This document shows positions 1 through 64,000 of a stretch of 64,000 bases of DNA, piece by piece. Position 1 is the first letter of the stretch. Every line of letters begins with the position of its first letter. Origin of the DNA: Streptomyces sp. A3M-1-3 (GTDB lineage: Bacteria > Actinomycetota > Actinomycetes > Streptomycetales > Streptomycetaceae); contig NZ_JANAVP010000001.1 in assembly GCF_024213665.1 (NCBI RefSeq), positions 310,001 through 374,000 of the forward strand, given 5' to 3'. The notes under the pieces are model-generated. The model was not told the origin of the DNA. It did not search any database and worked only from the letters and a program-made list of their open reading frames with translations. Made by a program: the position numbers and the translations under genes.

Positions 1-794
1 GTCGACAGCACCGCACCGTCCCGCCGCACCACCATGGTCTTCGCCTTCACGTCCACCGTGGACACCTGGCGGCGGCCGACGGTGAAGCGGACGGTCTTCT
101 GCTGGATGCCGTACGAGCCGGGGGCGGCCTCCACATCACGCAGCCGCATGTCGACGGTCACCTCGGTGCCCGGCTTCCAGTACGTGGCGGGGCGGAAGTC
201 CAGGCGCTCCTTGCCGAACCAGTGCCCCACCACCTCCACCGGCGGCTTCGAGGTGACCTTGATGGCATTCTCGACGCCGGCACGGTTCTCGATCGCCCGG
301 TTGAAGGTGAAGGAGACAATCATCCCGGTGCCGACGGTGGAGCGATTCTCCGGTTTGAAGTAGCCGATGAAGCGTTCCTCCGGGACATAGGTGGTGAAGG
401 TGGTGTGCCGGGCCTGCCGGCGACCGTGGCCGTCCACGGCGACCACGTCGACGGTGTACTTGGCGGCCAGCGCCAGCGTCTGGTCGTCCGGCCGCCAGCT
501 CAGACCGTCCTCGGAGATCCGCCCCGGGACCTTCTCCTCCTGTACGTCCTCGACCTTCTTCACCCTGACCCGCTCCAGCCGTCCGTCCGGCACGGACACC
601 AGGAGCGGCCCCTGCACGCCGATGCCCTTCGCACCGTCCTCGGGCGAGATCCGGATCGCGTCGTACGGCGACCTCGCTTTCCCCGGCAGCTGCACCTCGA
701 CGCCGTTGGTGCATCCGGCCAGCCCGGCCAGTAGTCCTGCCCATGCCAGTACGGCGGCCAAGCCCGCCCCTGCTCGCCTTGTCACATCTCTCAC
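1..794 (-). CDS. Ig-domain lipoprotein, N-terminal part of a probable L,D-transpeptidase (partial)
   Basis: The frame is open from GTG at 794 (or the in-frame GTG at 785) to the window edge, about 264 residues. Counting from 785, it begins with a charged MTRRAG and a hydrophobic stretch, then LAGC with the lipidated Cys at residue 25, so it should be an exported, lipid-anchored protein. The rest is beta-rich and reads like the Ig-like (Big_10) modules of actinobacterial L,D-transpeptidases, with phrases such as PEERFIGYFKPENRSTVG and FTFNRAIENR. The catalytic YkuD domain would lie beyond the edge and is not seen, so the enzyme name is inferred from the N-terminal architecture. It is divergent from glgX with a 153-bp spacer. 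Confidence 0.8.
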   Translation of the reverse strand, partial: MRDVTRRAGAGLAAVLAWAGLLAGLAGCTNGVEVQLPGKARSPYDAIRISPEDGAKGIGVQGPLLVSVPDGRLERVRVKKVEDVQEEKVPGRISEDGLSWRPDDQTLALAAKYTVDVVAVDGHGRRQARHTTFTTYVPEERFIGYFKPENRSTVGTGMIVSFTFNRAIENRAGVENAIKVTSKPPVEVVGHWFGKERLDFRPATYWKPGTEVTVDMRLRDVEAAPGSYGIQQKTVRFTVGRRQVSTVDVKAKTMVVRRDGAVLS

Positions 795-947
795 GCCCTG
801 ACAACGACCGCGCCCCTCCGGGGGAAACGTGAGTGCGGGCGCTGTTGAGGGAAGAACAGGTGGGAGGACCATGCGAGGGAGCCACGGCCGGGACGCCGTG
901 CGCCCCCGGATCGGCGGCGGTCCCGACGAGCCGCGGGAGGCCGACAG

Positions 948-3230
948 GTGTCGAGCGCAGCCGAGCAGGAGGCAGTACGGGGTGGGCAGTCCGCCCTGAA
1001 CGGGGAACGGCACGCACCGGCCGGGGCCAACGGTCACCGCAGGTCACCGGGCACGCCCCGGGCACCCGTATGGCCGGGATCGCCGACACCGCTGGGCGCC
1101 CGGTACCGGGTCGGCCCCGACGGGGTGGCCGGCACCAACTTCGCGCTGTGGGCGGGCGGCGCGGAGGCCGTGGAGGTGTGCCTCTTCGACGACCGGGGCA
1201 CCGAGACGCGGTGCCCGCTGACCGAACTGACCCACGAGATCTGGCACGGATTCATCCCCGGCGTACAACCCGGACAGCGGTACGGCTTCCGGGTGCACGG
1301 CCGCTGGGACCCATGGACCGGAGCCCGCTGGAATCCGGCCAAGCTGCTGCTCGACCCGTACGCGCGGGCGGTGGACGGCGCCCCCGGCAATGACTTCGGC
1401 GCCCTGCCCCCCGAGGTGTACGGACACGTCCGGGACTGGCCGCAGCAGCATGTGGCCGACACCGTGCGCGACGACCGCGACTCGGCACCGTTCGTGCCCA
1501 AGGGCGTGGTCGTCCACGACGACACCGCCGACGACGAGTGGATGGACGACCGCCGCCCCAAGACGCCGTGGGCCGACTCGGTCATCTACGAGCTGCACGT
1601 CCGCGGCTTCACCAAACTCCACCCCGGCATCCCGGAAGAGCTCCGGGGGACGTACGCCGGGCTCGCGCACCCCGCGGCGATCGACCATCTCGTACGACTC
1701 GGAGTGACGGCCGTCGAGCTGCTCCCCGTGCACCAGTTCGCGCACGAGGACCATTTGCTGCGCCGCGACCTGCGCAACTACTGGGGCTACAACTCCATCG
1801 GCTACTTCGCCCCGCACGCCGGGTACTCCGCGTCGGGCACCGGCGGCCAGCAGGTCGGCGAGTTCAAGCGGATGGTGCGGGCGCTGCACGCCGCCGGCAT
1901 CGAGGTCATCCTCGACGTCGTCTACAACCACACCGCGGAGGCGGGCGAGCTGGGCCCCACCCTGTCGCTGCGCGGCATCGACAACCGGGGCTACTACCGC
2001 CTGCAGCCGGACGCCCGGCGCTACGCCGACTACACGGGGTGCGGGAACACCCTGCACGTCGTCCAGCCGAACGTACTGCGCCTCATCACGGACTCGCTGA
2101 GGTACTGGGTCACGGAGATGGGCGTCGACGGCTTCCGCTTCGACCTGGCAGCGGCGCTGGCCCGCTCGATGCACGACGTCGACATGCTGTCCCCGTTCCT
2201 GGCCGTGATCGCCCAGGACCCGGTGCTGCGGCGGGTCAAGCTGATCGCCGAGCCGTGGGACGTGGGGTCGGGCGGCTACCAGGTCGGTGCCTTCCCCCCG
2301 CTGTGGACCGAGTGGAACGACCGCTACCGGGACGCCGTGCGGGACTTCTGGCGGGGCGCGCTGCCGGACGTACGGGCCCTGGGGTACCGGCTGTCCGGGT
2401 CCAGCGACCTGTACGCGTGGGGCGGCCGGCGCCCGTACGCCTCGGTCAACTTCGTCACCGCGCACGACGGGTTCACGCTGCGCGACCTGGTCTCGTACGA
2501 GCGCAAGCACAACGAGGCCAACGGGGAGGGCAACCGGGACGGCACCAACGACAACCGCTCCTGGAACTGCGGGGCGGAGGGCGAGACGGACGACGCCCGG
2601 ATCGGCGCACTGCGCCGCCGTCAGCTGCGCAACCTGCTGACGACGCTGCTGTTGTCGACCGGCGTGCCGATGCTGGTCGCGGGCGACGAGCTGGGCCGTA
2701 CGCAGGGCGGCAACAACAACGCGTACTGCCAGGACAACGCGACCAGCTGGCTCGACTGGACCCTGCTCGACGACCCGGACTGGCGACCGCTCTACGAGCT
2801 GACCTCCCGGCTGATCGGCCTGCGCCACACCCATCCGGTGCTGCGCCGCCGCGCCTTCTTCTCCGGCCGGCAGCAGGGCGCGGACGGGCTGCGCGATCTG
2901 GCCTGGTTCACCCCGCACGGCACGGAGATGACGGAACGGGACTGGTACGCGCCGACGGCCGGCCTGGGTCTCTATCTGTCCGGGCGCGACATCCCGGGCC
3001 GTGACGCGCGGGGCGCGCAGGTGACGGACGACAGCTTCCTGGCGGTCCTGCACGCGGCGGACCGGCCGGCGAGCTGGGTCCTGCCGGGCGCGCCGTGGGC
3101 CGAGGCGTACGAACTGATCGTCGACACCTCCCGCGAGGACCAGGCCACGGCACCGGGCACGGTCCACCGGGGCGGCGAGACGGTGACGGTGCCGGCGCGG
3201 TCGGTGCTGCTGCTGAAGGTCAGGGGTTGA
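948..3230 (+). CDS. glgX: Glycogen debranching enzyme GlgX
   Basis: This 760-residue GH13 isoamylase-type enzyme hydrolyses alpha-1,6 branches of glycogen, usually after phosphorylase has trimmed the outer chains. The first ~48 residues are a low-complexity extension, followed by an N-terminal CBM48-like beta domain and the (beta/alpha)8 barrel. Barrel motifs are DVVYNH (323-328), GFRFD with nucleophile Asp399, LIAEPWD with acid/base Glu435, and TAHD with His506-Asp507. GTG at 948 is chosen because GGGAGG lies 7 bases upstream. The gene stands near, but is transcriptionally separate from, the glgP/glgE/treS/pep2/glgB cluster. Confidence 0.96.
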   Translation: MSSAAEQEAVRGGQSALNGERHAPAGANGHRRSPGTPRAPVWPGSPTPLGARYRVGPDGVAGTNFALWAGGAEAVEVCLFDDRGTETRCPLTELTHEIWHGFIPGVQPGQRYGFRVHGRWDPWTGARWNPAKLLLDPYARAVDGAPGNDFGALPPEVYGHVRDWPQQHVADTVRDDRDSAPFVPKGVVVHDDTADDEWMDDRRPKTPWADSVIYELHVRGFTKLHPGIPEELRGTYAGLAHPAAIDHLVRLGVTAVELLPVHQFAHEDHLLRRDLRNYWGYNSIGYFAPHAGYSASGTGGQQVGEFKRMVRALHAAGIEVILDVVYNHTAEAGELGPTLSLRGIDNRGYYRLQPDARRYADYTGCGNTLHVVQPNVLRLITDSLRYWVTEMGVDGFRFDLAAALARSMHDVDMLSPFLAVIAQDPVLRRVKLIAEPWDVGSGGYQVGAFPPLWTEWNDRYRDAVRDFWRGALPDVRALGYRLSGSSDLYAWGGRRPYASVNFVTAHDGFTLRDLVSYERKHNEANGEGNRDGTNDNRSWNCGAEGETDDARIGALRRRQLRNLLTTLLLSTGVPMLVAGDELGRTQGGNNNAYCQDNATSWLDWTLLDDPDWRPLYELTSRLIGLRHTHPVLRRRAFFSGRQQGADGLRDLAWFTPHGTEMTERDWYAPTAGLGLYLSGRDIPGRDARGAQVTDDSFLAVLHAADRPASWVLPGAPWAEAYELIVDTSREDQATAPGTVHRGGETVTVPARSVLLLKVRG

Positions 3231-3317
3231 GGGGGAACGGGAGGGGGTGACGGGCGGGGGTGCGGGGCGGCGAAATTCGGTGGGCTGTGTCAGTGGTGAA
3301 CTCTAGGCTCGCCCCTG

Positions 3318-5138
3318 ATGCCCGAGACACGCTCAGCTCCCCAGGACAGGTCGGCCGTACGTTCGCTGCTACGGCTCTGGCCCTATGTACGGCCCGTACG
3401 AACCCGGCTGGTCAGCGCGGCGTTTGTCGCGATCCTCGCTTCCTGTCTCAGCCTGGTCATCCCGCTGGTCCTCAAGTGGATGGTGGACGGCCCGGTCGCG
3501 GACGCGGACCCGGCCGGCGTATGGCTGGGCGCGCTGTACCTGCTACTGCTCGGCATCGCGGAGGCCGCGCTGTTCGGCTTCCGGCGCTGGCTCGTCGCGC
3601 GCCCGCTCGCGAGCGTCGAGGCTGAGATGCGGGCGGACCTCTACCGGCATCTGCAGCGCCTGCCGGTGGCCTTCCACGACCGCTGGGCATCGGGGCAGCT
3701 GCTCTCGCGCGGTACGACGGACCTGATGCTGGTCCGGATGTTCCTGGCTTTCCCGCTGACCTTCCTGGTCGTCAACGCGGCAACGATTCTTGTCGGGTTC
3801 GGCATCCTGCTCACCCAGGACTGGACGCTCGGACTGGTCATGCTGGCGCCCGTCGTACCGCTGCTGATCACCCTCGGGCTGTTCGAGAGCCGGTACTTCC
3901 TGGTCGCGCGCAAGGCGCAGGACCAGGTCGGCGACCTGACCACCGTCGTCGAGGAGAGCGTGCTCGGCATCCGCATCATCAAGGGTTTCGGCCGCCACCG
4001 CAGCCAGGCCCTCGCCTTCCGCGAGCTGTCGAAGCGGCTGCGCTCCACGGAACTGGGCAAGGCCCGGCTGCTGGCGGGCATCTGGGCCCTGATCATGACC
4101 CTCCCGGAACTGGCCATCGGCGCGGCGCTGGTGCTGGGCACGGTCCAGGTCGCCGACGGCTCACTCTCGGCGGGCACGCTGGTGGCCTTCCTGTCGACGG
4201 CGCTGGCGCTGCGGTGGCCGGTGGAGTCGATCGGCTACCTGCTGGCGATGAGCCAGGAGGCGGCGACGGCGACGGAGCGGTACTTCGAGGTGATGGACGC
4301 GGAGGAGGAGCGGGACCCGGCGGCCGCGGGGGCGGCGGAGCCGCCGGGCGCCGGGGGTGGGCTCGTCTTCGACTCCGTTGAGTTCCGGTATCCCGACGCG
4401 CCGGGCGGCACCCTTCCCGTCCTCGCGCGGATCGACCTGCGGATCCGGCCCGGCGAGACCATGGCGCTCGTCGGGGCCACCGGGAGCGGCAAGACCACGC
4501 TCACCGCGCTCGTGCCGCGGCTGCACGAGGTGACCGGGGGCCGGATCACCCTGGACGGCGAGGACATCGCGGAGATGCCGCGCGAGCGGCTGCGCGAGCT
4601 GGTGTCGGTGGCCTTTGAGGAGCCGACGCTGTTCTCCGCGAGCGTCGGGGAGAACGTCCTGATGGGCGCGGGTGAGCGCGCCGGTGGCACCGGCACTGGC
4701 GCCGAGCTGGGGCGGGCCCTGGACATCGCGCAGGCCGGATTCGTACAGCGGCTGCCGCACGGCGTCGACACCCAGGTCGGCGAGCAGGGCCTGAGCCTGT
4801 CCGGCGGCCAGCGGCAGCGGCTCGCGCTGGCCAGGGCGGTCGTGGGCCGGCCGCGGTTCCTCGTACTCGACGATCCGCTCTCCGCGCTGGATGTCCATAC
4901 GGAGGCCCTGGTCGAGGCGGCACTGCGGCGTGTCCTGGCCGACACGACCGCGCTGGTCGTGGCGCACCGGCCGTCGACCGTGCTGCTCGCGGACCGGGTC
5001 GCGCTGCTCTCCGGCGGCCGGATCGCCGCCGTCGGCACGCACCACGAACTGCTGTGCAGCAACGCCGAGTACGCCTGGCTGATGTCCGGCGCCGGGGACG
5101 AGGCCCGGCACGGGGCCGGGCACGAGGGGGACGCGTGA
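3318..5138 (+). CDS. ABC exporter half-transporter, subunit with degenerate ATP site
   Basis: This 606-residue protein is an exporter-type membrane domain (six helices within about 1-320) fused to a nucleotide-binding domain. Walker A is GATGSGKTT (386-394), the signature LSGGQ lies at 494-498, and the H-loop reads VVAHRPS. Walker B is FLVLDDPLSALD, so the catalytic Glu is replaced by Asp519, and the Q-loop Gln is replaced by Glu (AFEEPTLF). Such changes are typical of the degenerate site in heterodimeric exporters such as TM287/288. The partner gene overlaps the stop by 3 bases (GTGA). The substrate cannot be read from sequence; lipids or drugs are usual. No strong ribosome binding site precedes the ATG. 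Confidence 0.93.
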   Translation: MPETRSAPQDRSAVRSLLRLWPYVRPVRTRLVSAAFVAILASCLSLVIPLVLKWMVDGPVADADPAGVWLGALYLLLLGIAEAALFGFRRWLVARPLASVEAEMRADLYRHLQRLPVAFHDRWASGQLLSRGTTDLMLVRMFLAFPLTFLVVNAATILVGFGILLTQDWTLGLVMLAPVVPLLITLGLFESRYFLVARKAQDQVGDLTTVVEESVLGIRIIKGFGRHRSQALAFRELSKRLRSTELGKARLLAGIWALIMTLPELAIGAALVLGTVQVADGSLSAGTLVAFLSTALALRWPVESIGYLLAMSQEAATATERYFEVMDAEEERDPAAAGAAEPPGAGGGLVFDSVEFRYPDAPGGTLPVLARIDLRIRPGETMALVGATGSGKTTLTALVPRLHEVTGGRITLDGEDIAEMPRERLRELVSVAFEEPTLFSASVGENVLMGAGERAGGTGTGAELGRALDIAQAGFVQRLPHGVDTQVGEQGLSLSGGQRQRLALARAVVGRPRFLVLDDPLSALDVHTEALVEAALRRVLADTTALVVAHRPSTVLLADRVALLSGGRIAAVGTHHELLCSNAEYAWLMSGAGDEARHGAGHEGDA

Positions 5139-6994
5139 GCACCACCGTGGAGGACGAGCGGCCGGCCGGTGCGGAACCGGACCCCGTCGCCGGCCCGGCC
5201 GCCGGCGACCCGTTCGACCGGGACGCGCTGCCCGCGCCGCCGGGCGCGACCGGTGCGCTGCTGCGCTCGCTGCTCGGCCCGCGCCGCGCGCTGGTCTGTC
5301 TCGCCGCGCTGCTCCTGCTGCTGCAACAGGCCGCCGCCCAGGCGGGACCGCTGCTCGTCGCGTACGCCATCGACCGGGGCGTGCCTGCGCTGCGGCGCGA
5401 CGACTACGGACCCCTGATCGCCGTGGCGGTGGGGTACGCGCTCTGCTCGGTCGGCTCGGGCGCCTTCCAGTACGGGTTCATCCGTACGTCCGCCCGGGTC
5501 AACCAGGATGTGCTGCTGGATCTGCGCGGGCGGATCTTCCGGCATGCGCAGGCACTGAGCGTGGACTTCCACGAGCGGTACAGCTCGGGCCGGCTGATCT
5601 CCCGCTCCACCACGGATGTGGAGTCGCTGCGGGAGCTGCTCAGCGAGGGGCTGCAGGAACTCATCGCGGTGGTGCTGGCGTTCGTCTACATCTCGGCGAT
5701 GCTGCTCTGGCTGGACCTGGGCATGGGCGGCCTGGCGGTGGTGTCGTTCGTGCCGCTGTATCTGCTGGTACGGCTCTACCAGCGGCGCGTCGGTGTCGTG
5801 TTCAGCAGCCGGTCCACGGCGATCGCGTCGGTGATCGTGAAGTTCGCCGAGACGATGAACGGCATCCGGCCGGTGCGGGCGTTTCGCCGCGAGCGGGCGA
5901 ACGACGCGGAGTTCCGTGCGCTCAACCGGCACCACGAGCGCGTCAACGGCGACGCCATGCTGGAGATGGCCCGCTATGTGGTCGGCTCCCGGCTGGTCGC
6001 GAACACGGCGGTCGCCGGGATCGTGCTGTGGGGCGCGTACCGGGTCGCGGGCGGGACGCTCGCGCTGGGGGTGCTGGCGGCCGTGGTGCTCTATCTGCGG
6101 CGGCTGTACGACCCCATCGACCGGCTGGGGATGTTCCTCAACTCGTACCAGTCGGCGGGCGCGTCGCTGGAGAAGATCGCGGGTCTGCTGGCGCAGACGC
6201 CGACTGTGCCGGAGCCGGCCGTATCGAGGGAACTGCCCGCGCACGACTCGGATCATCCGGGCCGCGAGGTGGTGTTCGAGGACGTGCGCTTCGCGTACCG
6301 GACGGGCGGCGAGGTGCTGCCCCGCTTCGGCCTGAGGCTGCCGGCCGGGCAGACGGTCGCGGTGGTCGGGTCGACGGGCGCGGGCAAGTCGACACTGGCG
6401 AAGCTGCTGGCGCGGTTCTACGACCCGACAGAGGGCCGGGTGCTGCTCGACGGGGTGGACCTGCGCGATCTGGCGGTGCCGGAGTTGCGGCGCGGGGTGG
6501 TGATGGTGACGCAGGAGGCGTTCCTGTTCTCCGGCACGGTCGCCGAGAACATCGCGATCGGCCGGCCGGACGCGACGCGTGCGGAGATCGAGCAGGCGGC
6601 GAAGGCGATCGGCGCGCACGACTTCATCAGCGCGCTGCCGGACGGGTACGACACGGACGTACGCAAGCGGGGCGGCAGGATCTCGGCCGGCCAGCGGCAG
6701 CTGGTGGCGTTCGCCCGCGCGCTGCTCGCGGACCCGGCGGTACTGATCCTGGACGAGGCGACGAGCTCGCTGGACATCCCGGGCGAGCGGGCGGTACAGC
6801 GCGCGATGCACACCGTCCTGCGAGGCCGCACCGCTGTGGTGATCGCCCACCGGCTGTCCACGGTGCAGATCGCGGACCGGGTACTGGTGATGGAGGGCGG
6901 CCGCATCGTGGAGGACGGCAGCCCGACCGAACTGACCACGGGAACGGGCCGTTTCGCGGACCTGCACCGGGCGTGGCGGGAGAGCGTGGTGTGA
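5135..6994 (+). CDS. ABC exporter half-transporter, partner subunit
   Basis: The 619-residue second half of the exporter starts at GTG 5135, which overlaps the previous stop and has GAGGGGG just upstream. An in-frame extension to 5054 exists but would lie inside the previous gene. An unstructured N-terminal segment of about 35 residues precedes six helices and the nucleotide-binding domain. Walker A is GSTGAGKST and Walker B is LILDEATSSLD with the catalytic Glu intact. The signature reads ISAGQ instead of LSGGQ. Since the signature of one subunit completes the ATP site of the other, this altered signature pairs with the Asp519 site of the first subunit, giving one degenerate and one competent site. 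Confidence 0.94.
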   Translation: MSTTVEDERPAGAEPDPVAGPAAGDPFDRDALPAPPGATGALLRSLLGPRRALVCLAALLLLLQQAAAQAGPLLVAYAIDRGVPALRRDDYGPLIAVAVGYALCSVGSGAFQYGFIRTSARVNQDVLLDLRGRIFRHAQALSVDFHERYSSGRLISRSTTDVESLRELLSEGLQELIAVVLAFVYISAMLLWLDLGMGGLAVVSFVPLYLLVRLYQRRVGVVFSSRSTAIASVIVKFAETMNGIRPVRAFRRERANDAEFRALNRHHERVNGDAMLEMARYVVGSRLVANTAVAGIVLWGAYRVAGGTLALGVLAAVVLYLRRLYDPIDRLGMFLNSYQSAGASLEKIAGLLAQTPTVPEPAVSRELPAHDSDHPGREVVFEDVRFAYRTGGEVLPRFGLRLPAGQTVAVVGSTGAGKSTLAKLLARFYDPTEGRVLLDGVDLRDLAVPELRRGVVMVTQEAFLFSGTVAENIAIGRPDATRAEIEQAAKAIGAHDFISALPDGYDTDVRKRGGRISAGQRQLVAFARALLADPAVLILDEATSSLDIPGERAVQRAMHTVLRGRTAVVIAHRLSTVQIADRVLVMEGGRIVEDGSPTELTTGTGRFADLHRAWRESVV

Positions 6995-7336
6995 GGGGGC
7001 GTTGTAAGACCCGCGAATAGGGTGGAGCGAAGCGGAATCGCGCAGCGACGCGACGCAGGAGCGCCCTAACAGGGAGACGGGGCACGCCAGACTCTCAAAC
7101 CGGGCGGCCCCGGGTTACCCCGAACCACGTACCCCCGAATCATGCGCCCCCGCGGTTCGGTGAACCGTTCGTATATCGGACATGGCTATTCGGACAACGG
7201 ACGATTTCCGGCCAATCCTTTGACGCGCTCCTGACATCCGGTCAATAACAGTGCCACTCTTCTCCCGTTCTCCGCACCGCCTGATCTGCCCGGAGGCCCA
7301 CCCAGCCACCGGAACTCCCCTTTGAAGGAGTCTGCG
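6995..7336. other. Intergenic region upstream of the M4 protease gene
   Basis: About 340 bases hold no convincing gene. A short inverted repeat, CGGTTC-ggt-GAACCG, lies at 7153-7167 and could be an operator or small hairpin. The region presumably carries the protease promoter, but I cannot fix -10/-35 boxes with confidence. Confidence 0.4.
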
Positions 7337-9613
7337 TTGAGACCCACCCCCCATCGACGCGGCACTGCCGTCGGCGCGCTCGTCGCCGCCGCGGCCATGC
7401 TCGCCGTCGGCATACAGGCCGGCACTGCCACCGCCGACAACACCTCGGGCCGGGCACCCGCCGCCGCCAAGCCCAACCCCGGCGCCCTGCCCGCCAAGCT
7501 CACTCCCGCCCAGCGGGCGGCGCTCATCGCCGAGGCCAACGCCACCAAGGCGCAGACCGCGAAGGAACTCGGCCTCGGGGCCAAGGAGCGGCTCGTCGTC
7601 CGCGAGGTGACCCAGGACGTCGACGAGTCCACGCACACCTTCTACGAGCGCACCTACGACGGACTTCCCGTTCTCGGCGGTGACCTGACCGTCCATGAGA
7701 CCAAGTCCGGCCGCACCGAGTTCGTCAACCGGGCGAACACCAGGCAGATCAAGGTCGCCGACACCACCCCGGCCGTCGCCGCCGCGACCGCCGAGAAGCA
7801 GGCCCTTTCCGCCGCCAAGGCGGAGGGCTCCAAGGCGGCCGACGCCACCCGCGCCCCCCGCAAGGTCGTCTGGGCCGCGCAGGGCACGCCGGTCCTCGCG
7901 TACGAGACCGTCATCGGGGGCCTCCAGCACGACGGCACGCCCAACGAGCTGCACGTCATCACGAACGCCGAGACCGGCGCCAAGCTGTACGAGTACCAGG
8001 CGGTCGAGACCGGCACGGGCAACACCCAGTACAGCGGGCAGGTCACGCTGGGGACCTCGCAGTCGGGCAGCACGTACAACCTGACCGACGCCGGCCGCGG
8101 CAACCACAAGACGTACAACCTCAACAAGGCCACGTCCGGCACCGGGACGCTCTTCTCCGGCCCGGACGACATCTGGGGCAACGGCCAGCCGGCCGACCTG
8201 GAGACCGCGGGCGCCGACGCCCACTACGGCGCGGCACTGACCTGGGACTACTACAAGAACGTGCACGGCCGCAACGGCCTGCGCAACGACGGCGTGGCCC
8301 CCTACAGCCGGGTCCACTACGGCAACGCCTACGTCAACGCGTTCTGGCAGGACTCCTGCTTCTGCATGACGTACGGCGACGGAGCCGGCAACGCCAAGCC
8401 GCTGACCTCCATCGACGTGGCCGCCCACGAGATGACGCACGGCCTGACCTCGGTCACCGCCAAGCTCGTCTACAGCGGCGAGTCCGGCGGCCTCAACGAG
8501 GCCACCTCCGACATCTTCGCCGCGGCCGTGGAGTTCAACGCCAACAACTCCCAGGACGTCGGCGACTACCTGGTCGGCGAGAAGATCGACATCAACGGCA
8601 ACGGCACCCCGCTGCGCTACATGGACAAGCCCAGCCGCGACGGCAAGTCCAAGGACGCCTGGTACTCCGGCATCGGCTCGATCGACGTCCACTACTCCTC
8701 GGGCCCGGCCAACCACTGGTTCTACCTGGCCTCCGAAGGCAGCGGCCCGAAGGTCGTCAACGGTGTCTCCTACGACTCCCCGACCTCCGACGGTCTCCCG
8801 GTGACCCCGATCGGCCGCGCCGCCGCCGAGAAGATCTGGTTCCGGGCGCTGACCACCGGCCTGTTCACCTCCAACACCAACTACGCGGCCGCCCGTACGG
8901 CCACCCTCCAGGCCGCCGCCGACCTGTACGGCATGGGCTCGACGACGTACAACAACACCGCGAACGCGTGGGCCGGGATCAACGTCGGCAGCCGTATCGC
9001 GGACGGCGTCAGCGTCACCAACCCGGGCGCGCAGACCGGCACCGTCGGCACCGCCGCCAGCCTGCAGATCCAGGCCAGCAGCTCCAACGCGGGCGCGCTG
9101 AGCTACGCGGCGACCGGCCTCCCGGCCGGCCTGTCGATCAACGCCTCCACCGGTCTGATCTCCGGTACGCCGACCACGGCGGGCACCTCGAACACCACGG
9201 TCACCGTCACGGACTCGGCCAACAAGAGCGGTACGGCGTCCTTCGGCTGGACGATCAACCCGGTCGGCGGCGGCAACGTCTTCGAGAACACCACCGACGT
9301 CGCCATCCCCGACCTCGGCACCGGCACCTCGACGATCAACGTCAACCGCGCGGGCAACGCCCCGAGCGCCCTGAAGGTCGATGTCAACATCGTCCACACC
9401 TGGCGCGGTGACCTGGTCATCGACCTGCTGGCGCCGGACGGGACGGCCTACCGGCTGAAGAACTCCAGCGCCTCGGACTCCGTGGACAACGTGGTCGCGA
9501 CCTACACCGTCAACGCCTCCTCGGAGGTCGCGAGCGGTGCCTGGAAGCTGCGCGTGCAGGACGTGTACTCGCAGGACACGGGCTACATCAACAGCTGGAA
9601 GCTGACCTTCTGA
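7337..9613 (+). CDS. Secreted M4 (thermolysin-type) zinc metalloprotease with P domain
   Basis: TTG at 7337 is chosen because GAAGGAG (7324-7330) lies 6 bases upstream; it gives 758 residues. Residues 1-33 form a signal peptide (two Arg, hydrophobic core, cleavage near ATA-DN). A propeptide with FTP/PepSY-like inhibitor character follows. The catalytic domain has HEMTH at 364-368 and the third zinc ligand Glu388 in GGLNEATSD, exactly 24 residues after the first His as in thermolysin. Downstream come a putative Ig (He_PIG-like) module and a C-terminal P/Homo-B domain ending in NSWKLTF. The enzyme should be exported, self-processed and act on extracellular protein. It is followed by a strong bidirectional hairpin. 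Confidence 0.95.
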   Translation: MRPTPHRRGTAVGALVAAAAMLAVGIQAGTATADNTSGRAPAAAKPNPGALPAKLTPAQRAALIAEANATKAQTAKELGLGAKERLVVREVTQDVDESTHTFYERTYDGLPVLGGDLTVHETKSGRTEFVNRANTRQIKVADTTPAVAAATAEKQALSAAKAEGSKAADATRAPRKVVWAAQGTPVLAYETVIGGLQHDGTPNELHVITNAETGAKLYEYQAVETGTGNTQYSGQVTLGTSQSGSTYNLTDAGRGNHKTYNLNKATSGTGTLFSGPDDIWGNGQPADLETAGADAHYGAALTWDYYKNVHGRNGLRNDGVAPYSRVHYGNAYVNAFWQDSCFCMTYGDGAGNAKPLTSIDVAAHEMTHGLTSVTAKLVYSGESGGLNEATSDIFAAAVEFNANNSQDVGDYLVGEKIDINGNGTPLRYMDKPSRDGKSKDAWYSGIGSIDVHYSSGPANHWFYLASEGSGPKVVNGVSYDSPTSDGLPVTPIGRAAAEKIWFRALTTGLFTSNTNYAAARTATLQAAADLYGMGSTTYNNTANAWAGINVGSRIADGVSVTNPGAQTGTVGTAASLQIQASSSNAGALSYAATGLPAGLSINASTGLISGTPTTAGTSNTTVTVTDSANKSGTASFGWTINPVGGGNVFENTTDVAIPDLGTGTSTINVNRAGNAPSALKVDVNIVHTWRGDLVIDLLAPDGTAYRLKNSSASDSVDNVVATYTVNASSEVASGAWKLRVQDVYSQDTGYINSWKLTF

Positions 9614-9640
9614 TCCGGCAGGCCCCTCAGTAAAGAGACC

Positions 9641-9676
9641 CTGCCCGGGGGAACGGACCACCGTTCCCCCGGGCAG
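9641..9676. terminator. Bidirectional hairpin terminator between protease and glgP
   Basis: A perfect 16-bp stem (CTGCCCGGGGGAACGG and its complement) with an ACCA loop sits between two convergent genes, 28 bases after the protease stop and 23 bases before the glgP stop. Position and strength point to shared termination. Confidence 0.85.
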
Positions 9677-9698
9677 TTCCACGTCACCTGTCAGCGCG

Positions 9699-12335
9699 TC
9701 AGCGCATCAGTACGCCCGCCGCCTCCCCCGTCTCCTCGGAAGGCACGGCGACCAGGCCCAGATCGGCGCTCGTCGCCAGCAGCGGATGCGCGGGCAGGAT
9801 CCGGACGGTGTAGCCGAACGGGCCCGTACGGTCGAGGGCGAGCGGCCCCTCGTACAGCCAGCGGCCCTCCAGGTCGGGGCCGCCGGCCGGCTTGAGCGGG
9901 AAGGTCTGCCCGTCGGTGATGTGGTCCGCGGAGTCGACCCGGCCGGCGACGGCCTGGACCTCGACGTCCTCGGGCTGCAGCCCGTCGAGCGCCACCCGCA
10001 CCCGCAGGGCGAGCGTCGATCCGAGTTCGGCCGTGCCGTTGACGGCGGTCGCCGCGAGCGCCTCGACATGGTCGACGGCGACCCGCGGCCAGGCACCGCG
10101 TAGCCGGGCCTTCCACCCGGCCAGCTCGCGGGCGGTGTCCGGGTCCAGGGCGCGGTGGGCGCGCGCGGCCGGGGCGTACAGCCGCTCCACGTACTCCCGC
10201 ACCATGCGTCCGGCCAGCAGCTTCGGGCCGAGCGAGGCGAGGGTCTGGCGGACCATCTCGATCCAGCGCTCGGGCAGATCGCTGTCGCCGCGGTCGTAGA
10301 AGCGGGGGGCGACCCGCTGCTCGATCAGCTCGTACAGGGCGTGCGCCTCCAGGTCGTCGCGGCGGTCCTCGTCGGTCCCGACGGCGTCGGCTGTCGGGAT
10401 CGCCCAGCCGTAGTCGGGACCGAACCATTCGTCCCACCAGCCGTCCATGACGGACAGGTTGAGGCAGCCGTTGAGGGCGGCCTTCATTCCGCTGGTGCCG
10501 CAGGCCTCCAGCGGGCGCAGGGGGTTGTTCAGCCAGACATCGCATCCGGGGTACAGCTTCTGCGCCATCGCCATGCCGTAGTCGGGCAGGAAGACGATCC
10601 GGTGCCGGACCCGCGGGTCGTCGGCGAACCGCACCAGCTCGCGCACGAGCCGCTTGCCGCCGTCGTCCGCCGGATGCGCCTTGCCCGCGACGACGATCTG
10701 GACCGGCCGCGTCGGGTGGAGCAGCAGGTCCATCAGCCGGTCCTTGTCCCGGAGCATGAGCGTCAGCCGCTTGTACGAGGGGACGCGCCGCGCGAAGCCG
10801 ATGGTGAGGACGTCCGGGTCCAGCACCCCGTCGATCCAGCCGAGTTCGGCGGAGCCGGCGCCGCGCTGCCGCCAGGAGGCCCGGAGCCGGTCCCGTACCT
10901 CGTACACCAGCTGTTCGCGCAGTACCCGCCGCACGTCCCAGATCTCGCCGTCGGCGATGTCGGCGACCGCGTCCCAGCGCTGCGAGCCGCCGACCGAGAG
11001 GGCGTCCTCGGCCCGGCCCGCGCCGATCTGCCGGGCGCCGAGCCGGAAGACCTCGGGGGCCACCCAGGTGGGGGCGTGCACCCCGTTGGTGACGGAGGTG
11101 ATGGGGACCTCCGCCGGGTCGAAGCCGGGCCAGAGGCCGGCGAACATCTCCCGGCTGACGGCTCCGTGCAGGGTGGAGACGCCGTTGGCGCGCTGGGCGA
11201 GCCGCAGGCCCATCACCGCCATGTTGAACAGGTTCGGCTCCCCGCCGGGGTAGGTCTCCATGCCGAGCTGGAGGATCCGCTCGACGTCGACGCCCGGCAG
11301 CTCGCCGTCGTCGCCGAAGTGGTGGGCGACCAGTTCGCGGTCGAAGCGGTCGATGCCGGCGGGTACTGGGGTGTGCGTGGTGAACACGGTCCCGGCCCGC
11401 ACCGCCTCCAGTGCGGAGTCGAAATCCAGCCCTTCCCCGGAGAGTTCCCTGATCCGTTCCAGGCCGAGGAAGCCGGCATGGCCCTCGTTGGTGTGGAAGA
11501 CCTCGGGCGCGGCGTGGCCGGTCAGCCTGCAGTACGTACGCACGGCGCGGACACCCCCTATGCCGAGGAGCATCTCCTGCAGGAGCCGGTGTTCGCTGCC
11601 GCCGCCGTACAGCCGGTCGGTGACATCGCGCTCGCCGGGGTCGTTGTCCTCGACGTCCGAGTCGAGGAGGAGCAGCGGGACCCGGCCGACCCGCGCCTGC
11701 CAGATGTGGGCGCGCAGCGAACGGCCTCCGGGCAGGGCGAGTGAGACCCGGCTGGGGGTGCCGTCCTCCTCGCGGAGCAGGGAGACCGGCAGCTCGTTCG
11801 GGTCGAGTACGGGGTAGTGCTCCTGCTGCCAGCCGTCGCGGGACAGCGACTGGCGGAAGTAGCCGTGTCGGTAGAGCAGCCCGACGCCGATGAGGGGGGC
11901 GCCGAGGTCGCTGGCGGCCTTGAGGTGGTCGCCGGCGAGGATGCCGAGTCCACCGGAGTACTGGGGCAGTGCCGCGGTGATTCCGAACTCGGGCGAGAAG
12001 TAGGCGATGGCGGCGGGGAGTTCGGCGCCTGCCGCGTCCTGGGTCTGGTACCAGCGGCTGCCGCGCAGGTAGTCGTCCAGGTCGTCGGCGGCGGCGGTCA
12101 GTCTGCGCAGGAAGCGGCGGTCCTGCGCGAGGTCGCCCAGCCGTGCGGCGGGCACGGCTCCGAGCAGTCGTACGGGGTCGCCGCCCGCTTTCTGCCAGCC
12201 CTCGGGGTCGAGGGACTGGAAGAGTTCGCGGGTCTCTGCGTGCCAGGACCAGCGCAGGTTGCGCGCGAGGTCGCTGAGTGGTCGTAGGGGTTCCGGCAGG
12301 ACGGGGCGCACGGTGAATCGACGAATGGCCTTCAC
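9699..12335 (-). CDS. glgP: Alpha-glucan phosphorylase GlgP
   Basis: This 878-residue GT35 enzyme of the short bacterial/archaeal type releases glucose-1-phosphate from alpha-1,4-glucan. An N-terminal DUF3417-like segment (about 1-110, VLPEPLRPLSDLARNLRWSW) precedes the phosphorylase domain. The pyridoxal-phosphate lysine is Lys618 in GTSGMKAALNG. GTG at 12335 is chosen for the strong AAAGGTGG upstream. The gene is divergent from glgE across a 291-bp spacer and convergent with the protease gene. GlgP and GlgX are the degradative side of the glucan system encoded here. Confidence 0.96.
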   Translation of the reverse strand: MKAIRRFTVRPVLPEPLRPLSDLARNLRWSWHAETRELFQSLDPEGWQKAGGDPVRLLGAVPAARLGDLAQDRRFLRRLTAAADDLDDYLRGSRWYQTQDAAGAELPAAIAYFSPEFGITAALPQYSGGLGILAGDHLKAASDLGAPLIGVGLLYRHGYFRQSLSRDGWQQEHYPVLDPNELPVSLLREEDGTPSRVSLALPGGRSLRAHIWQARVGRVPLLLLDSDVEDNDPGERDVTDRLYGGGSEHRLLQEMLLGIGGVRAVRTYCRLTGHAAPEVFHTNEGHAGFLGLERIRELSGEGLDFDSALEAVRAGTVFTTHTPVPAGIDRFDRELVAHHFGDDGELPGVDVERILQLGMETYPGGEPNLFNMAVMGLRLAQRANGVSTLHGAVSREMFAGLWPGFDPAEVPITSVTNGVHAPTWVAPEVFRLGARQIGAGRAEDALSVGGSQRWDAVADIADGEIWDVRRVLREQLVYEVRDRLRASWRQRGAGSAELGWIDGVLDPDVLTIGFARRVPSYKRLTLMLRDKDRLMDLLLHPTRPVQIVVAGKAHPADDGGKRLVRELVRFADDPRVRHRIVFLPDYGMAMAQKLYPGCDVWLNNPLRPLEACGTSGMKAALNGCLNLSVMDGWWDEWFGPDYGWAIPTADAVGTDEDRRDDLEAHALYELIEQRVAPRFYDRGDSDLPERWIEMVRQTLASLGPKLLAGRMVREYVERLYAPAARAHRALDPDTARELAGWKARLRGAWPRVAVDHVEALAATAVNGTAELGSTLALRVRVALDGLQPEDVEVQAVAGRVDSADHITDGQTFPLKPAGGPDLEGRWLYEGPLALDRTGPFGYTVRILPAHPLLATSADLGLVAVPSEETGEAAGVLMR

Positions 12336-12442
12336 GTGTCCACCTTTGCAGGGGAAGTACGAATCTTCAGCGGACGCACCACGATGTGCACCCGGGCTTC
12401 ACCCCCAGACCGTAGCGGCGGCCGGTCGGCACAACCACGGCG

Positions 12443-12487
12443 CACGCAAGCAGCGGGGGGTTCTCATGCGCCCCCGCCGCTTGCGTG
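12443..12487. other. Strong hairpin in the glgP/glgE divergent spacer
   Basis: CACGCAAGC-A-GCGGGGG (12443-12459) pairs with CCCCCGC-C-GCTTGCGTG (12471-12487): a 17-bp stem with one A-C mismatch and an 11-base loop. Because the flanking genes diverge, a terminator is not required here; a leader structure for glgE or the end of a small RNA is possible. Confidence 0.6.
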
Positions 12488-12626
12488 AACCGTTACGCAC
12501 CAGTAGTTAACGAAGCACCGGATTTGGGCCCCGGAGAGCGGGGGAAGGCTCCTCCGGTACGAAACGAAGCGCAGCCTCATCGCACCCTGATTCCCGCCAC
12601 CCGAGTGAACGCGGACAGGAGCGGCC

Positions 12627-14713
12627 ATGCCCGGAGCCCGTCAGTCACCAACGGAGCAGCTAGAAAGAGGCAAACCTCCCCAACGTGACCAATCGGCCAC
12701 GCCCGCACCCGAGCCACCAGGTGATTCCATGATCGGTCGCATTCCTGTCCTGGACGTCCGTCCCCTCGTCGAATGTGGCCGAAGGCCCGCGAAGGCGGTG
12801 GTGGGTGAGGTCTTCCAGGTCACGGCGACCGTCTTCCGCGAGGGCCACGACGCGGTGGCCGCCAATGTCGTACTGCGCGATCCGGCGGGCCGGCCCGGCG
12901 ACTGGACGCCGATGCGCGAGCTCGCGCCGGGGACGGACCGGTGGGGGGCGGAGGTGGCAACGACCTCCGAGGGGCGCTGGACGTATGCCGTGGAGGCGTG
13001 GAGCGACCCGGTCGCCACCTGGCGGCACCACGCGCAGATCAAGATCCCGGCCGGTCTCGACACCGCGCTCGTCCTCGCTGAAGGCGCCGAGCTGTACGAG
13101 CGCGCGGCCGCCGGGGTGCCCAAGAGCGAGGGCCGTGAGGCCGTGCTCGCCGCGGTGGACGCGCTGCGCGACGAGGGCCGTCCGGCCGCCGCCCGGCTGG
13201 CCGCGGCGCTGGCCCCCGAGGCCACGGACGCGCTGGTGCGCCATCCGCTGCGCGAACTGGTCAGCTCCTCCCGCCCGCTGCCGCTGCTCGTCGAGCGTCG
13301 GCGCGCCCTGTTCGGCTCCTGGTACGAGCTGTTCCCGCGCTCCGAGGGCGCGGTGGTGAAGAAGGGGAAGCCGCCGGTCAGCGGCACGTTCCGGACCGCG
13401 GCCGAACGGCTGCCCGCGGTGGCCGCGATGGGCTTCGACGTGGTCTACCTCCCGCCCATCCACCCCATCGGGACCACGCACCGCAAGGGACCCAACAACA
13501 CGCTCTCCGCCCGGCGGCGGGACGTGGGGGTGCCGTGGGCGATCGGCTCGCCCGCCGGCGGCCACGACGCCGTACACCCGGACCTGGGCACGATCGAGGA
13601 CTTCGACGACTTCGTCGCCCGCGCCCGCGACCTGCGGATGGAGGTGGCGCTGGACTTCGCGCTGCAGTGCTCCCCCGACCACCCCTGGGTCGAGAAGCAC
13701 CCCGAGTGGTTCCACCACCGCGCCGACGGCACCGTCGCGTACGCCGAGAACCCGCCGAAGAAGTACCAGGACATCTACCCGATCGCGTTCGACCGGGACA
13801 TGCGGGGTCTGGTCGCCGAGACGCTGCGCGTGCTGCGTTTCTGGATGGGCCACGGGGTACGGATCTTCCGCGTCGACAATCCGCACACCAAGCCGGTGGT
13901 CTTCTGGGAGAAGGTGATCGCGGACATCGGCCGCACCGACCCCGATGTCGTCTTCCTGGCCGAGGCCTTCACCCGCCCCGCGATGATGCACGCCCTGGCG
14001 GCGACCGGCTTCCAGCAGTCGTACACGTACTTCACCTGGCGCAACTCCAAGCAGGAGCTGACCGGCTACCTCACCGAGCTGTCCGGCGACTCGGCCTCGT
14101 ACATGCGGCCCAACTTCTTCGTGAACACCCCGGACATCCTGCACGCCTACCTCCAGGAGGGCGGCCGTCCGGCCTTCGAGGTACGGGCGGTCCTCGCCGC
14201 CACCCTCTCCCCCAGCTGGGGCGTGTACGCCGGATACGAGCTGTGCGAGAACACCCCGGTGCGGGAGGGCAGCGAGGAGTACCTGGACTCGGAGAAGTAC
14301 CAACTGAGGCCCCGCGACTGGGAGTCGGCCGAGCGCGAGGGCCGGACCATCGCCCCGCTGATCACCGCGCTCAACCGGCTGCGGCGCCGCCACCCGGCAC
14401 TTCAGCAGCTGCGCGACATCCACTTCCACCACGCCGACAACGAGGCGGTGATCGCGTACTCGAAGAGGTCGGGTTCGAACACCGTTCTGGTGGTCGTCAA
14501 CCTCGACCCGCACCACACCCAGGAGGCGACGGTCTCGTTGGACATGCCGGATCTCGGCCTCGCGTGGCACGAGACCGTTCCGGTGCGCGACGAGCTCACC
14601 GGCGAGACCTACCACTGGGGCAGGACCAACTATGTGCGCCTCGAGCCGGGTGTCACGCCCGCGCACGTCATGGTCCTGCGACCGTCCCCGCCGATCGGAG
14701 GGTCACCCACATC

Positions 14714-14717
<4 letters not shown>
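12627..14717 (+). CDS. glgE: Maltose-1-phosphate maltosyltransferase GlgE
   Basis: This 696-residue GH13_3 enzyme transfers maltosyl units from alpha-maltose-1-phosphate to the non-reducing end of alpha-1,4-glucans, the polymerising step of the GlgE pathway. The nucleophile is Asp417 in [10 protein letters not shown] and the acid/base is Glu446 in LAEAFTRP; their 29-residue spacing matches the characterised S. coelicolor enzyme (Asp394/Glu423). ATG 12627 has AGGAG six bases upstream. ATG 12729 ([12 protein letters not shown]), where strong family similarity begins, is an alternative. The stop overlaps the treS start (ATGA), so translation is probably coupled. Confidence 0.97.
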
Positions 14718-16444
<1,727 letters not shown>

Positions 16445-16514
16445 CGTCATATCAGGACAGTCCCGGGGTGGGGCGGTTTCCACCGGCCGACCCTGGGCAC
16501 TCTCCCTGAATACC

Positions 16515-16540
16515 GCGAGTGAACGAAACAGCGAGTGAAC
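16515..16540. repeat. Direct repeat upstream of pep2
   Basis: GCGAGTGAAC occurs at 16515-16524 and again at 16531-16540, a 16-base period in the 252-bp treS-pep2 spacer. The two copies could place regulator half-sites on one face of DNA near an internal promoter for pep2-glgB; no regulator is known to me. Confidence 0.4.
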
Positions 16541-16696
16541 TGAACAGCTCGCCGAACACCGTGCCGCGAATGGGTCAACGACTCTCCCTGTACGGACCAT
16601 CCTCACCCGACACGTCCCGCACGGCCGGACAGCCATTGCCGCAATCCGGGACACTCTGCGCATCCTGTGGTGTGCCCGGGGAAAGGACGCGATGCC

Positions 16697-18208
16697 ATGT
16701 CGGAGGCTGCATCCACCCGGGGTCGCATGAGCGCCCGTCGCACCACCCCGGCGCCACGCCCCTCACCAGCCCTCCTGCCCTCTCTCACGCCACTCCTGCG
16801 CGAATGGCTGCCCCGGCAGCGGTGGTTCGCGGGCAAGGGCCGCCCCATCGCCGGCTTCACCCTCGTCTCGGCGACCGAACTGCTGCCCCCCACGGCCTCC
16901 CCCGGCCTGGTGCACCTGCTCGTACAGACGCAGCAGCCGGTCCTGCCGGGCCAGGGCGCCCCCCAGCCGGCCGACTGCTACCAGCTGCTGCTGGGCGTAC
17001 GGGCGGCGCTGCCGCCGCCGCTCGCGTCCGCGCTGATCGGCCGGGTCACGGAGGGGCCGCTGGCCGGGCACACCGTCTACGAGGCCCTGCACGATCCACG
17101 TCTGGCCGCGCTGCTGCTGGAGCGGCTGCGCACCCCCGGCACGCTCGGCACCCTGCGCTTCGACCGCGCCCCGGCGGCCGCGATCCCGGCCGGGCTGGTC
17201 CCGCGGCTCGCCTCGGTGGAGCAGTCCAACTCCTCGCTGATCTACGGGGATTCGTACATCCTCAAGGTCTTCCGCCGGGTCGGCCACGGCATCAACCCGG
17301 ATCTGGAACTGCCCCTCGCCCTCGCCCGGGAAGGCTGTGCGCGGGTGCCCGCGCCGGTCGCCTGGTACGAGGCCGGGGGCGAGGACGGGCGCGAACCTCT
17401 CACCCTCGGCGTCCTGCAGCCCTATCTGCGCGGCTCGGACGACGGCTGGCAGCTCGCGCTGCGCATGCTGCGCGCGGGACTCGACTTCAGCGCCGAGGCA
17501 CGCGCACTGGGCCGGGCCACCGCCGAGGTGCACCTCGCGCTCGCCGCTGCCCTGCCGACCGTCACCCTGCGGCGGCAACAGACCGCGCACCTGGCCGCCG
17601 AGATGACCAGCCGCCTGGCGGCCGCCGCGCAGGCCGTCCCGGCCCTGCGCCCGTACGAGCCCGGCCTGCGCACCGCCTTCGACGCCCTCGCCGAGCTGGG
17701 CGGCAGCGGCCGCGCCTGGCCGGCCCAGCGTATCCACGGCGATCTGCACCTCGGCCAGACCCTGCGGGCGGCCCGGGGCACTTCCCACGCCGAAGGCAGT
17801 GGGGGAGGCGGCGGGGGAGGCAGCTGGTCCCTGATCGACTTCGAGGGCGAGCCGGCCAGCCCGATCACCGAACGCCGACGCCCGCAGCCGGCGGTGCGCG
17901 ACGTCGCCGGCATGCTCCGCTCGTTCGACTACGCCGCCCGCTCCCACCAGCCCTGGAACCCGCGGTGGGCGGAGCGCTGCCGCGCCGCGTACTGCGAGGG
18001 ATACGCCGAGTCCTCCGGCACCGACCCGCGCGCCGAGGGCGAGCTGCTGCGCGCGTACGAAACCGACAAGGCGGTGTACGAGGTGCTCTACGAGGCCCGG
18101 AACCGCCCTGACTGGCTGCCGGTCCCCATGGCGGCGGTCCGCCGCCTCGCCGAGCCCGGATCCGCCACCAACCCCGCCCAGAGCCCCCCGAGGAGGCCGC
18201 ACCCGTGA
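16697..18208 (+). CDS. pep2: Maltokinase Pep2
   Basis: This 503-residue kinase phosphorylates maltose to alpha-maltose-1-phosphate with ATP, feeding GlgE. ATG 16697 (MSEAAS) is preceded by GAAAGGAC; an upstream in-frame GTG at 16667 is less likely. The fold is that of aminoglycoside-phosphotransferase-like kinases, with the catalytic loop HGDLHLGQ (Asp349) and the metal-binding IDFEGEP (Asp381). Between these motifs sits a low-complexity insertion ending in seven glycines that is encoded by a palindromic element at 17784-17803. The stop overlaps the glgB start (GTGA). Confidence 0.95.
17784..17803. repeat. Palindromic element inside pep2
   Basis: CCCAC-GCC-gaa-GGC-a-GTGGG forms a hairpin with one bulged base, immediately followed by G-rich sequence. 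It encodes part of a Gly-rich insertion between two catalytic motifs of Pep2. I recall very similar palindromes dispersed in Streptomyces genomes, which would make this an in-frame copy; only this copy was seen in the window. Confidence 0.5.
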
Positions 18209-20547
18209 CCGCCCGTCAGCCGTCCCGAAGTCAGTCCGACCAGAGTCAGCCCAAGGCAGCCAAGGCACCCGCGTTCCTGCCGGGCCCGGCGGACGAAGCC
18301 GCCTCCGCACCGCCGGCCAGGTCCCGGCCACGGCGTGCCGCGAGCCACGGGGTGCGGCCCGCCCCGCCGCTCACGCCGGAGGACCGGGAACGGCTGCTGA
18401 CCGGCTCGCACCACGACCCGCACGCACTGCTCGGCGCGCACACCGTGCGCGGCGGTGTCGCGCTGCGCATCCTGCGCCCGTACGCCCAGGGCGTCACCGT
18501 GGTCGCCAAGGGCCTGCGCGCCGAGCTCCACGACGAGGGCGAGGGCCTCTTCTCCGGGGTCCTGCCGGCCCTGCGGACCGTCCCGGACTACAAGCTCCTC
18601 GTCACCTACGACGACACCGAGCTGGAGCTCCACGACCCGTACCGCTTCCTGCCCTCCCTCGGCGAGCTGGACCTGCACCTCATCGGCGAGGGCCGGCACG
18701 AGGAGCTGTGGAAGGCGCTCGGCGCCGAGCGAACAGTCCACCAGGACGTCACCGGCACGCGCTTCACCGTCTGGGCGCCCAACGCCCGGGGCGTCCGGAT
18801 CGCCGGGGACTTCAACTACTGGGACGGCACCGGGCTGCCGATGCGCTCACTCGGCGGGTCCGGCGTCTGGGAGCTGTTCCTGCCCGGGGTGGGTGAGGGA
18901 GCGCTGTACAAGTTCGACATCACGCGCCCGGACGGCAGCCACACGATGCGCGCCGACCCGATGGCCCGCCGTACCGAGGTGCCGCCGGCCAACGCGTCCA
19001 TCGTGACGGCCTCCCACCATGTGTGGCACGACGGCGAATGGATGGCCGGGCGCGCGGGCCGCCCGGTGCACGAGGCGCCGCTGTCCATCTACGAAGTCCA
19101 TCTCGCATCCTGGCGGCCGGGTCTCACCTACCGACAGCTGGCCGCCCAACTCCCCTCCTACGTCAAGGACCTCGGCTTTACGCATGTAGAGCTGATGCCC
19201 GTCGCCGAGCACCCCTTCGGCGGCTCCTGGGGCTACCAGGTCACCGGCTTCTACGCCCCGACCTCCCGGATGGGCACCCCGGACGACTTCCGGTACCTCA
19301 TCGACGCACTGCACCGGGCCGGGATCGGCGTGATCGTCGACTGGGTGCCGGCGCACTTCCCCAAGGACGACTGGGCGCTCGCCGAGTTCGACGGCCGGCC
19401 GCTGTACGAGCACACGGACCCGGAGCGTGCCGCGCACCCGGACTGGGGGACGCTGGAGTTCGACTACGGCCGCAAGGAGATCCGTAACTTCCTCGTCGCC
19501 AACGCCGTCTACTGGTGCCAGGAGTTCCACATCGACGGCCTGCGCGTGGACGCGGTCGCGTCGATGCTCTACCTCGACTACTCGCGCGAGCACGGTGAAT
19601 GGTCGCCGAACGTGAACGGCGGCCGGGAGAACCTGGACGCCGTGGCATTCCTCCAGGAGATGAACGCCACCGTCTACCGCCGCTGCCCCGGCGTCGTCAC
19701 CATCGCCGAGGAATCGACCGCCTGGGACGGCGTCACGCGGGCCACGCACCATGTCGGGCCCGGTGGGTTCGGCGGTCTCGGCTTCGGCCTGAAGTGGAAC
19801 ATGGGCTGGATGCACGACTCGCTGGAGTACGTCTCCAAGGAGCCCGTGCACCGCAAGTACCACCACAACGAGATGACCTTCTCAATGGTGTACGCGTACA
19901 GCGAGAACTACGTCCTGCCCATCTCCCACGACGAGGTCGTGCACGGCAAGCAGGCGCTGGTGAGCAAGATGCCCGGCGACTGGTGGCAGCAGCGCGCCAA
20001 CCACCGGGCGTATCTCGGCTTCATGTGGGCCCACCCCGGCAAGCAGCTGCTCTTCATGGGGCAGGAGTTCGCGCAGGGGGCGGAGTGGTCGGAGGGGCAC
20101 GGCCCCGACTGGTGGCTGCTCGATCCGTCGTACTCCGCCGAGCCCGACCACCGGGGTGTCCGCGACCTGGTCCGCGATCTCAACACGGCGTACACGGCGT
20201 CGCCGGCGCTGTGGCAGCGGGACACCGTCCCCGAGGGCTTCGCCTGGGTCGACGGCGACGCGGCCGAGGACAACGTCTTCGCGTTCCTGCGTTTCGCCGC
20301 GGACGGCGCGCCGCTGCTGTCCGTCAGCAACTTCTCGCCGGTGGTGCGGCACGAGTACCGGCTCGGGGTTCCGCAACAGTTCGCCGCCTGGACCGAGGTC
20401 CTCAACACCGACGCCGCCCGGTACGGCGGCAGCGACGTCCTCAACCCGGACCCGCTGAAACCGGAGTCGGTCCCGGCCCACGGGCGCCCGGCGAGCCTGC
20501 AGTTGACCCTGCCGCCGCTGGCGACGGTGTGGCTGAGGCCGACGTGA
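18205..20547 (+). CDS. glgB: 1,4-alpha-glucan branching enzyme GlgB
   Basis: This 780-residue GH13_9 enzyme introduces alpha-1,6 branches into the glucan made by GlgE. A Ser/Gln/Pro-rich N-terminal extension of about 45 residues precedes tandem N-terminal beta domains (CBM48 type) and the barrel. The nucleophile is Asp449 (GLRVDAVAS) and the acid/base is Glu502 (TIAEEST), 53 apart as in E. coli Glg[10 protein letters not shown] supplies the transition-state His-Asp pair. GTG 18205 overlaps the pep2 stop and has AGGAGG upstream. The 3' end overlaps a convergent hypothetical gene by 107 bases. Confidence 0.97.
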
Positions 20548-20947
20548 AGCTCAAATGATGCGCCACTGACATCAGCGTCGCGTGCAGGAGCAGGGTGTGG
20601 ACGAGATGCCCGTCCGCGGTGGGCGGGCACCGCCAGCTGAGGGGCCATGTTGGCCCGTACAGCGCGGGAACTCCGATGTAGCAGTCTCGCTCACCTGTCA
20701 GCCGGTACGTGTCCGGCGGCCAGCGGCGGTGCCCGGTAGTGCCGGGTGGGACCAGGAAGTAGGTGTGCTGCTCCCCGCTCGCCTCCTGGATGACGGGCCC
20801 GGGGTCGCCGCCGGTCAGCCCGGCGAGGACATCGGCGACGTGGCGCCCGAGAGCGCCCGGGAGGCGGACCGCATCGAAGTACACCCCGGCTTTACGGAGT
20901 TGGTGGCCGCTTCCGGGCACCCAGGAGAGGTGACTTTCCGTATTCAT
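20441..20947 (-). CDS. Hypothetical protein divergent from an XRE-DUF397 pair
   Basis: The first ~115 residues ([45 protein letters not shown]) look like a real, compositionally balanced protein; I recall similar small proteins of unknown function near Streptomyces XRE-DUF397 regulators. The last ~50 residues are low-complexity Ser/Ala/Gly/Pro and lie antisense to the 3' end of glgB. This suggests that the original stop was lost and the frame now reads into glgB, or that a truncation joined the two genes. No catalytic motif is evident. Confidence 0.5.
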
Positions 20948-21054
20948 GGGACCACTGTCGGCGCAGAGGGCTACCGTCGAAAGTGACTGAGCGTGGATGA
21001 CTGGCTCTGTTCCGGCCGGTCGAACGCGCGTTGAACCGGGTTGAGGGGGTCCGG

Positions 21055-21888
21055 GTGACTCGGACAGAAAGCAAGCGGCCGGTTTCGGCCACGGCGCAGT
21101 ACCTCGCGGACATGGTGCGTACGCTGCGTACGCAGGCGGGTTGGTCCCAGGAGGAGTTGGGGGCGCGATTCCACTACACCGGGGCGGCGATCAGCGCGGT
21201 GGAGACGTGCAAGAACCTGCCCACGGAGAAGATGCTGGCGGGACTCGACGAGCATCTGTGCGGCGGGTCGGGGATGATCCGGCTGGCGGGCAGGTACCTG
21301 CTGCTGGACCGCTATCCGGAGCACTTCCAGGACTACGTGCCGCTGGAGGCGGCGGCGGTGAGCATCTCCTCGTACCAGACACTGGTCGTCGACGGCCTCT
21401 TCCAGACGGAGGACTACGCACGCGCGGTGCTGGGATGCGGATTCCCGCCCTACGGTGACGAGGAGCTGGAAGAACTGGTCGGGGCCCGCATGGACCGTTC
21501 CGCTCTCTTCGACCGCAGGCCGGTCCCCCTGCTCTCTCTCGTCCTGGACGAGTCCGTCCTACGACGGCAGATCGGCAGCGCCGAGGTCATGCGCGGCCAA
21601 CTGCGCTATCTGGCCGAGTCCGCCCGGCGTCGCAACGTCACCGTGCAGGTGCTGCCGCTGTCGCGCGGAGCGCGCGGCGAGCACGCGGGCCTCGAAGGCC
21701 CAGTGATCCTGGTCGAGACACCGGACCACGAGCATGTGGCGTATCTCGAAACGCAGGGCAACAGCCAGCTCATCCGCAAACCCGACGAGGTCAGCACTCT
21801 CGCGCAGCGATATGCGATGATCCGGGCACAGGCTCTCGGGCCGGACGAATCCTTGGCTCTCATCGAGGAGTTGGCGGGAGAACAATGA
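21055..21888 (+). CDS. XRE-family regulator with C-terminal DUF5753
   Basis: GTG 21055 is chosen (GAGGGGG six bases upstream), giving 277 residues; an in-frame TTG at 21031 has no better site. Residues about 10-70 form a helix-turn-helix (LRTQAGWSQEELGARFHYTG), and the rest is the DUF5753 sensor-like domain (YQTLVVDGLFQTEDYARAV; VTVQVLPLSRGA). This class, with a small DUF397 partner overlapping by ATGA, is abundant in Streptomyces, where members act as developmental or antibiotic regulators. The target is unknown. Confidence 0.92.
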   Translation: MTRTESKRPVSATAQYLADMVRTLRTQAGWSQEELGARFHYTGAAISAVETCKNLPTEKMLAGLDEHLCGGSGMIRLAGRYLLLDRYPEHFQDYVPLEAAAVSISSYQTLVVDGLFQTEDYARAVLGCGFPPYGDEELEELVGARMDRSALFDRRPVPLLSLVLDESVLRRQIGSAEVMRGQLRYLAESARRRNVTVQVLPLSRGARGEHAGLEGPVILVETPDHEHVAYLETQGNSQLIRKPDEVSTLAQRYAMIRAQALGPDESLALIEELAGEQ

Positions 21889-22085
21889 GCACTCTGCACT
21901 GGTTCAAGTCGAGCTACAGCGACTCCAGCGGCGGCTCGTGCGTCGAGGTCGCCGTACGGCCTCACACCGCCGTCCACGTCCGGGACTCGAAGGTCGCACC
22001 CACCGGGCCGGCCATCACCTTCGCTCCCCGGACGTGGGCCGCGTTCACATCACATCTTCAAGCTCCTGAAGAAGCCTCCGCTTAG
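21885..22085 (+). CDS. DUF397 protein, partner of the XRE regulator
   Basis: This 66-residue protein has the family signature WFKSSYSDSSGGSCVEVA and VHVRDSK. ATG 21885 overlaps the regulator stop by four bases, so the two are translationally coupled. DUF397 proteins of the WhiJ/AbaA-type modules are thought to modulate the cognate XRE protein. Its last 41 bases overlap the convergent thioredoxin gene, an unusual arrangement. Confidence 0.9.
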   Translation: MSTLHWFKSSYSDSSGGSCVEVAVRPHTAVHVRDSKVAPTGPAITFAPRTWAAFTSHLQAPEEASA

Positions 22086-22377
22086 GCCGCGCCCCGACCA
22101 TCGACTTCACTGGCTCGCCGCCCCGGAACACCATCAGCGTCGGCATCGACAGCACGCCGTAGGCAGCCATCGTCTCTGGGTTCGCGTCCACGTCGAGCTG
22201 GATGATCTTGATGCGGCCGCTCTCTTCCGCCGCCACCGCGCTCAAGACCGGGGCGATCTGACGGCACGGGCCGCACCAGTCCGCGGTGAACTCCACCAGG
22301 ACCGGCAGTTCCGAGCGCAGTACCTCCTCCGCGAACGTCGCATCGGTCACCGCGTCCACGCCGACTGCCTGCACCAT
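22045..22377 (-). CDS. Thioredoxin
   Basis: This 110-residue single-domain thioredoxin has the redox motif WCGPC (Cys35, Cys38), the cis-proline segment MPTLM and a full-length fold. It should reduce cytoplasmic disulfides. ATG 22377 follows the MerR stop by three bases, so it forms an operon with that regulator. This suggests redox, thiol or metal control. Its 3' end overlaps DUF397 on the other strand. A separate, larger thioredoxin-like protein is encoded at 43954-44904. Confidence 0.95.
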   Translation of the reverse strand: MVQAVGVDAVTDATFAEEVLRSELPVLVEFTADWCGPCRQIAPVLSAVAAEESGRIKIIQLDVDANPETMAAYGVLSMPTLMVFRGGEPVKSMVGARPKRRLLQELEDVM

Positions 22378-22380
22378 GAG

Positions 22381-22782
22381 TCATCCCCTCAGTTCACACC
22401 GGGGCTCCGGACCGCCCGGACCCCCCGAAAACTCCGCCTCGGCTCGCGCGAGCTGCGCGGCGACCTGCTCGCGTACGGTCTGGAGCCGGCCGATCAGCGC
22501 GTCCAGCTCGGCCAGCTTGCTCCGGTACACCAGGAGCGAGGCCGGGCAGGAGTCGCCCGCCGGGTGGCCGGCCTGGAGGCACTCCACGAAGGGCCGGGTC
22601 TCCTCCAGGTCGAAGCCGAAGTCCTGGAGGGTCCGGATCTGCTGGAGAAGCCGCAGGTCGTCCTCGTCGTACGTGCGGTAGCCGTTGACCGCGCGCCGGG
22701 CGGGCAGCAGCCCGCGGGACTCGTAGTAACGCAGGGTGCGGGTCGTCGTCCCGGCCCGCTCCGCAAGCTCGCCGATTCGCAT
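22381..22782 (-). CDS. MerR-family regulator controlling thioredoxin
   Basis: The 133-residue protein has a winged helix at residues 1-70 (MRIGELAERAGTTTRTLRYY, ESRGLLP), a dimerisation coiled coil (about 80-118) and a Gly/Pro tail. It has two cysteines in the effector part, Cys88 or nearby in AGDSCPAS and one near the C terminus, but not the four-Cys cluster of SoxR. The palindrome at 22799-22814 lies just upstream and is a likely autoregulatory site. Co-transcription with thioredoxin suggests it senses redox or electrophile stress. Confidence 0.9.
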   Translation of the reverse strand: MRIGELAERAGTTTRTLRYYESRGLLPARRAVNGYRTYDEDDLRLLQQIRTLQDFGFDLEETRPFVECLQAGHPAGDSCPASLLVYRSKLAELDALIGRLQTVREQVAAQLARAEAEFSGGPGGPEPRCELRG

Positions 22783-22798
22783 GCCCCGACGGTAATCG

Positions 22799-22814
22799 TT
22801 GACGCAGACGTCAA
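22799..22814. promoter_or_regulatory. Palindromic operator upstream of merR-trx
   Basis: TTGACG-caga-CGTCAA is a perfect 6-bp inverted repeat 17 bases from the MerR start. MerR proteins bind such dyads inside their own promoters. TTGACG on the coding strand also resembles a -35 box. Confidence 0.6.
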
Positions 22815-22891
22815 GGCAACGAGGCCGTTCGTCCGGACCGTCGACGGCGGTCGGTTGACGCGGCCTAATTCGAGCACAAGGACGGTGTGAG

Positions 22892-23170
22892 TCAGGACGC
22901 AGCCACCTGGCCGTCCTCAGTGTCCAGCTGGGCCATGAAGTCGTCGTGTGTCATGGGACGGCCGGTCGGCCCGGCTTCGCGCGCGGTGGCTTCCGCGATG
23001 TCCGCTTCGTCGCGCAGGCGCCGCAGTTCCTCCAGTTCCTCTATCGGGATGAGGGCGGCTGCAGGCTTGCCGTATTCGCTGATGACGATCTGTTCGTGAC
23101 CGTGGCGGACCCGGCCGACAAGCTGCCCGAGCTGGTTCCGGGCTTCGACTAGCGGATAGATATTCTCCAT
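22892..23170 (-). CDS. Phd/YefM-type antitoxin, no toxin partner seen
   Basis: ATG 23170 gives 92 residues beginning MENIYPLVEARNQLG, the standard N-terminal DNA-binding domain of Phd/YefM antitoxins (VRHGHEQIVISEYGKPAAALIP). The C-terminal ~35 residues are acidic and probably disordered until a toxin binds. A RelE/YoeB, ParE or Doc toxin would be expected immediately downstream, but the 109 bases to the MerR gene hold none, and nothing suitable lies upstream. It is therefore an orphan. The imperfect palindrome at 23180-23201 immediately upstream is a plausible autoregulatory operator. Confidence 0.88.
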   Translation of the reverse strand: MENIYPLVEARNQLGQLVGRVRHGHEQIVISEYGKPAAALIPIEELEELRRLRDEADIAEATAREAGPTGRPMTHDDFMAQLDTEDGQVAAS

Positions 23171-23179
23171 GCGCAAACA

Positions 23180-23201
23180 GTACAAACCTGCGGGTCTGTA
23201 C
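23180..23201. promoter_or_regulatory. Probable antitoxin operator
   Basis: GTACAAACC-tgcg-GGTCTGTAC: 9-bp arms with one mismatch and a 4-base spacer, nine bases upstream of the antitoxin ATG. Each arm ends in a GTAC core, reminiscent of the TGTACA core of YefM operators. Confidence 0.55.
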
Positions 23202-23324
23202 GGCAGCGGTCGGGGGACCGAGCCGGCGTTTTCATCCGAGTGGTCGCGCACCGGGTGCCCCCAGGGCTCCTACACGGCAGCTTGGTCTCCACGAGGACAC
23301 GCTCCGCACAGACGAGGACCGCCC

Positions 23325-23669
23325 ATGTCCGATCACCGGCGTCTCGGCGTCATCACCGGGGCGGCGCTGCTGCTGCTCGCCGCCACTGGCTGTTCGGGTC
23401 TCGGCCGGACCGCGGTCGGCACCTTCAGCTCCGTCGACAGGGAGGACCTCGTCGTCACGATCAGCAACCCGCTGGTGCGGGGGTGTCAGTCCCTCGGTGC
23501 CAGAGGAGCCACCAGGGTGGTCAACGACACGAGGGTCGACTTCGTCCTGTACCGCACTCCCAACTGCAAGAAGGTGACGGAGGACGGCGGGACGTACGTG
23601 GCCACCACACTGTCCGACAGCATCGCCCCGGGCACCATGCCGTGGCGCAGTTACTCGATCATCCACTGA
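23325..23669 (+). CDS. Small putative lipoprotein
   Basis: ATG 23325 with AGGA upstream gives 114 residues. MSDHRRLGVITGAALLLLAA followed by TGC resembles a lipoprotein signal with the lipidated Cys at 23, so the protein should be anchored outside the membrane. The mature part has two further cysteines (RGCQSLG, PNCKKV) that could form a disulfide. I recognise no domain. It is divergent from the antitoxin gene. Confidence 0.75.
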   Translation: MSDHRRLGVITGAALLLLAATGCSGLGRTAVGTFSSVDREDLVVTISNPLVRGCQSLGARGATRVVNDTRVDFVLYRTPNCKKVTEDGGTYVATTLSDSIAPGTMPWRSYSIIH

Positions 23670-23678
23670 GCCGGCGGA

Positions 23679-23868
23679 TCAGCGCGGGTCGCGGCCCGTC
23701 ATGCCGAGCAGGCGGTCCTGGGGCGGGGCGTTCTCCGGGACCACGACCTCCGGGCCGAAGACCTTCACGCCGGGGCCGAACGCGTCCGGCGTCCGCATCA
23801 TGTCCATGACCTCCTTCGGCACCGCCGAGGTGGAGGCCCACAGCCGCTCGACGTCCCCCGGGTCGATC
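23679..23868 (-). pseudogene. C-terminal fragment of a TIGR03086-type metal-binding protein
   Basis: The final ~63 codons read IDPGDVERLWASTSAV...FGPGVKVFGPEVV and end PPQDRLLGMTGRDPR, the C-terminal signature of TIGR03086 (maleylpyruvate isomerase/DinB-like) proteins. The N-terminal four-helix part is missing: at about 23868 the sequence switches to the signal peptide of another gene on the opposite strand. An intact relative lies nearby at 24267-24812. The fragment is probably not functional. Confidence 0.6.
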
Positions 23869-24133
23869 GCTCGCCGCGCTTGCCGCGGCGGTCGCCGCCC
23901 TCGCCGGACTGGCCGCGCTGATGACAGCCGGCCCCGCGCGCGGCGCGGTACCACCCCCCGCCCCAGGCTGGAGTCTCCAGTGGAGCGACGACTTCACCGG
24001 CGCCAACGGCAGCCCGCCCTCTTCCGCCAACTGGCAGATCGACACCGGCCACGCCTACCCCGGCGGCCCCGGCAACTGGGGCACCGGCGAGATCCAGAAC
24101 TGCAGGACGGACGGCAACCCGATCCAGCAGTGA
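23862..24133 (+). pseudogene. N-terminal fragment of a secreted GH16 beta-glucanase
   Basis: An open frame contains an Ala/Leu-rich signal peptide core followed by GAVPPPAPGWSLQWSDDFTG and TGHAYPGGPGNWGTGEIQ, the start of a GH16 endo-1,3-beta-glucanase-like domain. It breaks off after about 65 mature residues at CRTDGNPIQQ and a stop; the catalytic ExDxxE motif is absent. The 5' end joins the TIGR03086 fragment directly with no start codon of its own; a later ATG at 23921 lies inside the signal. It is a remnant of a larger lost gene. Confidence 0.7.
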
Positions 24134-24266
24134 GCGCGGCCGGTCGAGGCAGACCGCAGGAGCGCGGCGACGGACCACGGTTCTGAAGGCCCCTCGCCGC
24201 GCTCCGATGCCACGCGGGCCGGCTGCCGCGCGCGGGATCACCGGTCCGTTCGTCTGCGTGCGGCCG

Positions 24267-24812
24267 TCAGCGGGTCCAGTGCGCGGCGCGGCCGCTCGCG
24301 GCCAGTGCCTGCGCGAAGGCTCCGGCATCGGCGGGCGCCTCGAGCGCCGGGCCGTACGCGCCGGTGCCGCGGGCCTGCTCCGCGATCTGGCCGACCACAC
24401 CGAGCACGGCCTGGGCTGCCTCCTCGCTCACCGCGAAGTCCCGCCCGGTGGCACGGGCGAGGTCCCAGCCGTGCAGGGCCAGTTCCTGGAGCGTGATCGC
24501 GGCGGCTGCCTGGGCGGGCATCTCGCCGGGGCCGAACTCGGTCATGCCCTGGTACGCGGCCGGGTCGGCCCAGGCGGCCGCAGTCTTGGCCGCCTGATCG
24601 GCGACGGCGTTGGGGGTCGCCTCGGGCGCCTCGGCCGTCTGCGGCAGGTTGCGTGCGGCTCGCTCGGAGCCGGCGAGAACGCCGGAGAGATGGCCGAGCA
24701 GTTCGGCGACGGTGAACTGGTCACAGGGTGTACGGGACTCAAGCTGCTCGGGGCGTACGGCGCGGGCGGCGTCGGCGAGGGCAGCGGCGAGTTCGTCGAT
24801 CTGGGCATGCAT
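24267..24812 (-). CDS. TIGR03086-family metal-binding protein
   Basis: This 181-residue four-helix protein belongs to the DinB/maleylpyruvate isomerase N-terminal superfamily. Likely metal ligands are the His in FTVAELLGHLSG and the Glu/His in LQELALHGWDLARATG. Members often act in mycothiol-dependent chemistry or are uncharacterised; the function here is not determined. It lies 45 bases downstream of an SRPBCC gene on the same strand and may share its transcript. Confidence 0.85.
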   Translation of the reverse strand: MHAQIDELAAALADAARAVRPEQLESRTPCDQFTVAELLGHLSGVLAGSERAARNLPQTAEAPEATPNAVADQAAKTAAAWADPAAYQGMTEFGPGEMPAQAAAAITLQELALHGWDLARATGRDFAVSEEAAQAVLGVVGQIAEQARGTGAYGPALEAPADAGAFAQALAASGRAAHWTR

Positions 24813-24857
24813 GGGGGTTCTCCGGTGGGTGGTGGGGGTGGGCGGCTTGTCGCCACG

Positions 24858-25280
24858 TCAGACGTGGAAGAGGGGGGCGGGCTCGCCGGTCTCGGCGAAG
24901 TCCTTCAGCCGGGTCATCAGCTGCTCCCAGGTGCCGGTGATCATCGGCAGCTCGGGCTCGCCGTCCCGGAAGCCGGCATGCGAGAAGGCCACGCGGGTGC
25001 CCGCGCCGCCGGGGATCTCGGTCAGCGTCCAGGTGATGGTCGTGCCCGCCCAGTGCGGCGGGACGGCGCCGATGTTCTCCCAGGTGACGCCGTCCTCGTC
25101 CGCCCGCTCACGGCGGAGCTGGAAGGGCTCCGGAACGCCGGGGAAGTTGAAGTAGAGGACTTCGTCCTTGCGGTTCACGTCGTTGGTCCACCAGCCGGTG
25201 AGGCCGTCGTGGGTGTTTAGCGCCTCCAGCACACGGGCGCGGTCGGTGGCGATGTCTGTCTGGAAGGTGATCTCGGTCAT
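24858..25280 (-). CDS. SRPBCC/AHSA1-domain protein
   Basis: ATG 25280 gives 140 residues with the START-like fold of activator-of-Hsp90 C-domain proteins: MTEITFQTDIATDRARVLEA at the start and TWTLTEIPGG followed by RVAFSHAGF in the core. Such proteins bind hydrophobic ligands in a helix-grip cavity. It is divergent from an ArsR regulator that is itself coupled to a second SRPBCC gene, a frequent Actinobacteria arrangement, so both SRPBCC genes are probably ArsR-controlled. Confidence 0.88.
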   Translation of the reverse strand: MTEITFQTDIATDRARVLEALNTHDGLTGWWTNDVNRKDEVLYFNFPGVPEPFQLRRERADEDGVTWENIGAVPPHWAGTTITWTLTEIPGGAGTRVAFSHAGFRDGEPELPMITGTWEQLMTRLKDFAETGEPAPLFHV

Positions 25281-25320
25281 GGGCGCTCCTGCAGCGTGTG
25301 TCGTCAACCGTTCGGCGGCT

Positions 25321-25385
25321 ACGTATATTTGAGTACACACTAAAATAAGCTCGGGAGGAGCGCAAACTGAAGCGTGGACTAAAAT
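25321..25385. promoter_or_regulatory. AT-rich divergent operator region with ACTAAAAT repeats
   Basis: In a window that is mostly above 70% GC, this stretch is AT-rich and holds ACTAAAAT twice (25339-25346 and 25378-25385), with TACGTATATTTGAGTAC just before. It lies between divergent SRPBCC and ArsR genes and is a likely ArsR-binding promoter region. Confidence 0.55.
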
Positions 25386-25392
25386 TCGGAAC

Positions 25393-25737
25393 ATGGACGC
25401 GGTACAGGCGATCGCCGAGCCCAGACGGCGCGAGATCCTCCGGCTGATCTGGGACGACGAGCTGCCCGCCGGCGAGATCGCGGCCCGCTTCGAGGTCACC
25501 TTCGGCGCGGTGTCCCAGCATCTGAAGGTGCTGCGAGACGCCGGCCTGGTCAGCCTGCGCAAGGATGGGACGAAGCGGTTCTACCGGGCGGACCGGGAGG
25601 CCCTGGGGCCACTTTCCGACTACCTCCAGGCCATGTGGGCCGACAAGCTCGACACCCTGGCCCGGCTCGCCGAACAGGCGGAAGCAGGGACGGAAGCAGA
25701 AGCAGCCGACGCCGTTGAACGGAACGGAGAACGATGA
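25393..25737 (+). CDS. ArsR-family transcriptional regulator
   Basis: This 114-residue winged-helix repressor reads IAEPRRREILRLI, then GEIAARFEVTFGAVSQHLKVLRD as the recognition helix region, then LVSLRKDGTKRFYRAD as the wing. No metal-binding cysteine pair is present, as is usual for ArsR proteins paired with SRPBCC partners. No clear ribosome binding site precedes ATG 25393, so translation may be leaderless. Its stop overlaps the next start (ATGA). Confidence 0.93.
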   Translation: MDAVQAIAEPRRREILRLIWDDELPAGEIAARFEVTFGAVSQHLKVLRDAGLVSLRKDGTKRFYRADREALGPLSDYLQAMWADKLDTLARLAEQAEAGTEAEAADAVERNGER

Positions 25738-26183
25738 GCACCGCGAACACTGACACCGTGACCCTGGAGCGGCACATCGCCGCCCGCCCCGAGACCGTCT
25801 TCGGCTTCTTCACCGACCACGAGAAGTGGCTGTCGTGGATGGGGAAGGACGGCGAGTTCTCCTTCGAGCCGGGCGGTTCCTACCGCACGAACGTCACCGG
25901 AGAGAACGTCGCCGAGGGGCGCTTCCTGGCGGTCGATCCGCCCAAGCGGCTGGTGTTCACCTGGGGGTGGGCCGAGGGCGGGATGCCCGTACCACCTGGC
26001 TCCTCGACCGTGGAGATCACGCTGGAGCCGACCGCCGGGGGCACCCTGCTGCGCCTGGTCCACAGCGGCCTCCCCTCGGCCGAGGCCTGCGCCGCGCACC
26101 GCGAGGGCTGGACGCACTACGTGGCACGGCTGGCGACCCGCGCAGAGGGCGGCGACCCTGGACCGGACGCCTGGATGGCGTAG
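25734..26183 (+). CDS. SRPBCC/AHSA1-domain protein coupled to ArsR
   Basis: The 149-residue START-like protein starts with ATG overlapping the ArsR stop. Family features are HIAARPETVFGFFTDHEKW, FEPGGSYRTNV, PPKRLVFTWGW and the C-terminal helix HREGWTHYVARLA. Ligand and role are unknown. It is a paralogue of the divergent gene at 24858-25280 by architecture, although the sequences are clearly different. Confidence 0.92.
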   Translation: MSTANTDTVTLERHIAARPETVFGFFTDHEKWLSWMGKDGEFSFEPGGSYRTNVTGENVAEGRFLAVDPPKRLVFTWGWAEGGMPVPPGSSTVEITLEPTAGGTLLRLVHSGLPSAEACAAHREGWTHYVARLATRAEGGDPGPDAWMA

Positions 26184-26213
26184 CACCGCCGGCACGGGCG
26201 GCCGCGCCCGCAG

Positions 26214-26264
26214 GGGACCCGGCTGTCAGTGGTCCCCGGCCGTCAGGGGTCCCCGGCCGTCAGG
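26214..26264. repeat. 17-bp tandem repeat
   Basis: GGTCCCCGGCCGTCAGG occurs twice head-to-tail (26231-26247, 26248-26264), preceded by a degenerate copy. It lies in the 243-bp spacer between the SRPBCC gene and the convergent GYD gene, where I see no gene. Confidence 0.7.
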
Positions 26265-26426
26265 GGCGCAGCCCCGCCACGGGGCACGGAAGGCCGTGGG
26301 GACCCGCAGGCGTACGGCCGTCAGCGCCTGAGGCCGTCCAGTACGTCCTCGGCCACCCTGCTACGCCCTCGGCAACCCTGCCCGCCCGCCGGCTCGCGCC
26401 GCGGGAAGGCGCCGGCCTGCGGCCGG

Positions 26427-26747
26427 TCAGGCGCCGGGAGGCCGGAAGTCGAGCTTCTTCCTGGCGGCCGCGTCGATGTCCTCGACGCTGATCAGCGGGA
26501 TCGCCCTGGACTGCACGGCTCCGCTCGCCCGAGCCGTCAGCGCGGTCGCGGCCATCGACACCTCATCGGTCATGTCGATGAGGCAGTACAGGTCGTCGTC
26601 GCCGAAGGCGAAGTACATCGCTTCGAGCGTGCCGCCGCATGACGTGACCAGGTTCTCCACGGCGGTCCTGCGGCCGGTCCCGCCCTCGGCGAGCAGCCCC
26701 TTGGCTCCCTCGGCGGTGTAACTGGCCTGGACCAGGTACTTCGGCAT
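26427..26747 (-). CDS. GYD-domain protein
   Basis: ATG 26747 (AAGGGAG upstream) gives 106 residues: MPKYLVQASYTAEGAKGLL, VTSCGGTLEAMYFAFGDDDLY, then a Glu/Asp-rich middle and a C-terminal helix. This is a single-domain ferredoxin-like GYD protein of unknown function; the name comes from a conserved Gly-Tyr-Asp-type segment. The in-frame upstream extension to 26822 lacks a good start signal. Confidence 0.85.
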   Translation of the reverse strand: MPKYLVQASYTAEGAKGLLAEGGTGRRTAVENLVTSCGGTLEAMYFAFGDDDLYCLIDMTDEVSMAATALTARASGAVQSRAIPLISVEDIDAAARKKLDFRPPGA

Positions 26748-26911
26748 CCGGCTCTCCCTTTCCAGCGGTGCTTCCAGCGGGTGCGCCGCAGGTGCGGTCA
26801 TCACGGTGTCAGCTTTGGGCACCCTGAGCGGCTTGACCAGCCGGAGGCCGCCGAGCGGGGACGCCGGTGCCCGGCCACCGCGGGGGTGGGCCGGGCACCG
26901 AAGGGGCCGGA

Positions 26912-28306
26912 TCAGGCCGAGACCGGCGCCTTCTCGGCCTGCTCGCGCTGCGCCGGTACGTCCTGGACTCCGTGGCCGCCCTGGTCGTCCTGGCCGCCCT
27001 TCGCGTCGTCCAGCAGCGTCTGCTCGTCGAACGGCACCCGGCCGGCGAGCACCTCGCCCACCCGCTCCTTGTCGATCTCCTTCGTCCAGGTGCCGACCAG
27101 GACCGTCGCCACCGCATTGCCCGCAAAGTTGGTCAGCGCGCGGGCCTCGCTCATGAAGCGGTCGATGCCGACGATCAGGCCGACGCCGTCGACCAGTTCG
27201 GGGCGGTGCGACTGCAGTCCGCCCGCGAGGGTCGCGAGCCCCGCCCCGGTGACGCCCGCCGCGCCCTTGGAAGCGACGATCATAAAGAGGAGCAGCGAGA
27301 TCTGCTCACCCACGGAGAGCGGGTTGCCCATCGCCTCGGCGATGAAGAGGGACGCCATCGTCAGATAGATCGCCGTCCCGTCGAGGTTGAAGGAGTAGCC
27401 GGTCGGCACGGTGATGCCGACGACCGGCTTGCTGACGCCCAGGTGCTCCATCTTCGCGATCAGCCGCGGCAGCGCCGACTCGGACGAGGAGGTGGAGAGG
27501 ATCAGCAGGAACTCCCGGCCCAGGTACCTCAGCAGCGAGAAGAGGTTGATGCCCGCCACCAGCTTGAGGATGGCCCCCAGCACGACGAAGACGAAGAGTG
27601 CGCAGGTGACATAGAAGCCGATCATGATGACGGCCAGCGACTTGAGCGCGTCGATGCCGGTCTGGCCGACCACCGCGGCGATCGCGCCGAACGCGCCCAC
27701 CGGAGCCAGCCACATGATCATGGCCAGTACGCGGAACACCAGCCGCTGGATGTGCTCGATCCCCCGGATCACCGGGGCACCCGTCTCCCCCATCGCCTGC
27801 AGCGCGAAGCCGACGAGCAGCGCCACCAGCAGGGTCTGCAGCACCTCGCCGCCGGTGAGGGCGGAGACCAGGGTGGTCGGGATGATGCCGAGCAGGAACT
27901 CCTCGGTGGAGGCGGCCGCGCCCTCGGCCTGCTGCTCGCCCGCGCTGCGGGCCGCGTCGGTCAGGTGCAGGCCGGAGCCCGGGTCGAGGATGTTGCCGAC
28001 CACCAGGCCGATGGCGAGCGCGACGGTCGACATCACCATGAAGTAGCCGAGGGCGAGACCGCCGACCGCGCCGACCTTGGCGGCCTTGCGGACCGAGCCG
28101 ACGCCCAGCACGATCGTGCAGAAGATGACCGGGGAGATCATCATCTTGATGAGGTTGACGAAGCCGGTCCCGATCGGCTTCAGCTCCACGGCGACCCCGG
28201 GCGCGGCGAAGCCCACCACGATGCCGAGCAGCACCGCGCCGATCACGGCCAGATAGAGATAGTGGGTACGGTCCCGCTTCGCGGATACGGCTGCGGCGCC
28301 TGTCAC
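26912..28306 (-). CDS. dctA: C4-dicarboxylate/proton or sodium symporter, DctA-like
   Basis: This 464-residue transporter of the DAACS family (glutamate/dicarboxylate symporters) has eight membrane helices and two re-entrant hairpins. Hallmarks are the serine-rich motif STSSSESALPRL, and GYSFNLDGTAIYLT in helix 7. A hydrophilic Gln/Asp-rich tail follows residue ~440. GTG 28306 has AGGAGG upstream. It is divergent from a CitA/DcuS-type sensor kinase gene, which strongly suggests that the two-component system controls uptake of dicarboxylates such as succinate or malate. Confidence 0.93.
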   Translation of the reverse strand: MTGAAAVSAKRDRTHYLYLAVIGAVLLGIVVGFAAPGVAVELKPIGTGFVNLIKMMISPVIFCTIVLGVGSVRKAAKVGAVGGLALGYFMVMSTVALAIGLVVGNILDPGSGLHLTDAARSAGEQQAEGAAASTEEFLLGIIPTTLVSALTGGEVLQTLLVALLVGFALQAMGETGAPVIRGIEHIQRLVFRVLAMIMWLAPVGAFGAIAAVVGQTGIDALKSLAVIMIGFYVTCALFVFVVLGAILKLVAGINLFSLLRYLGREFLLILSTSSSESALPRLIAKMEHLGVSKPVVGITVPTGYSFNLDGTAIYLTMASLFIAEAMGNPLSVGEQISLLLFMIVASKGAAGVTGAGLATLAGGLQSHRPELVDGVGLIVGIDRFMSEARALTNFAGNAVATVLVGTWTKEIDKERVGEVLAGRVPFDEQTLLDDAKGGQDDQGGHGVQDVPAQREQAEKAPVSA

Positions 28307-28384
28307 GGGGGCCTCCTGACTTGGGATACGCGCAGTACGTGCGGCTCACGTCCTGGACGGTCCCGGTGACTATCCACCCGCCCT

Positions 28385-28398
28385 GTGACCGTGGTCAC
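28385..28398. promoter_or_regulatory. Palindrome between dctA and its two-component system
   Basis: GTGACC-gt-GGTCAC is a perfect dyad in the 140-bp divergent spacer, a good candidate operator for the response regulator at 30033 or another regulator. Confidence 0.5.
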
Positions 28399-28446
28399 CG
28401 TTACGTGCATTGAGTTCACGCCACGCGCGGCAGGCACACTGGAGAG

Positions 28447-30036
28447 ATGCGCGCCCCCCGTCCCCGCAGCCTCGCCGGCCAGCTCTTCGCCATGCAGGTC
28501 GTGCTGGTGGCCGCGGTCGTGGCGGGCTGCGCGGTGTTCAGCTACCTCACCGCCCACCGCCAGGCCGAGGAGTCGGCGCGGCGGCAGGCGACGGCGGTCG
28601 CGCGGGCGGTCGCGTACGCACCATCCGTACGTACCGCCGTCCTGGGGCCCGATCCGTCGGCCGCCCTCCAGCCGTACGCCGAGCAGGTGCGCCGCGATTC
28701 CGCGGTCGCCTTCGTCACGATCATGGATCCGCAGGGCATCCGCTGGACCCACCCCGACCCGGGCCGCATCGGTGAGGAGTTCCTCGGCCACACCGCTCCC
28801 GCGCTGGCCGGAGTGACCTTCACCGAGACCTACACCGGCACCCTCGGCCCCTCCGTGCGGGTCGTCACCCCGATCAAGGACGGCCGGACGATCATCGGTC
28901 TGGTGAGTGCGGGGATCACCGTCGAACGGATCGACGCGCAGGTACGGCGCCGGCTCGCCGCGCTGATCGCGGTCGCGCTCGCCGCGCTGGCCCTGGGCGG
29001 CGCCGGTACGTACGTCATCAACGCCCGGCTGCGGCGGCACACCCACGGTATGAACGCGGCCGAGCTGAGCCGGATGCACGACTACCACCAGGCCACCCTG
29101 CACGCCGTGCGCGAGGGCCTGCTGATGCTCGACGGCCGGCGCCGGATCGCCCTGGTCAACGACGGCGCACGGGAACTCCTCGGCCTGCCGCCCGATGCGG
29201 TCGGCCGCGGTGTCGCGGAACTGGACCTGCCCGCTCCGCTCACCGGGGCGCTGCTGGCCGCCGAGCCGCGCGTGGACGAGCTGCATCTGACCGCCGACCG
29301 GATCGTGGTGGTCAACACCCGGCCGGTCTCCAGCGGGGAGCAGCGCGGCACCGTCGTCACGCTGCGGGACCACACCGAACTCCAGGCGCTCTCCGGCGAG
29401 CTGGACTCCGAGCGCGGCTTCACCCAGGCCCTGCGCTCGCAGGCGCACGAGGCGGCGAACCGGCTCCACACGGTGGTCTCGCTGATCGAACTGGGCCGGG
29501 TGGACGAGGCGGTGGAGTTCGCGACGGCCGAGCTGGAGCTCGCCCAGGCCCTCACCGACCAGGTGGTCGACGCCGTCGCGGAACCGGTACTGGCCGCCCT
29601 CCTGCTGGGCAAGGCGGCTCAGGCCAACGAGCGCGGGGTGGAGCTGGTCCTCGCCGAGGACAGCCGCATCGACGACGGCCTGCTCCCGGACACCCTGCCG
29701 GCCCGCGACCTGGTCACCGTCCTGGGCAACCTGATCGACAACGCTGTCGACGCGGCCCAGGGCGGCGAGCGCGCCCGCGTCACCGTCACCGCGAGCACCG
29801 CCGCCGGCGAGCTGCTGCTGCGCGTCGCCGACACCGGCGCCGGTATCGACCCCGCCGACGCCGACGAGGTCTTCCGGCGCGGCTGGTCGACCAAGAGCGC
29901 GGGCCGGGGCCTCGGCCTCGCGCTGGTCCAGCAGACGGTCCGGCGCGACGGCGGTACCGTGGCGCTGGCCGAAGGCCCGGACGGCGGCGCCGAGTTCACC
30001 GTACGGCTGCCGTTGCGGACGGAGGGTCCGGCATGA
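28447..30036 (+). CDS. CitA/DcuS-type sensor histidine kinase
   Basis: The 529-residue membrane kinase has a TM helix at about 12-32, an extracytoplasmic PAS-like (sCache) sensor (about 33-170), a second TM helix (about 178-198), a cytoplasmic PAS (about 215-310), and a SPOB-like dimerisation segment with phosphorylated His334 in RSQAHEAANRLH. The HATPase domain has NLIDNAVDA (N box), DTGAGI and GRGLGLALV. This architecture senses C4-dicarboxylates or citrate in known systems. The stop overlaps the response-regulator start. Confidence 0.94.
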   Translation: MRAPRPRSLAGQLFAMQVVLVAAVVAGCAVFSYLTAHRQAEESARRQATAVARAVAYAPSVRTAVLGPDPSAALQPYAEQVRRDSAVAFVTIMDPQGIRWTHPDPGRIGEEFLGHTAPALAGVTFTETYTGTLGPSVRVVTPIKDGRTIIGLVSAGITVERIDAQVRRRLAALIAVALAALALGGAGTYVINARLRRHTHGMNAAELSRMHDYHQATLHAVREGLLMLDGRRRIALVNDGARELLGLPPDAVGRGVAELDLPAPLTGALLAAEPRVDELHLTADRIVVVNTRPVSSGEQRGTVVTLRDHTELQALSGELDSERGFTQALRSQAHEAANRLHTVVSLIELGRVDEAVEFATAELELAQALTDQVVDAVAEPVLAALLLGKAAQANERGVELVLAEDSRIDDGLLPDTLPARDLVTVLGNLIDNAVDAAQGGERARVTVTASTAAGELLLRVADTGAGIDPADADEVFRRGWSTKSAGRGLGLALVQQTVRRDGGTVALAEGPDGGAEFTVRLPLRTEGPA

Positions 30037-30722
30037 CGGGCCCCGCCGCCGGCATCCGCGTCCTGGTCGTCGAGGACGACCCCGTCGCGGCGGACGCGCA
30101 CCGGCTGTATGTGGACCGGGTGGCCGGCTTCACCTCGGTCGGGGTGGCGCACTCACGGGCCGAGGCCGCCCGGGCGCTCGACCGGATGCCGGTCGACCTG
30201 CTGCTGCTCGATCTGCACCTCCCCGACGGGCACGGACTGCACCTCGTACGGTCCCTGCGCGCGGCGGGTCACTCCGTCGACGTCATCGCGGTCACCTCGG
30301 CCCGCGATCTCACGGTGGTCCGCGAAGGGGTGTCCCTGGGCGTCGTCCAGTACGTACTGAAGCCCTTCACCTTCGCGACGCTGCGCGACCGGCTCACCCG
30401 GTACGCCGAGTTCCGCGCTGCGGCGGGCGAGGCCAGTGGCCAGGACGAGGTGGACCGGGCGCTCGCGACGCTGCGGGCACCCCAGCCGGCCGCGCTGCCC
30501 AAGGGGCTGAGCGGCCCGACGCTGGAGGCGGTGACGCGCGCGCTGCGCGAGTCACCGGGCGGGCTCACGGCCGCCGAGGCCGGCACGGCGGTCGGGATCT
30601 CCCGGATCACCGCGCGCCGCTATCTGGAACACCTGGTGACGGGTGGCCGCGCCGGGCGTAGCCCGCAGTACGGACAGGTCGGCCGGCCGGAGCTGCAGTA
30701 CCGGTGGGTGGCCGGCCGGTGA
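30033..30722 (+). CDS. CitB/DcuR-type response regulator
   Basis: This 229-residue regulator has a receiver domain with acidic pocket EDD (15-17), phosphoacceptor Asp60 in LLLLDLHLPD, a conserved Thr/Ser near TSA, and Lys in VLKPFT. The C-terminal HTH (GGLTAAEAGTAVGISRITAR) has the CitB-family form. ATG 30033 overlaps the kinase stop. The likely target is dctA across the divergent promoter. Confidence 0.93.
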   Translation: MTGPAAGIRVLVVEDDPVAADAHRLYVDRVAGFTSVGVAHSRAEAARALDRMPVDLLLLDLHLPDGHGLHLVRSLRAAGHSVDVIAVTSARDLTVVREGVSLGVVQYVLKPFTFATLRDRLTRYAEFRAAAGEASGQDEVDRALATLRAPQPAALPKGLSGPTLEAVTRALRESPGGLTAAEAGTAVGISRITARRYLEHLVTGGRAGRSPQYGQVGRPELQYRWVAGR

Positions 30723-30892
30723 AGAAGTGATGGATCCCTCCCGCAACGGCGGTTGGCCGGGTAGGGTCGGGGAGGGTTACTGAACGGTCGTGCGGGCGAC
30801 GGGTTGATCAGTCGTGCGCACTAGGACTTTCCTACAATATGTGAGCCTGGGTGAACGCACCGTAGTCGCCGGGACTCCCGCGCTCCTAACGT

Positions 30893-31591
30893 GTGGCCGT
30901 GCACCAAACCCCTCCCTTCAACGCTCCCGCCGCGCGCCGACTGCGTGCTGCCCTGGGAATGGCGCCCGGCCACGTCGCCTACGGGCTGAGCGCGCAGTAC
31001 GGACTTCCCGTCACCCCGGAAACGGTGATCGCCTGGGAGCGCGGCGACATGTCGCCGACCTCCGCCGAGCTGACCGCGCTGGCCGGTGTGCTGTGGTGTT
31101 CGCCGGGCGAGCTGCTGGCGCGGGCGACCACATTGCGGGAACATCGGATCGCGGGCGGCCTGGCTGCCGACGAGCTGGCCCGGCGGGTGGGTATGGACGC
31201 GTCCTCGTACCTGAAGATGGAGGAGTCCGGCCGCTGGAGGGGCAACGAGCGGCAGTCGGCCGCGCTCGCCGAGGTGCTGGGCCTCTCGCTGCCCGAGTTC
31301 GTGACCGCGACCGGCAAGGAGGACGCCCTGGCGGACGTGCTGCGCAACGCGGTGACGACGCGCTGGCAGGCGTACCTGCGGCCGCTGGCGAAGCTGCTGC
31401 CCGTACCGAAGCACCACCTCGAGGACATCCTCGAGCAGCTGTACAACGACTACCAGTCCCGGATGGTGGCCACCCTCAGCTGGGGCGGCGGTGGCGGCCA
31501 GGCGGGCAGCGGCGACGCGGGCCGGGAGTTCCTCGCGGGCATCGTCGCCCGCTTCTGGGACCTGGCGCGCGGGACGGAACGGGACTACTAG
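30893..31591 (+). CDS. DNA-binding protein with two XRE-like helix-turn-helix segments
   Basis: This 232-residue protein starts at GTG 30893; GTG 30899 is an alternative, and the ribosome binding site is weak. Residues about 12-70 form one HTH unit (AARRLRAALGMAPGHVAYGL, WERGDMSPTSAELTAL), and about 78-140 form a second (LAADELARRVGMDASSYLKM, ESGRWRGNERQSAALAEVLG). A TACAAT -10-like box lies at 30833-30838. It is convergent with pfkA. The target is unknown; related proteins appear at this place in other Streptomyces as far as I recall. Confidence 0.85.
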   Translation: MAVHQTPPFNAPAARRLRAALGMAPGHVAYGLSAQYGLPVTPETVIAWERGDMSPTSAELTALAGVLWCSPGELLARATTLREHRIAGGLAADELARRVGMDASSYLKMEESGRWRGNERQSAALAEVLGLSLPEFVTATGKEDALADVLRNAVTTRWQAYLRPLAKLLPVPKHHLEDILEQLYNDYQSRMVATLSWGGGGGQAGSGDAGREFLAGIVARFWDLARGTERDY

Positions 31592-31600
31592 AGAGCCGGC

Positions 31601-32626
31601 TCAGAAGACCGACTCGGCCTCGTACATCCGGTCGTGGGGGACGGTCTTGAGCTCGCTGACTCCGTGCGCGAGCGGCACCATGGTGATGCTCGTGCCGCGC
31701 AGCGCGGTCATGTTGCCGAAGTCCCCCCGGTGCACGGCCTCCACCGCGTGCCAGCCGAAGCGGGTCGCGAGCACCCGGTCGTACGCGGTGGGCACGCCGC
31801 CGCGCTGGACGTGTCCCAGGATGACCGGCCGGGCCTCCTTGCCGAGCCGCTTCTCCAGCTCGATGGCGAGCCGGGTGCCGATACCGGCGAAGCGCTCGTG
31901 CCCGTACTTGTCGATCGCGCCCTTCTCGTACGCCATGGAGCCCTCGGCCGGATGCGCGCCTTCCGCGACACAGATCACCGCGAACTTCTTGCCGCGCGCG
32001 AAGCGCTCCTCGATCATCTTCACCAGGTCGTCGACCTCGAACGGCCGCTCGGGCAGGCAGATTCCGTGCGCGCCGCCCGCCATGCCGGACTCCAGCGCGA
32101 TCCAGCCCGCGTGGCGGCCCATGACCTCGACGACCATCACGCGCTGGTGCGACTCGGCGGTGGTCTTCAGACGGTCGATGGCCTCGGTTGCGACCATGAC
32201 GGCGGTGTCGAAGCCGAAGGTGCGGTCAGTCGCGGAGATGTCGTTGTCGATGGTCTTGGGGACACCCACGACCGGCATCCCGGCCTCCGACAGCATCCGG
32301 GCGGCGGTCAAGGTGCCCTCGCCGCCGATCGGGATGAGCGCGTCGATGCCGTAACGGCGGGCCAGCTCCGCGCAGTTCTCGGCGGCTTCGCGCAGCCGGT
32401 CGCGCTCCAGGCGGGCCGAGCCGAGGATGGTTCCGCCACGGGCCAGGATGCCGCTGACGGCGTTGAGGTCGAGCGGGCGCAGGTGGCCGTCGAGGAGGCC
32501 CTTGAACCCGTCCTCGAAGCCGATGACTTCGTCGCCGTGGCCGGTCAGAGCCCGGTGCACGACCGACCGGATCACTGCGTTCAGGCCGGGGCAGTCGCCG
32601 CCTGCCGTGAGAACTCCGATGCGCAT
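31601..32626 (-). CDS. pfkA: ATP-dependent 6-phosphofructokinase
   Basis: This 341-residue enzyme phosphorylates fructose-6-phosphate to the 1,6-bisphosphate in the cytoplasm. Motifs are TAGGDCPGLNAV (nucleotide site), KTIDNDI with the catalytic Asp, MGRHAGWIA (substrate site) and RGGVPTAYDR. The Mg-binding segment is GGEGT rather than GGDGS of E. coli, which is usual for actinobacterial PFKs. ATG 32626 is chosen on length and family start (MRIGVLTAGG); GGGAG lies about 10 bases upstream. It is divergent from pta. Confidence 0.96.
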   Translation of the reverse strand: MRIGVLTAGGDCPGLNAVIRSVVHRALTGHGDEVIGFEDGFKGLLDGHLRPLDLNAVSGILARGGTILGSARLERDRLREAAENCAELARRYGIDALIPIGGEGTLTAARMLSEAGMPVVGVPKTIDNDISATDRTFGFDTAVMVATEAIDRLKTTAESHQRVMVVEVMGRHAGWIALESGMAGGAHGICLPERPFEVDDLVKMIEERFARGKKFAVICVAEGAHPAEGSMAYEKGAIDKYGHERFAGIGTRLAIELEKRLGKEARPVILGHVQRGGVPTAYDRVLATRFGWHAVEAVHRGDFGNMTALRGTSITMVPLAHGVSELKTVPHDRMYEAESVF

Positions 32627-32822
32627 CGTGCTGTGTCTCCCGTCCTGGCGGTACGTGTGAGCAACAGGTGATCCAGTGCGATTGTCCCACGGGGGGCCGG
32701 GAAAGCGCTCATTCTGGGCGGGCGTCTTACCTAGCCTCAGAGGTATTGTCAAGAGGGCAGGCCCAGGCCGGCGGGAACCTTTCCACGCCAGACGGACAAC
32801 GGACAAGGGACGGAGAGCACGC

Positions 32823-34898
32823 GTGACGCGCAGCGTGTACGTGACCGGGATCGACCGGAAGGACGGCCGGCAGGTCATCGAGCTGGGAGTCATGGAGCTC
32901 CTGACCCGCCATGTCGACCGTGTCGGAGTCTTCCGCCCGCTGGTCCACGACGGGCCGGACCGCCTGTTCGAGCTGCTGCGCGCGCGGTACCGGCTGTCGC
33001 AGGACCCGGCCTCGGTGTACGGCATGGACTACCTCGAGGCGTCCGCACTCCAGGCCGAGCAGGGTACCGATGAACTGGTCTCCCGGCTCGTCGACCGCTT
33101 CCACCGCGTGGCCCGGGAGTACGAGGTGGTCCTCGTACTCGGCACCGACTACGCCGCCACCCAGCTTCCCGACGAGCTGGCGCTCAACGCCCGCCTGGCC
33201 AACGAGTTCGGCGCCTCGGTGCTCCCGGTGGTCGGCGGCAAGAACCAGACCGCCGAGTCCGTACGGGCCGAGGCGCGCAACGCCCACCGCGCGTACGACG
33301 CCCTGGGCTGCCACGTCCTGGCGATGGTGGTCAACCGGGTGGCCGCCGAGGACCGCGAGCTCATAGCGGAGCGGCTGGCCGCCCGCCTCCCGGTGCCCTG
33401 CTACGTCCTGCCGGACGAGCCCGCTCTCGCCGCCCCGACGGTCGCCCAGATCACGCACGCCCTCGGCGGCGAGGTGCTGCTCGGCGACGACGCGGGGCTG
33501 GCCCGCGACGCCCTGGACTTCGTCTTCGGCGGGGCCATGCTGCCGAACTTCCTGAACGCCCTGACCCCCGGCTGCCTGGTCGTCACCCCCGGCGACCGCT
33601 CCGACCTGGTGGTCGGCGCGCTCGCCGCGCACACCGCGGGCACGCCGCCGATAGCGGGCGTACTGCTGACGCTGAACGAGCGGCCGCCCGCCGAGATCCT
33701 GACGCTCTCCTCCCGGCTCGCCCCCGGCACCCCGGTCGTGTCGGTCTCCGGCAACAGCTTCCCGACCGCAGGCGAACTCTTCGCACTGGAAGGCAAGTTG
33801 AACGCGGCCACGCCGCGCAAGGCGGAGACCGCGCTCGGCCTGTTCGAGCGCCATGTGGACACGGCGGGCCTGCTGAACCGTATCTCCGTGGCCCGCAGCG
33901 GCCGTGTCACCCCGATGATGTTCGAGCACCAGGTGCTGGAGCAGGCCCGCTCGGCCCGCCGCCGGGTGGTCCTGCCGGAGGGCACCGAGGACCGGGTGCT
34001 GCGCGCCGCCGACGTACTGCTGCGGCGCGACGTCTGCGATCTGACGCTGCTCGGCGACGTGGAGACCATCCGCAAGAAGGCCGCCGACCTCGGTGTCGAC
34101 CTGGTGGGCGCGGAGATCACCGATCCGCAGACCTCCGAGCTGCGGCAGCGCTTCGCCGAGTTGTACGCGAAGGCGCGCGCCCACAAGGGCGTCAGCGTCG
34201 AACTCGCCTACGACGTCGTCGCAGACGTCAACTACTTCGGCACGCTGATGGTCCAGGAGGGACTGGCCGACGGCATGGTCTCCGGCTCGGTGCACTCCAC
34301 CGCAGCGACCATCCGGCCCGCCTTCGAGGTCATCAAGACAAAGCCGGAGGCGGCGATCGTCTCCTCCGTCTTCTTCATGTGCCTCGCGGACAAGGTCCTC
34401 GTGTACGGCGACTGCGCGGTCAACCCGGACCCGAACGCCGAGCAGCTCGCGGACATCGCCGTCCAGTCCGCCGCCACCGCCGCGCAGTTCGGTGTGGAGC
34501 CGCGGATCGCGATGCTCTCGTACTCGACCGGCACCTCCGGCTCCGGCGCGGACGTCGACAAGGTGCGCAAGGCCACCGAGATCGTCCGCGAGCGCCGGCC
34601 CGACCTGCTGGTCGAGGGCCCGATCCAGTACGACGCGGCCGTGGAGCCCTCCGTCGCGGCGACCAAACTGCCGGGTTCCGAGGTGGCCGGACAGGCGACC
34701 GTGCTGATCTTCCCGGACCTCAACACGGGCAACAACACGTACAAGGCCGTGCAGCGTTCGGCCGGCGCGGTCGCCGTCGGCCCGGTGCTCCAGGGGTTGC
34801 GCAAGCCGGTCAACGACCTCTCGCGCGGCGCGCTCGTCCAGGACATCGTGAACACGGTGGCCATCACGGCCATCCAGGCCCAGGGCGGGACGGTATGA
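32823..34898 (+). CDS. pta: Phosphate acetyltransferase Pta
   Basis: The 691-residue long-form Pta converts acetyl-CoA and phosphate to acetyl-phosphate. The N-terminal ~310 residues comprise a P-loop-like domain and a DRTGG domain (LVVTPGDRSDLVVGALAAH), and the C-terminal PTA_PTB catalytic domain runs from about 370 (RRRVVLPEGTEDRVLRAADV). GTG 32823 with GGAG upstream fits the family start (MTRSVYVTGIDRKDGRQ). The stop overlaps the ackA start (ATGA), so the two are coupled as in most bacteria. Confidence 0.96.
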   Translation: MTRSVYVTGIDRKDGRQVIELGVMELLTRHVDRVGVFRPLVHDGPDRLFELLRARYRLSQDPASVYGMDYLEASALQAEQGTDELVSRLVDRFHRVAREYEVVLVLGTDYAATQLPDELALNARLANEFGASVLPVVGGKNQTAESVRAEARNAHRAYDALGCHVLAMVVNRVAAEDRELIAERLAARLPVPCYVLPDEPALAAPTVAQITHALGGEVLLGDDAGLARDALDFVFGGAMLPNFLNALTPGCLVVTPGDRSDLVVGALAAHTAGTPPIAGVLLTLNERPPAEILTLSSRLAPGTPVVSVSGNSFPTAGELFALEGKLNAATPRKAETALGLFERHVDTAGLLNRISVARSGRVTPMMFEHQVLEQARSARRRVVLPEGTEDRVLRAADVLLRRDVCDLTLLGDVETIRKKAADLGVDLVGAEITDPQTSELRQRFAELYAKARAHKGVSVELAYDVVADVNYFGTLMVQEGLADGMVSGSVHSTAATIRPAFEVIKTKPEAAIVSSVFFMCLADKVLVYGDCAVNPDPNAEQLADIAVQSAATAAQFGVEPRIAMLSYSTGTSGSGADVDKVRKATEIVRERRPDLLVEGPIQYDAAVEPSVAATKLPGSEVAGQATVLIFPDLNTGNNTYKAVQRSAGAVAVGPVLQGLRKPVNDLSRGALVQDIVNTVAITAIQAQGGTV

Positions 34899-36139
34899 CG
34901 ACCACGACCACTACACCAGAAGGCATCCGACCTGTGACCGCCACCCGCGTACTCGTCCTCAACTCCGGCTCGTCGTCGGTGAAGTACCAGCTGCTCGACA
35001 TGCGCGACCGCTCCCGGCTGGCCGTCGGCCTGGTCGAGCGGATCGGCGAGGAGACCTCCCGTCTGGTGCACACCCCGCCGGCCGGCGGGGCCGGGAAACG
35101 CGAGCAGACCGGCCCGATCGCCGACCACGGGGCCGCGTTGAAGGCCGTCGCCGCCGAACTGGCCGCGGACGGGCTCGGCCTGGACTCGCCGGAACTGGCC
35201 GTCATCGGGCACCGCGTCGTGCACGGCGGCCAGAAGTTCACCGCGCCCACCCTGGTCACGGAGGAGGTGATGGCGGAGATCGAGCGGCTCGTCCCGGTCG
35301 CCCCGCTGCACAACCCGGCGAACATCAGCGGCATCCGCACGGCGCAGGCGCTGCGCCCGGACCTGCCGCAGGTGGCCGTCTTCGACACCGCCTTCCACAC
35401 GACCATGCCGGAGTACGCGGCCCGCTACGCGATCGACGTGGCGACCGCCGACGCCCACCGCATCCGCCGGTACGGGTTCCACGGCACCTCGCACGCCTAC
35501 GTCTCCCGGGAGACCGCCCGGCTGCTGGGCAGGGCGCCCGAGGACACCAACGTCATCGTGCTGCACCTGGGCAACGGGGCTTCGGCCTCGGCGGTCCGCG
35601 GCGGTCGGTGTGTGGACACCTCCATGGGCCTGACCCCCTTGGAGGGTCTGGTCATGGGTACCCGCTCCGGTGACATCGACCCCGCGGTGACCTTCCACCT
35701 CATGCGGGTCGCCGGGATGTCCGCCGACGAGATCGACGTGCTGCTCAACAAGAAGAGCGGCATGGTCGGTCTGTGCGGCGACAACGACATGCGCGAGATC
35801 ACCCGCCGGATGGGCGAGGGCGACCGGCAGGCGCGGCTGGCCTTCGACATCTACATCCACCGGCTGAAGAAGTACATCGGGGCGTACTACGCGATCCTCG
35901 GCCGGGTGGACGCGGTGGCCTTCACGGCGGGTGTGGGTGAGAACGCCGCCGCCGTGCGCGAAGCTGCGGTCGACGGTCTGGAGGAGCTGGGCCTGGCCGT
36001 CGACGGCGGGCTCAATGCCGTACGGGCGGACGAGCCGCGGCTGATCTCGCCCGCGTACGCGCGGGTCGCCGTCGCCGTGGTCCCGACCGACGAAGAACTG
36101 GAGATCGCCACCCAGGCGTACGCGCTGGTTACCGGTTAG
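34895..36139 (+). CDS. ackA: Acetate kinase AckA
   Basis: This 414-residue ASKHA kinase converts acetyl-phosphate and ADP to acetate and ATP, or the reverse. Motifs in order are LNSGSSSVKYQL, HRVVHGG, FDTAFHTTMPEYA, FHGTSHAYVS, GNGASASAV, GTRSGDIDP and FTAGVGENAA, all intact. ATG 34895 overlaps the pta stop; GTG 34934 closer to the conserved core is an alternative start. With pfkA, pta and pyk it forms a central-carbon group. Confidence 0.97.
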   Translation: MTTTTTTPEGIRPVTATRVLVLNSGSSSVKYQLLDMRDRSRLAVGLVERIGEETSRLVHTPPAGGAGKREQTGPIADHGAALKAVAAELAADGLGLDSPELAVIGHRVVHGGQKFTAPTLVTEEVMAEIERLVPVAPLHNPANISGIRTAQALRPDLPQVAVFDTAFHTTMPEYAARYAIDVATADAHRIRRYGFHGTSHAYVSRETARLLGRAPEDTNVIVLHLGNGASASAVRGGRCVDTSMGLTPLEGLVMGTRSGDIDPAVTFHLMRVAGMSADEIDVLLNKKSGMVGLCGDNDMREITRRMGEGDRQARLAFDIYIHRLKKYIGAYYAILGRVDAVAFTAGVGENAAAVREAAVDGLEELGLAVDGGLNAVRADEPRLISPAYARVAVAVVPTDEELEIATQAYALVTG

Positions 36140-36200
36140 TCACTTGGACTTTCCACCAGACGGAATATTCCGCTACGAAACAAACGGATAGGATCCGCTC

Positions 36201-37631
36201 ATGCGCCGTTCCAAAATCGTCTGCACACTGGGCCCCGCCGTCGACTCGTACGAGCAGCTGAAAGCGCTCATCGAGGCCGGTATGAACGTGGCCCGATTCA
36301 ACATGAGCCACGGGTCCCACGCTGAGCACGAGGAGCGGTATCACCGCACCCGCAAGGCCGCTGAGGACACCGGGCGCGCGGTCGGCGTGCTCGCCGACCT
36401 CCAGGGCCCGAAGATCCGTCTGGAGACCTTCGCCGAGGGACCGGTCGAGCTGGTGCGCGGTGACGAGTTCACCATCACCACCGAGGACGTCCCGGGCGAC
36501 AAGTCCATCTGCGGCACCACTTACAAGGGTCTGCCGGGCGATGTGTCCAAGGGCGACCAGATCCTGATCAACGACGGAAACGTCGAGCTGCGGGTCACCG
36601 AGGTGACCGGCTCGCAGGTGCGGACCATCGTCATCGAGGGCGGTGTCATCTCGGACCACAAGGGCATCAACCTGCCCGGCGCCGCGGTGAACGTGCCGGC
36701 CCTCTCCGAGAAGGACATCGACGACCTGCGCTTCGCCCTGCGGATGGGCTGCGACCTGGTCGCGCTCTCCTTCGTACGGGACGCCCACGACGTCAAGGAC
36801 GTCCACAAGATCATGGACGAGGAGGGCCGCCGGGTCCCCGTCATCGCCAAGGTCGAGAAGCCGCAGGCCGTCGCCAACATGGACGCCGTCATCGCGGCCT
36901 TCGACGGCGTGATGGTGGCCCGCGGTGACCTGGCCGTCGAGTACCCGCTCGAAAAGGTGCCGATGGTGCAGAAGCGGCTCATCGAGATGTGCCGCCGCAA
37001 CGCCAAGCCGGTGATCGTCGCGACCCAGATGATGGAGTCGATGATCACCAACTCGCGGCCGACCCGCGCCGAGGCCTCCGACGTCGCCAACGCCATCCTG
37101 GACGGCGCCGACGCGGTCATGCTCTCCGCCGAGTCCAGCGTGGGCGCGTACCCGATCGAGACGGTCAAGACGATGTCCCGCATCGTCGAGGCGGCCGAGG
37201 AGGAGCTGCTGTCCAAGGGCCTCCAGCCGCTGGTGCCGGGCAAGAAGCCGCGTACGCAGGGCGGTTCGGTCGCCCGCGCGGCCTGCGAGATCGCGGACTT
37301 CCTGGGTGCCAAGTCGCTGGTCGCCTTCACCCAGTCCGGCGACACCGCCCGGCGGCTGTCGCGCTACCGCACGACCCAGCCGATCCTGGCCTTCACCACG
37401 GACGCGGGCACCCGCAACCAGCTCGCGCTGAGCTGGGGCGTCGAGACGTACGTGGTCCCGCACGTGGACAACACGGACGCGATGGTCGACCTGGTGGACG
37501 CCGAGCTGCTCAAGCTCCAGCGCTACAACGAGGGCGACATCATGATCATCACAGCCGGCTCGCCCCCCGGCGTCCCGGGCACGACGAACATGGTCCGGGT
37601 CCACCACCTGGCGGGCAACGCGCGCGGCTGA
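36201..37631 (+). CDS. pyk: Pyruvate kinase
   Basis: The 476-residue enzyme converts phosphoenolpyruvate and ADP to pyruvate and ATP. It shows the N-terminal signature KIVCTLGPAVDSYEQL, the substrate loop ARFNMSHGSH, a B domain (about 70-165), the metal and catalytic segment KVEKPQAVANMDAV followed by MVARGDLAVE, and MMESMITNSRPTRAEASDVA. The C-terminal allosteric domain ends GVPGTTNMVRVHH. A strong hairpin terminator follows 19 bases after the stop. Confidence 0.97.
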   Translation: MRRSKIVCTLGPAVDSYEQLKALIEAGMNVARFNMSHGSHAEHEERYHRTRKAAEDTGRAVGVLADLQGPKIRLETFAEGPVELVRGDEFTITTEDVPGDKSICGTTYKGLPGDVSKGDQILINDGNVELRVTEVTGSQVRTIVIEGGVISDHKGINLPGAAVNVPALSEKDIDDLRFALRMGCDLVALSFVRDAHDVKDVHKIMDEEGRRVPVIAKVEKPQAVANMDAVIAAFDGVMVARGDLAVEYPLEKVPMVQKRLIEMCRRNAKPVIVATQMMESMITNSRPTRAEASDVANAILDGADAVMLSAESSVGAYPIETVKTMSRIVEAAEEELLSKGLQPLVPGKKPRTQGGSVARAACEIADFLGAKSLVAFTQSGDTARRLSRYRTTQPILAFTTDAGTRNQLALSWGVETYVVPHVDNTDAMVDLVDAELLKLQRYNEGDIMIITAGSPPGVPGTTNMVRVHHLAGNARG

Positions 37632-37649
37632 CCCGCCCTGCACGTAATG

Positions 37650-37690
37650 CTGTGGGCGGCACCCCGATGATCCGGGGGCGCCGCCCACAG
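37650..37690. terminator. Terminator after pyk
   Basis: CTGTGGGCGGC (37650-37660) pairs perfectly with GCCGCCCACAG (37680-37690), with a further CCCCG/CGGGG inner pairing. Located just after the pyk stop. Confidence 0.85.
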
Positions 37691-37707
37691 CCACGTCTGC
37701 GCGCTGA

Positions 37708-37901
37708 TCACACGCCCGGCTGCCGCACTGCGTCGCGGGCGGCGGCACAGTACGCCCACACCGTCTTGCCGTACGGCCGCTCCGCCACTCCCCAGTCGAG
37801 TGCCAGCGCCTGGACGAGAAGCAGTCCGCGCCCGCTCTCGGCATCGTCGGCGGGCATGCAGGGGTGCGGCTGCGGACGCCGGGCGACGCAGGTGACGCAC
37901 G
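37708..37901 (-). pseudogene. C-terminal remnant of an anti-sigma-type ATP-binding protein
   Basis: The frame ends DDAESGRGLLLVQALALDWG, then GVAERPYGKTVWAYCA, which is the G-box and C-terminal strand of HATPase_c (RsbW-like) proteins common in Streptomyces. The N box and the first ~70 residues are missing; upstream the sequence becomes the 5' part of a DUF397 gene on the other strand. In intact modules an XRE gene and a DUF397 gene lie divergent from this ATPase, so a single deletion from inside the ATPase gene through the XRE gene explains the junction. Confidence 0.75.
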
Positions 37902-38107
37902 TCTCCCGGACCGATCTCAACGCCGCCGACTGGCGCAAGTCCAGCTACAGCAACACGCAGGGCGGAGAATGCGTCGAGGTCGCTGACGGCTTCCCCGGCG
38001 TGATGCCGGTGCGCGACAGCAAGAACCCCGAAGGTCCGGCACTGATGTTTCCCACCGACGCATGGGGCACCTTCATCAACAAGCTGAAGGCCGGCCGCCG
38101 ATTCTAA
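37892..38107 (+). CDS. DUF397 protein without its XRE partner
   Basis: GTG 37892 gives 71 residues containing LNAADWRKSSYSNTQGGEC and VMPVRDSKNPEGP, a complete DUF397 domain. The first residues (MTHVSR) and the start codon lie at the deletion junction, and no ribosome binding site is obvious, so it may not be expressed. It ends 8 bases before the convergent hemC stop. The usual coupled XRE regulator is absent. Confidence 0.65.
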   Translation: MTHVSRTDLNAADWRKSSYSNTQGGECVEVADGFPGVMPVRDSKNPEGPALMFPTDAWGTFINKLKAGRRF

Positions 38108-38115
38108 AACCTTGC

Positions 38116-39060
38116 TCAGTGCGCGATGTTGTCGATCAGCTCGCGAGCACCTTGACGTAGCAGCGCGACGGCGACCGAGGTTCCGAGTGTTGCCGGATCG
38201 AGCGGGCCGGCCCACTCGTGCGCGTTGAGGACCGTCTTGCCGTCCGAGGTGAAGACGCGGGCGCGTAGTGAGAGGTCGCCACTGCCTTCGGCCCGCGCGT
38301 AGCCGGCGATCGGCGAGTTGCAGTGGCCTTGGAGAACGTGGAGGAACATGCGCTCGGCGGTGGCCTCCCGGTGTGCGGCGGGGTCGCCAAGTGCGCTCAC
38401 GGCGTCGATGGTGGCGGTGTCGTCCTCGCGGCATTGCAAGGCGAGGATTCCGGCGCCGATCGGCGGGCACATCGTCTCCACCGACAGGATCTCGGTAATG
38501 GCGTCGGCTCGGTCGATGCGTTCCAGCCCGGATACCGCGAGGAGTAGCGCATCCGCCTCTCCCGCCTCCAGCTTCTCCAGGCGCCGGTTTGCGTTGCCGC
38601 GCATCGGGACGCATTCCAGGTGCGGGTGTGAGGCGGCGAGTTGCGCGATTCTGCGGACCGAGGACGTGCCGATGCGGGTACCCGCGGGCAGCTCGTCGAG
38701 GGTGAGGCCGCCGGTGTGGATCAGGGCGTCACGGATGTCGTCACGCTTGAGGAAGGCCGCGAATGTCGTGCCGGCCGGGAGAGGACGGTCCGCGGGAACG
38801 TCCTTGACGCAGTGCACCGCCAGATCGGCCTCGCCCGCCAGCAGAGCAGCATCCACTTCCTTGGTGAACGCGCCCTTCCCGCCCAGCCTCGCCAGATCGC
38901 CCATCCACCGGTCGCCGGAAGTGGTGACGGGCACGACCTCGGTACGGATGCCGGGATGGAGCGCGGCCAGCTCGGCGCGGACACGCTCCACCTGGGCCAG
39001 GGCCATGGGCGAAGACCTCGAAACAATGCGGATCAGCTCAGGCGCAGACATGCCGTCCAC
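38116..39060 (-). CDS. hemC: HemC-type hydroxymethylbilane synthase (paralogue in an accessory operon)
   Basis: The family enzyme polymerises four porphobilinogens to hydroxymethylbilane using a dipyrromethane cofactor. This 314-residue copy (GTG 39060; ATG 39051 also possible) keeps every key element I can check: IVSRSS (Arg), VHCVKDVP (Lys-Asp, catalytic Asp), [11 protein letters not shown] (double Arg), [11 protein letters not shown] (Arg pair) and the cofactor Cys247 in [12 protein letters not shown]. It lies 9 bases after a methyltransferase gene and downstream of a divergent HemB-like gene on the same strand. No hemA or hemD is present, so it is unlikely to be the housekeeping gene and more likely serves a specialised pathway. 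Confidence 0.93.
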
Positions 39061-39069
39061 AATAGAGCG

Positions 39070-39645
39070 TCAGATACGCGCTCCCACCATCAGACCCGAC
39101 GCCCATCTCAGCGGCGTGCCAAGCAGGTTGGAGACAGCGGGCACTCGTGCGAGAAAGGCGTCCACACGCGCCTGGTGGCCATCCGGCCATGTGTCCTGCG
39201 GCAACAAGTCGTCGACTACATACAGACCACCCGGCTCCAGCAGCTCGAGCAGATCCCCAAGGCGATGGAACTTCCCCGGCCGGCAGTCCACGTACGCGAG
39301 GGAGAAGCCAGGGCCGCTGTAGCCGTCGAGCCACGCATCCACGTCCGCCGTCTCGAAGGACACCCGGGCATCTCCGCTCAAATGCTTGGCGGCAACGGCC
39401 TGCACCTTGAGGTCGGCCTCGACACTCACCAGCTTGGATTCCGCGCTCATCCCGTGCAGCAGCCACGCCGCGCCGGCACCGACCCCGGTACCCAGCTCGA
39501 CCATCCGGCCGCCGGGCTTCGACGCGGCCAACGTGGCGAGGAGAGACCCGGTGCGAGCTTCACAGGACATCGCGAAACGGAGCCGGCCCGCGTCCGCCAG
39601 GATTGCTTCCAGCACGGCCGGCGTCACCCACGGGTTGTCATCCAC
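39070..39645 (-). CDS. Class I SAM-dependent methyltransferase (O-methyltransferase-like)
   Basis: This 191-residue protein has motif I VELGTGVGAGAAWLL (SAM glycine loop), the acidic end of strand 2 in VSVEADLKV, and AYVDCRPGKFHRL followed by GLYVVDDLLPQDTW, resembling Methyltransf_24/catechol O-methyltransferase-like enzymes. GTG 39645 overlaps the end of the HemB-like gene by eight bases, and the stop is 9 bases before hemC, so all three are probably co-translated. The substrate is unknown; a pyrrole or aminolevulinate-derived compound is an inference from the neighbours. Confidence 0.88.
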   Translation of the reverse strand: MDDNPWVTPAVLEAILADAGRLRFAMSCEARTGSLLATLAASKPGGRMVELGTGVGAGAAWLLHGMSAESKLVSVEADLKVQAVAAKHLSGDARVSFETADVDAWLDGYSGPGFSLAYVDCRPGKFHRLGDLLELLEPGGLYVVDDLLPQDTWPDGHQARVDAFLARVPAVSNLLGTPLRWASGLMVGARI

Positions 39646-40615
39646 GGCCGGCCACCAGGTGCTGGGCGACCAGCTCGGCCGCGAAGGTCAGGACTACGTC
39701 CGCACCCGCCCGCTTGAGCATCGCGTGATACTCCGTCATCCCCTCCGGTCCGAGCGCCAGCAGAGACGCCAACTCACCGGAAGTCGAGTACGCCACGAGG
39801 GGCACCTGCTGGTCCGCCCGGAGCCGGACCAGGACGTCCACTGCCGTCATCACCGGCTGGAGGGTCAGGGAGTCCGCACCTTCGGCGATCCACCGCCTGG
39901 CCTGGACGAGGGTGTCCCGGTCCGCGCGCCCGGGTTCGAGTTGGAGACCCCGACGGTGCCCGGCACGGGGATTGGTGCCCATGAGCTGCTTGAACGGCCC
40001 GTACAGGGTCGTGTGCAGTGCCAGGTTCGGATTCACGCCCACGTCGCGCAGCCCCGCCACATCCAACGCGTTCCTGACGGCCCGCACAGACCCGTCCAGC
40101 ATCGCCGTGGGCGAGATGACGTCCGCCCCGGCCTCGGCGTGCTGCGTGGCCATCTGCTCCATGAGTCGGAACGTGGCGTCCAGGTCGATCGCGCCTGCTG
40201 CATCGCGAAGCACGCACTGCCCGTGGTCAGTCCACGAGCAGCCACACACCTCCGTGGTCACCGCCATCTTGGGATCGACAGCCTTGACCGCCTCAATCCC
40301 GCGCACCATCCGATTCCCTGCGGCAATTGCGCCCGACGCACGCGCATCACGTTCGTGTCCGTACGCGAAGATCTTCACGCCGCGAATCCCCAGCGCTGCC
40401 CAGCGGTGGACGGTGGCGCCTACCTCGGCCAGCGTCACCGCGCCGGGCAGCGGCGCCTTCTCGGCATCGTCAGGCAGCACCAGGAGAGGGGCGGTCAGAT
40501 CCGTCACGGTGATGATCGGCCGCGCGTAGAGATCGCGTACCACAGCACGAGCCCGGAGTGAATTCACACCGTCAGGGCCAGGGGCCGGTAACGGGCCTTC
40601 GGTGAGTGTCGTCAT
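39638..40615 (-). CDS. HemB-like protein lacking both Schiff-base lysines
   Basis: ATG 40615 gives 325 residues, the normal length of porphobilinogen synthase (HemB), and the barrel aligns throughout. The zinc cysteines are kept (Cys124, Cys126, Cys134 in VCGCSWTDHGQC), as are DVISPTAMLDG and YGPF. However, the two active-site lysines that bind aminolevulinate (Lys195 and Lys247 in E. coli) correspond to Ala199 (LALHTTLYGPF) and Gln253 (LTLQPVMTAVD). Normal porphobilinogen synthesis is therefore improbable; a different zinc-dependent reaction or a binding role is more likely. It is the first gene of an operon with a methyltransferase and HemC; TTATAC about 35 bases upstream may be its -10 box. 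Confidence 0.92.
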   Translation of the reverse strand: MTTLTEGPLPAPGPDGVNSLRARAVVRDLYARPIITVTDLTAPLLVLPDDAEKAPLPGAVTLAEVGATVHRWAALGIRGVKIFAYGHERDARASGAIAAGNRMVRGIEAVKAVDPKMAVTTEVCGCSWTDHGQCVLRDAAGAIDLDATFRLMEQMATQHAEAGADVISPTAMLDGSVRAVRNALDVAGLRDVGVNPNLALHTTLYGPFKQLMGTNPRAGHRRGLQLEPGRADRDTLVQARRWIAEGADSLTLQPVMTAVDVLVRLRADQQVPLVAYSTSGELASLLALGPEGMTEYHAMLKRAGADVVLTFAAELVAQHLVAGRG

Positions 40616-40706
40616 GCTCCGAGTAGATACCAGCAGGGTGTCGGTATAACAGGGCGCGTTTGGGAGCGCACAGACGACGGCCTCGGCACGTAAGACGAAA
40701 ACAACT

Positions 40707-40738
40707 GTGGCCCGCACCGAGTGATCGGTGCGGGCCAC
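40707..40738. terminator. Terminator after the Pro-rich secreted protein gene
   Basis: GTGGCCCGCACCGA (40707-40720), loop GTGA, then its perfect complement (40725-40738). It lies 32 bases beyond the stop of the minus-strand gene ending at 40770 and upstream of the HemB-like promoter, insulating the two operons. Confidence 0.85.
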
Positions 40739-40769
40739 GGCCGCATCTGCGGTTCGTCCGTGCGGCGAG

Positions 40770-42059
40770 CTACTTGGTGTAGTAGTTCGAGAGGCCGGGG
40801 ACCGTGAGCGTGCCGCCGAACTGGCCGGCCTGCGTCACCTTGACCTTGGTGAAGAAGGCGATCGGGACATTCAGCGGGGGCGGGGTCTGCGGGCTGAACG
40901 TGACCGGGATGAGGCCGAAGAGGTTGCCCTTCAGCTCCTCCGTGTACATGGTGACCGTGCCGTCGCGCAGGGTCGAGGTGGAACCCGGGTTCGACGTGAC
41001 GTGGGCGGTCGTGCCGTTGGGGCCGACGACCAGCTGGTGCAGGTCCTTGATGTCGGTTTCCTTGGCGGTGAACTTCAGGACGTTCTTGATCTTGCCGCTG
41101 CCCGTCCTGACCTTGACGATGCCCTTGTAGTCGAGGCCGCGCAGGGTGAGCATCGAGCTTTCGAGGATCCACGGCTCGTCCGGCAGCGCCGGGATGCCCG
41201 GCTCGAGATCGGCCGCTGCGAGCGCCTCGGGGTCGGCGGTCGGGCAGGGGAACGGCTCCTTGCCGTCCTTGTCCTCGACCGCTTCGTCCTTGGCGTCCTC
41301 GTCGAGTTCCTCGACTTCGGCGCCGACCTTGTCCGCCGCGTCCTTGATGTCGTCCTTGGTCTTGCCCAGCGGATCGTCGGCCGGCTTGTCCGCGGGGTTG
41401 TCGGCCGGCTTGTCGGCCGGATCGTCCTTGGCCGGGGCGTCGGGCGCGGGCTTGTCGGCGGGCGCGCTGGCGCTCGGCTTCGGCGCGGGAGTGGACTCGG
41501 TGGCGCTGGGCGACGGGGTCGCCGTCGGCTCCATGTCCGGGCCGTCGAGGATGTCCTTGATCGCGTCGCCGACACCCAGTGGGTCCAAGGGGTTCTTGGT
41601 CTCGGTCTCCGACGGAGCCGGGTCCGGCTTCGGCGGCGCGGGCTTCGGCTCGGCCGTACTGTCCGCCGACGGGGTCTCGGCCGGCTTGGGCTCTTGCGTC
41701 TCCTCGCCCTCGCCTGTCCCCTCGGACGGGCTCGGCGTGGCCGGGGGCTTCGCCGACTCCGACGGAGTGGGCTTCTCCGAGGGGGACGCCGACTCCTCGG
41801 GGAGGGGCTCGTCCGAGCGGGTCACGCACGGACCGGGCGCGAAGGGGATCTCCGGCTGGTCGTCGGCGAGCGCGAGCTTGGGCGTGAGTCCCATCCCGAC
41901 GAACACGGCCGTGGGCATCGCGGCGAGTGCCATCGCCTTGCCGGCGGGTATCTGCAACTTGGTCAGCAGCGACTTGCGCGGGGCCGCGTGACGCGGCCCC
42001 TTTCTCTCACGGGACTCTGCGCCTCCGGCCATGGTCAGTTGCGTCTCGTCACCCCGCAC
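40770..42059 (-). CDS. Secreted protein with long Pro/Ser/Glu-rich linker
   Basis: GTG 42059 with GGAGG four bases upstream gives 429 residues; later ATG 42032 is possible. A basic stretch and hydrophobic segment (AMALAAMPTAVFVGMGL) end at LALA-DD near residue 65, an export signal. Residues about 70-250 are a low-complexity Pro/Ser/Glu/Lys/Asp linker with ADKPADNPADKPADD repeats. The C-terminal ~170 residues (EPWILESSMLTLRGLDYKG through TVPGLSNYYTK) look like a folded beta domain. Two Cys flank the linker. It starts inside the end of the DUF6114 gene. The function is unknown; it is probably surface-associated. Confidence 0.85.
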   Translation of the reverse strand: MRGDETQLTMAGGAESRERKGPRHAAPRKSLLTKLQIPAGKAMALAAMPTAVFVGMGLTPKLALADDQPEIPFAPGPCVTRSDEPLPEESASPSEKPTPSESAKPPATPSPSEGTGEGEETQEPKPAETPSADSTAEPKPAPPKPDPAPSETETKNPLDPLGVGDAIKDILDGPDMEPTATPSPSATESTPAPKPSASAPADKPAPDAPAKDDPADKPADNPADKPADDPLGKTKDDIKDAADKVGAEVEELDEDAKDEAVEDKDGKEPFPCPTADPEALAAADLEPGIPALPDEPWILESSMLTLRGLDYKGIVKVRTGSGKIKNVLKFTAKETDIKDLHQLVVGPNGTTAHVTSNPGSTSTLRDGTVTMYTEELKGNLFGLIPVTFSPQTPPPLNVPIAFFTKVKVTQAGQFGGTLTVPGLSNYYTK

Positions 42060-42591
42060 TGTTCCTCCCGCCATTGGCGTCAACAGTCGAATCAAACGTG
42101 TTCGGGTCCTTCTCCAGACGCGGTCCGGGGAAGGGCTCGTGCCCGGGGTCCTGCTCCGGCGTACCGTCGACCGGTCCGACGGGATCGGCGGCGGGGGCGC
42201 CAGGCACCCAGGCGATGGAGAGCGCACCGCCGAGCAGGCCGAGCAGGAGGCCGACGAAGAAGCCGCCGAGGTTGGACACGGGGATGGAGACCAGCGCCAG
42301 CAGGATCGTGGCGACACCGGCGAACACCCGGACGATCTGGTGGAACCACATCGTCATTCCGAGGGTGAAGAGGAGCACGCCGATGATCAGCGAGCCCGCT
42401 CCCGCCGTAGTGGCCATGGTCAGCGTCACATGGCCCAGTTGGAGGTCGGCGTAGGGGAGGTAGGCGATCGGCACACCGCTCAACGCGGTGAACAGGCCCG
42501 CATAGTAGGGCCGGGCACCTCTCCAGGCGCGGAAGTGGCGCCGAAAGACGCGGAGGTAGTGCTCGTTCTGCCCCGGTGACTCGGCGCTCAT
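42049..42591 (-). CDS. DUF6114 membrane protein
   Basis: ATG 42591 (AGGGAG upstream) gives 180 residues with four predicted membrane helices (around YYAGLFTALSGVPIAYL, VTLTMATTAGAGSLIIGVLL, IVRVFAGVATILLALVSIP and LGGFFVGLLLGLLGGALSIA), then a soluble Asp/Pro-rich tail. I recognise it as the DUF6114 type, usually next to DUF6230 proteins. Its 3' end overlaps the downstream secreted-protein gene by 11 bases, suggesting translational coupling and a joint envelope role. Confidence 0.85.
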   Translation of the reverse strand: MSAESPGQNEHYLRVFRRHFRAWRGARPYYAGLFTALSGVPIAYLPYADLQLGHVTLTMATTAGAGSLIIGVLLFTLGMTMWFHQIVRVFAGVATILLALVSIPVSNLGGFFVGLLLGLLGGALSIAWVPGAPAADPVGPVDGTPEQDPGHEPFPGPRLEKDPNTFDSTVDANGGRNSAG

Positions 42592-42688
42592 GGAAAACAG
42601 CTCCCTGGAACCGGTGTTGCTGTAAGAAGAAGAGTGGGTCGGGCGGGCGGGGTGGCGTCGCACGCTCCCCGCCCGCCCGGGCGAGTGC

Positions 42689-43324
42689 TTAGTAGCACTC
42701 CTTGACGCCCTTGTGCAGCTTCATGCTCAGGTTGCTGAGCTTGAAGGTGCCCGCCGTGGTGGCCCACGCCGTCTGCTTCACGTCGGTCAGGATCGCAAGG
42801 TCCGCGCGCTGCGCGAAGCCGTACGGGTTGGCCTTCGTGCCGGGCTGGATGCCGGTCTTGTTGCTCTTGTCGCCGGCCGCGACGCCGATGTCGATGTTCT
42901 TGAACTCGGCGTCGGCGTCGAGCTGCGCGACATCGAGGTAGATGTTCGTCGCCTCGACCGGGTGCTTCTTGTCCGTGCCGGCCCGCAGCTCAAGGCTGAC
43001 AGCGCCGAAGATCGGCACGTCGGGCGTGACGACGGACTGGCACATGTTGGTGATCGTGGCCTTGCCGAAGCCGGACACTGCCACCGGGTGCAGGGTCTTG
43101 TTGCCCTTGAGGTCGTGCCCCTCGGCGAGACTTCCGTACTGGACGAAGTCGTGTCCGACCAGCCGGTCGGCCGTCACCTTGAAGCTCTGCCCGGAGACGC
43201 TGAACGACGCTGCGAGCGCACCCTGCGCCATCGCAACGCCAATCGCGGCCGTAGCGGCCACGCTGGGCACCATGACGACGGCGAACCGGCGCCATCTGGT
43301 CCCGCCACGAATAAGGGACTGCAT
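42689..43324 (-). CDS. DUF6230 exported protein
   Basis: ATG 43324 has an ideal AAGGAGG seven bases upstream; the protein has 211 residues. A basic N terminus (RGGTRWRRF) and a hydrophobic segment ending GALAAS form a signal peptide or anchor. The mature part is a beta-rich single domain with Cys in ITNMCQSVV and in the C-terminal KECY, possibly disulfide-linked. It belongs to the DUF6230 family, of unknown function. It is first in a three-gene operon with DUF6114 and the Pro-rich secreted protein. Confidence 0.85.
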   Translation of the reverse strand: MQSLIRGGTRWRRFAVVMVPSVAATAAIGVAMAQGALAASFSVSGQSFKVTADRLVGHDFVQYGSLAEGHDLKGNKTLHPVAVSGFGKATITNMCQSVVTPDVPIFGAVSLELRAGTDKKHPVEATNIYLDVAQLDADAEFKNIDIGVAAGDKSNKTGIQPGTKANPYGFAQRADLAILTDVKQTAWATTAGTFKLSNLSMKLHKGVKECY

Positions 43325-43700
43325 GTTTCCTCCTTCTCGGACGTACATCTCCGGTACGGGTCACAACCCGCCCTGGGATGGGAGAAGTGCTACGTCCTCG
43401 GGAAGGAGAGCGCCCGCGTCGGAGGCGCAAACCGCATCCGATTCACCGGCGATCACCCCCGAGCGACAACCACTGGCCGCGCGTTCGCGCGACCTCCGGA
43501 CAGGCCCTGCCGGATGGCAAGGACCCCCCTGTCCACGGCCGGTGCCACTGCCACCGGCCGGCTCGGTGGGGACCCAAGGAAACCGCGGCCCCGAGTGGGT
43601 GTCGGGCTGCGGAATTGGACCGAGCTCGGCCGATCGTGGTCCATTCACGGCCGGGGCACAAGGGGGTTCGTTACTCGCTAGTAACGGCCGGATAACCGAA

Positions 43701-43730
43701 GCGCGACCGCCCGGTATCGGGCGGTCGCGC
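43701..43730. terminator. Perfect 13-bp hairpin
   Basis: GCGCGACCGCCCG (43701-43713), loop GTAT, then the exact complement (43718-43730). It is terminator-like, about 220 bases beyond the thioredoxin-like gene stop, so it may end either that transcript or a separate small RNA. Confidence 0.6.
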
Positions 43731-43815
43731 TGGGTACCGTGCAGTGACACGGCAGAATGGTTTATTGAGGCTTTAAACCGGACAGAACCAGAGCCTGGAT
43801 TTACTCCGAGTAACA

Positions 43816-43853
43816 GCGGCCGCGATTACCAAGATTTGGTAAAGCGCGGCCGC
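43816..43853. other. Compound hairpin
   Basis: GCGGCCGCG (43816-43824) pairs with CGCGGCCGC (43845-43853), and inside it TTACCA (43826-43831) pairs with TGGTAA (43837-43842) around AGATT. The two-tier stem within an AT-rich context suggests a structured RNA. Confidence 0.6.
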
Positions 43854-43953
43854 CGTATGTCGCTGTGTCGCCAAATCCTCCGCCGAGCCTCCACAGCGTC
43901 GCAGGTTTAGCGACTGGTCGGCGGAGGGGTCGGTGACCGGGTCGGGGAGCCCG

Positions 43954-44904
43954 TCAGAAGAGCACCCGCGCCAGCGCGCTGCGCGCAGCCGTCACCCTCG
44001 GATCATCGGCACCGATCACCTCGAAGAGCTCCAGCAGCCGCACCCGTGCGGCCTCCCGGTCCTCTCCCGCGGTGAGCCGGACCGTGTCGACCAGCCGCGC
44101 GAAGGCGTCCTCCACATGGCCGCCGACCAGGTCCAGGTCGGCCGCCGTGATCTGCGCCCGCACGTCGGCCGGATTCGCGGCCGCGTCCTTGCGCACCTGC
44201 CCCGGGTCCACACCCTGCACGCGGGCGAGCAGCTCGGCCTGGGCCAGGCCCAGCTTGGCCTCCGAGTTCGCCGGGTCGTCGGCGAGGACATTCTTGTACG
44301 CCTGGACGGCGCCGGCGAAGTCATTGGCGTCCAGGGCCAGGACGGCCGCTTCGAGCAGGGCGTCGTACGGACCGGGCGGCGGCTCGGCCGCCTCCGCGGG
44401 CGCGCCCTGGGCGTCGGGGTCGACGGCGACCCCGGTCAGCCCGAAGCGCTCCTCGGCGACCTGGATGAGCTGGGCCAGCGTCTCGCGGATCTGCTGCTCG
44501 GGGGCCGCACCCTGGAAGAGGGGCAGCGCCTGCCCGGCCACCACCGCGAAGACCGCCGGGATGCCCTGGATCCCGAACTGCTGCATCAGCATCTGGTTGG
44601 CGTCGACATCGACCTTGGCCAGGATGAAGCGGCCGTTGGCCTCCACGGCCAGTCGCTCCAGCAGGGGGCCGAGCTGTTTGCACGGCTCGCACCACTCGGC
44701 CCAGAAGTCGATGACGACCGGGACCTCGGTGGACCGCTGAAGGACGTCACGCTCGAAGCCGGCCTCGTCGACATCGATCACCAGACCTGCGGGGGGCACG
44801 GCACCGCCGCCGCCCTGCCGGGCGGCCTCGGCGCGCGCCTGCTCCGCCTTCTGCCGGGCTTCGCCGGCTGCCTTCACCGCGGCGAGGTCGACGACGCCGC
44901 TCAT
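43954..44904 (-). CDS. CnoX/YbbN-like thioredoxin with TPR-like domain
   Basis: ATG 44904 (AGGA eight bases upstream) gives 316 residues; ATG 44910 or 44925 would add 2 or 7. An Ala/Glu-rich N-terminal segment precedes a thioredoxin domain with WCEPC (about 71-75) and cis-Pro GIPAVFAV, followed by helical TPR-like repeats (YDALLEAAVLALDANDFAGA, DPANSEAKLGLAQAELLARV). This architecture is that of CnoX (YbbN), a co-chaperone that protects and hands clients to GroEL/DnaK. Unlike E. coli CnoX it keeps two redox cysteines, so it may also be an active oxidoreductase. Confidence 0.9.
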   Translation of the reverse strand: MSGVVDLAAVKAAGEARQKAEQARAEAARQGGGGAVPPAGLVIDVDEAGFERDVLQRSTEVPVVIDFWAEWCEPCKQLGPLLERLAVEANGRFILAKVDVDANQMLMQQFGIQGIPAVFAVVAGQALPLFQGAAPEQQIRETLAQLIQVAEERFGLTGVAVDPDAQGAPAEAAEPPPGPYDALLEAAVLALDANDFAGAVQAYKNVLADDPANSEAKLGLAQAELLARVQGVDPGQVRKDAAANPADVRAQITAADLDLVGGHVEDAFARLVDTVRLTAGEDREAARVRLLELFEVIGADDPRVTAARSALARVLF

Positions 44905-44925
44905 GGACATGTTCCTAGGCTGCAT

Positions 44926-45241
44926 GCGTACATCCTCCCCCTTCCGCGCGGCCAGACGCTGCAGTACCCCGGGGGACGACCCCCGGACCCCCGAAAACCT
45001 GGCGAAACTGTCCGTACATGAACCACGCCCGTCCGCAGTCCCCCGCCGGTGTGCGGGGCCAACGAACGAGGCGCAGCCCGGTGTTCCCCGAGGGGAAACG
45101 GGTTCGGCGCTGGGTCCCCACCCTGGCGCCAGTGGTTGTCACTCTTTACGCTACGACCCGTATCGTAACTGCTCTCCGCCTGCCCTGTGCGGTGATCTGC
45201 CCCACACTTCCGGCCCGTCGGCATCTTCCCTACTCGCGGGT
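44926..45241. other. Divergent spacer with TetR-type inverted repeat
   Basis: No gene is seen in these 316 bases between the CnoX-like gene and the TetR gene. At 45146-45168 nested inverted repeats occur (TTACG...CGTAA and TACGA-cccgta-TCGTA), a likely operator for the adjacent TetR regulator. Confidence 0.5.
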
Positions 45242-45883
45242 ATGGTCACCGCCATGTGTTCCAGAACGACAGGCGCCGCCCGCGCCGGCCGCCCCCGCAG
45301 CGCCGAGGCCGACGCGGCGATTCTGCGTGCGACCCGGGAGGCGCTGGTCGAACTGGGCTGGAGCAAGCTCACGATGGGCGACGTGTCCGCCCGCGCGGGC
45401 GTCGCCAAGACGACGCTCTACCGCCGCTGGGCCGGCAAGAACGAGCTGGTCGTGGACGCCGTCGCGGTCCTCTTCGACGAGATCGAATTTCCCGACCGGG
45501 GCACCCTGGAAGCCGATATCGAGGGCGTCGTGCTGCAGTTCGCCGAGCTGCTTGAACGGCCGGAGACGAAGTCGTCCCTGATGGCGGTGGTCGCCGAGTC
45601 CACGCGGGACGAGGCACTGCGGGCGCGGATCCGCTCGGCGATCGTCGACCGGCAGAAGCGACTGGTACTGGAGGGCCGGGAACGCGCCCAGGCCCGTGGC
45701 GAACTGCCGTACGAGGAAGACCCCGTGGCGGCGGCGCGCAGCGCGGACCTGATCTTCGATGTCATCGCGGGCGCGGTGGTGCACCGCTCGCTGGTGAGCG
45801 CGGAGCCGGTGGACCCCGACTGGGCCCGTACGTTCACCACGCTGCTGGTGGCGGGCCTGCGGGCGGTCGCGGCACAGACCTGA
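45242..45883 (+). CDS. TetR-family transcriptional regulator
   Basis: ATG 45242 gives 213 residues; ATG 45254 (MCSRTTG) is equally plausible and no ribosome binding site decides. The HTH is canonical: LTMGDVSARAGVAKTTLYRR, then WAGKNELVVDAV. The C-terminal ligand domain has the TetR_C_16-like composition (VLQFAELLERPETKSSLMAV; IAGAVVHRSLV). The inverted repeat at 45146-45168 may be its operator. Ligand and targets are unknown. Confidence 0.92.
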   Translation: MVTAMCSRTTGAARAGRPRSAEADAAILRATREALVELGWSKLTMGDVSARAGVAKTTLYRRWAGKNELVVDAVAVLFDEIEFPDRGTLEADIEGVVLQFAELLERPETKSSLMAVVAESTRDEALRARIRSAIVDRQKRLVLEGRERAQARGELPYEEDPVAAARSADLIFDVIAGAVVHRSLVSAEPVDPDWARTFTTLLVAGLRAVAAQT

Positions 45884-45889
45884 CGTCAG

Positions 45890-46360
45890 CCGCCAGGGGG
45901 CGCCTTGCTTGCTGGTGTCCTGCTTGCTGGTGTCCTGCCTGCTGGTGTCCTGCTTGCTGGTGTCCTGCTTGCTGGTGTCCTGCTCCCCGCACCGCTCGCA
46001 CGCCGACTCGGCCGGGACGAGCCGCACCTTGTCCGCGGGGACCTTCAGGGGCTTGCCGGCTTCGGCGTTCCACAGGCGAGGTCACGGTCCAGCCGGTCTG
46101 CACGCCGTACGTACATCTCCAGCTGCGCCGCGCGTGCCGCCCGCCGTACGCGCCAGGAAGCGGGCCGCACGCCAGGCCGCCCCGGGCAGCCGCACCTCGA
46201 CCCGGTACAGACGCGCCGACGTATCGGCGTCCAGCGCGGAGGCGCCGAAGGGCCCTGTCCGCGCGGGGCGGGGCATGGTCGACGACCGGCCGGCCGTGGT
46301 CCTCGAAGAGCCGGCACCCGTTGGTCACAACGAGCCCGTCGCACCCGTCAAGCCCCCCTT
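45890..46360 (-). pseudogene. Frameshifted hypothetical gene with QDTSK-encoding repeats
   Basis: Coherent protein segments appear in successive frames on the minus strand: VVTNGCRLFEDHGRPVVDHA (to about 46262), then TSARLYRVEVRLPGAAWRAA and RFLARTAGG (to about 46140), then AAQLEMYVRRADRLDRDL (to about 46080), then KVPADKVRLVPAESACERCG leading into five QDTSK-type repeats. Read together they look like one protein of ~150 residues interrupted by three frameshifts, so it is a decayed gene or carries sequencing errors at G/C runs. I recognise no family. Confidence 0.5.
45908..45982. repeat. Five tandem 15-bp repeats
   Basis: CTTGCTGGTGTCCTG is repeated five times without spacers (one copy has a single T-to-C change). 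On the minus strand the unit encodes QDTSK; being 15 bp, it keeps any frame open. Confidence 0.95.
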
Positions 46361-46414
46361 GCCGCCAAGCCGTGCGGGGATGATCCCACAACGGCCGGGC
46401 GGCGCCTGTGGGGA

Positions 46415-48115
46415 TCAGAAGCCGGGCGGCTCGGTGTACGTACCCCATTCGTCGCGCAGTACGTCGCAGATCTCGCCCAGCGTCGCCTCCGCCCGTACCG
46501 CGTCCAGCATCGGCTCGATCATGTTCGAGCCGTCGCGCGCGGCGGCCAGCATCGCGTCCAGCGCCGCCTTCACCTTCGCGTCGTCGCGGGCCGCCCGGCG
46601 GGCGCCCAGGACCCGTACCTGCTCGCGCTCCACCTCGTGGCTGACGCGGAGGATCTCCAGGTCGCCGGTCACCGAGCCGTGGTGGACGTTGACACCGACG
46701 ACCCGCTTGTCGCCCTTCTCCAGCGAACGCTGGTACTGGAAGGCCGATTCGGCGATCTCGCCGGTGAACCAGCCGTCCTCGATACCGCGCAGGATCCCGG
46801 ACGTGATCGGGCCGATCGGGTGCTGCCCGTCCGGATGCGCCCGCAGGCCGCGCTCCCTGATCTGGTCGAAGATCTTCTCGGCGTCCGCCTCGATCCGGTC
46901 CGTCAGCTGCTCGACGAACCAGGAACCGCCCAGCGGGTCGGCCACGTTGGCGACGCCGGTCTCCTCCATCAGCACCTGCTGCGTGCGCAGGGCGATCTCG
47001 GCGGCCTGCTCGCTCGGCAGGGCGAGGGTCTCGTCCAGCGCGTTGGTGTGCAGGGAGTTGGTGCCGCCGAGGACCGCCGCGAGGGCTTCCACGGCCGTAC
47101 GCACCACGTTGTTGTACGGCTGCTGCGCAGTCAGCGAGACGCCCGCCGTCTGGGTGTGGAAGCGCAGCCACTGCGCCTTGTCGGTCTGCGCGCCGTACAC
47201 CTCCTTCATCCAGCGCGCCCAGATCCTGCGCGCCGCGCGGAACTTGGCGATCTCCTCGAAGAAGTCCAGGTGCGCGTCGAAGAAGAAGGACAGCCCCGAC
47301 GCGAACACGTCGACGTCCAGGCCCCGGGAGAGCCCCAGCTCGACATACCCGAAGCCGTCCGCCAGCGTGTACGCGAGCTCCTGCGCGGCCGTCGCGCCCG
47401 CCTCGCGGATGTGGTACCCGGAGACCGAGAGCGGCTTGTACGCGGGGATGCCCTGCGCACAGTGCTCCATCAGGTCGCCGATGAGGCGCAGGTGCGGTTC
47501 GGGCTGGAAGAGCCACTCCTTCTGCGCGATGTACTCCTTGAAGATGTCGGTCTGGAGCGTGCCGTTCAGCACCGCGGGGTCGATGCCCTGGCGCTCGGCG
47601 GCCACCAGGTACATGCAGAAGACCGGGACGGCCGGGCCGCTGATGGTCATCGAGGTGGTCACGTCCCCGAGCGGGATGTCCTTGAACAGGACCTCCATGT
47701 CGGCGGCGGAGTCGATGGCGACACCGCAGTGCCCGACCTCGCCGAGCGAGCGCGGGTCGTCGGAGTCCCGGCCCATGAGGGTCGGCATGTCGAAGGCCAC
47801 GGAGAGACCGCCACCGCCGTTGGCCAGGATCATCTTGTAGCGCTCGTTGGTCTGCTCGGCGTTGCCGAAGCCGGCGAACTGCCGGATGGTCCAGGTGCGG
47901 CCGCGGTAGCCGGTGGCGTGGAGCCCCCGGGTGTAGGGGTACTCGCCGGGCCAGCCGATCCGCTCGAACCCCTCGTAGGCGTCTCCGGGCCGGGGCCCGT
48001 AGACCGGCTCGACCGGGTCCCCGGAGAGCGTGGTGAAGTCGGCGTCCCGCTTGCGGGCCTTGTCGTAACGGGCCTGCCAGCGTCGGCGGCCTTCCTCGAT
48101 GGCGTCAGCGTCCAT
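46415..48115 (-). CDS. icmA: Isobutyryl-CoA mutase large subunit IcmA
   Basis: This 566-residue subunit interconverts isobutyryl-CoA and n-butyryl-CoA with coenzyme B12, together with a small B12-binding subunit that is not in the window. The two substrate-specificity residues are those of isobutyryl-CoA mutase and not methylmalonyl-CoA mutase: Phe80 (TIRQFAGFG) and Gln198 (EYIAQKEW), at exactly the published IcmA positions. The length equals that of characterised IcmA. ATG 48115 has GGAAG upstream and is preceded directly by a 24-bp perfect palindrome, a probable operator. The enzyme links valine catabolism and butyryl-CoA supply. Confidence 0.94.
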   Translation of the reverse strand: MDADAIEEGRRRWQARYDKARKRDADFTTLSGDPVEPVYGPRPGDAYEGFERIGWPGEYPYTRGLHATGYRGRTWTIRQFAGFGNAEQTNERYKMILANGGGGLSVAFDMPTLMGRDSDDPRSLGEVGHCGVAIDSAADMEVLFKDIPLGDVTTSMTISGPAVPVFCMYLVAAERQGIDPAVLNGTLQTDIFKEYIAQKEWLFQPEPHLRLIGDLMEHCAQGIPAYKPLSVSGYHIREAGATAAQELAYTLADGFGYVELGLSRGLDVDVFASGLSFFFDAHLDFFEEIAKFRAARRIWARWMKEVYGAQTDKAQWLRFHTQTAGVSLTAQQPYNNVVRTAVEALAAVLGGTNSLHTNALDETLALPSEQAAEIALRTQQVLMEETGVANVADPLGGSWFVEQLTDRIEADAEKIFDQIRERGLRAHPDGQHPIGPITSGILRGIEDGWFTGEIAESAFQYQRSLEKGDKRVVGVNVHHGSVTGDLEILRVSHEVEREQVRVLGARRAARDDAKVKAALDAMLAAARDGSNMIEPMLDAVRAEATLGEICDVLRDEWGTYTEPPGF

Positions 48116-48122
48116 GCTTCCA

Positions 48123-48146
48123 ATTTACTAGGACGTCCTAGTAAAT
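48123..48146. promoter_or_regulatory. 24-bp perfect palindromic operator of icmA
   Basis: ATTTACTAGGAC (48123-48134) is followed directly by its exact reverse complement (48135-48146). It starts 8 bases upstream of the icmA ATG, just before GGAAG, so a protein bound here would block the promoter or transcript start. The MarR gene at 48576-49091 is the nearest candidate regulator. Confidence 0.75.
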
Positions 48147-48188
48147 GTCGATGGCAGGCCGCCGCGAGCAGGTCTCGCGGCGGAACTG

Positions 48189-48521
48189 TTACACCTTGGC
48201 GACGGCCGGGGCGCCGCCCGTGACCAGCGGCTCGATCTGCCGGGCGACCTTGCGCTCCACGAAGAAGGCGGCGGTCGGAATCGTTCCCGAGACCAGCACC
48301 CAGAGCAGCTTGCCGAACGACCACTTGGCCTTGGATCCCAGGTCGAAGGCGAAGACCAGGTAGATGATGTAGAGCACGCCGTGGATCTGGGAGACCACGA
48401 ACGTGATGTCCTCGCCCTTGTCGAACCCGTACTTGAACACCATGCAGGTGCACAGCACCAGCAGCATCACGGCGGTCACAAGGGCCATCACCCGGTACCG
48501 GGTCAGCACGCTCTTCTTCAT
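48189..48521 (-). CDS. DUF3817 membrane protein
   Basis: The 110-residue protein has three predicted helices (YRVMALVTAVMLLVLCTCMV; SQIHGVLYIIYLVFAFDL; LLWVLVSGTIPTAAFFVE), with the DUF3817 hallmarks QIHGVLY and a C-terminal basic VERKVARQ. The function is unknown. It sits between icmA and a MarR gene, 55 bases downstream of the latter on the same strand. A second DUF3817 protein is encoded at 49477-49821. Confidence 0.9.
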   Translation of the reverse strand: MKKSVLTRYRVMALVTAVMLLVLCTCMVFKYGFDKGEDITFVVSQIHGVLYIIYLVFAFDLGSKAKWSFGKLLWVLVSGTIPTAAFFVERKVARQIEPLVTGGAPAVAKV

Positions 48522-48575
48522 GCGGACGAGCGTAACCGCCCGATATGCGCGATCTTCGCCCGGGTCGCTTCCGGG

Positions 48576-49091
48576 TCATTTCTCTTCGAAGTCGGCTGCG
48601 GCCACCCGCAGGGGACGCAGCATCGCGAAGATCTCCGCGCACTCCTCCGCGTCGTACGCGCCGAGCCCGAAGTCCATCGCCATCAGGTCGCGGGTGGCCG
48701 CCTCGACGACCTCGCGGCCCTTGTCGGTGATGGACGCGAGCGTGCCGCGCCCGTCGTTCGGGTTCGGCCGCTTGGCGACGAGACCCGACCTCACCAGACG
48801 GTCCACGGTGTTCGTCACTGACGTCGGGTGGACCATCAGGCGCTCGCCGATCTTCGACATCGGGAGCTCGCCCGCCTTGGAGAAGGTGAGCAGCACCAGC
48901 GCCTCGTACCGCGCGAAGGTCAGTCCGTACGGCTTGACGACCGCGTCGACCTCGGCCAGCAGGATCTGGTGCGCCCGCATGATCGAGGTGATGGCGGCCA
49001 TCGAGGGCACGGGTCCCCAGCGCTGCTGCCACAGTTCATCGGCGCGGGCGATGGGATCGAAGGGAAGACTGAGCGGCTTCGGCACGGCCAC
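48576..49091 (-). CDS. MarR-family transcriptional regulator
   Basis: This 171-residue winged-helix protein starts at GTG 49091. Helices and wing are typical: FARYEALVLLTFSKAGELPM, MVHPTSVTNTVDRLVRSGLV as recognition region, then RPNPNDGRGTLASITDKG as wing. It is probably cotranscribed with the DUF3817 gene and is the best local candidate to bind the icmA palindrome. The ligand could be an acyl-CoA or aromatic acid; this is inference. Confidence 0.92.
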   Translation of the reverse strand: MAVPKPLSLPFDPIARADELWQQRWGPVPSMAAITSIMRAHQILLAEVDAVVKPYGLTFARYEALVLLTFSKAGELPMSKIGERLMVHPTSVTNTVDRLVRSGLVAKRPNPNDGRGTLASITDKGREVVEAATRDLMAMDFGLGAYDAEECAEIFAMLRPLRVAAADFEEK

Positions 49092-49095
49092 GACC

Positions 49096-49440
49096 CTACC
49101 GGCCGGTCATATGCTGGTCAGCCCCGTCTCGCCCTTCGGTCCTCCGCAGCTCGGCCAGCAGTACGCACACAGTGCCCAGCACCCCGAAGCCCGCGACCAC
49201 TATGCACGCACCGGCTCCGCCTCGCCCCCTCCTCCGTATCGGCCCATCTGTCGGCGCTGCACGGGTGGGGCTGCTGACCTCGCGCCGGTACGGCCACCAG
49301 GTGCGCCGGGTCCGCGAACTCGCCGAGGGGGGTCGCGGAGAGCACCCGGTTCAGGACCGTCTCGATCTCCTCGATCCACAGAGCGAGGACGACCGCCCTG
49401 GCGGGCGCGAGGCGCGGCTGCGTGCGTGGAGGCCGGGGGC
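49096..49440 (-). pseudogene. Possible frameshifted remnant with one TM segment
   Basis: In one minus-strand frame the sequence reads VVLALWIEEIETVLNRVLSA, then TPLGEFADPAHLVAVPA. In the next frame it continues RTWWPYRREVSSPTRAAP and, after a basic stretch, CIVVAGFGVLGTVCVLLAEL (a membrane helix), ending at TAG 49096. Either a small membrane protein has suffered a frameshift, or the match is fortuitous. No other gene occupies 49092-49476. Confidence 0.3.
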
Positions 49441-49476
49441 TCAGGGGTAGGTCGGGCGAAGGTCACGCGGCGGCGG

Positions 49477-49821
49477 TCACGCGGCGGCCGCGGCCGCCTT
49501 GCGGGCGTGCGCGGCGACGACCTGCTCCCGCTCCTCCTCGCGCAGCATCTTCTCCGCGTAGAAGCCGCCGAACGGGATCAGCGAGAGCACGAAGAGGATC
49601 AGCGGGCGCTTGGCCTGCCACTTGGTGCGGTTCCAGGCGTCGGCCAGGAAGACCAGGAAGAGCAACACGAGCACACCGTGGACGGCGCCCATCACCGGAA
49701 CGGCGTTGAACTCGGTCGTGCGCTTGAGCACGGAGCAGACGAGCAGCAGCAGATACGACACCGCTTCGACGGCGGAGACCAGTCGCAGGCGTCGGACGGC
49801 AGAGGCGGTCTTGATGTCCAC
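49477..49821 (-). CDS. DUF3817 membrane protein (second copy)
   Basis: GTG 49821 (GAAGGTG upstream) gives 114 residues with three helices: VSAVEAVSYLLLLVCSVLKR, PVMGAVHGVLVLLFLVFLAD and RPLILFVLSLIPFGGFYAEK, ending in an Ala-rich charged tail. VHGVLV and the helix spacing match DUF3817. It is divergent from the AIM24 operon. It is a clear paralogue of 48189-48521 by topology. Confidence 0.9.
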   Translation of the reverse strand: MDIKTASAVRRLRLVSAVEAVSYLLLLVCSVLKRTTEFNAVPVMGAVHGVLVLLFLVFLADAWNRTKWQAKRPLILFVLSLIPFGGFYAEKMLREEEREQVVAAHARKAAAAAA

Positions 49822-50008
49822 AGGGGCACCTTCGGTATGGCTGTTTGTGAATGGGGGCACAAGCTCGGTCCATTGTGGCACCGGGCTTTACCGATCATTT
49901 GCGCAGGGTGGACTTGTGGGGCAACTGGTGGGATCAGGGGCCCGTCAGGGGTGATCTCGTCCGAAGGGCCCTGTTCGCCGCCCGCTTCGCGCGGATATCT
50001 TCGACCCC

Positions 50009-50647
50009 GTGGCTCAGTTCAGACTCCAAGGCAGCAAGGTGCTGGCCGTCGACATGACCGGCGACGCCGTCAAAGCGAAAAACGGCTCGATGGTCGCCTA
50101 CGACGGCCAGATGGCCTTCAAGAAGATGTCCGGCGGCGGTGAGGGCATCCGCGGCATGGTGACCCGGCGCCTGACCGGCGAACAGATGGTGATGATGGAG
50201 GTGAAGGGGCACGGCACCTGCTATTTCGCCGACCGTGCAACCGAGATCAACCTCGTCAGCCTGCACGGCGAGAAGCTGTACGTCGAGTCCAGCAATCTGC
50301 TGTGCACCGACGGCGGCCTGCGGACCGGCACCACCTTCACCGGCCTGCGCGGCGGGGCGACGGGCAACGGCCTGTTCACCACGACCGTCGAGGGCACCGG
50401 GCAGGCGGCGATCATGTCGGACGGCCCGGCCGTCGTGCTGCGCGTCAGCGCGCAGTACCCGCTCCAGGTCGACCCGGGCGCGTACATCGCGCACACCGGC
50501 AATCTGCAGCAGCACTTCCAGTCCGGAGTGAACTTCCGCACCCTCATCGGCGAGGGCTCGGGCGAGGCCTTCCAGATCCGGTTCGAGGGCGAGGGTCTCG
50601 TGTACGTACAGCCCAGCGAGCGCAACACCATCGGGGGCGACATCTGA
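50009..50647 (+). CDS. AIM24-family protein, first of three
   Basis: This 212-residue beta-solenoid protein of the AIM24 (TIM16-like fold, PF01987) family has MVAYDGQMAFKKMSGGGEGI, GHGTCYFADRATEINLVSL and GEGLVYVQPSERN. Members are soluble or membrane-associated and of unknown biochemical role; the mitochondrial homologue supports cristae organisation. GTG 50009 has a poor ribosome binding site. The stop overlaps the next start by one base (TGATG). Tandem AIM24 genes suggest a hetero-oligomer. Confidence 0.9.
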   Translation: MAQFRLQGSKVLAVDMTGDAVKAKNGSMVAYDGQMAFKKMSGGGEGIRGMVTRRLTGEQMVMMEVKGHGTCYFADRATEINLVSLHGEKLYVESSNLLCTDGGLRTGTTFTGLRGGATGNGLFTTTVEGTGQAAIMSDGPAVVLRVSAQYPLQVDPGAYIAHTGNLQQHFQSGVNFRTLIGEGSGEAFQIRFEGEGLVYVQPSERNTIGGDI

Positions 50648-51297
50648 TGCCGTTCCGCGAGATCAACTCGAAGATGGTCGAGGCACAGGTGCTGCCGGGC
50701 CAGAGGATGTACAGCCAGCGCGGCGCCATGCTCGCGTACAAGGGCGACGTCAGCTTCACGCCCGACATCCAGGGCGGCCAGGGTGGCGTCATGGGCATGA
50801 TCGGCCGGCGGGTCGCCGACGAGGCCACCCCGCTGATGTCGGTCGAGGGAGCCGGCACGGTGATGTTCGGCCACGGCGGCCACCACATCCAGGTGATCAA
50901 CCTGGCCGGCGACACCCTGTACGTCGAGGCCGACCGGCTGCTCGCCTTCGACGGCACGCTCCAGCAGGGCACGATGTTCATGGGCTCGCAGGGCGGCGTC
51001 ATGGGCATGGTGCGCGGCCAGGTCACCGGCCAGGGCCTGTTCACGACGACGCTGAAGGGCCATGGCGCGGTCGCGGTCATGGCACACGGCGGCGTGATCG
51101 AACTGCCGATCACCCCGCAGCGCCCGGTGCATGTGGACCCGCAGGCGTATGTCGCCCACCACGGCGACGTACGCAACAAGCTCTCCACCGCGCTCGGCTG
51201 GCGCGACATGGTGGGGCGCGGCTCGGGCGAGGCGTTCCAGTTGGAGCTGTCGGGCAACGGCGCGGTGTACGTACAGGCCTCGGAGGAGAAGCTGTGA
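50647..51297 (+). CDS. AIM24-family protein, second of three
   Basis: This 216-residue paralogue reads MLAYKGDVSFTPDIQGGQGG, GAGTVMFGHGGHHIQVINLA and GNGAVYVQASEEKL. Compared with the first copy it has repeated GGVMGM segments. ATG 50647 overlaps the previous stop, and its own stop overlaps the third gene's GTG start by four bases, so the trio is one translationally coupled unit. Confidence 0.9.
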   Translation: MPFREINSKMVEAQVLPGQRMYSQRGAMLAYKGDVSFTPDIQGGQGGVMGMIGRRVADEATPLMSVEGAGTVMFGHGGHHIQVINLAGDTLYVEADRLLAFDGTLQQGTMFMGSQGGVMGMVRGQVTGQGLFTTTLKGHGAVAVMAHGGVIELPITPQRPVHVDPQAYVAHHGDVRNKLSTALGWRDMVGRGSGEAFQLELSGNGAVYVQASEEKL

Positions 51298-52067
51298 GTG
51301 GTCCTGTCGTGTTCGATCCGCACACGCTGCCGTCGGACGACAACGTCAATCCGTACACCTTCTGCGTGGAGCTCAAGGGGAGCCAGTGGTTCCTGCAGAA
51401 GGGCAAGATGATCGCCTACTACGGGCGCATCGACTTCAACGGCATCGGCCACGGCCGGTTCGACCGGCTGCTGCGCACCAGCTTCCACTCGCCGCTGCAC
51501 GCGAGCGACTGGGTGGTGGCGGAGGGCTCCGGGAAGATGCTGCTCGCGGACCGCGCCTTCGACGTCAATTCGTACGACCTCGAGAACGGCAACCTGACCA
51601 TCCGCTCCGGCAATCTGCTGGCCTACCAGCCGACGCTCGCGCTGAAGCAGTCGATCGTGCCGGGCTTCCTGACCCTGATCGGTACGGGCAAGTTCGTGGC
51701 CGCGTCGAACGGCCCGGTGGTCTTCATGGAGCCGCCGATCCGGGTGGACCCGCAGGCGCTGGTGGGCTGGGCGGACTGCCCCTCCCCGTGCCACCACTAC
51801 GACCACGGGTACATGCAGGGCGTCATGGGCGGGCTGCGGGCGATGACGGGGATCGGCGGTACGTCGGGCGAGGAGCACCAGTTCGAGTTCGTCGGAGCCG
51901 GCACGGTGCTGTTGCAGTCGACCGAGCTGCTGATGGCCGAACAGGCGGTAGGCGCGGTTACGAGCCAACCGGGGGTCCCCGGAGGACAAGGAGCCCCAGG
52001 TCAGCACGGGTCCAACCCCCGGCTTCCCGGTCAACTGGGGGACCTCCAGCGTCGCTTCGGCCTGTGA
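51294..52067 (+). CDS. AIM24-family protein, third of three
   Basis: GTG 51294 gives 257 residues. The AIM24 core (MIAYYGRIDFNGIGHGRFDR, GSGKMLLADRAFDVNSYDLE, GAGTVLLQSTELLM) is followed by a Gly/Pro/Gln-rich tail of about 40 residues. It carries an insertion DCPSPCHHYDHGYMQG containing two Cys and three His, a possible metal site absent from the two other copies. It is the last gene of the coupled trio. Confidence 0.9.
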   Translation: MSGPVVFDPHTLPSDDNVNPYTFCVELKGSQWFLQKGKMIAYYGRIDFNGIGHGRFDRLLRTSFHSPLHASDWVVAEGSGKMLLADRAFDVNSYDLENGNLTIRSGNLLAYQPTLALKQSIVPGFLTLIGTGKFVAASNGPVVFMEPPIRVDPQALVGWADCPSPCHHYDHGYMQGVMGGLRAMTGIGGTSGEEHQFEFVGAGTVLLQSTELLMAEQAVGAVTSQPGVPGGQGAPGQHGSNPRLPGQLGDLQRRFGL

Positions 52068-52081
52068 GCGGTAGTCTGCGG

Positions 52082-52151
52082 AGTGTGACGTCGAACGTCT
52101 GCGCCCTTGTTCGTGCTGTCGGGGGTGGGTGCGGGTGCCCGGCGTCACACT
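52082..52151. promoter_or_regulatory. Inverted repeat upstream of marR
   Basis: AGTGTGACG (52082-52090) and CGTCACACT (52143-52151) are perfect 9-bp arms 52 bases apart in the spacer after the AIM24 operon. They could form a terminator stem or looped operator for the MarR gene at 52196. Confidence 0.45.
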
Positions 52152-52195
52152 TCCAAACTTCGTCCGGCTTTCAACTTCTTAGGTAGAATCCATAC

Positions 52196-52672
52196 ATGGA
52201 GACCGAGACGGCCACCCGCTGGCTGAGCGATGCCGAGCAGTGCGCATGGCGTACCCACCTGGACGTCAGCAGACTGCTGATGCACCAGCTCGAGAAGGAC
52301 CTCCAGCCGTTTGGCCTGACCAACAACGACTACGAAATCCTGGTCAATCTCTCGGAGTCCGAGGACCGACGGATGCGGATGAGTGACCTCGCCACCGCGA
52401 CCCTGCAGTCGAAGAGCCGCCTCTCCCACCAGATCACGCGCATGGAGAACGCGGGGCTGGTGCGCCGCGAGAACTGCGAGTCCGACCGCCGTGGGCTGTA
52501 CGCGGTCCTGACCGACCAGGGCATGGAGACCATGCAGCACGTCGCGCCGCACCATGTGGCGTCGGTGCGGCGGCACTTCATCGACCTGCTCTCGCCGGAA
52601 TCGCTCGCGGGTCTACGCGAGTCACTCACCCCGGTGGCGGAGCATCTGCGGGGGCGCCGCGGCAAGCCGTAG
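52196..52672 (+). CDS. MarR-family transcriptional regulator
   Basis: The 158-residue winged-helix protein contains LTNNDYEILVNLSESEDRRM, LATATLQSKSRLSHQITRME and GLVRRENCESDRRGLYAVL. The Cys in the wing (ENCESDR) might be redox-active, but this is speculation. TAGAAT lies 7 bases upstream of ATG 52196, so the transcript is probably leaderless. It is convergent with meaB across the 98-bp repeat array. Confidence 0.93.
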   Translation: METETATRWLSDAEQCAWRTHLDVSRLLMHQLEKDLQPFGLTNNDYEILVNLSESEDRRMRMSDLATATLQSKSRLSHQITRMENAGLVRRENCESDRRGLYAVLTDQGMETMQHVAPHHVASVRRHFIDLLSPESLAGLRESLTPVAEHLRGRRGKP

Positions 52673-52689
52673 CCCGGCGGGCGGGGCGG

Positions 52690-53085
52690 GGCGCGGTTGC
52701 CGGCCGCAGGCCGGTGGGGGTGCTCCCCGCGCTACGCGCGGGCCCCCTCCCACCCGCCCGCCCGTTCGGCGGGCGGGCGGGTGGGTCACCGTTTCCCGCG
52801 GGTGGCCGGACGCCGTCGGCGGCCGCAGGCCGGTGGGGCTTTCCCGCGCTGCGCGCGGGCCCCGTTCAGCGGAAACGGGTGCGTCACCGTTTCCCATGGG
52901 TGGCCGGACGCCGTCGGGCGGCCGCAGGCCCGCAGGCCTTTCCCGCGCTGCGCGCGGGCCCGCTCGGCGGAAACGGGTGCGTCACCGTTTCCCGCGGGTG
53001 GCCGGACGCCGTCGGGCGGCCCCGCGCTGCGCGCCGCGAGTCCGCCCGTTCTCTGTGGGTGGCCGGGCGCCGTCTCCGGCCGGAG
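52690..53085. repeat. 98-bp imperfect tandem repeat array between convergent genes
   Basis: GTCACCGTTTCCC recurs at 52785, 52883 and 52981, an exact 98-base period. The core GGGTGGCCGGACGCCGTC starts at 52800, 52898 and 52996, with a one-base variant at 53057; a degenerate half-unit precedes at about 52690. Each unit contains self-complementary parts (GGAAACGG with CCGTTTCC; CCCGCG with CGCGGG). It fills the gap between marR and meaB and holds no gene. Confidence 0.9.
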
Positions 53086-53090
53086 CGGTG

Positions 53091-54047
53091 TTACGCCGTG
53101 ATGCTGGCTACCAGTTCGTCCGCCGCCGCGTACGGGTCCAGGTCACCCGCCACTATGCGCTCCGCCAGGGCGCCCAGGCGGCGATCGCCGTGCAGGTCGT
53201 CGATCCGTTCGCGGAGCGCCGTGACCGCGATGGTTTCCACCTCGTGGGAGGCCCGCCGTACCCTGCGCTCCGCGAGTACGCCGCGCTCCTCCATCCACGC
53301 GCGGTGCTTCTCCAGCGCCTCGACGACCTCGTCGATGCCCTCGCCCCGCGCGGCGACCGTCTTCACGATCGGCGGCCGCCAGTCGCCCGCCCCCCGGGAC
53401 TCCCCGAGACCGAGCATGTGGTTGAGCTCGCGGGCCGTCGCGTCGGCGCCGTCCCGGTCGGCCTTGTTGACCACGTACACATCGCCGATCTCCAGGATGC
53501 CGGCCTTCGCGGCCTGGATCCCGTCGCCCATGCCGGGCGCCAGCAGCACCACCGAGGTGTCGGCCTGGGAGGCGATCTCCACCTCCGACTGGCCGACGCC
53601 CACCGTCTCCACCAGCACCACGTCGCAGCCGGCCGCGTCCAGGACGCGGATCGCCTGCGGGGCGGCCCAGGACAGCCCGCCCAGGTGGCCGCGGGTCGCC
53701 ATCGAGCGGATGTAGACGCCGGGGTCGGAGGCGTGCTCCGACATCCGGACGCGGTCACCCAGCAGCGCGCCGCCGGAGAACGGGGACGACGGGTCGACGG
53801 CCAGTACGCCGACCCGCTTGCCGGCCCGCCGGTACGCCGACACGAGCGCCGACGTCGAAGTCGACTTACCGACACCCGGCGAGCCGGTCAGGCCGATCAC
53901 GTACGCGCCGCCCGTCAGCGGCGCCAGCTCGGCCATCACCTCGCGCAGCTGCGGGGACGCCCCCTCCACCAGTGAGATCAGCCGGGCCACGGCCCGCGGC
54001 CGGCCCTCACGTGCCTGGGCGACCAGTTGGGGGACGTCCACCGCCAT
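53091..54047 (-). CDS. meaB: MeaB/ArgK-type G3E GTPase chaperone
   Basis: This 318-residue P-loop GTPase protects and loads B12 in methylmalonyl-CoA or isobutyryl-CoA mutase. Walker A is GSPGVGKS (55-62). Further motifs are VLAVDPSSPFSGGALLGDR (switch I), ETVGVGQSE (switch II/Walker B) and NKADRDGAD (guanine specificity). A C-terminal helical dimerisation part ends in YAAADELVAS. It precedes no mutase directly, but icmA is in the same region, and it lies 35 bases downstream of the thiolase gene on the same strand. Confidence 0.95.
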   Translation of the reverse strand: MAVDVPQLVAQAREGRPRAVARLISLVEGASPQLREVMAELAPLTGGAYVIGLTGSPGVGKSTSTSALVSAYRRAGKRVGVLAVDPSSPFSGGALLGDRVRMSEHASDPGVYIRSMATRGHLGGLSWAAPQAIRVLDAAGCDVVLVETVGVGQSEVEIASQADTSVVLLAPGMGDGIQAAKAGILEIGDVYVVNKADRDGADATARELNHMLGLGESRGAGDWRPPIVKTVAARGEGIDEVVEALEKHRAWMEERGVLAERRVRRASHEVETIAVTALRERIDDLHGDRRLGALAERIVAGDLDPYAAADELVASITA

Positions 54048-54082
54048 GCGTGCTGCGCTCCTCTACGTACGAAGTGACCGGA

Positions 54083-55279
54083 CTACGGGACGCGGATGAT
54101 CAGCGCGTCACCCTGGCCGCCGCCACCGCACAGCGCCGCCGCGCCGACACCGCCGCCGCGCCGCTTGAGCTCCAGCGCGAGGTGGAGCACCACACGTGCG
54201 CCGGACATGCCGATGGGGTGGCCCAGGGCAATCGCGCCACCGTTGACGTTCACCTTTTCCGGGGACACCCCGAGGTCCTTCATTGACTGGACGGCGACCG
54301 CCGCGAACGCCTCGTTGATCTCAATGAGGTCGAGGTCCGCGACCTCCAGGCCCTCCTTCTTCAGCGCGTGCGCGATCGCGTTCGAGGGCTGGGACTGCAG
54401 CGAGTTGTCGGGACCCGCCACATTGCCGTGCGCGCCGATCTCGGCGATCCACTCGAGCCCGAGCTCCTCGGCCTTCGCCTTGCTCATCACCACGACCGCC
54501 GCCGCACCGTCGGAGATCTGCGACGAGGTACCCGCCGTGATCGTGCCGTCCTTGGCGAAGGCGGCGCGCAGCTTGCCGAGGGACTCGGCAGTGGTCTCGG
54601 CGCGGATGCCCTCGTCCTTGGCGAAGACGACCGGCTCGCCCTTGCGCTGCGGGATCTCGACCGGGGTGATCTCGGCCTCGAACAGGCCGTTCTTCTGCGC
54701 GGCCGCGGCGCGCTGGTGGGACTGGGCGGCGAACTCGTCCTGCGGGGCGCGCTCGATGCCCAGCCGCGTGTTGTGCTTCTCGGTGGACTCGCCCATCGCG
54801 ATGTTCTCGAAGGCGTCGGTCAGGCCGTCGTACGCCATGGCGTCGAGCATCTCGATCGCGCCGTACTTGTAGCCCTCGCGGGACTTGGGCAGCAGGTGGG
54901 GCGCGTTGGTCATGGACTCCTGGCCGCCCGCGACCACGATGTCGAACTCACCGGCGCGGATCAGCTGGTCGGCGAGCGCGATGGCGTCGAGCCCGGAGAG
55001 ACACACCTTGTTGATGGTCAGCGCGGGGACGTTCATCGGAATGCCGGCCTTGACGGCCGCCTGGCGGGCGGGGATCTGGCCGGCGCCGGCCTGCAGCACC
55101 TGGCCCATGATCACGTACTCGACCTGGTCGCCGCCGATCCCGGCCCGGTCGAGGGCGGCCTTGATCGCGAAGCCGCCGAGGTCGGCGCCGGAGAAGGACC
55201 TCAGGGAGCCGAGCAGCCGACCCATGGGGGTACGGGCGCCGGCGACGATCACGGAAGTGGTGCTGTTCGTTCCAGACAT
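54083..55279 (-). CDS. Acetyl-CoA C-acetyltransferase (thiolase)
   Basis: This 398-residue thiolase condenses two acetyl-CoA or cleaves acetoacetyl-CoA. The nucleophile is Cys93 in [11 protein letters not shown]; the active-site His is in [17 protein letters not shown] and the second Cys is in [12 protein letters not shown]. The length and uninterrupted motifs indicate a functional enzyme. It is probably co-transcribed with meaB and divergent from the epimerase gene, so the cluster links acetoacetyl-CoA and ethylmalonyl-/methylmalonyl-CoA metabolism. Confidence 0.95.
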
Positions 55280-55416
55280 GAGGCGCGGCCCCTTGGGATG
55301 AGGAGTGAACGAGGGTTTACATCAATGTACTGAGCGGCACGCGCTCGGGTCACCGGTCGGCGGGTGTGATCGCGCGCACGTTGCGTAACCACCTGTGCGA
55401 GCGGTGCACTGGACCC

Positions 55417-55845
55417 ATGCTGACTCGAATCGACCACATCGGGATCGCCTGTTTCGACCTCGACAAGACTGTCGAGTTCTACCGTGCGACATACGGCTTC
55501 GAGGTCTTCCACACGGAGATCAACGAGGAACAGGGCGTGCGCGAAGCCATGCTCAAGATCAACGAAACGTCTGACGGAGGCGCCTCCTACCTGCAGCTTC
55601 TCGAGCCCACCCGGGACGACTCCGCCGTGGGCAAGTGGCTGGCCAAGAACGGCGAGGGCGTCCACCACATCGCCTTCGGTACGGCGGACGTGGACGGCGA
55701 CGCCCAGGCCATCCGCGACAAGGGGGTACGCGTTCTGTATGACGAGCCGCGCATCGGTTCGATGGGCTCCCGCATCACGTTCCTGCACCCCAAGGACTGT
55801 CACGGCGTCCTGACCGAACTCGTCACGTCCAACGCGGAGCACTGA
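55417..55845 (+). CDS. mce: Methylmalonyl-CoA epimerase
   Basis: ATG 55417 gives 142 residues of the glyoxalase/VOC fold: two beta-alpha-beta3 modules with metal ligands His7 (RIDHIGIA), Gln60, His84 (GVHHIAF) and Glu134 (VLTEL), spaced as in the P. shermanii enzyme. It interconverts (2R)- and (2S)-methylmalonyl-CoA, connecting propionyl-CoA with methylmalonyl-CoA mutase and polyketide extender supply. An in-frame extension to 55366 is not needed. Confidence 0.95.
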   Translation: MLTRIDHIGIACFDLDKTVEFYRATYGFEVFHTEINEEQGVREAMLKINETSDGGASYLQLLEPTRDDSAVGKWLAKNGEGVHHIAFGTADVDGDAQAIRDKGVRVLYDEPRIGSMGSRITFLHPKDCHGVLTELVTSNAEH

Positions 55846-55999
55846 CCTCCGGATTCCCTGGCCGGTAGAGTGGCGGTCGGCTCGGCCGGGGGTTGGTGCT
55901 GAAGTCGGGGTCGGGGACTGTGCGCCGTACCCCGGCGTCGATCTGACACCATTCACCGGGGCGCCGTTCAGCGGGCGGACGGAGCCCGTTGGGAGAGTC

Positions 56000-58900
56000 T
56001 TGCGACCAGGGGACGGATGGGACCGCGCAGTGCGGGGCTACGAACGCCAGGAGAGCCACCAGGCCGAGGCCGACCACCTCTCGCGGTTCGAGGCCGAGAT
56101 GGACCGGCTGAAGACCGAGCGGGAGAAGGCCGTCCAGCACGCCGAGGACCTCGGCTACCAGGTCGAAGTGCTGCGCGCCAAGCTCCACGAGGCGCGTCGC
56201 AACCTGGCCTCCCGCCCTTCCTACGACGCGGCGGACATCGGCTACCAGGCCGAGCAGCTGCTCCGTAACGCCCAGATCCAGGCCGACCAGCTGCGCAACG
56301 ACGCCGAGCGCGAGCTGCGCGACGTGCGGGCGCAGACCCAGCGGATCCTTCAGGAGCACGCCGAACACCAGGCCAGGCTCCAGGCCGAACTGCACGCAGA
56401 GGCGGTCAGCCGGCGCCAGCGCCTCGACCAGGAGCTGTCCGAGCGCCGGCAGACCGTCGAGGCGCACGTCAACGAGAACGTCGCCTGGGCCGAGACACTG
56501 CGGGCCCGTACCGAGTCGCAGGCCCGCCGCCTCCTCGACGAGTCCCGGACCGAGGCCGAGCAGGCCCTCGCCGCCGCCCGCGCCGAGGCCACCCGGCTCG
56601 CCGAGGAAGCCCGTCACCGCCTCGGCTCGGAGGCCGAGGCGGCCCGCGCCGAAGCCGAAGCCGTCCTGCTGCGCGCCCGCAAGGACGCCGAGCGCCTGCT
56701 GAACGCGGCCTCCACGCAGGCACAGGAGGCCACTGACCACGCCGAGCAGCTGCGCACCTCCACGGTCAGCGAGTCGGACCAGGCCCGCCGGCAGGCCGCC
56801 GAGCTGAGCCGGTCCGCCGAGCAGCGGATCCAGGAGGCGGAGAGCGCACTGCGGGAGGCCCGCGCCGCGGCCGAGAAGGTACTCGCCGAGGCCAAGGAGT
56901 CCGCGGCCAAGCAGCTGACGTCGGCGGAGTCGGTCAACGAGCAGCGCACCCGTACCGCCAAGGCCGAGATCGCCCGGCTGGTCGGCGAGGCCACCACGGA
57001 CGCCGAGGCAGTCAAGGCCGAGGCCGAGCAGGCCCTCGCCGACGCCCGCGCGCAGGCCGAGCGGCTGGTCGCGGAGGCCGGCGACAAGGCCCGTACGTCC
57101 GCCGCCGAGGACACTGCGGCACAGCTCGCCAAGGCCGCCCGTACCGCAGAAGAGGTGCTCACCAAGGCGTCCGAGGACGCCAGGGCGACCACTCGCGCGG
57201 CCGGCGAGGAGGCCGAGCGGATCCGCCGCGAGGCCGAGGCCGAGGCGGACCGGCTGCGCGGCGAGGCGGCCGAGCAGGCCGACGAGCTCAAGGGCGCGGC
57301 CAAGGACGACACCAAGGAGTACCGGGCCAAGACGGTCGAGCTCCAGGAGGAGGCGCGCCGGCTGCGCGGCGAGGCCGAGCAGCTGCGCTCCGAGGCGGTC
57401 GCCGAGGGCGAGCGGATCCGCGGCGAGGCCCGCCGGGAGGCCGTCCAGCAGATCGAGGAGGCGGCGAAGACCGCCGAGGAGCTGCTGACCAAGGCGAAGG
57501 CCGACGCCGACGAACTGCGCAGCGGTGCGACCGCCGAGAGCGAGCGCGTCCGTACGGAGGCCATCGAGCGGGCCACGAGCCTGCGCAAGCAGGCCGAGGA
57601 GACCCTGGAGCGCACCCGCGCCGAGGCCGACCGGCTGCGCGCCGAGGCCGAGGAGCAGGCGGAGCGCACCCGCGCCGAGGCGGAGGACGCCGCCCGCGAG
57701 CGCCGCGAGGAGACCGAGCGGGCCGTGGCCGCCCGCCAGGCCGAGGCCGCCGACGAGCTCACCCGGCTGCACACCGAGGCCGAGCAGCGGGTCGAGACCG
57801 CCGAGCAGGCGCTGGGCGAGGCGCGTGGCGAGGCCGAGCGGATGCGCCGCGAAGCGGCCGAGGAGAGCGACCGGCTGCGCGCCGAGGCCGCGGAGCGCAT
57901 CCGCACCCTCCAGGCGCAGGCCGAGGCGGAGGCGGAGCGGCTGCGTGACGAGGCCGCGGCCGATGCCTCGCACTCGCGTGCCGAGGGCGAGTCCGTCGCG
58001 GTACGGCTGCGCAGCGAGGCGGCCGCCGAGGCGGAGCGGCTGCGTACCGAGGCCCAGGAGACGGCCGACCGGGTGCGTTCGGAGGCGCGGACGGCCGCCG
58101 AGCGGCTGGCCACCGAGGCCGCCGAGACGCTGGCCGCCGCCCAGGAGGAGGCCGCGCGCCGCCGCCGCGAGGCGGAGGAGACGCTGCACGCGGCCCGTGA
58201 GGAGGCCGAGCAGGAGCGCGGCCAGGCCCGCGAGCAGAGCGAGGAGCTGCTGGCCTCCGCGCGCAACCGGGTGGCCGAGGCGCAGACCGAGGCGCAGCGG
58301 CTGGTCGAGGAGGCGGACAGCCGGGCGACCGAGCTGGTGGCCGCCGCCGAGCAGACCGCGCAGGCGGTACGGGACTCCGTGGCCGGCCTCCAGGACCAGG
58401 CCGAGCAGGAGATCGCCGGGCTGCGCAACACCGCCGAGCATGTGGCGGAGCGTACGAAGACCGAGGCGCAGGAGGAGGCGGACCGGGTCCGCGCCGACGC
58501 CTACGCCGAGCGCGAGCGCGCCAGTGAGGACGCGGGCCGTGTCCGGCGCGAGGCGCGGGAGGAGACGGACGCCGCCAAGGCCCTTGCCGAGCGCACCGTT
58601 TCGGAGGCGATCGCCGAGTCCGAGCGGCTGCGCGCGGACTCCTCGGAGCAGGCCCAGCGGATGCGTACCGAGGCCTCCGACGCGCTGGCCGCGTCCGAGC
58701 GGGACGCCGCGCGGTCCCGCGCCGAGGCCCGCGAGGACGCCAACCGCATCCGTTCGGAAGCCGCGAGCCAGGCCGACCGGCTGGTCGACGAGGCGACGGC
58801 GGAGGCCGAGCGCCTCACCGCCGCGGCCGCCGCGGTCCTGGCCGACGCCGAGCGGGACGCCGCCGGCACGGTCGACGAGGCCCGCGCCGAGGGCGGCCGG

Positions 58901-59995
58901 CTCCGCGGTGACGCCGCCGAGCAGGCCGACCGGCTGATCGCCGAGGCCATCACCGAGGCCGAGCGGCTGGAGGCGGAGACCCGGGCCACGACCGAGCGCG
59001 CGATCGGCGAGGCCACCAACGAGGCGGAGCGGCTGCGCGCCGAGGCGGCCGAGACCGTGGGCTCCGCGCAGGAGCACGCCGCCCGGACCCGTTCCGAGTC
59101 CGAGCGGGTCAGGGCGGAGGCGGCTGCGGAGTCGGAGCGCCTGCGGTCCGAGGCGCGCGCCGAGGCCGAGCGCACGCTCGACGAGGCCCGGCAGGAGGCG
59201 AACAAGCGGCGCTCGGAAGCGGCCGAGCAGGTCGACCGGCTGGTCACCGAGGCCGCGTCGGAGGCCGAGAAGCTCACCTCCGACGCCCAGCAGGCGGCGC
59301 ACGCCGTGGCAACCGCCGCGGAGGAGCAGGCAGACACGATGGTGGGCGCGGCCCGCCAGGAGGCGGTGCGGATCACCTCCGAGGCGACGGTCGAGGGCAA
59401 CACCCTGGTGGAGAAGGCCCGGACGGACGCCGACGAGCTGCTGGTCGGTGCCCGTCGCGACGCCACCGCCATCCGGGAGCGGGCGGAGGAGCTGCGTACC
59501 CGTATCGAGGGTGAGATCGAGGAGCTGCACGGCCGCGCCCGCCGCGAGTCCGCGGAGCAGATGAAGTCGGCGGGCGAGCGCGTCGACAAGTTGGTGAAGG
59601 CCGCCACCGAGCAGCAGGCGGAGGCGGAGGCGAAGGCCAAACAGCTGATCTCCGAGGCGAGCAGCGAGGCGAGCAAGGTCCGTATCGCCGCGGTGAAGAA
59701 GGCCGAGGCGCTGCTCAAGGAGGCCGGGCAGAAGAAGGCCGAGCTGGTACGGGAGGCCGAGCGGCTGCACCGCGAGGCGGAGGCCGAGGCGCAGCGCACG
59801 GTCGACGAGGGGAAGCGCGAACTCGATGTGCTGGTCCGCCGCCGCGAGGACATTCAGGCGGAGATTTCCCGTGTCCAGGACGTACTTGAGGCGTTGGAGT
59901 CATTCGAGACGCCTGCGGGGGGCACCAAGGACAGTGTCAAGGCAGGTGCGGCAGCAGGGTCAACTCGTTCGAGTGGCAAGACATCCGAGGGCTAG
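56000..59995 (+). CDS. scy: Scy, giant coiled-coil polarity organiser
   Basis: TTG 56000 (GGGAG upstream) gives 1331 residues; GTG 56030 (MRGYERQE) is an alternative closer to the length I recall for S. coelicolor Scy. After a short conserved head (HLSRFEAEMDRLKTEREKAV, DLGYQVEVLRAKLHEARRNL) nearly the whole protein is one long coiled coil rich in Ala, Glu, Arg and Thr, with phrases such as AEAERLRAEA recurring with heptad/hendecad-like spacing. Scy nucleates the polarisome at hyphal tips with DivIVA and FilP. filP follows directly, matching the usual order. Confidence 0.95.
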   Translation: MRPGDGWDRAVRGYERQESHQAEADHLSRFEAEMDRLKTEREKAVQHAEDLGYQVEVLRAKLHEARRNLASRPSYDAADIGYQAEQLLRNAQIQADQLRNDAERELRDVRAQTQRILQEHAEHQARLQAELHAEAVSRRQRLDQELSERRQTVEAHVNENVAWAETLRARTESQARRLLDESRTEAEQALAAARAEATRLAEEARHRLGSEAEAARAEAEAVLLRARKDAERLLNAASTQAQEATDHAEQLRTSTVSESDQARRQAAELSRSAEQRIQEAESALREARAAAEKVLAEAKESAAKQLTSAESVNEQRTRTAKAEIARLVGEATTDAEAVKAEAEQALADARAQAERLVAEAGDKARTSAAEDTAAQLAKAARTAEEVLTKASEDARATTRAAGEEAERIRREAEAEADRLRGEAAEQADELKGAAKDDTKEYRAKTVELQEEARRLRGEAEQLRSEAVAEGERIRGEARREAVQQIEEAAKTAEELLTKAKADADELRSGATAESERVRTEAIERATSLRKQAEETLERTRAEADRLRAEAEEQAERTRAEAEDAARERREETERAVAARQAEAADELTRLHTEAEQRVETAEQALGEARGEAERMRREAAEESDRLRAEAAERIRTLQAQAEAEAERLRDEAAADASHSRAEGESVAVRLRSEAAAEAERLRTEAQETADRVRSEARTAAERLATEAAETLAAAQEEAARRRREAEETLHAAREEAEQERGQAREQSEELLASARNRVAEAQTEAQRLVEEADSRATELVAAAEQTAQAVRDSVAGLQDQAEQEIAGLRNTAEHVAERTKTEAQEEADRVRADAYAERERASEDAGRVRREAREETDAAKALAERTVSEAIAESERLRADSSEQAQRMRTEASDALAASERDAARSRAEAREDANRIRSEAASQADRLVDEATAEAERLTAAAAAVLADAERDAAGTVDEARAEGGRLRGDAAEQADRLIAEAITEAERLEAETRATTERAIGEATNEAERLRAEAAETVGSAQEHAARTRSESERVRAEAAAESERLRSEARAEAERTLDEARQEANKRRSEAAEQVDRLVTEAASEAEKLTSDAQQAAHAVATAAEEQADTMVGAARQEAVRITSEATVEGNTLVEKARTDADELLVGARRDATAIRERAEELRTRIEGEIEELHGRARRESAEQMKSAGERVDKLVKAATEQQAEAEAKAKQLISEASSEASKVRIAAVKKAEALLKEAGQKKAELVREAERLHREAEAEAQRTVDEGKRELDVLVRRREDIQAEISRVQDVLEALESFETPAGGTKDSVKAGAAAGSTRSSGKTSEG

Positions 59996-60036
59996 CCATT
60001 GCCCGTTTCCTGTGCTCCGCAAACATTCAGCCTTAC

Positions 60037-60067
60037 GAGTGGCAAGCGCTCCGGCGGTTCGCCACTC
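60037..60067. other. Hairpin in the scy-filP spacer
   Basis: GAGTGGC (60037-60043) pairs with GCCACTC (60061-60067). CGAGTGGCAAG of the 5' arm also occurs near the end of scy (about 59972), an 11-base direct repeat. It may attenuate read-through from scy into filP. Confidence 0.5.
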
Positions 60068-60175
60068 AAAAGGAGTGTCATTCTCCAGATCAAACGGGCA
60101 TTGGCTCGATGACACGCCGCTCCGGCCCCTAGGATTCCCCCTATCACCTCACCGGTCTCATTCGACAGGAACCCC

Positions 60176-61114
60176 ATGAGCGACACTTCCTCCCCCTTCG
60201 GCTTCGAGCTCGTGCGGCGTGGTTACGACCGCGGTCAGGTGGATGACCGCATTACCAAGCTCGTCGCCGACCGTGACAGCGCCCTGTCCCGTATCACCTC
60301 TCTGGAAAAGCGCATCGAGGAGCTGCACCTCGAGACGCAGAACGCCCAGGCCCAGGTCAACGACGCCGAGCCGTCGTACGCCGGCCTCGGCGCGCGTGTC
60401 GAGAAGATCCTCCGGCTCGCCGAGGAGGAGGCCAAGGACCTGCGCGAGGAGGCCCGTCGGGCCGCCGAGCAGCACCGCGAGCTGGCCGAGTCGGCCGCCC
60501 AGCAGGTGCGCAACGACGCCGAGTCCTTCGCCGCCGAGCGCAAGGCGAAGGCCGAGGACGAGGGCGTCCGGATCGTCGAGAAGGCGAAGGGCGACGCGTC
60601 CACGCTGCGTACCGAGGCGCAGAAGGACGCCTCGTCCAAGCGCGAGGAGGCGGACGCGCTCTTCGAGGAGACCCGCGCCAAGGCCGCCCAGGCCGCCGCG
60701 GACTTCGAGACGAACCTCGCCAAGCGCCGCGAGCAGTCCGAGCGCGACCTGGCGTCCCGTCAGGCCAAGGCCGAGAAGCGGCTGGCCGAGATCGAGCACC
60801 GCGCCGAGCAGCTCCGTCTCGAGGCCGAGAAGCTGCGCACGGACGCCGAGCGCCGGGCCCGCCAGACGGTGGAGACCGCGCAGCGCCAGGCCGAGGACAT
60901 CGTGGCCGACGCGAACGCCAAGGCCGACCGGATCCGCAGCGAATCCGAGCGCGAGCTGGCGGCGCTCACCAACCGCCGCGACTCCATCAACGCCCAGCTG
61001 ACCAACGTCCGCGAGATGCTCGCGACGCTGACCGGTGCGGCGGTCGCGGCGGCCGGTTCCCCGGCGGACGACGAGCCGATCTCCCGCGGCGTCCCGGCGC
61101 AGCAGACCCGCTAG
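60176..61114 (+). CDS. filP: FilP, filament-forming coiled-coil protein
   Basis: This 312-residue protein starts at ATG 60176 with AGGA upstream. The head FELVRRGYDRGQVDDRITKL resembles the membrane-binding N terminus of DivIVA-type proteins. The rest is a coiled coil (about 25-290) with Glu/Ala/Arg heptads, ending in a short Pro-containing tail (VPAQQTR). FilP forms cytoskeletal networks behind the hyphal tip and interacts with DivIVA and Scy. It is much shorter than Scy but similar in composition, consistent with common descent. Confidence 0.96.
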   Translation: MSDTSSPFGFELVRRGYDRGQVDDRITKLVADRDSALSRITSLEKRIEELHLETQNAQAQVNDAEPSYAGLGARVEKILRLAEEEAKDLREEARRAAEQHRELAESAAQQVRNDAESFAAERKAKAEDEGVRIVEKAKGDASTLRTEAQKDASSKREEADALFEETRAKAAQAAADFETNLAKRREQSERDLASRQAKAEKRLAEIEHRAEQLRLEAEKLRTDAERRARQTVETAQRQAEDIVADANAKADRIRSESERELAALTNRRDSINAQLTNVREMLATLTGAAVAAAGSPADDEPISRGVPAQQTR

Positions 61115-61155
61115 GGACCGAATCCGGTGCGCTGGTTCCTGCGCACCGGGGTCCC
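61114..61155. terminator. Terminator after filP
   Basis: CCGGTGCGC (61124-61132) pairs with GCGCACCGG (61141-61149), extended by outer GGGACC/GGTCCC pairing around a GAAT bulge. It begins at the last base of the filP stop. Confidence 0.75.
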
Positions 61156-61173
61156 TGCCCGCTTCGCGGCCTG

Positions 61174-61250
61174 GGGGGTGTCCGGCGGATCAGGGTCGGA
61201 TAGGCCGCACCAGACGCCGCGGCCCCGGCCAAGATCCGCCGGACACCCCC
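61174..61250. repeat. 18-bp perfect inverted repeat with 41-base loop
   Basis: GGGGGTGTCCGGCGGATC (61174-61191) is matched exactly by its reverse complement at 61233-61250. The long loop and perfect arms are unlike a simple terminator; it may be a dispersed palindromic unit or a structured RNA. Confidence 0.7.
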
Positions 61251-61255
61251 TGACT

Positions 61256-61290
61256 AAGCCCCCTGCCCCCTTCCGGCGGCGGGGGGCTTT
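61256..61290 (+). terminator. Hairpin with T-run
   Basis: AAGCCCCC (61256-61263) pairs with GGGGGCTT (61282-61289), followed by T; a terminator-like structure on the plus strand, third in the series. Confidence 0.6.
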
Positions 61291-61445
61291 GCGCACCCGC
61301 GGCCGTAAGCCGAAAGGATTCCCGCTCGGAATGATCAACAGGATTACGATCTTCGAAACCCGGTGCGAGAACGGAACCGTCAACGGCCGGATATCCTCCT
61401 AACCCTTATGGGGCGATGGCCGCCCCGCCTGGCGAGGGGCGGAGA

Positions 61446-62582
61446 ATGATCGAGGCAGTCGGCCTGACGAAGCGCTACGGCGCCAAGACGGCCGTGTACA
61501 ACCTTTCCTTCCAGGTGCGGCCGGGGTCGGTCACCGGGTTCCTCGGCCCCAACGGCTCCGGCAAGTCCACCACCATGCGGATGATCCTGGGCCTGGACCA
61601 GCCCACCGCCGGCCATGTCACCATCGGCGGGCATCCCTTCCGCAAGCTTCCCAACGCGCCCCGCCAGGTCGGGGCCCTGCTGGACGCCAAGGCCGTGCAC
61701 GGCGGCCGGCACGCCCGCAACCACCTGCTCTGCCTCGCGCAGCTGTCCGGCATCCCGGCCCGCCGGGTGGACGAGGTGCTGGGCGTGGTCGGCCTCCAGG
61801 ACGTGGCCAGAAAGCGTTCCCAGGGCTTCTCCCTCGGCATGGGCCAGCGGCTCGGCATCGCCGCGGCGCTGCTCGGCGACCCGCAGGTGCTCCTCTTCGA
61901 CGAGCCGGTCAACGGCCTCGACCCCGAGGGCATCCTCTGGGTCCGCAATCTGATGAAGCAGCTCGCCGCCGAGGGCCGTACCGTCTTCGTCTCCTCGCAC
62001 CTGATGAGCGAGATGGCGCTGACGGCCGACCACCTGATCGTGATCGGCCGCGGCCAGCTGCTCGCCGACATGAGCGTCAAGGACTTCATCTCGCACAACT
62101 CCGCGGACTTCGCGCGGGTGCGGACCCCGCACACCGAACCGCAGCAGCGCGAGAAGCTGACGGCCGCGCTCACCGAGGCGGGCGGGCAGGTCATGTCCGA
62201 GCCCGACGGGGCGCTGCGCGTCACCGGACTGCCGCTGCCGCGGATCAGCGACGTGGCGCACGACGCGGACGTACGGCTGTGGGAGCTCTCCCCGCACCAG
62301 GCCTCGCTCGAGGAGGCGTACATGCGTATGACGCAGGGCGCCGTCGACTACCGCTCGACCGACGACCCGCGGGTCGGCCTCCAGCAGCCCGTCCCGCCCG
62401 GGTACGCCCCGCAGATGATGCCGCCGCCCGAGATGCCGCAGCAGGGCTGGTACGCACCGCCGCCCCCGCAGCCCGGCGGCCGGCCGTTCGCGATGCCCGC
62501 GCCGATGGCGCCGCCCGCGATGCCCGCGACGCCGGGCGAGAATCCGTACATGACCAAGAGTGACAACGAGGACGCCCGATGA
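61446..62582 (+). CDS. ABC transporter ATP-binding protein (ABC-2/DrrA type)
   Basis: ATG 61446 (GGCGGAG upstream) gives 378 residues. Motifs are Walker A GPNGSGKST, the signature-like SLGMGQRLGIA, Walker B LLFDEPVNGLD, and the switch His in SSHLM. After the nucleotide-binding and C-terminal regulatory parts (about 300) a ~75-residue tail rich in Pro, Met, Ala and Gln follows, perhaps a flexible membrane-proximal linker. Its stop overlaps the permease start (ATGA). The substrate is unknown; relatives export drugs or lipids. Confidence 0.93.
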   Translation: MIEAVGLTKRYGAKTAVYNLSFQVRPGSVTGFLGPNGSGKSTTMRMILGLDQPTAGHVTIGGHPFRKLPNAPRQVGALLDAKAVHGGRHARNHLLCLAQLSGIPARRVDEVLGVVGLQDVARKRSQGFSLGMGQRLGIAAALLGDPQVLLFDEPVNGLDPEGILWVRNLMKQLAAEGRTVFVSSHLMSEMALTADHLIVIGRGQLLADMSVKDFISHNSADFARVRTPHTEPQQREKLTAALTEAGGQVMSEPDGALRVTGLPLPRISDVAHDADVRLWELSPHQASLEEAYMRMTQGAVDYRSTDDPRVGLQQPVPPGYAPQMMPPPEMPQQGWYAPPPPQPGGRPFAMPAPMAPPAMPATPGENPYMTKSDNEDAR

Positions 62583-63412
62583 CGACCCCGTACCAGCAGC
62601 AGGCCCCGGCGGGGCCGGGCTACACCTCGCCGATCCCGGTGACGTCCGCCCACCTGGGTCATGCGCTCGCCTCGGAGTGGACGAAGATCAAGTCGGTCCG
62701 CTCGACGATGTGGACGATCGGCATCCTGCTGTTCCTGGTGATCAGCATCGGGCTACTGGCCGCCCTTCAGACCAGTGACTCCGACTTCTCGGACACGCCG
62801 TACACCGTGCCCGCCCTCTTCGGGCTGCTGCTCGGCCAGATCTGTGTCATCACGCTCGGCGTGCTGGTCGTTTCGTCCGAGTACGGCACCGGAATGATCC
62901 GCACCACCTTCACCGCCTCGCCGCAGCGCTGGCGCGTGCTGGCCGCGAAGTTCATGGTCTTCTTCGTGCTCACCTTCGTCGTCACCGCGTTCGCGATCGC
63001 CTTCGTCGGCATCGTCACCGCGGCCGTGCACAGCGGACCCGAGGCCCGTGCGACCACGGGCTCGGAGTGGGCGAGGACCGTGCTCGGCGGCAGTCTGTAC
63101 GTGACCCTGCTCGGCATGCTCGGCCTCGCCGTCGGCTCGATGCTGCGGCACTCGGCCGGTGCGATCACCACGATGCTGGGGGTGGTGCTGGTCCCGGCGA
63201 TCATGCCCGCGTTCCTCTTCATCTGGGAGAGCACCCGCGCGGTGGCCGAGAGGGTCATGGAGTACAACGCCCCGAACTCACTGTCCGCGATCTTCACCCT
63301 CCCGATGACCGGCGACGAAGGCAACGGCATGAAGCAGCTCACACTGCTGGCCGTGATCACCGTCGTAGCGATGGCCGGATCGTTCGCCCTGCTGGAGAAG
63401 CGGGACGTCTAG
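62579..63412 (+). CDS. ABC-2 type transporter permease
   Basis: This 277-residue membrane protein has six predicted helices. A hydrophilic N terminus with TSAHLGHALASEWTKIKSVR precedes the first helix (TMWTIGILLFLVISIGLLAA). A typical ABC-2 segment is SSEYGTGMIRTTFTASPQRW. It ends in MAGSFALLEKRDV. It is coupled to the ATPase by ATGA overlap and completes the transporter. Confidence 0.92.
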   Translation: MTTPYQQQAPAGPGYTSPIPVTSAHLGHALASEWTKIKSVRSTMWTIGILLFLVISIGLLAALQTSDSDFSDTPYTVPALFGLLLGQICVITLGVLVVSSEYGTGMIRTTFTASPQRWRVLAAKFMVFFVLTFVVTAFAIAFVGIVTAAVHSGPEARATTGSEWARTVLGGSLYVTLLGMLGLAVGSMLRHSAGAITTMLGVVLVPAIMPAFLFIWESTRAVAERVMEYNAPNSLSAIFTLPMTGDEGNGMKQLTLLAVITVVAMAGSFALLEKRDV

Positions 63413-63441
63413 GCCGTCCGGACCCGGCAGACCGGCCGGGC

Positions 63442-63777
63442 TCAGTACCTGGGCGCGTTACGGGACCGCTGCACCCGCGTGGTGCGGCGGTCCTTCGCGT
63501 TCCAGCAGGCCTTGTGCCAGTGCCGGCGGTCGTCCACCCCGCCGCCGTACTGCGGCCAGGCCACCACATGCGGCACCCCGGAGGGGATCTCCTGGTCGCA
63601 TCCGGGACAGCGGTAGCGCTTGCCGGCGGCACTTGCCCCGCTGACGTGGCGGACCAGCCACTCCTCGCCCTGCCAGTCCTCGGTGCGCTCCAGTCCGTAG
63701 CGGTCCCCCGCGCCGGCACCGGTGTCACGCTCGGTCGGATTCTCGCCGCCTCGGGGGCGGTTGCGGCGCGGTGACAC
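63442..63777 (-). CDS. Small Cys/His-rich protein (possible zinc finger)
   Basis: GTG 63777 gives 111 residues. An Arg-rich N terminus is followed by YRCPGCDQEIPSGVPHVVAW and, about 14 residues on, HWHKACW, a CxxC...H...HxHxxC arrangement that could bind zinc in a treble-clef or LIM-like fold. The C terminus is again basic. Homologues I recall are annotated loosely as ATP/GTP-binding, but I see no P-loop. Zinc binding is inferred. Confidence 0.75.
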   Translation of the reverse strand: MSPRRNRPRGGENPTERDTGAGAGDRYGLERTEDWQGEEWLVRHVSGASAAGKRYRCPGCDQEIPSGVPHVVAWPQYGGGVDDRRHWHKACWNAKDRRTTRVQRSRNAPRY

Positions 63778-63919
63778 GTATACCTCACTCGGCGGGCGGT
63801 CCGGACGGTTTCACTCCAGCCTACGCGGAGCGTCCTCGGGTACGCGCATGGTGACGACGGGGGCCAGTGGCACCCTGAGGGACGATTCCCCGACAATCTC
63901 AATAACTTCCCTATTTGGC

Positions 63920-63934
63920 CGTGCCTTTGGCACG
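63920..63934. promoter_or_regulatory. Palindrome upstream of the right-edge gene
   Basis: CGTGCC-ttt-GGCACG is a perfect dyad about 60 bases before the start codon at 63994, a possible operator in this divergent spacer. Confidence 0.4.
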
Positions 63935-63993
63935 TGTCAGACGTTATTGCCAGTGGGGGGAGTGCCGCGTCGGCCGCAAGGAGGCAGAAGGCG

Positions 63994-64000
63994 ATGCGCG
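63994..64000 (+). CDS. Start of the next gene (partial)
   Basis: ATGCGCG at the window edge is preceded by AAGGAGG at about the right distance, so a coding region probably begins here. Only two codons are visible and nothing can be said about the product. Confidence 0.4.

Follow-up and report, generated by a model that had tools for sequence, protein, structure and literature searches.

The closest described systems are porphobilinogen synthase (HemB) and hydroxymethylbilane synthase (HemC), the O-methyltransferases of family 3 with catechol O-methyltransferase (COMT), Zur-controlled HemB2 proteins and the tolyporphin gene cluster of a cyanobacterium, which reportedly holds extra hem genes. 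We know of no lysine-less HemB in the tolyporphin cluster. Within the text that was available from open-licence papers in PubMed Central, nothing was found on a HemB-methyltransferase-HemC trio, a HemB that lacks its lysines or a second HemC in Streptomyces.

Here we describe such a trio on the minus strand of a window of 64,000 nucleotides (the whole stretch of DNA analysed) from Streptomyces sp. A3M-1-3. Profile matches to all three products show that the trio is real, and a second hemB and hemC are present in the genome, so the trio does not hold the housekeeping copies. As the original prediction had supposed, the housekeeping hem cluster lies elsewhere, on another contig (C35), whose further hem genes besides hemB and hemC were assigned by visual inspection. 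All 13 carriers with a searchable genome retain HemB and HemC of the housekeeping type; the housekeeping HemB of the present strain reads CLDEYTDHGHC, with Asp replacing the second Cys. A tblastn search of the window with seven probes (HemA, CobA-HemD, HemE, HemL, HemD, HemB and HemC; E ≤ 1e-3) gave matches solely in the operon itself, in agreement with the claim that no other haem gene is near. We read the operon as an accessory module of tetrapyrrole metabolism next to a complete housekeeping pathway.

The features of the locus are collected in the table. The first two genes overlap by exactly 8 bases, as they do in all 11 trios. The 9-base gap claimed before hemC presupposes a GTG start at 39060 and was not upheld; the start common to the trios is the ATG at 39051, which leaves 18 bases here and 17–18 in all 11. 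The site itself had been read as a deletion scar between pyk and an envelope operon. This had to be reversed: of the 19 other Streptomyces loci that were read, 16 have about 80–710 bases between pyk and the envelope gene (in the remaining three pyk lies outside the stretch compared) vs. 3,138 bases here, and the trio therefore sits in an insertion. The GC3 of the trio is low (0.80–0.82; window median 0.935), which fits recent transfer. Around the operon neither an Rfam nor a tRNA scan gave a match, and no recurrent transporter, regulator or ALA-making gene was found beside the Streptomyces trio.

Table. Features of the trio locus (positions in the window).
Feature	Position	Strand	Remarks
HemB-like protein gene, "HemB*" (325 aa)	39638..40615	-	porphobilinogen-synthase fold (predicted), neither Schiff-base lysine
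Lys81 codon of HemB*	40373..40375	-	in GVKIFA; from alignment of HemB* with lysine-containing HemB
Cys124, Cys126, Cys134 of HemB*	40214..40246	-	CxCx7C zinc-site pattern, retained
Residues 195-200 of HemB*	40016..40033	-	NPNLAL in place of the A-site Schiff-base lysine region (housekeeping AYTAKYSS)
Gln253 codon of HemB*	39857..39859	-	at the P-site Schiff-base lysine (housekeeping MVKP, here LQP)
Class I methyltransferase gene (191 aa)	39070..39645	-	Methyltransf_24; 8-nt overlap with hemB*
Second-type hydroxymethylbilane synthase gene, "HemC2" (311 aa)	38116..39051	-	TIGR00212
Asp84 codon of HemC2	38800..38802	-	catalytic Asp, HCVKD
Cys244 codon of HemC2	38320..38322	-	dipyrromethane-cofactor Cys, LQGHC, after HemC2-specific His243
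DUF397 gene	37856..38107	+	adjoins the trio, within the insertion
Approximate insertion	37692..40706	.	pyk hairpin to convergent envelope-gene hairpin; locus comparison and hairpins
Hairpin by pyk	37649-37691		
Hairpin by envelope gene	40707-40738		

HemB* matched PF00490 with 196 bits in a profile search and fell below both NCBIfam porphobilinogen-synthase cut-offs (198.7 vs. 297 bits and 177.7 vs. 507 bits). The active site had been predicted to be changed, and the change proved more drastic than claimed, as both Schiff-base lysines are lost. In the A site NPNLA stands against TAKYS, together with a one-residue deletion; in the P site the lysine gives way to Gln in the trio clade and to Glu in the other HemB* clade. 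Both lysines are missing in all 20 HemB* that were read, a contrast that is partly circular in the alignment used for Lys81, where the P-site lysine was part of the pattern by which 17 of the 24 HemB with lysines had been picked. When HemB was scanned without selection in the loci collected, both lysines were found at 81 places, neither at 61 and just one at none (13 places did not cover both sites; the distinct sequences number 80 with both and 20 with neither). A second count over 87 places gave 58 with both, 23 with neither and 6 that did not cover both sites. By contrast with the lysines, the zinc-type Cys motif is present, with Cys124, 126 and 134 invariant in 16/16 rows, and the SGE motif and other pocket residues are kept as well.

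A lysine of another kind was seen at position 81. It is Lys in 20/20 HemB* read (16 of 16 aligned rows plus L129, L130, L044 and L045) and in none of the 80 distinct HemB with both Schiff-base lysines, where the equivalent position holds Met (58), Ile (18), Val (2), Leu (1) or Ser (1); by pairwise alignment, the 20 lysine-less rows gave 18 Lys, one Ala and one uncovered. The predicted model of HemB* has the TIM-barrel HemB fold (mean pLDDT 86.5), with solved porphobilinogen synthases as its best matches (3obk: VIA-align Z 41, rmsd 2.6 over 312 residues, 26% identity). From these residues, synthesis of porphobilinogen by HemB* appears improbable after the loss of both lysines, while the common Lys81 and the clade-specific pattern suggest that the protein may still carry out chemistry.

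In the tree HemB* forms a single clade with 100/100 support against 22 other HemB rows, and it occurs in Streptomyces and in a second actinomycete family. The expectation that the trio would co-occur in other genomes was confirmed in 10 of them (nine Streptomyces and one unclassified actinobacterium). HemC adjoins each of the 20 HemB*, which were collected through HemB searches, in several gene orders, one pair (L046) being incomplete. In one relative (G829) the neighbours of HemB* and HemC include a glutamyl-tRNA reductase-type enzyme (GluTR), a HemL-like aminotransferase and an MFS exporter. Median dN/dS was 0.22 for HemB*, 0.28 for the methyltransferase and 0.15 for HemC, rough values given a dS near 1; judged by these ratios, the HemB* clade is under purifying selection despite the loss of the lysines. 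Nevertheless, HemB* is dispensable: two of the 11 trios (L044, L045) have a broken copy, in a third trio, L039, codon 8 is a stop, and in L046 it is truncated together with HemC; the gene is unbroken in 8/11 trios.

As to mobile DNA, one HemB*-HemC pair sits on a prophage, and among nine opened of the 661 plasmid records with a match, one (H1) proved to be HemB*. Phage records with a HemB match numbered nine and those with a HemC match ten, of which L140, L141 and L142 were opened; on viral contigs 113 stretches fitted a pattern and none was confirmed as a relative. No HemB* was found in 35 genomes of a further family (E ≤ 1e-76), a result that shows little without a positive control, and in the class-wide search scoring was limited to a few candidates from each genome. 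PHROGs gave no match for any of seven proteins, and no PADLOC model of a known anti-phage defence system matched HemB or HemC.

The trio HemC scored 327.9 bits against TIGR00212, over the equivalog cut-off of 164. The claim that it looks competent was right as to the catalytic Asp and the cofactor Cys (Asp84 and Cys244 each in 40/40 HemC2, and both in 19/19 housekeeping HemC), but did not anticipate three altered positions, namely Cys81 (38/40), Ala200 (38/40) and His243 (39/40), which in the 19 housekeeping sequences are Ser (19), Gln (19) and Gly (18). The division of HemC into two types was made with few outgroups and with the L046 row disregarded (wrong frame). The three altered positions adjoin known motifs.

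In about 63% of the Streptomyces sampled HemC2 is a solo gene, which makes it independent of HemB* and the methyltransferase and identifies this pair, rather than HemC, as the rare part of the trio. Around 20 solo HemC loci, no remnants of HemB* or the methyltransferase were found beyond chance matches. An extra solo HemC2 is absent from 11/11 trio genomes, a count in which related genomes enter several times. A wider question is why so many of the Streptomyces sampled keep a solo second HemC.

The methyltransferase exceeded the cut-off of PF13578 (Methyltransf_24) with 31.3 bits, and its further profile matches were to solved O-methyltransferases (family 3) and COMT, with weak similarity. Asp120, 145 and 146 are invariant in 11/11 trios; COMT employs such acidic metal-binding residues. 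A COMT-like enzyme is present in every one of the 11 trios, and a search around the HemB*-HemC pairs of the second actinomycete family gave no trio-type methyltransferase. It also matched PADLOC mads_2 weakly (35 bits). Solo relatives occur in 22/392 Streptomyces (46–58% identical, two partial), and in the 12 of these 22 contexts that were read, homologues of HemB or HemC were absent and no partner was common to most.

The best reading, to which we give close to an even chance, is an accessory pathway that starts from porphobilinogen or ALA and ends in a modified pyrrole or bilane, probably one that carries an O-methyl group. Porphobilinogen would be supplied by the housekeeping HemB, and ALA in G829 possibly by the dedicated GluTR and HemL-like enzymes. 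HemB* would bind a porphobilinogen-like or ALA-like substrate via its retained zinc and carboxylate-binding residues and alter it by a route other than the classical double Schiff base; HemC2 would deaminate and join pyrrole units on its dipyrromethane cofactor, and the COMT-like enzyme would O-methylate substrate or product, giving a specialised methylated pyrrole or linear bilane. Of the original idea of a specialised product, specialisation is supported because the lysine-less clade is under purifying selection, HemC is linked to it everywhere it was found and the G829 cluster exists; a methylated pyrrole or tetrapyrrole as the product stays putative. A bolder version, which we hold to be rather unlikely, is that HemB* relocated its reactive lysine to a new putative strand (Lys81) and makes a non-porphobilinogen pyrrole, that a matched HemC2 links a novel bilane and that the methyltransferase caps it, as a pre-uroporphyrinogen III branch carried by prophages, integrative elements and insertions. 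The main rival, unlikely in our estimate but less so than that version, makes HemB* a pseudoenzyme that does no chemistry itself but, by binding porphobilinogen or HemC2, channels, senses or restrains it, with HemC2 as an extra hydroxymethylbilane synthase for conditional ordinary supply. Loss of both lysines with the zinc-site and other pocket residues remaining counts in its favour, HemC2 is widespread alone, and the mutual exclusion of trio HemC and solo HemC2 may mean that they share one job. However, the common Lys81 with the clade-specific pattern suggests chemistry, and both the constant COMT-like enzyme and the G829 cluster with its own GluTR, aminotransferase and exporter speak against it.

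Mobile DNA that carries additional copies of a target enzyme is a frequent resistance pattern, which counts for a role of the trio in self-resistance or tolerance, as a spare HemB and HemC against a haem-synthesis inhibitor such as alaremycin. By its title, PDB 2woq has alaremycin 2 bound to HemB. A plain self-resistance duplicate, as formerly suggested, is nonetheless disfavoured and appears improbable, because a HemB with neither Schiff-base lysine is unlikely to make porphobilinogen and thus to substitute for the inhibited enzyme, and the methyltransferase would be left unexplained. Functionless, decaying duplicates are a shade less probable still: the broken, early-stopped and truncated copies and the low GC3 are in their favour, yet most trios show no break, dN/dS is low, the clade pattern is shared and the GC3 fits recent transfer. 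Zur-controlled HemB paralogues exist in other bacteria, which lends something to a zinc-sparing haem-synthesis backup under Zur control. This we consider scarcely credible, as HemB* retains the zinc-type Cys motif and the housekeeping HemB is the altered one, the reverse of the prediction, and the window has no Zur-box-like site within ≤3 mismatches of the consensus.

Compared with porphobilinogen synthase (HemB, PF00490), HemB* is alike in predicted fold, CxCx7C pattern and SGE motif, but differs in the absent Schiff-base lysines, the P-site Gln or Glu, Lys81 and the sub-cut-off NCBIfam scores. HemC2 resembles hydroxymethylbilane synthase (TIGR00212) in profile score, catalytic Asp and cofactor Cys and departs from it at Cys81, Ala200 and His243, hydroxymethylbilane formation being predicted only. 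The methyltransferase matches the profiles of O-methyltransferase family 3 and COMT at weak similarity. From Zur-controlled HemB2, HemB* differs in that the Cys ligands are retained, and a Zur box was found neither upstream nor in the window. The putative likeness to the tolyporphin cluster (PMC10459692) is that of a tetrapyrrole natural product. A lysine-less HemB with an accessory HemC speaks for a hitherto undescribed branch off tetrapyrrole metabolism; a conserved clade of this kind tied to an altered HemC would break uniformity, in a small and testable system.

The trio, comprising genes for a HemB-like protein (HemB*), a small class I methyltransferase and a second type of HemC (HemC2), is tightly packed. 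As originally predicted, the first two genes overlap by 8 nt, and this overlap was found in 11 of 11 trios; the packing before HemC is tight as well, but the proposed 9-base gap measures 17-18 nt to the HemC ATG in all 11. The trio HemC scored above the NCBIfam cut-off for hydroxymethylbilane synthase, and HemB* below those for porphobilinogen synthase.

Genes of the trio and hairpins around it
Feature	Position in window	Strand	Product	Transcription order	Pfam
hemB* (HemB-like)	39638-40615	minus	325 aa	first	PF00490
Class I methyltransferase, small	39070-39645	minus	191 aa	second	PF13578
HemC (HemC2)	38116-39051	minus	311 aa	third	PF01379/PF03900
Hairpin beside pyk	37649-37691				
Hairpin beside envelope gene	40707-40738				

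The host genome contains one further HemB and one further HemC, both on contig C35, so the trio genes are not the housekeeping copies. The C35 genes lie in an apparent hemA-hemC-hemD-hemB cluster (order read by eye), as had been expected, and tblastn of the window with HemA, HemD, HemE and HemL probes gave no match, in agreement with the claim that no other haem gene is near. All 12 other carriers with genome handles likewise have housekeeping-type HemB and HemC.

What had been taken for a deletion scar between pyk and the envelope gene is instead an insertion: their spacing is 3,138 bases in the window, whereas among 19 further Streptomyces loci that were read, 16 have the homologues approximately 80-710 bases apart (at the remaining three pyk lay outside the fetched stretch; the L247 spacing was measured from a homology match). 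The GC3 of the trio (0.80-0.82 vs. a window median of 0.935) fits acquisition by transfer; neither a tRNA nor a clear terminal repeat turned up nearby. Within the insertion, positions 37660-38107 hold a DUF397 gene and the apparent end of an ATPase-like reading frame; DUF397-type genes also occur at several other loci (gene cluster C3), but they are common in these genomes.

Alignment with housekeeping HemB bore out the changed active site, as both lysine sites of HemB* are replaced: at the A site, NPNLALHT with a one-residue deletion takes the place of the lysine strand AYTAKYSS, and at the P site TLQP takes the place of MVKP. When all collected loci were scanned without selection, 81 HemB places (80 distinct) had both lysines, 61 lacked both (20 distinct; one gene recurs at many of the loci) and none had just one; 13 places do not span both sites. 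The zinc-type motif CxCx7C is retained, compared with CxDx7C in the host's housekeeping HemB. Position 81 is lysine in 16/16 HemB* of the multiple alignment, and in 20/20 after individual reading of L129, L130, L044 and L045, vs. Met (58), Ile (18), Val (2), Leu (1) or Ser (1) in the 80 distinct lysine-containing HemB. Lys81 falls in a strand predicted to span 79-84; Phe83, two residues further on, is shared by all rows of the alignment with housekeeping HemB. The predicted HemB* structure (mean pLDDT 86.5, pTM 0.85) best matches porphobilinogen synthases, with Z 41 vs. Z 20 for the next fold.

HemB* forms one side of a 100/100 branch in a tree that combined 14 HemB* rows with 22 rows of other HemB. 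Searches with HemB* alignments detected it in 8 of 297 genomes of a second actinomycete family (at least 331 bits vs. at most 234 for the next match), and among 394 genomes sampled across the class, with few candidates per genome scored, G000, G173 and G429 alone stood out. HemB* is carried by phiM2 of Streptomonospora litoralis (G890), according to its authors a prophage that also exists as an episome (PMC8448680). A short copy in Streptomyces G069 (locus L046) lies less than 2 kb from a phage-type integrase gene, and the HemB* of L128 adjoins replication-relaxation and conjugation-coupling proteins. The extra HemB of Streptomyces locus L049 (G015:C1:5905000-5924999, 9555-15517) groups with lysine-containing HemB; its neighbours are a homologue of glutamyl-tRNA reductase and a gene that looks aminotransferase-like by eye, and the locus may be a further accessory cluster for ALA or a pyrrole. 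Locus L048 (G058:C1:7172000-7191999, 9365-15111) holds a second hem cluster, read by eye as hemB, hemC, hemA and a HemE-like gene; its Streptomyces genome has another HemB match as well.

HemC adjoins HemB* at 20 of 20 loci (11 trios, L046 and eight of the second family), all collected by HemB searches without HemC as query; the L046 HemC lacks its N-terminal part. The two genes overlap, stand in line, flank a NUDIX gene or converge. In a comparison with few outgroups, the HemC partners are of two types, one nearer the trio's and one more canonical (L050, L126, L127), and the partnership may therefore have arisen more than once. In G829 the pair is accompanied by genes for a glutamyl-tRNA reductase (471 bits, exceeding its cut-off), an aminotransferase that resembles HemL but scores under the HemL cut-offs, an MFS transporter and an unknown protein. 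This neighbourhood, although from a single genome, hints more strongly than any other at a dedicated biosynthetic cluster. On the conjugative Rhizobium brockwellii plasmid pRltCC275eA (L138, 962-2930), convergent hemB and hemC encode a HemB that retains the P-site lysine motif and a very divergent HemC with HCLKD as in HemC2.

The trio occurs in 10 other genomes: G066, G057, G173 and, from a second search, seven further, six titled Streptomyces and one Actinobacteria bacterium OV450 (the eighth locus of that search, L042, is G173 again). Flanks are mostly dissimilar, being common to L035 and L038 and to L036, L037 and L044. The trio-type methyltransferase occurs in 4 of 392 Streptomyces genomes; a solo family 46-58% identical to it (L102-L113) occurs in 22 of 392, with no HemB or HemC nearby in the 12 contexts read. 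In L044 and L045 the HemB* frame is broken, and in L039 codon 8 is a stop; these breaks could be assembly errors. The other 8 of 11 trios show no break. Median dN/dS was 0.215 for HemB* (nine sequences, L039 from codon 9), 0.279 for the methyltransferase and 0.153 for HemC.

The trio's HemC type is not rare in Streptomyces. HemC2 matched at E <= 1e-72 in 201 of 295 genomes, 188 at 1e-147 or better and 13 more weakly; once the four trio genomes among the 188 are set aside, 184 of 291 non-trio genomes (63%) carry a second HemC outside a trio. At the 17 solo loci read (sixteen and L200), no HemB*, methyltransferase or remnants were found, and neighbours vary between strain groups; several solo loci (e.g., L200, L213-L228) have a recurring neighbourhood (clusters C1, C2, C3, C5, C6). 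No additional close HemC2 was found in trio genomes, either in 4/4 of the 295-genome sample or in 7/7 searched separately, where other HemC copies are at most 56% identical. A single clade of trio HemCs among the solo copies is rejected (AU p 0.0007), and the window HemC is closest to solo copies (93% to G123); HemB* and the methyltransferase thus seem to have been either added to a HemC2 module or lost from one. Among 40 HemC2 compared with 19 housekeeping HemC, Asp84 and Cys244 are kept (40/40), but three positions beside known motifs are altered: Cys replaces Ser before the catalytic KD (38/40), Ala replaces Gln in the GQG motif (38/40) and His replaces Gly directly before the cofactor Cys (39/40). 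In E. coli HemC, the first two of these positions line the active site.

As described in PMC7242693, two lysines of porphobilinogen synthase each hold one ALA as a Schiff base, and hydroxymethylbilane synthase builds the tetrapyrrole chain on a Cys-attached dipyrromethane cofactor via a catalytic Asp. Judged from its residues, HemB* therefore cannot act in the classical way; HemC2 may do so. The zinc-site and carboxylate-side residues kept by HemB* would suit porphobilinogen or an ALA-like ligand. Because the classical route appears closed to HemB*, HemC2 may work and the kept residues would suit binding, we favour, tentatively and at close to an even chance, a side pathway whose product would be a modified pyrrole or bilane, probably O-methylated. 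That HemB* is a pseudoenzyme serving HemC2 ranks below this and seems rather unlikely; roles in resistance or zinc-sparing, or decay of the trio, are less likely than both. Full-text searches of open-licence papers gave no description of a conserved lysine-less HemB clade tied to HemC; the fold and families of the trio proteins themselves are already known.
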